Of a stretch of 20,558 nucleotides of DNA, positions 1 through 20,558 are shown piece by piece. The notes beneath the pieces were generated by a model. It ran no database searches. It had not been told where the DNA came from and was given only the letters and a program-made list of their open reading frames with translations. The translations under genes were made by a program, and so were the position numbers. Every line of letters begins with the position of its first letter. Positions within the stretch are counted from its first letter, which is position 1. Where the stretch lies: the NCBI GenBank assembly GCA_024278345.1, contig JAJRTK010000371.1, positions 1 to 20,558 on the forward strand, written 5' to 3'. This DNA is from a bacterium. Its GTDB lineage: Bacteria; CSSED10-310; JAJRTK01.

Positions 1-125
1 GCCTTCCGCGCCGTCACCTCCACCATTTCCCCACCCAAAGCCACTCCGTTCCCCGCACCCCAACCCAGCCAAAGCACCGCCAAACCCAACGCCGCCAACA
101 CCAAGAGAATCCTCTTCCCGTGCAT
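1..125 (-). CDS. N-terminus of an exported or membrane-anchored protein (partial)
   Basis: The minus strand is open from an ATG at 125 to the window edge, giving the first 41 residues of a protein that continues outside. The start is preceded by a purine-rich GGAAGGGG about 7 bases upstream. The N-terminus has the layout of a signal peptide or single membrane anchor: basic M-H-G-K-R, then a hydrophobic stretch of about 15 residues (ILLVLAALGLAVLWLGW), then a small-residue region (GAGNGVALGG) that could hold a cleavage site. No domain can be recognised in so short a piece. It is transcribed away from the HEAT-repeat gene, so the gap that follows is a divergent intergenic region. An in-frame GTG two codons upstream is an alternative start. 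Confidence 0.6.
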   Translation of the reverse strand, partial: MHGKRILLVLAALGLAVLWLGWGAGNGVALGGEMVEVTARK

Positions 126-400
126 GCTCACGCCCCTTCCATCCGCCTCCGGTCGAAGCTCCAGGCGATCCCGCCGAAACCGCCCACCGCCAGCCTCCAG
201 AAAAAGCGCTAAAAAAAGCTTCTTCCCAGTTCTTTTTCCATCATAATGTCTCGTGCCGCCGCGTCAAGGAACGCACTATGCCAGCTCCCCACGGCCATGG
301 CGTGCGGGAGGGCTTCGCGCCCACGGTACGCGGCATGGAGACCGGTCAACGAGCCCTCAAGGCGTCCCGCTACCCGAAATACGGGCGCCCTGCAATCCCC
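126..400. other. Intergenic stretch without a convincing gene
   Basis: This is the left part of a gap of about 690 bases (126-814) between the truncated minus-strand gene and the HEAT-repeat gene. Several reading frames are open here only because the DNA is GC-rich; their translations are low-complexity and rich in R, P and G, with no recognisable motif. The A-rich segment around 199-240 is the least GC-rich part and is the likeliest promoter zone for one of the divergent genes, but no consensus promoter could be assigned. The rest of the gap holds the repeats and hairpins listed separately. Confidence 0.4.
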
Positions 401-576
401 GGTGGTGCTCCAGCCCTGTGGCAATGGATCGAAGGCGGCGACAATGGCGAGGAGCGGTCGCCGCGGGGAACTCGTGCCAAAGGCACGGGTCGATCCCGAT
501 GTGAGCGGAACGCAACACAAAGAAAACACAGGGTTTGCCGACAACTCAGCCCTAAAAGAAGATCTCGACCCAATCC
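401..576 (+). repeat. Dispersed intergenic repeat Y, copy A
   Basis: This is one of three long copies of a repeat also found at 11217-11370 (plus) and 13885-14043 (minus). It opens with GGTGGTGCTCC, passes through a GGCAATGGATCGAAGGCGGCGA-like segment and a hairpin, and then reaches the best-conserved block at 498-525. That block is identical over 28 bases to 11291-11318. Copy A differs in the hairpin: between the conserved CGG (455-457) and CCG (496-498) it carries a longer insert with its own stem, CGTGCC (473-478) pairing with GGCACG (482-487) around an AAA loop. The tail (about 550-576) again resembles the other copies. It points toward the HEAT-repeat gene 240 bases downstream. Confidence 0.85.
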
Positions 577-600
577 GGGGCTGGCGGGCCTCCTTCCCGG

Positions 601-643
601 CTCCGTGCAGCCCGGAGGGCGCTACACCGGCAAGATGCCGGTG
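601..643. repeat. Pair of short palindromes (hairpins)
   Basis: Two adjacent inverted repeats lie between repeat Y copy A and element Z. The first is CTCCG (601-605) with CGGAG (613-617). The second is stronger: CACCGGCA (625-632) with TGCCGGTG (636-643), an 8-bp perfect stem around a 3-base loop. Read on the minus strand, the second encodes G-T-G-I-L-P-V, as expected of a palindromic repeat rather than a gene. There is no T-run after it, so it is not an obvious terminator. Confidence 0.6.
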
Positions 644-649
644 CCACCG

Positions 650-699
650 TTTCGGCGAAGAAAATTGTAAAGCAAAAACACGACAATTTGATAGGTCCC
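650..699 (+). repeat. Element Z, left copy (perfect inverted match to the right window end)
   Basis: These 50 bases are identical, in reverse complement, to the last 50 bases of the window (20509-20558). The element is much more AT-rich than its surroundings and contains its own inverted repeat, AAATTGT (662-668) with ACAATTT (683-689). It lies just upstream of the HEAT-repeat gene's open frame and is not coding. It may be part of a composite repeat together with Y and the palindromes at 601-643. Confidence 0.85.
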
Positions 700-747
700 A
701 GGATTGCCAAACGCCTGTCCCGCGCTTGCACTTCTCACCCCACTGGG

Positions 748-796
748 GGAACGTGTTCCGGAGTTTCTAAAACCGGAACTTGCCTTCGGCGGTTCC
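748..796 (+). promoter_or_regulatory. Alternating GGAAC/GTTCC arms, possible leader structure
   Basis: GGAAC occurs at 748-752 and 775-779, and its complement GTTCC at 755-759 and 792-796. The arms can therefore pair in more than one way. The best single hairpin is 775-796, with arms GGAAC/GTTCC, inner stem GCC/GGC and a very stable C(TTCG)G tip. It ends 18 bases before the ATG of the HEAT-repeat gene. Alternative pairings of this kind can act as an attenuator or translational switch, but nothing here shows that it does. The block 773-794 partly matches 17269-17301. Confidence 0.3.
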
Positions 797-814
797 ACGC
801 CCTCGGGAAAGCCC

Positions 815-1393
815 ATGCCTCGAGATTCCAAGCTCTTCGCCGTTGCCAAGGCCCGACAGCTCTTTGCCAAACGGGATTGGCCCTCTCTCATCGCCATGGG
901 TCCGCGATCCTTGAGTATTCTTCTGGAGGCGGTCCATGCTCCCAGCGTATCCCTTCGGCGCCGCGTTATTTGGGTTCTTGGGGAAATCGGCGATCCTCGG
1001 GCCGTCCCGGTCATCCAGGAGACGCTCTCCGATCCCATCTCCTCCGTCCGGGAAGCAACGGTGCAGGCCCTGGGGAAGATTGGGTCCCCCGCGGCCATTG
1101 CACCTCTTGACCGCTACCTGGCCGAGGAAGGAATCCGGCCCTACCTGCACGGTCGGAGGTTTGCCGTCCAGGCCTTGGGGAAGATAGGCGGCCCGGCATG
1201 CCTGAACATCCTTGTCCGCACGCTCCTGGGAGATGCCGATTCCAGGGTCCGGCGGGAAGCGGCTTTGGCCCTTTCAGCCTTCCCCTCTCCAGAAGCTGTC
1301 CAAGCGCTCCGTCAAGCCAGGGATGGCGAGGCGGTTCCGGGTGTCACCTCCGCCTCCGCCCAGTCCTTGGGGAAACTTCTGGAAGGAGCGTAA
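815..1393 (+). CDS. HEAT-repeat (PBS-lyase-like) protein
   Basis: The 192-residue product is made of consecutive helical HEAT repeats. Recurrent units are seen as RRRVIWVLGEIGDPRAVPVI, VREATVQALGKIGSPAAIAPL, RRFAVQALGKIGGPACLNIL and VRREAALALSAFPSPEAVQAL, each with the typical alternation of A/L/G and an I-G-D/S/G-P turn. Such proteins are scaffolds or adaptors, and no catalytic site is expected. There is no signal peptide if the start is ATG 815, so it is probably cytoplasmic. The frame is open upstream to a TTG at 704, but that extension covers a hairpin region next to element Z and reads as low-complexity sequence, so ATG 815 was preferred although its ribosome site (GGGAAAG) is modest. 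The partner is unknown; nothing in the neighbourhood names one. Confidence 0.75.
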   Translation: MPRDSKLFAVAKARQLFAKRDWPSLIAMGPRSLSILLEAVHAPSVSLRRRVIWVLGEIGDPRAVPVIQETLSDPISSVREATVQALGKIGSPAAIAPLDRYLAEEGIRPYLHGRRFAVQALGKIGGPACLNILVRTLLGDADSRVRREAALALSAFPSPEAVQALRQARDGEAVPGVTSASAQSLGKLLEGA

Positions 1394-1454
1394 CGAGGGT
1401 TGGTGGCCCGTCATCGGTGGCCGCTTTGGCGGCGATGATGCAAGCGATGAAAGG

Positions 1455-1471
1455 CGTGACTGCCCGGTCAC
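1455..1471 (+). promoter_or_regulatory. Dyad GTGAC-N6-GTCAC, putative enhancer-binding-protein site for the M64 peptidase
   Basis: CGTGAC, six bases, GTCAC forms a perfect dyad (CGTGAC 1455-1460 with GTCACG 1467-1472). The same arrangement occurs at 17479-17495 before the M4 peptidase, matching at 14 of 17 positions (CGTGACNNCCCNGTCAC). It lies 109 bases upstream of the -24/-12 promoter at 1580, the usual distance for an upstream activator sequence bound by a sigma-54 enhancer-binding protein. The sequence match and spacing are seen; the role is inferred. Confidence 0.55.
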
Positions 1472-1543
1472 GAAATGAAGCCACTTGGTGAAAAAAAGTT
1501 CTGGATCAAAGGGGAGCGGCCTCCCGTTGCGTCTCTAGATTAA

Positions 1544-1563
1544 CATTGATTATCAATGGATTA
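1544..1563 (+). promoter_or_regulatory. Palindrome overlapping a consensus IHF site
   Basis: CATTGAT-T-ATCAATG (1544-1558) is a perfect 7-bp inverted repeat in an AT-rich patch. Bases 1551-1563 (TATCAATGGATTA) match the IHF consensus WATCAANNNNTTR at every defined position. It sits between the GTGAC dyad (1455-1471) and the -24/-12 promoter (1580-1595), where IHF usually bends DNA at sigma-54 promoters. A Fur-like operator was considered for the palindrome but fits less well. Confidence 0.45.
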
Positions 1564-1579
1564 CCGAAACTTTGGCAAG

Positions 1580-1595
1580 TGGCGTGAGATTTGCT
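1580..1595 (+). promoter_or_regulatory. Sigma-54-type (-24/-12) promoter of the M64-like peptidase
   Basis: TGGCGTGAGATTTGCT has the invariant GG (1581-1582) and GC (1593-1594) exactly 12 bases apart, and a full TTGCT at -12. It departs from the consensus TGGCAC-N5-TTGCW at the two bases after TGGC. The predicted transcript start is about 1607. That excludes a TTG start at 1591 and leaves too short a leader for ATG 1615, so ATG 1642 is the better start. Confidence 0.5.
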
Positions 1596-1641
1596 GGATC
1601 TAAGGAAAAGAGCAATGCAAAATGAAGAAGGACTGAAAGCC

Positions 1642-3210
1642 ATGAACCAGCATCAGCGACTCGACAAAAGCCCGGCCTGGCTCACCACTCTCCTTGCCGC
1701 CACTCTCCTCTACGCAGCTCCGCCCGCCGGCGCCGCGGAATGGACTTGCACCCGCGGGGACGGGTCCGCCTGCACGGGGCAGGAGCTGGGCGATCCCGGC
1801 ACTTTCAAGCAGATCCTGGTGGTGCCCACGGGGTATGAGCCCACGGAGAAAGCTCAGTTCTTCGCCGATGCCGAGAGCCTCCGGCTGAACATGTCCGATC
1901 TTCCTGGCGACACGCTGTACAGCGAGGTTTACCGCGACCGCCTCCTCTACCTGGCCTACTGGGTGCCAGGCGGTCCCTTGAGCTCGGACACGGCGGCATT
2001 TGGTGGCGCGATCATCGAGCACCCCATCCGGGATCGGGCCCTGACCATGGACCAGGATGCGCTCTATTCCAAGGTGTCGGAGATTCAGGGAGCCGAAATC
2101 CCCCAGCTGGCGCCCTGGGCCGTTTTGACCCTTTTTAACAGCCCTGATACCGGGGCTACGGCGAATGCGACGCCGCCATCCTACACGCGGCGTTCCTATG
2201 GGATCGCCCGAATCACGGCTGGTTTTCTTGCCAGTAACTACGTCCCCACCCACGAAGTGGCCCATGCCTCCTTGAGCTTCGTGGACGAATATGTGGAAGG
2301 CGGCTTCGAGGATGTAGATATCCGGCTTTTCGACATTCTGACGCCTTTGGCTCTGTACAGCGGCAAGATGGCTTCTCTACAGGCGGCGGTGGGGGATCTT
2401 CTTGGCGTTTATGACATCAACGTCAGTGAGATCCTGGTTTCCGGCGCGGACAACATGGCCCTCCGCCAATACCCCGCTACAGTCGATAGTGGCCTCCCCA
2501 CGGAGACCTACGAATGCGAAGGGGGCTTCTTCTTCGGAAAGGGCACCTTCCACGTGGCCGGCGACAACATCATGAACGGGAACCGTGTCCAGTCTTGTGC
2601 CGAAGATGGTTTTGGCTACACCCATTCCCTGTCTCAGGCACGGGTCGTGGATACAGCGTTCGGAGACGGCACGGCGGGCCGCGCCAATGATCGCCTCCGC
2701 ATCGCGGGACCTGTGGGGGACTGGGCCCTGGATTTCGGGGAGACGACCACGGTCCTCATCTACGACGGCGACAAGAATCACCGGTGGCAACCCACGAAGA
2801 GCTACGACGTGCAGGTGGGTTGGTATGAGACCGTGCTCGACATCTGCTATGAGAGCGGGATTCCCTACCCCTGCCTGAAAGAGGTTTGGAAGAGCTTCCA
2901 AAAGAGTGTCTCCCCGACGGAGCAAGTACTGGAGCTCAAGACGAGCAAGCTGTATGGGATCGCGCGGACGGTGCAGAACCTGGTCTGCAACTTGGGTCTC
3001 GGCGACCTTGGAGAGATCGATCTCTGCACCCTTACGGTGGATCAGATGGCCGACGCCTTCCTGCCGACGTTGAAGTTCTACATGCCCTACCAGCCGGTGG
3101 AGATGGCGCTCTCAGGGTCATTCAGGACCTATTACTGGCGGTTTCGGACCTTTAACGGCACCTACAGGAGTGGCTGGACTGGCTGGAGCTCCTTCTACCG
3201 CGCATTCTAG
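1642..3210 (+). CDS. Secreted M64-like zinc metallopeptidase
   Basis: The 522-residue product begins with a Sec-type signal peptide (basic start, hydrophobic WLTTLLAATLLYAAPP, likely cleavage after AGA near residue 31). The active site is H204-E-V-A-H208, followed by D215-E-Y, the same HExxH...DEY spacing as peptidase family M64 (IgA-peptidase type). A downstream EGGFFFGKGTFHV...NIMNG block near residues 294-313 fits the family's conserved region and Met-turn. Cysteine pairs (for example C-T-R-G-D-G-S-A-C) suggest a disulfide-bonded extracellular protein. The C-terminal third (about 350-522) looks like beta-rich accessory sequence. ATG 1642 was chosen because GAAGAAGGA lies 9 bases upstream and the -24/-12 promoter at 1580-1595 fits it; ATG 1615 is the alternative. 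Degradation of extracellular protein is the likely role, with unknown substrate. Confidence 0.75.
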   Translation: MNQHQRLDKSPAWLTTLLAATLLYAAPPAGAAEWTCTRGDGSACTGQELGDPGTFKQILVVPTGYEPTEKAQFFADAESLRLNMSDLPGDTLYSEVYRDRLLYLAYWVPGGPLSSDTAAFGGAIIEHPIRDRALTMDQDALYSKVSEIQGAEIPQLAPWAVLTLFNSPDTGATANATPPSYTRRSYGIARITAGFLASNYVPTHEVAHASLSFVDEYVEGGFEDVDIRLFDILTPLALYSGKMASLQAAVGDLLGVYDINVSEILVSGADNMALRQYPATVDSGLPTETYECEGGFFFGKGTFHVAGDNIMNGNRVQSCAEDGFGYTHSLSQARVVDTAFGDGTAGRANDRLRIAGPVGDWALDFGETTTVLIYDGDKNHRWQPTKSYDVQVGWYETVLDICYESGIPYPCLKEVWKSFQKSVSPTEQVLELKTSKLYGIARTVQNLVCNLGLGDLGEIDLCTLTVDQMADAFLPTLKFYMPYQPVEMALSGSFRTYYWRFRTFNGTYRSGWTGWSSFYRAF

Positions 3211-3291
3211 GGAAGCTGGACGGGTTGGATTTACGGACATGGGGTAAGGTTGTGCGGTTTCTTGCTCTTTCCACGCTGGAGGAACCACGCC

Positions 3292-4791
3292 ATGGGCGCC
3301 ATACGAGTCGGGTTTGTGGGCTGCGGCCGCATCGCGGACCTTCACGCCCTGGGTTACCAGGACAACGAGAAGGCGCGGATTTACGCCATTTGCGACACGG
3401 ACCCGGAACTGCTGGCGCGGCGGAGGAAGGAATGGGGCGCGGAGAAGAGCTACGGGGATTTTCAAGAGATGCTGGCGGACCCCGGGCTGGACGCCGTGGA
3501 GATCCTGGCGCCTCACAAGCTCCACGAAGAAATGGTCCTTGCAGCGGTTCGGTCGGGGAAGCACGTGGCGGTGCAAAAGCCGATGACCATCGACCTCGGG
3601 AGCGCGGACAGGATGATCGCGGCGGCTCGGGAGGCGGGCGTGGTGTACAAGGTGACGGAGAATTACGCCTTCTACCCGCCCATCGTCCGAGCCCGGAAAC
3701 TCATTGAGGAGGGAGCGATTGGGAAGCCTATCCACCTTCATCTCAAGTATATCGGAGGTACAGAGGGGGGCTGGGAAATCCCGGCTTCCTCGTGGGAATG
3801 GCGCATCAAGGAGATGGCCGAGGGGCGGGGACAGCTGACCTTTGACCATGGTCACCACCTCTGGTCCACGGCCTGGTTTCTTCTTGGAGATATCGAGCGG
3901 GTGGTGGCCTGGATCGATCCTCAGGAACCGGTGGTGGATTCTCCGGCGACTATTGCCTGGAAATACAGCGGCGGCAAGATCCATGGCGTCTGCGAGATGA
4001 GCCAGAGCCTCGAGCTCCGCGTCCCCTCCCGCTACTACGCCAACGACGAATGGATGGAGGTGACGGGGAGCCAGGGGATTCTGGTGCTTCGCCGGAATAC
4101 GGGGCTCCTACGGGAGGGACCGCCGCTGAGCCTCTTCGACGGGAAAAAGTGGCACCACACAGAGCTCCCGTCCGATTGGCCCGAGGGTTTCAAGGGTTCC
4201 ACCGCCAATTTCATTGCGGCGATCCGGGGCGAGGAAGCGCCGCGACTTTCGGGCGAGGAAGGGCGAACGATTCTTCGGGTGGCGCTGGCGATCCAGAAGT
4301 CGGCGCGCCTCCGGCGGGAGGTTTTTCCCGAAGAGCTTGATCGCCGTTTTTCCGGGCTCTATGCCTGGGCACGGCGGCGGCGGGAACGGCGCCAAGCGGC
4401 GGGGAAAGGCGGGTTTTTCAGTTTCCTCGAAGGCGGCGCGAATTCTATGCACGCGCCAGAGGCGATCCAGCTCACCGAGGATCTGGTGGCCCGCTTCGAC
4501 CCCGATGCCTACCCCGGTTGGGAGACCTCCATCGCCCTTCACCTCTGCCCCAACGATCCCGATTTCGAGGCGCGGCTGACGCTGTATGTCGCCGACGGTG
4601 CGGCCCGGCTGGAAAAGGACTACCTGGCCCCCGACGCGGTGATGACGGTTCAGATGTCCGCGGGGCTCTGGGCCTCGATTCTGCTGAAGAAGAAGCGGAT
4701 TGAGACGGCTGTCCTCCAAGGGCGGATCAAGGTCGAGGGGAAGGCGGAAGAAGCGTTGAAGCTCCTCAAAGCGTTCAGGATTTCAACATGA
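3292..4791 (+). CDS. Gfo/Idh/MocA-family oxidoreductase fused to an SCP2 sterol-carrier domain
   Basis: The 499-residue protein has two parts. Residues 1-370 are a Gfo/Idh/MocA NAD(P)-dependent oxidoreductase. The Rossmann motif is G10-C-G12-R-I-A15; the usual E-K-P appears as Q95-K96-P97 with the lysine kept; and a substrate-side D185-H-G-H188-H is present. This family usually oxidises or reduces sugars, inositols or similar polyols. An Arg-rich linker (about 360-385) leads to residues 386-499, which look like an SCP2 (sterol-carrier, lipid-binding) domain: D-G-A-A-R-L near 441, then A-V-M-T-V-Q-M-S-A, W-A-S-I-L and a G-R-I-K-V-E-G close. GGAGGA lies 8 bases before ATG 3292. The fusion is unusual: SCP2 normally stands alone or is fused to thiolases or dehydrogenases. 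The substrate may be lipid-linked or hydrophobic. It lies 81 bases after the peptidase gene. Confidence 0.8.
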   Translation: MGAIRVGFVGCGRIADLHALGYQDNEKARIYAICDTDPELLARRRKEWGAEKSYGDFQEMLADPGLDAVEILAPHKLHEEMVLAAVRSGKHVAVQKPMTIDLGSADRMIAAAREAGVVYKVTENYAFYPPIVRARKLIEEGAIGKPIHLHLKYIGGTEGGWEIPASSWEWRIKEMAEGRGQLTFDHGHHLWSTAWFLLGDIERVVAWIDPQEPVVDSPATIAWKYSGGKIHGVCEMSQSLELRVPSRYYANDEWMEVTGSQGILVLRRNTGLLREGPPLSLFDGKKWHHTELPSDWPEGFKGSTANFIAAIRGEEAPRLSGEEGRTILRVALAIQKSARLRREVFPEELDRRFSGLYAWARRRRERRQAAGKGGFFSFLEGGANSMHAPEAIQLTEDLVARFDPDAYPGWETSIALHLCPNDPDFEARLTLYVADGAARLEKDYLAPDAVMTVQMSAGLWASILLKKKRIETAVLQGRIKVEGKAEEALKLLKAFRIST

Positions 4792-4819
4792 AACACCGAT
4801 TGAGCTTGACTGAATGTGA

Positions 4820-5215
4820 GCAGCGAGCTCTCCCGCACCGAAGAATGCGGAAAGCTGCCCTGCCCCGGCAGATGGGAAGACCCGTTCCCGGCAAGATCCT
4901 CTTCTCGATTTCAGGGAGGCGACGGTAGGCTGCCCCATATTCCGGGAGTACCGCAACCTCGACAAGAACGGCGTGCGGGTTCTGGCCAAGGCCGAAGGCC
5001 GCTGGTACGTCTCCGACCCGGAGAAGGAAGGCGACCTCGAAAGAGTTCGCCTCCGCGCGCTGCCGCGGGAGTTTGAAGAGTAGCACCGCTACGACGAGCA
5101 GGACTGCCAGGCCATCGCCCTGGTCGCGGCCAAACTGCCGGAGAAGGTAATCCAGGAGGATGAGAAGCTGCTCATAGACGATAACATCACCACCCTACGG
5201 CTGGGGGAGGATTGA
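4820..5215 (+). pseudogene. Degraded 3' remnant of a larger gene, interrupted by a stop codon
   Basis: One frame reads as a coherent protein tail (about 4901-5080: LLDFREATVGCPIFREY, then NLDKNGVRVLAKAEGRWYV and SDPEKEGDLERVRLRAL). It meets an in-frame TAG at 5081-5083 and resumes in the same frame to a TGA at 5213-5215 (ALVAAKLPEKVIQEDEKLL...LRLGED). The TAG falls where a tyrosine after E-F-E-E would be plausible, and the sequence after it seems shortened. No credible start exists: the frame is closed at 4817-4819, so the 5' part of the gene is gone. It ends 3 bases before the AAA ATPase start, so it was probably the upstream member of that operon. From memory the tail resembles C-termini of large defence-island proteins (helicase or DUF1156-type), but that is unverified. 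Confidence 0.6.
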
Positions 5216-5218
5216 TCC

Positions 5219-6424
5219 ATGCCTCACATCCAGGACTTGACCGTCAAGAACTACCGGGTGCTCCACAACATCACACTGAAGGGCCTGCAGCCGCTCAATG
5301 TCGTGCTTGGTCCGAACGGCTGTGGGAAGTCTACGCTCCTCGACGCACTGGGCTTTCTTGGCGAATGCCTCACTGTGGGCGTACGCAAGGCGCTGGAACC
5401 GCGCGGAAGACTGGAGGAGCTTCGCTCCCGCAGGGAGTCGGGACCGCTTGTTATCCAACTGAAGTACCGAGAGTCCGAGTTTGGCGTCCCCCCAAAGAAG
5501 CGAACGCCACTCATCACCTATCACCTGGAGATCGACGAGGATCAGCGCCGCCCGATCATCGTGCGCGAGTTCCTGCGATGGACTCGGGGAAGTGGCGGCA
5601 AACCGTTCAACTTTCTAGATATCACTCGGGGTGTGGGGACGGTCATCACGGGAGAGATGCCGGAACAGACCGACCAGCGCCGACCGGTGACGCTCGACGA
5701 TGTGACCATGCCCGCCATCGCAACGCTGGGCCAGCTCGCTGAAAACCCTCGAGTCGCCAGCTTGCGGAGGTTCATCGGTAGCTGGTATCTCTCCTACTTC
5801 GTGCCCGACCAGGCACGGCAAGTGCCTGGAACAGGGGCTCAGGAGCATCTCTCGCGCACGGGGAAGAACCTGCCCAACGTGGTGCAGTACCTCAGCGAAA
5901 TGCACGGAGAAGTCCTGAGAGAGATCCTGATCCGGATGGCCGCGCGCATTCCCGGTCTCGAGCAGGTCACCTCCGAACAGACGATCGATAACCGGCTCGT
6001 ACTGCGTTTCAAGGACGGTCCATTTCAGCATCCTTTCCTCTCCAAGTACGTCTCGGATGGAACATTGAAGATGTTCGCCTACCTGGTGATGCTCATGGAT
6101 CCTGAGCCACCGGCACTCCTCTGCATCGAGGAGCCCGAGAACAGCCTGCATCCAAAGTTGCTCCACGTGCTGGCCGAGGAGTTCCGCGCCCATGCGCAAG
6201 GAGAATTCGGGCAGCAGCAGACCCAGGTCCTCGTCTCTTCCCACTCGCCCTACTTCATCGACGCGCTGCAACCGAAAGAACTCTGGGTGATGGAGAGATC
6301 GACGAACGGCTTCTCGACAATAGCCCGCTCCGACCGGCTGAAGGGCATCCCGGAGTTCATCGTGGAAGGCGCTTCGCTCGGCGCCCTCTGGTTCGAAGGT
6401 CAGTTTCGGCGGGGGAACCCCTGA
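5219..6424 (+). CDS. AAA ATPase (AAA_21/OLD-like, RecF/SMC-type fold)
   Basis: The 401-residue ATPase has an ABC/SMC-type nucleotide-binding site split by a long insert. Walker A is G31-P-N-G-C-G-K-S-T39; a signature-like S-D-G-T-L-K-M lies near residues 281-287; Walker B is L-L-C-I-E-E-P-E-N (E304/E305) followed by S-L-H-P; the switch histidine is H342 in S-S-H342-S-P-Y-F. This is the AAA_21 / overcoming-lysogenization-defect type, common in phage defence. It is cytoplasmic with no membrane segment. GGGGGAGG lies just before ATG 5219, inside the end of the upstream remnant. Its stop overlaps the next start (TGATG at 6422-6426), so the two are translationally coupled and probably form one complex. 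The ATPase-plus-TOPRIM-like layout resembles PARIS (AriA/AriB) in plan but not in family. Defence is inferred, not shown. Confidence 0.8.
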   Translation: MPHIQDLTVKNYRVLHNITLKGLQPLNVVLGPNGCGKSTLLDALGFLGECLTVGVRKALEPRGRLEELRSRRESGPLVIQLKYRESEFGVPPKKRTPLITYHLEIDEDQRRPIIVREFLRWTRGSGGKPFNFLDITRGVGTVITGEMPEQTDQRRPVTLDDVTMPAIATLGQLAENPRVASLRRFIGSWYLSYFVPDQARQVPGTGAQEHLSRTGKNLPNVVQYLSEMHGEVLREILIRMAARIPGLEQVTSEQTIDNRLVLRFKDGPFQHPFLSKYVSDGTLKMFAYLVMLMDPEPPALLCIEEPENSLHPKLLHVLAEEFRAHAQGEFGQQQTQVLVSSHSPYFIDALQPKELWVMERSTNGFSTIARSDRLKGIPEFIVEGASLGALWFEGQFRRGNP

Positions 6425-7023
6425 TGCAGGTGGAAATCTATGTGGAGGAGCCTTCGGCCAAGGCGGCGCTCGAACTTCTCGTGCCGAGGATCATCGGCGA
6501 AGGACACGACTTCAAGGTCCACACCTTCCGCAACAAGCAGGAGCTCCTGCGGGAGATTCCTAAGCGGCTGCGTGCGTACGCACGGTGGATTCCTGATGAC
6601 TGGCGCATCGCGGTGCTCGTAGATGAAGATCGGCAAGACTGCCACGAACTGAAGGCGCGGCTCGTTCGGGCAGCCACAGACGCCGGCATCGGGCAGCGAG
6701 TCTTGAACCGCATCGTGGTCGAGGAACTGGAAGCGTGGTTCTTCGGCGATCTCGAAGCCCTACGGACGGTCTATCCGCGGCTCCCACCCACGCTCTCCAA
6801 GCGTGAGAAGTACCGGAACCCAGACAGCATTCGCGGCGGCACATGGGAAGCTCTGGATCACCTCTTGCGGAAGGCTGGATACAAGGCGGGTCTGATCAAA
6901 ACGGCAAATGCGGCACTGGTCGCCGCTCACATGGACCCAGAACGGAACACGTCCCACAGCTTCCGCGTTTTTCGGAAAGGGCTTCGCCGACTCGTTGGCG
7001 GCGTCGAAGGCACAGGAGGTTAG
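6424..7023 (+). CDS. DUF4276 family protein (TOPRIM-like), partner of the AAA ATPase
   Basis: The 199-residue protein has the layout of DUF4276: an N-terminal strand with conserved acid (I-Y-V-E8-E-P-S-A), a central V-L-V-D67-E-D69-R-Q-D-C-H-E-L-K corresponding to a TOPRIM D-x-D, then V-V-E-E-L-E-A-W-F-F-G-D near 98-109, and a C-terminal S-F-R-V-F-R-K-G-L. TOPRIM folds bind Mg2+ and often cleave or join nucleic acid, so a nuclease effector gated by the ATPase is a reasonable guess. All acidic positions expected for a metal site are present, so the protein seems intact although the upstream member of the operon is broken. The ATG at 6424 overlaps the ATPase stop by one base. No ribosome site beyond the coupling is needed. 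Confidence 0.75.
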   Translation: MQVEIYVEEPSAKAALELLVPRIIGEGHDFKVHTFRNKQELLREIPKRLRAYARWIPDDWRIAVLVDEDRQDCHELKARLVRAATDAGIGQRVLNRIVVEELEAWFFGDLEALRTVYPRLPPTLSKREKYRNPDSIRGGTWEALDHLLRKAGYKAGLIKTANAALVAAHMDPERNTSHSFRVFRKGLRRLVGGVEGTGG

Positions 7024-7362
7024 GCGGTTGGAAAGACCGACTGAACGTGGCTTTCCACGCCCGGGCAGGCCGGACAGGGCGTCACCGGGAACTGCCTGTG
7101 GAGCGCGGCTTCTCCGATGGCGATGGCGGCAAAAGGGGCGAGTAGCGGTGGGCCGGACGGCCGCCGATGGGAGCGGAACGCAAGGCGGAAAAAGAACGTT
7201 CCAGAAAGGACGCATGGCGATGCAGTCACCTCGTAGAGCAGCGAACTTCCGGCGTATGTTTTTTTTGTGGTAAGCCAGGACCGAAGGCGGAAGCGGTTCC
7301 TTCCTGGTGGGGGACGACCCACCCTTCTCTTTATGACCCAAGGAACGAGATGAGAGGATGCC
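7024..7362 (+). repeat. Intergenic gap with repeat Y copy D (core 7121-7195)
   Basis: This gap of 339 bases holds no gene. A small hairpin, CGTGG/CCACG, lies near 7047-7060. Bases 7121-7195 are a partial Y repeat. They include GGGGCGAGTAGCGG, a hairpin with CGG (7146-7148) and GGCC (7151-7154) pairing to GGCC (7159-7162) and CCG (7164-7166) around a GGAC loop, then GATGGGAGCGGAACGCAA. The copy diverges after that. Eight T residues at 7259-7266 follow no clear stem, so they are not called a terminator. The copy points toward gpmI. Confidence 0.65.
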
Positions 7363-8988
7363 ATGAGCGATTTGCAGCTTGCCAGACTTTCGGGCTACCG
7401 GGAGTTTCCTGGTCCTTTGGTCACGGTGATCATTGACGGCGTCGGGATGGGCAAGGGTGATGCGGCCGATGGGGTGAGCCAGGCCTATACTCCGGTGCTG
7501 GACCGCCTTTATGGGCGGGAGCTGTTCTTGCGGCTCAGGGCGCACGGCACGGCGGTGGGCTTGCCGTCGGACGGCGACATGGGGAACTCGGAAGTGGGTC
7601 ACAACGCGCTTGGATCGGGCCGGGTCTATGCTCAGGGGGCGAAGCTGGTGAACCGGGCCATGGAAACGGGGGAGATTTTCGAGGGATCGGCGTGGCTCTC
7701 GGTTGGGGATCGGTTCCGGAATGGCGGGACGGTTCATTTCATTGGGCTCTTGTCGGACGGGAACGTCCACAGCCACATCGATCAGCTTGATGCTCTCCTG
7801 GACCGGTGTGCCCTGGAAGGTGCGGCGCGGGTCCGGGTCCACGTTCTTCTTGACGGTCGTGACGTTGGCGAGAAGAGTGCTTTGGACTACGTGGTGCCGC
7901 TGGAGCGGAAGTTGGAGGATCTGTCGCAAAGATGTGGCGATTATCAGATCGCCTCTGGCGGGGGCCGGATGATCACGACGATGGACCGTTACAACGCGGA
8001 CTGGAGCGTGGTGGAAAGGGGCTGGAAGGCGCATGTCCTTGGAATGGCGCGACAGTTCTCCTCGGCTTCGGAGGCCGTTGGCACCTATTACGCGGAAGAC
8101 CCAGGGATCACGGATCAGTATATGGATAGCTTCGTGGTGGCGAGGGACGGAAAACCGGTGGGGACCATCGAGGACGGCGACGCGGTGGTCTTTTTCAACT
8201 TCCGTGGCGACCGGGCCATTGAGATTTCCAGGGCCTTCGAGGAAGCCGATTTCGGAGAGTTCGACCGGATGCGCCGACCAGAGGTCTTCTATGCCGGCAT
8301 CATGCAGTACGACGGCGACACGTTGGTTCCGAAGAACTACCTTGTGGAGCCGCCGGCCATCGAACAGCCTCTAGGCGAACTTCTCTGCGGCTCGGGTGTC
8401 ACGTCGTTCGCCATCTCCGAGACCCAAAAATATGGTCACATCACCTATTTTTGGAACGGCAACAATAGCGGAACCATCGATGACAAACTGGAAACGTACG
8501 TGGAAATACCGTCGGATAAGATTATGTTCGATCTTCGGCCCTGGATGAAAGCGGCGGAGATCACGGATCGGGTGCTAGAAGCCATCACCCTGGGCCGGCA
8601 CAAGTTTATCCGCTTGAATTACGCTAACGGAGATATGGTCGGCCACACCGGGATCGAGGCGGCGACGCGAATTGCGGTGGCCACCGTGGACATGCAGCTT
8701 GGCCGCCTGGAACAGGCCATCAGGAAAGCCGGCGGGATCCTCATGGTGACGGCGGATCATGGCAATGCCGACATCACCTGGACCAGGAAGAATGGGAAGA
8801 TCACGCCCCACGTCGCCCACACGCTCAACCCGGTTCCCTTCGTGGTCCAGGACTTCTCCGGGGCCAACCGATGGAAAGTGGCCGGTGTGCGGAGGCCGGG
8901 TCTTTCCAATGTGGCGGGGACGATTTGCACGCTTTTGGGATACGAGGCTCCCAAAGAGTATGATTCTTCTCTTCTAGCGCTCGGTTAG
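7363..8988 (+). CDS. gpmI: 2,3-bisphosphoglycerate-independent phosphoglycerate mutase
   Basis: The enzyme interconverts 3- and 2-phosphoglycerate in glycolysis and gluconeogenesis using a phosphoserine intermediate and two Mn2+ ions. The 541-residue length is normal. Metal-binding D25 lies in V-I-I-D-G-V-G, and the catalytic serine is S76 in D-M-G-N-S-E-V-G-H. Other family blocks follow: L-L-S-D-G-N-V-H-S-H, L-L-D-G-R-D, G-G-R-M-I-T-T-M-D-R-Y, F-F-N-F-R-G-D-R, E-T-Q-K-Y-G-H, N-Y-A-N-G-D-M-V-G-H-T-G, V-T-A-D-H-G-N-A-D and H-V-A-H-T. GAGAGG lies 6 bases before ATG 7363. It is cytoplasmic and stands alone behind a 340-base gap holding repeat Y copy D. The FHA gene starts 63 bases after its stop and may be cotranscribed. 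The assignment is firm. Confidence 0.97.
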   Translation: MSDLQLARLSGYREFPGPLVTVIIDGVGMGKGDAADGVSQAYTPVLDRLYGRELFLRLRAHGTAVGLPSDGDMGNSEVGHNALGSGRVYAQGAKLVNRAMETGEIFEGSAWLSVGDRFRNGGTVHFIGLLSDGNVHSHIDQLDALLDRCALEGAARVRVHVLLDGRDVGEKSALDYVVPLERKLEDLSQRCGDYQIASGGGRMITTMDRYNADWSVVERGWKAHVLGMARQFSSASEAVGTYYAEDPGITDQYMDSFVVARDGKPVGTIEDGDAVVFFNFRGDRAIEISRAFEEADFGEFDRMRRPEVFYAGIMQYDGDTLVPKNYLVEPPAIEQPLGELLCGSGVTSFAISETQKYGHITYFWNGNNSGTIDDKLETYVEIPSDKIMFDLRPWMKAAEITDRVLEAITLGRHKFIRLNYANGDMVGHTGIEAATRIAVATVDMQLGRLEQAIRKAGGILMVTADHGNADITWTRKNGKITPHVAHTLNPVPFVVQDFSGANRWKVAGVRRPGLSNVAGTICTLLGYEAPKEYDSSLLALG

Positions 8989-9051
8989 GCATGAGGCCAG
9001 CGCCGCGCGAGCCAAAGTTTGATCCACCGCCCATAGAGAGGATTCCGTCCG

Positions 9052-9729
9052 ATGGCGTTGCAGGAACTCCCCCCAGAAGCCTTTTCCGAAGCACAGCAGG
9101 GTGGCCGCCGCGAAGAAGAGACGACCATCGCCAAGCCGGCAGCCCTCGTCACGACTCCCCCCATCCAGCGGCAGGCATACCTCACGATTCTCAATGGGCG
9201 GACGGCAGGCAAGACCTACAAGCTCGGGAGCTCCGAAACAGTCATCGGCCGTGGGCAGGATGGCAACATCATCCTGGATGATACCGCAGTATCCCGCCGC
9301 CATTGCAGCATACAGCGCCGCGCCGGAGAACTGGAAATTCAGGATCTGAGTTCCACCAACGGAACCTATTGCAACGGCGAACCGGTGACAAGGCGGATTT
9401 TGGCCGACGGCGATCGGCTTCATATTGGGACCAACATCATCCTCAAGTTCCACTACCGGGGCACGCTGGAGGAAGCCTATTACGAGCAGCTCTACGAATC
9501 GACCACCCGGGGTCTGGCCCTGGTCCGGGAACAAGGGATTCAGCAGGGGCGGCTGGAAGAAGCTCGGTCGCTTCTTTGCAGCATCGTGCGCCATCGCCTT
9601 GGCGAAGTGCCTCCCTGGCTGGAAAACTGGGCCGCCTTCCAGGACGATCTTCACAAGCTCGAACGGGCCGTCGTCCAGGCTATTGGCGCAAAGGACCCCG
9701 AAGACCTCCGGACGCGCCTTGACTCCTAG
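9052..9729 (+). CDS. FHA-domain protein with a DUF4351-like C-terminal region
   Basis: The 225-residue protein carries an FHA phosphothreonine-binding domain at about residues 42-135. The motifs are G66-R67-G, S81-R-R-H84 and S-S-T-N103-G-T, the residues that contact phosphothreonine. A flexible N-terminus contains E22-E-T-T-I, similar to the phosphorylated ETT motif in GarA/OdhI-type FHA switches, so self-binding after Ser/Thr-kinase phosphorylation is possible. The C-terminal part (about 150-225: R-E-Q-G-I-Q-Q-G-R-L-E-E-A, I-V-R-H-R-L-G-E-V, and a final L-E-R-A-V-V-Q-A-I) resembles DUF4351, usually found behind Rpn-type nucleases. The region is helical and probably cytoplasmic. GAGAGG precedes ATG 9052. 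Its 3' end overlaps the convergent glycosyltransferase frame by 50 bases. The partner kinase is not in the window. Confidence 0.8.
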   Translation: MALQELPPEAFSEAQQGGRREEETTIAKPAALVTTPPIQRQAYLTILNGRTAGKTYKLGSSETVIGRGQDGNIILDDTAVSRRHCSIQRRAGELEIQDLSSTNGTYCNGEPVTRRILADGDRLHIGTNIILKFHYRGTLEEAYYEQLYESTTRGLALVREQGIQQGRLEEARSLLCSIVRHRLGEVPPWLENWAAFQDDLHKLERAVVQAIGAKDPEDLRTRLDS

Positions 9730-11092
9730 CCTCCGGCAGGACAATGGTGGGCCGGCTTTTCGAGTGCGCTGCCAGGTTCCTCGGGGGATTCCCGGCGTCG
9801 GTCACGGTGTCGGCCACCCGGTGAGGCGGATCTCCGCCTGGCCGTGCCAGACGCCCTCCTCTTGCGGTCGAGGAGGGCGACGCTCCATTTTCTCCCGGTT
9901 CCTGGCCGGTACGATGACCAAGGCCGGATTCCCCTTCTCGGTCGGAGCGCTCCCAAATCGCCGAAGGCCTGGAAAAGAGCGCTTCCACAAACCCAGCCAA
10001 AAGTTCCCACTGGAGGCGCACAAAATAGTACGCCGGAAGCAGAAACGCCGCCCTTTTTCCAGATCGTCCCACGGCCGCATACGCCAGTGCCGCGCCGTAG
10101 AGCACGGCTTGAATGCCCAGAGCCGCCAATCCTGGCCATGTCCGGGGACAGCCCAACGAACCCAGTGCCAGTCCCGCCAGCCAAAGGGGCGTCGTCCAGC
10201 GGAGGAGCTTCCTGGAAACAAAGATCCAGGCCGGCAACGGACGCCACGGCAACCCCCATAACAAGGGCAGGCCACGGAAGTTCGCCACGAAGATCCGGCG
10301 CTTCCTTACGAGCTCCAGGGGCAAACTCGAGCTGGTGGACTCCCGTGCCACGGCCTCCGGTTCGAAAACCAAGCGTTTCCCCGCCATGACGACTCGGCAA
10401 CCCGTAACGAAATCATCCATCAACGGTCGGTCGGTAGGCAACGCTCTCCACAAGCAGGCCCGGATGGCGTAGATGGCACCGGTGGCGCCAAGAGTCGTTC
10501 CCAACCGGCTCTCCAGCCTTTTGACCTCGTTCTCCCAGCCCCAGTAATCTCTCTCTATTCGTTCCTCGTCATCCCTTGGCACCAGGACAAGCCGGCCAGT
10601 GACGCCGCCTGTGGTCGGATACGAAAAATGGTGTACCAGGCGCCGCAACGCCCCTGGTTTCCATCTGGTGTTGGCGTCGGTGAAGGCCAGGATCTCCCCA
10701 CGGGCGGTCCGGGCAAGATCATTGAGCACGCTGGCTTTTCCCCGTCGCTGGGGATGATCAAGGATCTCCACCGGACAGGGCATCGACACTGCTCGAGCCA
10801 AGGCGACGGTTTCATCCGTTGAGCCATCGGAGCCCACAAGGATTTGGAGCCGCTCCATGGGATAATCAAGCTCCCCAAGATTCTTCAAACGGCGGACAAT
10901 GCAACGCTCTTCATTGTACGCAGCCACAAGAATGGAGACTACTGGTTCCATTTCCCCTGGCCCGTCTTCACCCGACCTCAAGCCCGGGCGTCTTTCCCGA
11001 AAAAACCGGCTCACCACCCATAGCAACAGCGGATAGGCCGCGTAGGTGTAGAGCAAAACCACCCCGCATGCGATGGTCAAAACCTCGAACAA
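9680..11092 (-). CDS. Membrane-anchored family 2 glycosyltransferase
   Basis: The protein has an N-terminal membrane helix (LTIACGVVLLYTYAAYPLLL), a cytoplasmic GT2 catalytic domain, and three C-terminal hydrophobic segments. The catalytic domain shows V-S-I-L-V-A-A-Y-N-E-E, the nucleotide-binding S-D-G-S-T-D-E-T, F-T-D-A-N-T (DxD-like), the acceptor-site D-D-F-V-T-G and R-K-R-R-I-F. This is the plan of processive or lipid-linked glycosyltransferases making surface polysaccharide. TTG 11092 was chosen because GGAG lies 7 bases upstream; GTG 11116 and TTG 11161 extend it in frame. The last ~90 residues (after A-I-W-E-R-S-D-R) are low-complexity R/G/P/S sequence, contain a perfect 10-bp hairpin (9852-9879) and overlap the FHA gene, so the natural stop may have been lost and the real end may be near 9950. 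The sugar and acceptor are unknown. Confidence 0.8.
   Translation of the reverse strand: MFEVLTIACGVVLLYTYAAYPLLLWVVSRFFRERRPGLRSGEDGPGEMEPVVSILVAAYNEERCIVRRLKNLGELDYPMERLQILVGSDGSTDETVALARAVSMPCPVEILDHPQRRGKASVLNDLARTARGEILAFTDANTRWKPGALRRLVHHFSYPTTGGVTGRLVLVPRDDEERIERDYWGWENEVKRLESRLGTTLGATGAIYAIRACLWRALPTDRPLMDDFVTGCRVVMAGKRLVFEPEAVARESTSSSLPLELVRKRRIFVANFRGLPLLWGLPWRPLPAWIFVSRKLLRWTTPLWLAGLALGSLGCPRTWPGLAALGIQAVLYGAALAYAAVGRSGKRAAFLLPAYYFVRLQWELLAGFVEALFSRPSAIWERSDREGESGLGHRTGQEPGENGASPSSTARGGRLARPGGDPPHRVADTVTDAGNPPRNLAAHSKSRPTIVLPEARSQGASGGLRGPLRQ
9852..9879. terminator. Perfect 10-bp hairpin, possible terminator between convergent genes
   Basis: CGCCCTCCTC (9852-9861) pairs exactly with GAGGAGGGCG (9870-9879) around an 8-base loop. 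It lies about 120 bases past the FHA stop and inside the doubtful tail of the convergent glycosyltransferase. On the plus strand ATTTTC follows within about 10 bases; on the minus strand no T-run follows. It could terminate the gpmI-FHA transcript, but the weak T-run keeps this tentative. Confidence 0.4.
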
Positions 11093-11216
11093 GAGAGATC
11101 TCCGGGTGAGAGCCACAAAACAGCGGCGAATGACGACCCTCTGGGCACCGGTATCAGACAAAAATCAGGCGACCCTTGCCACACCTATCAGAAGGTAAAC
11201 CCGGCACCAAGCCTCC

Positions 11217-11370
11217 GGCGTTACTCCGGCCCCGGGGGCAGAGGATCGAAAGCGGCGATAAGGGCGAGCAGCGGGTGCCGGACGGCGACCGATGTGAGCG
11301 GAACGCAACACAAAGAAAGCAAAGAGTTGACCGGGATTCAATTCCTAAGCGAAGAGCAGATCAACCCACC
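11217..11370 (+). repeat. Dispersed intergenic repeat Y, copy B
   Basis: This copy lies in the divergent gap between the glycosyltransferase (minus) and moaC (plus), and ends 16 bases before the moaC GTG. The hairpin is CGG (11272-11274), two bases, GCC (11277-11279), loop GGAC, GGC (11284-11286), two bases, CCG (11289-11291), with a G-T wobble in the interior. The conserved block 11291-11318 is identical to copy A. Since both flanking genes point outward, this copy cannot be a 3' end element of a neighbouring gene on its own strand. Confidence 0.85.
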
Positions 11371-11386
11371 GCCAGGAGACGAAATT

Positions 11387-11866
11387 GTGAGGACTTTCAC
11401 TCATCTGGATGAAGATGGAAAGGCACGGATGGTGGACATCAGCGACAAACAACCCACCCTCCGGGAAGCAATCGCGGAAAGCCGCGTCACCTTCTCAGAC
11501 TCCGTTTACCAGACGGTCAGGGCCGGGAGAGTCGCCAAAGGGGAAATCGTTTCCGTTGCCCGCCTGGCCGGGATCATGGGGGCAAAAAAGACGTCCGATC
11601 TCATTCCCTTGTGCCACCCGATCCCCCTGACCTCCGTTGCCCTTGATTTTCAATACCATGACGAGCACCGCGACCTCATCATCCAGGCGACAGCCCGGAC
11701 CAGAAACCGAACCGGTGTGGAAATGGAGGCGCTCACCGCGGTGGCCATCGCGGCTTTGGCCGTGTATGACATGTGCAAGGCACTGGACAAGGGCATGGAA
11801 ATCGGCCCGATCCGCCTCCTTAGAAAGAGTGGAGGCAAGAGCGGCGATTGGCGCCGTGAACCCTAG
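11387..11866 (+). CDS. moaC: Cyclic pyranopterin monophosphate synthase (molybdenum cofactor)
   Basis: MoaC converts the MoaA product into cyclic pyranopterin monophosphate, the second half of the first step of molybdenum cofactor synthesis. The 159-residue product shows the family signature throughout: F-T-H-L-D-E-D-G-K-A-R-M-V-D-I-S at the start, K-K-T-S-D-L-I-P-L-C-H-P-I-P-L in the middle, and G-V-E-M-E-A-L-T-A-V followed by A-L-A-V-Y-D-M-C-K-A at the end. The GTG start at 11387 gives normal family length and follows AGGAGA by 8 bases. The frame stays open upstream through repeat Y, but that translation is repeat sequence. The moaC stop overlaps the ribosome site of the ParA gene 12 bases on, so the two form an operon. 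No other moa genes are in the window. Confidence 0.95.
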   Translation: MRTFTHLDEDGKARMVDISDKQPTLREAIAESRVTFSDSVYQTVRAGRVAKGEIVSVARLAGIMGAKKTSDLIPLCHPIPLTSVALDFQYHDEHRDLIIQATARTRNRTGVEMEALTAVAIAALAVYDMCKALDKGMEIGPIRLLRKSGGKSGDWRREP

Positions 11867-11878
11867 GAGTCACTGGAA

Positions 11879-12655
11879 ATGCGCACCATCGCGGTCTGTA
11901 ATCAGAAGGGCGGCGTGGGCAAAACCACCACCACCATCAACCTGGGTACAGCCCTGGCAAGAGCCGGAAAGAGGGTTTTGCTCATCGACATGGACCCTCA
12001 AGGCCAGCTTGGGATCGGCCTGGGGATCGATGTCGCCAACCTCACGAGTACGGTAGGCCAGGTTCTGGAACGGAGGGGAGGCCTTCTGGACGCCCTCCAC
12101 TCCACACCGCAGGAAGGAATGCAGATATGTCCCAGCAATGCCCAGCTTGCGCAGGTGGAAAAAGGCCTCCACCAGCGCCGCGCCCGGGAGCTCCTTCTTC
12201 AAAAATGCATCGGCGGCGTCAGCGGCTTCGAGTTTTGCCTCATCGACACTCCGCCCTCCGTGGGCCTCCTGACGGAAAACGCCCTCTGCGCCGCCCGGGA
12301 GATCATCATTCCCACCACTCCATCCTACTACGCCCTTGAAGGGACGTTTGGGCTCTTGGAAATGACGGCCAGCATTGGAGAGGAGCTGGGTCACGCCGTG
12401 GAGATTCTGGCAGTCCTCCTCACCCAGTACGACCCCAGAACCCGCATCACCAGAGAGATCGAAAACCAGCTTCAAGAGTTCTTCGATTCCAAGCTCACCA
12501 AATCCCGTATCCGGATCAACACGAAGCTCAACGAGGCGCAGATGCACCATCTGCCGATCTTCCAGTACGCTCCCCGCAGCCGAGGCGCGTTTGACTACCA
12601 GGCCGCCGCGGAGGAGATCTTCGGAGTTCGGCCATCAGACGTTTTGGGGCGTTGA
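11879..12655 (+). CDS. ParA/Soj-family ATPase, without an adjacent ParB
   Basis: The 258-residue protein is a deviant-Walker-A ATPase of the ParA/Soj type. K10-G-G-V-G-K15-T-T is the Walker A motif with the signature lysine, D-M-D-P-Q-G-Q is the A' motif, and L-I-D-T-P-P-S is Walker B. The C-terminal V-L-L-T-Q-Y-D-P-R-T and Y-A-P-R-S-R-G-A-F-D-Y are Soj-like. Such proteins bind DNA non-specifically as ATP dimers and position chromosomes, plasmids or protein arrays. No ParB, parS or chemotaxis gene lies nearby, and its operon partner is moaC, so it is probably an orphan ParA that positions some other cargo. AGGAG, overlapping the moaC stop, precedes ATG 11879. Assignment to the family is firm; the cargo is unknown. 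Confidence 0.9.
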   Translation: MRTIAVCNQKGGVGKTTTTINLGTALARAGKRVLLIDMDPQGQLGIGLGIDVANLTSTVGQVLERRGGLLDALHSTPQEGMQICPSNAQLAQVEKGLHQRRARELLLQKCIGGVSGFEFCLIDTPPSVGLLTENALCAAREIIIPTTPSYYALEGTFGLLEMTASIGEELGHAVEILAVLLTQYDPRTRITREIENQLQEFFDSKLTKSRIRINTKLNEAQMHHLPIFQYAPRSRGAFDYQAAAEEIFGVRPSDVLGR

Positions 12656-12670
12656 AAAGAACGCGGTTTT
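12649..12670 (+). terminator. Weak hairpin with T-run after the ParA gene
   Basis: GCGTT (12649-12653) pairs with AACGC (12660-12664) and is followed by GGTTTT. The left arm overlaps the ParA stop codon. The stem has only 5 bp, so this is a weak candidate terminator in the 75-base gap between the convergent ParA and outer-membrane genes. Confidence 0.3.
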
Positions 12671-12730
12671 CAGGGATTCCACCACGTGGGTGTCCTACGA
12701 CCCGTGCTTCGGCCGAGTTCGCCAAAGAAC

Positions 12731-14020
12731 TCAGAATGAGAAGGTGGCTCCGCCGACGATCTCTTCGAAGCCTCCCGTGCGGTTGAGCCGGCCTCCTATG
12801 TCGGCTCGAAAGATCGGCAGCCGAAATCCCATCCCCAAGCTGAAAGCCGTCCCCTGATCGCTATTGAAGTACTGGGTCGTTCCGGAGCGAAAAATGAACA
12901 TGGAAGAGACGCCTCTTTCCAGGCCCAGGGAGATGGCCCGGGTGGAGCGATCCGAACCCATGACGCGGTTGTTGGTAATGTCGAGGTCGATGGTTCCCAC
13001 CGTTTGTTGCCCTGCCTGGTAAGCGATACCCACTCGCACCTGAGCTCCCGGTCCCAATTTTTCCAACCCGCCTTCCCCGGGGTCGGGTACGGCGAACTTG
13101 TCAAACCAGAGGTTCTTCGCCACGATTCCCAGCCGCATCCTACCAGCCGGGATCATGAGCCCCAGATCGAAGGACCAGTCGTCGCTGGAATCCCGAGGCG
13201 TCTCTTCGGAAAGCCGCATCAGATCGCCCGGCTTGTCGGTGGGAACCTCGAAGACGCTGAGCCTGGCGTGGCGAACGCCCCCCTTGTTGTAGTTGAGTGC
13301 GAAGCCAAGGGTAAAGGGGTCGGAAGGATTCATGATGGAAAAAGCCACGGTGTATCGTTCCATGTGGAGCCGATAGGCATCGACAACACTGGCGTTGTTG
13401 GCGATGGAACGTGGCTCCACCGGATCGCCGGGAAAGATGCGCCAATTGTCTGAGACGCCCACGAGCTCCCAGTATTCCAGGTTGCTGTAACCGATGGCCA
13501 ACTTGTCTCCAGTCATGGCGTAGCTCGTCTGGCGGAAGTCCCGGGCCGTTTTCTGGTCCATATCCAGGAGCAAGTCGGTGAGATCAGACGTCCGCCCGGG
13601 GCTGAGGTAGACGAAGGGGTCTTGGGGGTTGACGCGGCGGATGAGATCCAGCTCCTTGTCGATCTCCTCGGTATTCTCAGAGAATCCGCTCTGGGCGTAG
13701 GCGATCTGGAATTGACTGCTGTAACTCAACCCCGCCGGATTCATCCAAAGGGCGTCGGGACCCGAGGCAGTGGCAGTGATGGCCCCGCCCAAGGCAATGG
13801 CGCGAGGGGAAAGGAGCACGAATTCGCCCCCTTCCGCGCCACCAGCAAGAAGAAACAAACTTGCCAGCAAGAGAAAGATCGCCCGGTTGGGAGTAGATTG
13901 TGCTCTTCGTCTAGGGCGTAGATCTCGGCAACCCTTATGCTTTCTTCGTGTTGAGTTCCGCTCGCATCGGCGGCAGTCCGTCCGCCGCTGCTCGCCATTG
14001 TTGAGGCACTCGTCATCCAT
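12731..14020 (-). CDS. Outer-membrane beta-barrel protein (PorV/FadL-like)
   Basis: The conserved part starts with a hydrophobic signal segment (FLLLASLFLLAGGAEGG) followed by S-P-R-A-I-A-L-G-G-A, then D-A-L-W-M-N-P-A-G-L. That opening is typical of PorV/PorQ, TraF-like and FadL-related outer-membrane barrels. The rest alternates short amphipathic strands and ends in ...G-G-A-T-F-S-F with a C-terminal phenylalanine, the usual barrel-assembly signal. It is probably a transporter or secretion-associated porin; the substrate is unknown. The start is a problem: no ATG or GTG lies directly before the signal segment, only TTG 13870, and repeat Y copy C ends 15 bases upstream. The given start (ATG 14020) is the nearest in-frame ATG and lies inside the repeat, so about 45 residues may be repeat-derived or not translated. 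The gene follows acs with 103 bases between. Confidence 0.7.
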   Translation of the reverse strand: MDDECLNNGEQRRTDCRRCERNSTRRKHKGCRDLRPRRRAQSTPNRAIFLLLASLFLLAGGAEGGEFVLLSPRAIALGGAITATASGPDALWMNPAGLSYSSQFQIAYAQSGFSENTEEIDKELDLIRRVNPQDPFVYLSPGRTSDLTDLLLDMDQKTARDFRQTSYAMTGDKLAIGYSNLEYWELVGVSDNWRIFPGDPVEPRSIANNASVVDAYRLHMERYTVAFSIMNPSDPFTLGFALNYNKGGVRHARLSVFEVPTDKPGDLMRLSEETPRDSSDDWSFDLGLMIPAGRMRLGIVAKNLWFDKFAVPDPGEGGLEKLGPGAQVRVGIAYQAGQQTVGTIDLDITNNRVMGSDRSTRAISLGLERGVSSMFIFRSGTTQYFNSDQGTAFSLGMGFRLPIFRADIGGRLNRTGGFEEIVGGATFSF

Positions 14021-14043
14021 TGCCCCGAGGCCGGAGCACCACC
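13885..14043 (-). repeat. Dispersed intergenic repeat Y, copy C
   Basis: This copy runs on the minus strand from GGTGGTGCTCC (14043-14033) to CCCAACC (13891-13885), directly upstream of the outer-membrane protein's signal segment. The hairpin is CGGCGG pairing with CCGCCG (13968-13973 and 13982-13987) around an 8-base loop that contains GGAC. The conserved block 13941-13968 matches copies A and B with a few changes. It lies between acs and the barrel gene, all on the minus strand. Confidence 0.85.
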
Positions 14044-14084
14044 CATTCTTGTGGGCTGCGCGGTTCTCCGCTTCTTTTCTTGTT

Positions 14085-14106
14085 TTGTCCCGTCTTACGT
14101 GGATAC
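14085..14106 (-). repeat. Short motif X, shared with 20423-20444
   Basis: On the minus strand these 22 bases read GTATCCACG-T-AAG-A-CGGGACAA. The same motif with two changes (C and G at the marked positions) is at 20423-20444 on the plus strand. Here it precedes repeat Y copy C by about 40 bases; there it precedes element Z by about 65 bases. This suggests X, Y and Z are modules of one composite repeat family. Confidence 0.5.
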
Positions 14107-14123
14107 TCCTCATGCCCGGTTCC

Positions 14124-16079
14124 TCATTCCTCATCATAAAGCTTGGCCAAAGCGGAGTAGTCTTCCAGGGTGGAGGTGTCCGATTTGATCTCGCGGCCTG
14201 ATGCAATGTCCCGGAGTAGGCGCCGCATGATCTTCCCCGACCTGGTTTTTGGCAAAGAGTCGGTGAACCGGACTTGATCCGGTCTTGCGATGGCGCCGAT
14301 GGTCTTTTTGACGTGCTCACTGAGTTCTCCGGCAAGTTGGATACCGGGAAGTACACCGCCGGCCGGAGTGACGAAGGCGGCAATTCCCAGGCCTTTGATT
14401 TCGTGATCGAAGCCGACGACGGCGGCCTCCACGACTGACGGATGAGAAGCCAGAGCGGACTCGAGCTCCATGGTGGAGAGGCGGTGGCCCGAGACATTGA
14501 TCACGTCGTCGATCCGGCCAAGAATTGTGAAGTAGCCCTTCTCATCGCGCACAGCGCCGTCGCCCGTGAGGTACCAGCCCTGTTGACGGAAACGGCTCCA
14601 GTAGTATTCGACAAACCGGTCGTCGTCGCCCCAGAGGGTGCGAACCATGCTGGGCCAGGGACGGCGGATGACCAGGAGGCCGCCCTTTCCGGGGGGAAGC
14701 TCATGCCCATGTTCATCGACGACGGCGGCATCGACTCCGAAAAACGGGATGGTGGCGCTGCCGGGTTTCGTCTTGGTCAAGCCGGGAAGCGGGGTGATCA
14801 TGATGCCTCCCGTCTCCGTCTGCCACCAGGTATCGACGATGGGACAGCGCTCCTGCCCAATGGTCTTGTGGTACCAGAGCCAGGCTTCAGGGTTGATCGG
14901 TTCGCCCACGGTCCCCAATAGGCGGAGCGATGAAAGATCGTACCGGCGGGGCCAACCGTCGCCCCACTTCATGAAGGCGCGAATGGCCGTGGGCGCCGTA
15001 TAGAAGATGTTCACCCTGTACCGCTCCACGATCTGCCAAAACCGGTCTGGGGTGGGATGGTTGGGCGCTCCCTCGTACAGGAGGGTCGTGGCACCGTTGG
15101 CAAGCGGCCCGTAAACGATGTAGCTGTGCCCCGTGACCCAGCCAATATCCGCTGTACACCAGTAGGTGTCCTCCTCTCGCAGATCAAAGACGTACTTCGT
15201 GGTGAGATAGGTTCCCACCATGTACCCGCCGGTGGTGTGGAGGACACCTTTGGGCTTGCCCGTGGAACCGGAGGTGTAGAGAATGAACAAGGGATCCTCG
15301 GAGTCCATGGGCTCCGGTTCACAGACTGAACTGGCGGGGTCCATCACGTCCCGCCACCAGTGGTCCCGGCCGTGAACCCAGTGGACGTCCGTTCCCGTCC
15401 GGCGGAGGACGACGACGTGCCGGACGGTGGGACTTTGGAGGAGGGCCTCATCCACGACGCTCTTTAGCGGAATGACTTGGCCACGACGAAAACCGCCATC
15501 CGCCGTAATGACTGCCTTGGCCTTTGCGTCGTTGAGACGATCCACCAGGGATGGGGCGGAGAAGCCAGCAAAGATCACCGAGTGGATGGCACCAATCCGT
15601 GCACAAGCCAGCATGGCGATAGCCAGCTCGGGGACCATGGGAAGATAGATGGCCACGCGATCCCCCTTCCCTACACCCAGATTCTTCAGGGCGTTGGCAA
15701 AACGGCAGACCAGCCGATGGAGCTCCAGATAGGTGAGGGTCCTCCTTTCTTGGTAGGGTTCCCCCTCCCAAAGGATGGCGGCCTTGTTCTTTCGAGCCGT
15801 TGTCAGATGGCGATCAAGACAGTTCACCGTGATGTTCGTCTTGCCTCCCTCGAACCAGCGGGCGAAAGGTGGATTGTCCCAATTCAGGACACGGGTCCAG
15901 CGCTTGTACCAGACGAGTTCATCGGCGATGCCGCCCCAAAACTCCTCCGGCTCCTCGATGGAGCGTCGGTGCAGCTCCCGGTATTCCTCGTCAGAACAGA
16001 GCCGCGCCTGACGAGCAAACTCTTCCGGCGGAGAGAAAAAACGAGTCTCGGCAAGGACGTGATCGATGGCATCAGACAT
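14124..16079 (-). CDS. acs: Acetyl-CoA synthetase (AMP-forming)
   Basis: The enzyme activates acetate to acetyl-CoA through acetyl-AMP, feeding central metabolism. The 651-residue length is typical. The AMP-forming core motif [11 protein letters not shown] is present, as are [16 protein letters not shown] and [13 protein letters not shown]. The conserved lysine near the end (K616 in [11 protein letters not shown]) is the site regulated by acetylation in this family. ATG 16079 was chosen because AGGAG lies 7 bases upstream on the minus strand and the product then has the expected start; the frame extends 30 codons further without support. It is cytoplasmic, divergent from the short-chain dehydrogenase gene, and followed by the outer-membrane gene. 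Propionyl-CoA synthetase is an alternative, but motif and length favour acetate. Confidence 0.93.
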
Positions 16080-16435
16080 GGCGCGGCTCCTGTCGTTCGG
16101 CTCTGGAACAATCTTCGTCGAGTGGGAAAGTAAGGTAAGGTAACATAGGAAAGCTGTTGGCGGCGACACCCAAGACCAGCGTTTTCCGTGCTCCTTCTAG
16201 AGTAAATTCTGCTACCTATTGCCACGGAGCGGGAGCAAGTTGTTACAATAAGGGTAGAGCTTCGATTGGAGCGCTCGGTCCGGGATGCCGCCGAAATGTC
16301 GAACCCAGCGGAAGGAGCGATTCCTCTGAAGCAGCGTGCGGAAGATCCGCACGCCTGTCGAAAACCAAGGCTCGTAGTCCCCGGCGAACTCCGGTGGGCT
16401 ATCGTTGCAGAAGCTGGTGAGCACTGGAGGTTGGA
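16080..16435. promoter_or_regulatory. Divergent acs / SDR intergenic region with a 9-bp palindrome
   Basis: No gene lies in these 356 bases. A perfect inverted repeat, GCGTGCGGA (16334-16342) and TCCGCACGC (16346-16354), has a 3-base spacer and no T-run on either side. It is more likely an operator or a structured leader of the SDR gene than a terminator. Three TAAGG/TAACA-like pentamers run from 16131 to 16145 upstream of acs. The AT-richer stretch 16195-16260 is a plausible promoter zone, but no consensus -35/-10 pair was found. Confidence 0.4.
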
Positions 16436-17197
16436 ATGGGCGGGATGCAAAGATGGGAAGGCCGCGTGGCGCTAGTGACCGGAGCGTCCAGCGGAATCGG
16501 GCGAGCCGTGGCGACAATGTTGGCGCATCAGGGCCTCAAAGTTGCGATTTGCGGAAGGCGCATGCAGCGCCTCATGCAGCTCAAGGCGGAGCTGGAAGAG
16601 GAAGACTGCGAAGTTTTCGCCGTACAGATGGATCTTCGGGAGGAAAGCCGCATCGTCCACGAGCTCTTCGAAGCCGTGCGCACACAATGGGGCGGCGTCG
16701 ATATTCTGGTCAACAGTGCCGGCCTTGGGCACAAGGCCCCACTGATGAGCGGCGAAACCGAGCTTTGGCGTGAAATGTTGGAGGTGAATGTCCTCTCCTT
16801 GTGTATTTGTACTCGGGAAGCCATCCGGGATATGCGTGGCCGAGGCGGCGAAGGGCACATCCTCCATATCTCTTCCATGGCAGGGCACAGGGTCCCTCCC
16901 GGAAGCGGGGTTTATGCCGCGACGAAACACGCAGTCCGCGCTCTCACGGAAGCCCTCCGTCAAGAACTTCTTGAGCTTAGCCTACCCATCCGCGTCACCT
17001 CCATCAGCCCCGGGCTCGTGGAGACCGACTTCGCAAGGCGCTACCACCGAAGCGAAAAAACCGCCCGCAAGGTCTATGGAAATTACAAGGTCTTGGAAGC
17101 TGAAGATGTCGCTACGGCTGTGTGCTACGCCCTCGCCTGCCCAGAGCACATGCAGATCCATGATATCCTGCTCCGGCCAAGGGAGCAGGAGACTTGA
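16436..17197 (+). CDS. Short-chain dehydrogenase/reductase, DHRS11-like
   Basis: The 253-residue classical SDR carries the cofactor motif T15-G-A-S-S-G20-I-G22, N93-S-A-G, and the catalytic S146/S147, Y160-x-x-x-K164. C-G-R-R after the second strand suggests NADP(H). Several stretches recall, from memory, animal DHRS11: the start M-x-R-W, then V-N-V-L-S-L-C-I-C-T-R-E-A, S-M-A-G-H-R-V, I-S-P-G-L-V-E-T, and the close H-M-Q-I-H-D-I-L-L-R-P-R-E-Q-E-T. DHRS11-type enzymes reduce 3- and 17-ketosteroids and other carbonyls; the bacterial substrate is unknown. GGAGG lies 6 bases before ATG 16436; ATG 16445 is an internal alternative. It stands alone, divergent from acs, in the cytoplasm. Membership of the SDR family is certain; the subfamily is a recollection. 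Confidence 0.88.
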   Translation: MGGMQRWEGRVALVTGASSGIGRAVATMLAHQGLKVAICGRRMQRLMQLKAELEEEDCEVFAVQMDLREESRIVHELFEAVRTQWGGVDILVNSAGLGHKAPLMSGETELWREMLEVNVLSLCICTREAIRDMRGRGGEGHILHISSMAGHRVPPGSGVYAATKHAVRALTEALRQELLELSLPIRVTSISPGLVETDFARRYHRSEKTARKVYGNYKVLEAEDVATAVCYALACPEHMQIHDILLRPREQET

Positions 17198-17253
17198 TGA
17201 GCACCAGCAACTGAAGCGAACGCCCTCCTTCAGAAGATCTTCCCTTGACGCGC

Positions 17254-17311
17254 GGCGCCACCAGACCTCCGGAACTTGCCTTGATGGTACAACCGGCGGT
17301 TTGGTGGCGCC
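17254..17311. repeat. Long imperfect hairpin downstream of the SDR gene
   Basis: GGCGCCACCA (17254-17263) pairs exactly with TGGTGGCGCC (17302-17311). Pairing continues inward with GACC/GGTT (one G-T wobble) and, after a mismatch, CCGG/CCGG. The result is a stem of about 18 bp with a 20-base loop. No T-run follows directly. Bases 17269-17282 and 17294-17301 match 773-786 and 787-794 near the HEAT-repeat gene, apart from an 11-base insertion, so this may be another dispersed element. The rest of the 17198-17713 gap holds the regulatory sites listed next and no gene; seven T residues at 17356-17362 follow only a weak stem. Confidence 0.6.
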
Positions 17312-17387
17312 ATTCTATTGGGATCCGGTGCTGTTGGGCCGCCCCGTTGGCGCACTTTTTTTCCGTTGCAAAATCGGTTTATTCTCA

Positions 17388-17431
17388 GCGCGATAACGCG
17401 CAGCGTAACGCAACCAAACACAGGGTAACGC
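17388..17431 (+). repeat. Candidate degenerate repeat Y, copy E
   Basis: A hairpin, GCGCG-ATAA-CGCGC (17388-17401), is followed by AGCGTAACGCAACCAAA and CACAGGGT. In repeat Y copy A a hairpin is likewise followed by AGCGGAACGCAACACAAA and, a few bases on, CACAGGGT. The match needs one substitution and small gaps. TAACGC also recurs at 17394, 17406 and 17426, which might be a set of binding sites instead. It points toward the M4 peptidase gene but lies upstream of that gene's predicted promoter. Confidence 0.35.
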
Positions 17432-17472
17432 AAAGTCCACAATCCATGGCCGCTCAGGCCTGTAATCATTTC

Positions 17473-17495
17473 GTCACTCGTGACAACCCCGTCAC
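17473..17495 (+). promoter_or_regulatory. GTCAC/GTGAC sites, putative enhancer for the M4 peptidase
   Basis: Three half-sites lie together: GTCAC (17473-17477), GTGAC (17480-17484) and GTCAC (17491-17495). The last two form CGTGAC-N6-GTCAC, the dyad also found at 1455-1471 before the other secreted peptidase. It lies 139 bases upstream of the -24/-12 promoter, a normal position for a sigma-54 activator site. AT-rich DNA between 17500 and 17530 could allow looping, but no perfect IHF site was seen. Confidence 0.55.
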
Positions 17496-17633
17496 TCGCC
17501 CAATAATCCACTGTATTGTTAGAGAAATTCCCCCAGAACACGAGGAAGGCACCCTGAACTATTTTTCCGGGCTTCGGGGTGAGGATCCAAGGCTTCGGAA
17601 AGGAGCTGAACCCGAATTCTGACCAAACCTACG

Positions 17634-17649
17634 TGGCACATTCCTTGCT
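17634..17649 (+). promoter_or_regulatory. Sigma-54 (-24/-12) promoter of the M4 peptidase
   Basis: TGGCACATTCCTTGCT matches the core sigma-54 consensus TGGCAC-N5-TTGCW at every defined base, with GG and GC 12 bases apart. The predicted transcript start is about 17660, leaving a leader of about 50 bases that contains the ribosome site GAGGAG before ATG 17714. Sigma-54 promoters need an ATP-driven activator, and a candidate binding site lies upstream at 17473-17495. Confidence 0.7.
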
Positions 17650-17713
17650 CTGGTGAATGGCGTCTTTCGCTTTCTAGTTTGGAAACGAGCCCGAGCAACA
17701 TCGAGGAGAAGTG

Positions 17714-20239
17714 ATGCTCATGAACGGTAGTCGGATGCTCAAGCGTTTTTCGGCCATTTTCGTGGGAGTGGCGATGGCAGTCATTCCCGCCACTTCGGCA
17801 TTTGCTGGTTTCAAGCCTGAAGACGCGCAGTCTCGGGCCCTGGCGAACATGGATGTTCAGCAGGTCAGCTTTGATCAAACAGGCGTTCCGCGCTTCCTTA
17901 GAGGATCGCTGGGACAGATCACACCGGAGACGGCCGCGGCGGATGCTGCACGACTGCTAGAAGGAATGGCGACGACATTCCGCGCCACGGGGCGCGAGGC
18001 TTTTGTGGCCAGGGCGGTTCAAACCGACAAGCTGGGACAGACCCACGTAAGGCTCAGCCAGTATTACCGGGGACTTCCGGTTTTCGGCGGCGACCTTGTC
18101 GTCCATTCACAGGCTGATGGAAGCGTCTACGCCATCAACGGCAGCTACCCGTCCGCCGATGGTGTTGCCGAAACTCCGGCATTGCGGTCTCGAGAGGCAA
18201 TGCAGAGTGCATTTCGCAGTATTCCCGATGGCCAAATGGTGACGAAGCCTGAGCTTCAGTACGCAGTTGGCCGGGATGGCAAGATGTACCTTGTCTGGGC
18301 AGCCGACATCGCTTCCGAGTCCAAAGCGGGTCCCCATCTGGATCGCGTTTTCATCGACGCCACGACGGGCGAGCAGGTCGCCATCGCTCCAAAAATCCTC
18401 ACCGCCAAGAGCTGGAAGACCTACACGGCCAATAACGGCACGTCGCTCCCGGGTTCGTTGGTTCTTACCAACAACCAAAGCACCAGCGACCAGGTGATTC
18501 AGGCCATCCACGACCATACTTCCATCGTTTACGACTACTATTCTGGCGTGCATGGCCGCGATTCTTACAATGGCGCTGGCGCAACCATCAAATCCACGGG
18601 CCACTACAAGAGCGGCTACGTGAACGCTTATTGGAACGGTTCCCAGATGGTTTATGGTGATGGTGACGGCACCAATTCGGGACCGCTGGGCGATGCCCTC
18701 GACGTCGTAGCTCACGAACTGACTCACGCGGTCACCACCAACACGGCGAACCTGGCCTACCAGAACGAGTCCGGAGCTCTCAACGAGGCATGGTCGGACA
18801 TCATGGGCGCCAGCGTCGAGGCTTACAGCGACGGAGCCGTCTCCGCCAATACGTGGAAGCTCGGCGAAGCGACGTGGACCCCCGGAACCTCCGGTGACGC
18901 ACTTCGCTATATGAACGATCCAGCCACCGACGGTTCCAGCACCGATTACTACCCCGACCGCAACTACCAGAATTGCTCGCCCAACTCTAGCAATGACTAC
19001 TGCGGTGTCCACACGAATAGCGGAATCGCGAACCTCTGGTATTACATGCTGGTTTCAGGCGGAACCCATCCCCGGGGCAAGACTTCTATCAACGTTTCCG
19101 GAATCGGCATCACCAAGGCTCGCGCCATTGCCTACCGGGCCCTGGCCAACTATATGACCTCCAACACGACTTTCCAGGGCGCACGCGATGCGACCACCCA
19201 GGCAGCCAATGACCTCTACGGTTCCACTGAAGCTTCCGCGGTCAACGCGGCATGGGATGCCGTAGGAGTTCCTGGCGGAGGAGGCGGCGGCGGCGGCGGT
19301 GGCTCCACCCTGCAGAATGGTGTGCCCCTCTCCGGGCTTTCCGGATCCACCGGTGCCCAGGACAACTACACCATGGACGTGCCTTCCGGCTCCAGCAATC
19401 TTAGCTTCGCAATCTCCGGTGGAAGCGGCGATGCTGACCTCTACGTCAAGTTCGGTAGCGCTCCCACGACTTCCAGCTACGACTGCCGCCCCTACAAGAA
19501 CGGCAACAGTGAAACTTGTTCCTTCGCCTCACCCTCCACGGGAACCTGGTACGTGATGGTTCGAGCCTATTCCACCTACTCTGGTCTGACGCTCACCGGA
19601 AGTTACAGCGGTGGCGGTAACCCGACTCCGACGCCGGTTCCCCCGACGCCGACACCGGTTCCCTCCAACACGGCCCCCACGGCGAACTTCACCTCCAGCA
19701 CCGCGGATCTCACCGCCAGCTTCACCAACACGAGCTCGGATCCCGATGGAAGCATCTCCAGCAGTAGCTGGAACTTCGGTGATGGCGCGACCTCTTCGGC
19801 CACAAGCCCGAGCCACACTTACTCGGCGGCTGGCACCTACTCGGTGACCTTGACGGTGACGGATAACAAGGGAGCCACGGACACCATCTCCAAGAGCGTG
19901 ACCGTGACGGCGCCGCCCTCTGGCGGAAACTGCGGCGGAACAAGCTACGCGGGCTCCTTGAGTGGCTCCGGCCAGAATGCTTACGAGCCTCAGGACGGCT
20001 ACACCTACCAAGGTTACAAGTACAAATACTACACGGGTGGCGTGAGCGGCGATCTTGAAGGCCCGGGAAGCGCGGACTTCGACCTCTACCTCTACAAGTG
20101 GAGTGGATACTGGAAGAAGGTTGATAGCTCTACCAGCGGCAGCTCGACGGAGAGCGTCAGCAGCAATTCTTCGGGCTACTACGCCATGAAGGTCTACTCC
20201 TACAGCGGAAGCGGCGGCTACACGCTGTGTGTCCAGTAA
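17714..20239 (+). CDS. Secreted M4 (thermolysin-family) metallopeptidase with PPC and PKD domains
   Basis: The 841-residue protein has a signal peptide (basic NGSRMLKR, hydrophobic core, cleavage near A-F-A). An FTP/PepSY propeptide region (about 45-225; Y-Y-R-G-L-P-V-F-G-G) normally inhibits and folds the enzyme and is then removed. The M4 catalytic domain (about 230-515) has zinc ligands H334-E-L-T-H338 and E358 (in N-E-A-W-S-D), general base E335, and proton donor H433 in G-V-H-T-N-S-G, all intact. A polyglycine linker near 521 leads to a PPC domain (about 530-630), a P-T-P-T-P-V-P linker (about 637-650), a PKD domain (about 653-735; W-N-F-G-D-G) and a final PPC-like domain to the end. PPC domains are often cleaved during secretion. 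GAGGAG lies 5 bases before ATG 17714; GTG 17711 and ATG 17720 are alternatives. Confidence 0.95.
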   Translation: MLMNGSRMLKRFSAIFVGVAMAVIPATSAFAGFKPEDAQSRALANMDVQQVSFDQTGVPRFLRGSLGQITPETAAADAARLLEGMATTFRATGREAFVARAVQTDKLGQTHVRLSQYYRGLPVFGGDLVVHSQADGSVYAINGSYPSADGVAETPALRSREAMQSAFRSIPDGQMVTKPELQYAVGRDGKMYLVWAADIASESKAGPHLDRVFIDATTGEQVAIAPKILTAKSWKTYTANNGTSLPGSLVLTNNQSTSDQVIQAIHDHTSIVYDYYSGVHGRDSYNGAGATIKSTGHYKSGYVNAYWNGSQMVYGDGDGTNSGPLGDALDVVAHELTHAVTTNTANLAYQNESGALNEAWSDIMGASVEAYSDGAVSANTWKLGEATWTPGTSGDALRYMNDPATDGSSTDYYPDRNYQNCSPNSSNDYCGVHTNSGIANLWYYMLVSGGTHPRGKTSINVSGIGITKARAIAYRALANYMTSNTTFQGARDATTQAANDLYGSTEASAVNAAWDAVGVPGGGGGGGGGGSTLQNGVPLSGLSGSTGAQDNYTMDVPSGSSNLSFAISGGSGDADLYVKFGSAPTTSSYDCRPYKNGNSETCSFASPSTGTWYVMVRAYSTYSGLTLTGSYSGGGNPTPTPVPPTPTPVPSNTAPTANFTSSTADLTASFTNTSSDPDGSISSSSWNFGDGATSSATSPSHTYSAAGTYSVTLTVTDNKGATDTISKSVTVTAPPSGGNCGGTSYAGSLSGSGQNAYEPQDGYTYQGYKYKYYTGGVSGDLEGPGSADFDLYLYKWSGYWKKVDSSTSGSSTESVSSNSSGYYAMKVYSYSGSGGYTLCVQ

Positions 20240-20264
20240 GCACAAACGGCTAGGCGTTCCTTAG

Positions 20265-20302
20265 AAAGCCCGGTGGCGGTCCAATCCGCCCCCGGGCTTT
20301 TC
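20265..20302 (+). terminator. Strong intrinsic terminator after the M4 peptidase
   Basis: AGCCCGG (20267-20273) and GGCGG (20275-20279) pair with CCGCC (20286-20290) and CCGGGCT (20292-20298), giving a 12-bp stem with one mismatch and a 6-base loop, followed directly by TTTTCTC. It begins about 25 bases after the M4 stop codon. Confidence 0.88.
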
Positions 20303-20558
20303 TCTTTGTTCTGGGCGTCACAGGGAAGGCTGAGCACCGAGCGGAGCAGGCACGAAGAGAATTTCTGGAAGGGTACTCCACCCAAGAGGCTCTGTCGATA
20401 AACCTCCGCATGGTTGTGTCGGGTATCCACGCAAGGCGGGACAATGGCTCGGCGGGAAGAAACTCGGCCTCGGCCAACGCCGCGCTCCGCTGGGCGGGTC
20501 ACGCCGTGGGGACCTATCAAATTGTCGTGTTTTTGCTTTACAATTTTCTTCGCCGAAA
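20303..20558. other. Right-end intergenic region with motif X and element Z
   Basis: No gene is supported in the last 256 bases. The minus-strand frame over this region has no recognisable motif. Motif X lies at 20423-20444 and matches 14085-14106 (other strand) at 20 of 22 positions. Bases 20509-20558 are element Z, a perfect inverted copy of 650-699, and the window stops inside or at the edge of it. That is typical of an assembly break at a repeat. Confidence 0.7.

Follow-up and report, generated by a model that had tools for sequence, protein, structure and literature searches.

Copies of the intergenic repeat Y form a family of two nested layers, an inner core of about 60-70 nt and an outer element of 146 bp (up to about 170 bp), and the family is probably a lineage-specific mobile structured repeat whose antisense insertions in gene leaders have been partly purged. 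The window, which is the whole 20,558-nt stretch of DNA analysed, is contig C301 of a 6.06 Mb draft genome that comprises 550 contigs, is 88% complete and is fragmented at repeats. All four copies of repeat Y were present in the window where the first-pass annotation had placed them, and the sequence they share is far above chance. When copy B was compared with its own genome using BLAST, the best 40 of 368 candidates spanned E-values from 1e-75 to 4e-20. The positions first assigned to the copies were retained, and their ends were refined by profile and end analysis to 401-570 (A), 11217-11363 (B), 13896-14043 (C) and 7132-7202 (core-only copy). The features are listed below in order of position.

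393..400, no strand, left target-site duplication of copy A (CAATCCCC), identical in 6 of 8 bases to its partner at 571-578
401..570, + strand, copy A, full-length, long-hairpin type (nhmmer 106 bits, profile positions 1-140; ends and flanks inspected)
441..534, + strand, core of copy A (covariance model R1 46.9 bits, E=6e-12; fold z=-2.9)
571..578, no strand, right target-site duplication of copy A (CAATCCGG)
7132..7202, + strand, core-only copy, previously termed a partial copy, in the tandem gap upstream of gpmI (R1 63.7 bits, E=1.4e-17; nhmmer 7120-7195)
11217..11363, + strand, copy B, full-length, between divergent genes and upstream of moaC (nhmmer 107.5 bits)
11258..11327, + strand, core of copy B (R1 74.9 bits, E=2.5e-21; fold)
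13896..14043, - strand, copy C, full-length, in the tandem gap between an acetyl-CoA-synthetase-like gene and a barrel-protein gene (nhmmer 113.4 bits)
13932..14001, - strand, core of copy C (R1 77.8 bits, E=2.7e-22; fold)

Copy A begins with GGTGGTGCTCC and ends with GATCTCGACC, and its core contains the extended stem CTCGTGCC-AAA-GGCACGGG. The core of copy B has a hairpin at 11264-11299 followed by the conserved tail GGAACGCAACACAAAGAAA, and that of copy C has the hairpin GGCGG-ACGGACTG-CCGCC. The identical block common to A and B, reported as 28 bases, extends over 30 (CCGATGTGAGCGGAACGCAACACAAAGAAA). Inspection of the flanks revealed no recognisable target duplication at copies B and C, and copy A is the only copy in the window with one. 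Neither an intrinsic terminator nor a sigma-70 promoter was detected in copy B by consensus scan. The distance of 15-16 bases by which copies B and C were said to precede the coding start depends on the predicted start codons. For moaC this is a GTG at 11387, although its reading frame remains open upstream as far as another GTG, at 11294, which lies within the repeat; the barrel-protein gene is predicted to start at a TTG near 13870.

Other repeats were observed near the copies. A second repeat family is represented by 50 identical bases (TTTCGGCGAAGAAAATTGTAAAGCAAAAACACGACAATTTGATAGGTCCC) at window positions 650-699 (+) and 20509-20558 (-), the end of the window falling inside the latter copy; AATTTGATAGGTCCC, which belongs to this family, occurred 18 times in the 1.75 Mb of the genome that was examined. 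Directly upstream of the repeat at 650-699, at about 618-648, lies a GGCAAGATGCCGGTGCCAC palindromic repeat, whose 18-base form (GCAAGATGCCGGTGCCAC) occurred 48 times in the same 1.75 Mb. Read in one frame, this palindrome yields the spurious protein end GTGILPV, which is common in annotations. A further dispersed sequence, GGTCATGGTACCGGCCAC..., was seen just downstream of the cores in loci L205, L069 and L198 and was found 53 times in 1.75 Mb, sometimes adjoining a core.

The 1.75 Mb was examined in stretches, and most of the contigs were picked because they carry copies. A profile made from the copies gave 279 matches there, about 80 of them near full length, and 267 cores were tabulated. 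About 30% of the sampled copies, A, B and C among them, had the outer element around the core, and the majority of copies consisted of the inner 60-70 nt alone. A core pattern scan of the whole genome returned 496 matches, compared with 55 for the reversed control; the number of short-stem cores is estimated at about 440 per genome, the long-stem type (such as copy A) being additional. Unselected contigs contained 10 cores in 149 kb, which corresponds to about 400 per genome. Although coding sequence makes up 81% of the DNA, just 4 of the 267 cores fell well within predicted genes.

The full-length form has sharp ends (5' GGTGGTGCTCC, 3' GAAGAGCACGACC) with the inverted termini GGTSGTGCTC. These terminal inverted repeats are short and imperfect, the 5' GGTGGTGCTC agreeing in 9 of 10 bases with the reverse complement (GGTCGTGCTC) of the 3' GAGCACGACC. 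Directly outside the ends there are 8-bp direct repeats: 7 or 8 of the 8 flank bases matched in 11 of 34 full-length copies, compared with a mean of 0.45 copies and a maximum of 4 in 20,000 permutations of the flanks. An unbiased scan of all left and right flank offsets peaked at the element ends only, and for full-length copies only. The target site is roughly CRAWTYYS and is near-palindromic. With its sharp ends, its inverted termini and its duplication of an 8-bp target, the full-length form is clearly a MITE-like non-autonomous DNA transposon by structural criteria, and at 146-170 bp it is too short to encode a transposase. The mobility that the first-pass annotation had offered as an alternative is thus borne out by the sharp ends, inverted termini and duplications, and the insertion bias that it had attached to that mobility is not expected at a near-palindromic target.

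A search of 1.33 Mb of this genome, which is 88% complete and fragmented at repeats, for pairs of terminal inverted repeats with credible ends around an internal gene returned none, and no transposase sharing the ends of Y was found. An IS1595 transposase adjoins a Y copy in contig C322 and was considered as a parent, but both IS1595 copies in the genome end in GGCTCTATATGCGATCC; since these ends differ from those of Y, the neighbourhood in C322 is regarded as coincidental. ISL3 was represented by fragments only. At L156:12810-13010, next to the decayed remains of an IS1595 transposase, a second Y-like 3' end (GCGCCCTGGACGGAGAGCACGATC) comes after a full-length Y copy, an arrangement that suggests insertion of one Y into an older Y.

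The inner core has the layout GGCGA-GYRG-C, a 7-bp stem with a GGAY loop, G-AYGN-GAGCGGA and the tail AACGCAACCCAAAGAAA. It folds as an irregular hairpin with two outer G-C pairs, tandem G.A/A.G, Y-G, R-Y, G.A and an apical stem, after which comes a conserved single-stranded tail. A total of 57 diverse cores could be aligned without gaps, and the 7-bp stem was found to be repeatedly rewritten with its pairing kept (GTGTGGC/GCCACAC, GGCAGCA/TGCTGCC, GCCCGCC/GGCGGGC). The covariation score of this alignment was 0.476, compared with 0.208 in shuffles (0/500), figures that lean towards structure because the alignment was chosen for pairing. Pairing was therefore also assessed without this bias in 177 copies picked by a flanking motif, in which 1713 pairing cells were Watson-Crick, 184 were G-U and 2 were A-C. 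The outer pair at columns 13-36 was A-U in 99 of these copies and G-C in 73, and G9.A40 and A10.G39 were nearly invariant. The hairpin recognised in the first-pass annotation is accordingly real, as judged from covariation, the R1 model and the folds. Because G-U is common and A-C almost absent, it is one strand, the + strand of the repeat, that folds alone; a cruciform formed by both DNA strands would accept G-T and A-C to the same extent, each being the complement of the other. Taken from base counts, this asymmetry fits a folding strand of either RNA or single-stranded DNA. Some cores belong to a long-hairpin subtype that carries an additional GGGGAACTCGYGCC-NNN-GGCRCGGGTC stem; it was found at window 401-570, in L149, L071 and L158, and in others, and a paired T-A to C-G change occurred between its copies. 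In L213 and L091, the subtype resembles a partial duplication of the 5' half of the core.

In core-only copies with unrelated flanks, the unpaired GGCGA, GAGCGGA and CAAC were strongly conserved, and cores that were 95-100% identical between core-only pairs were found in unrelated flanks. No target duplication was detected at core-only copies in the scan of all flank offsets. Since these copies have neither target duplications nor related flanks, the transposon does not explain how, or indeed whether, the core spreads by itself; either another mechanism copies the core, or the core is kept for a function that is independent of the neighbouring gene.

One such mechanism would be that of a REP-type element, in which a RAYT (HuH tyrosine transposase) moves the core as single-stranded DNA and the hairpin serves as the recognition structure. 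The hundreds of intergenic hairpins, the compensatory stem changes and the G-T pairs are as in REPs (PMC3733652), and core-only copies that have no target duplications are what single-strand transposition predicts. One RAYT-like gene was found in the genome (NF047646, 67 bits; NCBIfam cut-off 80), with a weak core match (33 bits) overlapping its 3' end and none found at its 5' side; this neighbour is weak evidence, because by a rough estimate chance alone would place a core close to the end of about 10% of genes. Set against a REP-type origin are the lack of an invariant GTAG foot (GTGG in 47, GCAG in 35 and GTAG in 32 of 165 cores), in columns that covary with the 3' side, and the conserved 3' tail of about 20 nt, which is absent from REPs as described. 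Close pairs (<200 nt) numbered only 5 among the 267 cores, so that there is no BIME arrangement, and divergent gaps are not avoided. A REP-type element is therefore considered quite unlikely. As a separate observation, the RAYT-like gene (L228:1012-1737) contains in mid-gene two in-frame copies of the palindrome GGGCGGGTTCGGAACCCGCCCCTAC, which give the impression of a different REP residing within that gene.

For the analysis of orientation, genes were called with a simple home-made codon-usage caller, and stops were placed inside the repeats so that none could extend genes. An earlier census with different gene masking led to the same conclusion and was replaced by the census of 267 cores. 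Relative to the nearest gene start, 145 cores in the 1.75 Mb were sense and 70 antisense (p=3.5e-7). The ratio was 67:25 where only gene starts adjoin and 78:45 in tandem gaps, and there was no bias where only gene ends adjoin (23:29). At gene starts, full-length copies (46:22) and core-only copies (99:48) were both predominantly sense, and in divergent gaps the copies were closer to the gene they point at (36:14). Within the window, all four copies do have the orientation of the next gene. The generalisation that the repeat always points toward the next gene fails, as 70 of the 215 copies at gene starts have the opposite orientation and 30 copies occupy gaps between convergent genes. Copies A and B do lie between divergent genes, a position that had been correctly noted, but they are uninformative on orientation because a repeat in a divergent gap has a co-oriented gene ahead of it whichever way it faces; in the window, only the two copies in tandem gaps are informative. 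Random orientation genome-wide, which the first-pass annotation had named as speaking against its proposal, was not observed: orientation was biased, neither random nor fixed.

One version of that proposal, a shared 5' leader or cis-regulatory RNA, is a domesticated genome-wide cis-regulatory RNA: the core would be transcribed as part of 5' leaders, would bind a protein or ligand and would thereby control hundreds of genes, the transposon having only spread it. It draws on the sense bias, which is specific to gene starts, on the single-strand constraint with G-U but not A-C, and on the conservation of the unpaired segments in core-only copies with unrelated flanks. A function as a sense leader only would lead antisense and 3'-only copies to decay, and such decay was not seen: the proportion of pairs kept was 0.965 in sense-5', 0.966 in antisense-5' and 0.976 in 3'-only positions, and core scores were alike across gene contexts. 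Because the structure is equally intact in all three positions, a dedicated leader element is disfavoured. In addition, the distribution of copies over tandem, divergent and convergent gaps (123:51:30) follows that of the gaps themselves (299:136:70), one third of the copies at gene starts are antisense, 23 of the 30 copies between convergent genes are core-only, and the census of 267 cores gave no fixed distance from core to start codon. The apical loop contains GGA in 159 of 177 copies and suggests CsrA, yet no CsrA gene (PF02599) was found in the 88%-complete genome by a search that found it in 3 control genomes, and the reading of the loop as a CsrA site was rejected since the genome has no detected CsrA. 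Genome-wide cis-regulation is thus judged unlikely. It is rather unlikely that repeat Y is a transposon-spread riboregulator, in which a miniature transposon seeded a structured RNA module that was then taken over as a leader element for many genes; if this were true, one protein or ligand would control hundreds of transcripts in an uncultured phylum.

The sense bias might instead be made at insertion, for example through a preference for the strand that transcription bubbles or R-loops lay bare close to gene starts, with no selection on orientation. Its confinement to the surroundings of gene starts agrees with this, but full-length copies, which duplicate 8 bp symmetrically at near-palindromic targets in a DDE-like manner, are nevertheless biased 46:22, and the orientation was uncorrelated with third-position GC skew, which served as a rough proxy for the direction of replication. 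A bias made at insertion is accordingly held to be very improbable. Since 8-bp duplications at near-palindromic sites imply symmetric insertion, and full-length copies are nevertheless equally biased, selection is the better candidate for the cause of the bias. In the favoured reading, that of a mobile structured repeat with partial purging, the outer unit would be moved by a DDE-type transposase acting in trans and would insert with no orientation preference, the target being roughly palindromic. The 2:1 sense bias would most likely arise after insertion, through selection against an antisense form that is presumably more harmful in a transcribed leader, and the folded strand would be RNA.

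Occurrence outside this genome was assessed with several sequence collections. The phylum is sparsely sampled, and the 7 other phylum genomes compared included none of the same family. Among 290 genomes (the source, 7 phylum mates and 282 others), the core was found only in the source genome under stricter filters, and no core match was obtained in IMG/VR viral contigs and plasmids by the tests used. In Rfam 15 there was no match to the window at gathering score, and three loci that carry cores gave none of relevance even with E-values up to 5 admitted. No Rfam entry covers repeat Y, and the family did not turn up in any of the other genomes searched. An exact 21-base core pattern gave two matches in 84,980 species genomes (257 Gb), where about two are expected by chance; these matches, in Ralstonia and Methylopila, were rejected on account of this chance-level number and of R1 scores of only 20 and 15 bits. 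BLAST matches in the phylum mate G003 were likewise rejected as related repeats, as only about 37 bases are common with Y, one match that was inspected lay in coding-like DNA, and R1 gave none.

Descriptions of small mobile repeats usually treat them as palindromes at the DNA level. Bacterial MITEs (NEMIS/Correia, ERIC, RUP, YPAL, CIR) resemble repeat Y in being non-coding, intergenic elements of 100-200 bp with terminal inverted repeats, target duplications and transcripts that are predicted to fold, and an orientation-dependent effect on mRNA stability has been reported for ERIC (PMC2229807). Repeat Y differs from them in its 8-bp duplications at CRAWTYYG-like sites, TA termini being common in the listed families, in having as its conserved structure an internal irregular hairpin and not end-to-end pairing, and in that most of its cores lack transposon ends. 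REPs, which are GTAG- or CGTC-tagged and RAYT-mobilised, share with Y the hundreds of intergenic copies, G+C-rich hairpins, complementary stem variants, G-T pairs and a RAYT-like gene in the genome (PMC3733652, PMC8266576). Unlike REPs, Y has neither an invariant GTAG or CGTC foot, nor a paired BIME arrangement, nor a shift away from divergent gaps, and it has an additional conserved 5' GGCGA and 3' GAGCGGAACGCAACCCAAAGAAA; it was not classed as a REP because GTAG occurs in only 32 of 165 cores, there is no paired arrangement and the long 3' tail is conserved. The MRSC-type motifs (mobile/repeat sequence candidates), such as MRSC-65-2 (PMC11109978), likewise have a covarying single stem, many copies per genome and inconsistent orientation; compared by description, MRSC-65-2 has UYCCGG repeats and occurs in diverse phyla, whereas the Y core was seen in one genome. 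CsrA/RsmA-binding hairpins also present GGA in an apical loop, but Y lies away from the ribosome-binding site and has ANGGA in only 75 of 177 copies. What sets repeat Y apart is the combination of several hundred copies in one genome, a structural constraint on a single strand and an orientation that is filtered only in front of genes. It thereby allows one to ask, as in a natural experiment, under what conditions a leader tolerates an inserted structure, and it provides a concrete case for testing whether networks of regulatory RNA can be seeded by a transposon.

Follow-up and report, generated by a model that had tools for sequence, protein, structure and literature searches.

Do two near-identical dyads, each preceding an exported peptidase gene on one contig from an uncultured phylum, mark a common regulon, and if so, what kind of activator would read them? 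The window (the whole 20,558-nt stretch analyzed) carries dyad 1, CGTGACTGCCCGGTCAC, at positions 1455-1471 (core GTGAC-N6-GTCAC at 1456-1471; a putative site for an enhancer-binding protein, EBP) and dyad 2, CGTGACAACCCCGTCAC, at 17479-17495 (core 17480-17495), neither assigned to a strand. As the first-pass annotation had reported, the two are alike at 14 of 17 bases, and each lies ahead of a plus-strand -24/-12 (sigma-54) promoter, TGGCGTGAGATTTGCT at 1580-1595 and TGGCACATTCCTTGCT at 17634-17649, respectively; the distances it gave (109 and 139 bp) are those obtained by subtraction, and correspond to gaps of 108 and 138 bp. An extra dyad with one mismatch, GTAATCATTTCGTCAC (17462-17477, likewise without strand), adjoins dyad 2, 156 bp ahead of the M4 promoter. 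Both promoters have GG at -24 and GC at -12 within TGGC-N7-TTGC, as do the orthologous promoters described below, the N8 spacing first given for this element being the sole measurable detail that was wrong. The original 17-bp motif with its CCC center was too narrow, and generalizes to GTGAY-N6-RTCAC (GTGAYNNNNNNRTCAC), of which dyads 1 and 2 are the two perfect copies in the 20.6-kb window.

The assignment of the two downstream genes to M64-like and M4 zinc peptidases is clear for the second and weak for the first. The M4 (thermolysin-type) metallopeptidase (17711-20239, plus strand) is exported, matches PF01447 and PF02868, and carries an FTP propeptide together with PPC and PKD domains. The gene behind dyad 1 (1642-3210, plus strand, 522 aa) starts at an ATG at 1642 behind AAGGA, with a second in-frame ATG at 1614, and encodes an exported putative zinc peptidase with HEVAHASLSFVDEY. 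Its resemblance to M64 lies in the HExxH..DEY motif, so that the label “M64-like” is a weak one given by motif: Pfam returned no match for this protein, PF09471 (Peptidase M64) included, and an ortholog from a related genome (G003, see below) reached PF09471 only at an E-value of 0.17, at HELAHASLNFLDEY. The two orthologs are 48-49% identical and keep the HExAHASL.F.DEY segment. The predicted structure of the window protein was unusable (pLDDT 33), and its PDB sequence matches were dismissed as repeat-protein noise. Elsewhere in the window (5219-7023), an AAA_21 ATPase gene is followed by one for a DUF4276 protein, a pair that we take to be of the sort found in defence-like loci.

A scan of the whole assembly (6.06 Mb, 550 contigs, 88% complete), as the first-pass annotation had proposed, yielded a third and a fourth exported peptidase gene with this arrangement. 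On contig C550, a perfect dyad (GTGACGCAATTGTCAC) lies 173 bp and a second one with one mismatch (GTGACTAATAGGTTAC) 110 bp ahead of TGGCCTGGTTCTTGCT, the promoter of an exported M43 metallopeptidase, while on C270 a one-mismatch dyad (GTAATCCAAGAGTCAC) precedes by 85 bp the promoter TGGCTCGGATCTTGCT of an exported trypsin-like peptidase. A paralog of the latter (70% identical; contig C3, locus L447, 1000-1500) has TGGCACGATAACCGCT, only scattered GTGAC/GTCAC half-sites and a poor -12 element, and may have decayed or come under different control. Genome-wide, strict sigma-54 sites numbered 162 (88 in the control) and perfect dyads 19 (4 for the reversed control); four of these 19 are copies of one repeat and nearly all others outside promoters lie in ORFs. 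The repeat, with GTGACTTGCGTATCAC, occurs less than 500 bases from contig starts (L187 13-28, L189 34-49, L191 492-507 and L193 29-44), and is probably a repetitive element that causes breaks in the assembly. In matrix scoring, the gap between 15.4 and over and 11.2 is partly circular, as the matrix includes sites found by its predecessor, and weight was therefore placed on consensus counts and on the matrix trained on this genome and applied to G003.

Two weaker candidates raise the question of how far the regulon extends: GTGACGGATTGTTCAC, 121 bp ahead of TGGTACGAGCCTTGCT at a non-exported macrolide-type glycosyltransferase gene (C328), and GTGACCAATCGTTCAC, 294 bp ahead of TGGCGTGATCATTGCT at a gene for a small exported CarboxypepD_reg protein (C104). 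These would fit a wider regulon of the same activator, covering the secretome or secondary metabolism with the exopeptidases as one part, and natural product genes are known to be under sigma-54 control (PMC7910581). A perfect dyad with a perfect promoter has so far been found only before peptidases, however, and we consider this wider scope a reasonable possibility that falls a little short of an even chance; it would extend an exopeptidase regulon rather than exclude it. The initial proposal of one EBP governing an exoprotease regulon holds at its core, given the M43 and trypsin-like genes and the G003 orthologs, but its restriction to exoproteases sits less well with the candidate site at a non-exported glycosyltransferase.

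Is the arrangement conserved? In G003, a JACPHN01 MAG from the same phylum as the window and another family, the promoters of the M4 and M43 orthologs keep both the dyad and the -24/-12 element, whereas the M64-like ortholog has neither upstream. The M4 ortholog (58% identity) shows a perfect dyad (GTGATTGACCGATCAC) 120 bp ahead of TGGCACATGACTTGCA. At the best M43 ortholog (53%), three dyads (GTGATTCCCGAATCAC, GTAACCCCCGCATCAC and GTGACGCTTTCGACAC; one perfect, two with one mismatch) stand ahead of TGGCACGCTTCGTGCA. Two more M43 paralogs of this genome share GGGACNNATCCGTCAC, 165 bp ahead of a -24/-12 element. Relative to the window, the perfect G003 dyads have C changed to T in one arm and G to A in the other, paired changes as expected of a dimer site. 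When searched across eight genomes of the phylum, the combined gapped dyad and promoter pattern recovered only the G003 M4 promoter besides the two window sites, with none in the controls. In an unbiased list of 92 promoter-like sites from G003, near-dyads were as frequent upstream as downstream (3 vs. 3), two of the three upstream ones standing before M43 genes; as there is no overall excess, the G003 evidence lies in the peptidase promoters. Judged from these sequences, the dyad is a real regulatory element, conserved in one relative.

Which protein would bind it? Sigma-54 (RpoN) polymerase requires an EBP (PF00158, with a GAFTGA motif), and the genome encodes 27 strong EBP matches, which constitute the candidate regulators; most of the ones read through contain GAFTGA. 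A dyad at the promoter of the regulator's own gene, as first suggested, was seen at none of the EBP genes examined. Across the peptidase genes, the dyads show the layout of EBP upstream activating sequences, which are shared by co-regulated genes, tend to occur in tandem and lie at some 80 to 250 bp from the promoter, and we consider it highly likely that GTGAY-N6-RTCAC is the upstream activating sequence of one sigma-54 EBP that drives an exopeptidase regulon. We infer binding, activation, the signal and the identity of the activator as a single protein from the elements, their association, the G003 orthologs and the GAFTGA-bearing EBPs of the genome. Under this model, EBP dimers, alone or in tandem, would bind the dyad at 85 to 220 bp upstream and would loop to a sigma-54 RNA polymerase held closed at -24/-12, whose complex they would open by hydrolyzing ATP. 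The M64-like, M4, M43 and trypsin-like endopeptidases, which are unrelated and secreted, could in this way be turned on together, presumably for protein scavenging. The earlier argument from a difference of about three helical turns between the two window distances fails: the distances (85 to 220 bp) show no common helical phase (Rayleigh p about 0.86), and looping at such length can tolerate its absence.

The dyad might instead be the operator of another dimeric regulator (CRP/FNR-type, GntR-type or other) that modulates these promoters, with the EBP using different, unseen sites. Its GTGA..TCAC halves do look like those of CRP sites, and EBP sites can be degenerate. CRP half-sites are spaced as GTGA-N6-TCAC, however, while the halves here are GTGA-N8-TCAC at all sites, and the CRP/FNR arrangement TGTGA-N6-TCACA is thus lacking. 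In addition, the sites repeat in tandem ahead of -24/-12 promoters, and they lie 85 to 220 bp upstream, a typical place for the activating sites of sigma-54 promoters (PMC4641369). This makes such an operator unlikely, and activation by an EBP remains our preferred reading of the dyad.

How often would such pairs of dyad and promoter arise by chance? Within the window, the two strict TGGC-N7-TTGCW sites are each paired with an upstream dyad, and the dyad pattern with up to three mismatches gave 8 matches vs. 2.9 expected; 200 first-order Markov simulations averaged 0.06 perfect dyads, and never produced two of them or a dyad-promoter pair. Genome-wide, three strict -24/-12 sites had a perfect dyad in the 300 bp ahead of them, vs. 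0.13 expected (p-value 3.5e-4), two of these pairs being the window's own, from which the hypothesis was formed, and the C550 M43 pair being independent of them. Among the 107 strict sites read (the more than one-third of all strict sigma-54 sites that lie on contig C322 and later being only partly covered), a dyad with no more than one mismatch lay upstream of 5 vs. 2.2 expected (p-value 0.08), and downstream, as a control, of none. These five were all among the 26 strict sites outside long ORFs, with 0 of the 81 inside (Fisher p-value 0.0006), and all belong to the four peptidase genes, two of which are the window's own. Most strict promoter-like sites fall in ORFs, and are probably false. 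That the two window dyads are a coincidence, as one might argue from the symmetric 10-base core having 19 copies genome-wide, most of them within coding sequence, is very improbable, given the simulated windows, the independent third member (M43) and the weaker fourth (trypsin-like), and the M4 and M43 promoters of another family with their paired base changes.

Looking beyond this regulon, G001, another genome of the window's phylum, carries GGGTCA-N5-TGACCC 87 to 167 bp before the sigma-54 promoters of four genes (5 matches vs. 0 in the control; -24/-12 elements TGGCATAATGTTTGCT, TGGCACGATATTTGCT, TGGCACAAAAATTGCC and TGGCATGAGAATTGCC at loci L427, L432, L439 and L441). The motif is in tandem in three of the four, at least three of which encode exported proteins, and the set is a second, separate sigma-54 regulon. 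M4 genes in two Thermoanaerobaculia MAGs and one other Acidobacteriota MAG have a -24/-12 element upstream, and the GTGAY dyad is absent there. A GGGT-N9-ACCC dyad, close to the G001 motif, is found in the two Thermoanaerobaculia genomes instead: three copies 131, 105 and 75 bp upstream of a first M4 gene, one upstream of a second, and two 92 and 51 bp upstream of an M43 gene (the M4 and M43 loci concerned in these MAGs being L042/L435, L043/L424 and L321). It is tempting to speculate, if only tentatively and with more doubt than confidence, that secreted M4 and M43 peptidases have long been under sigma-54 in Acidobacteriota-like phyla, and that the dyad and the activator recognizing it were exchanged between lineages and the sigma factor was kept. 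If true, such an exchange would mean that a whole regulon was rewired at its activator with its sigma factor unchanged, and lineage-specific dyads would offer a case for a change of EBP specificity while targets and sigma factor stay.

Exoproteases are public goods that set the rate of protein mineralization in soil and groundwater, and their control is little known in uncultured phyla; the dyad together with the -24/-12 element can be used to search for co-regulated exoenzymes and lends itself to direct tests. We are probably dealing with an exopeptidase regulon of the known sigma-54 and EBP kind, in an uncultured phylum. A literature search matched GTGAY-N6-RTCAC to no described EBP site. 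The nearest published EBP motif found, the FlrA/FleQ-type yGTCA-N6-TGACr (DVU2894, PMC4641369), also has TGAC/GTCA halves six bases apart, but in the opposite sense (GTCA-N6-TGAC vs. TGAC-N6-GTCA here), and its known targets are flagellar. The Nla28 site of Myxococcus xanthus, CT(C/G)CG(C/G)AG (PMC9765219), likewise differs from the dyad, and the targets here are exopeptidases. In the main text of Francke 2011 (PMC3162934), “protease” appears once and “peptidase” never, neither as a target, and Acidobacteria are unmentioned. The architecture is nonetheless that of the Desulfovibrio vulgaris EBP regulons (PMC4641369) and of Nla28 (PMC9765219), with TGGCACG-N4-TTGCT-type -24/-12 elements, EBPs that combine PF00158 with GAFTGA, and, as in these NtrC-family regulons, sites about 100 bp upstream and often in tandem (tandem EBP sites are described in PMC9765219). 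The probable peptidase regulon also shares a general theme, the service of sigma-54 to exported functions, with the view that this factor controls the exterior of bacteria (Francke 2011, PMC3162934).
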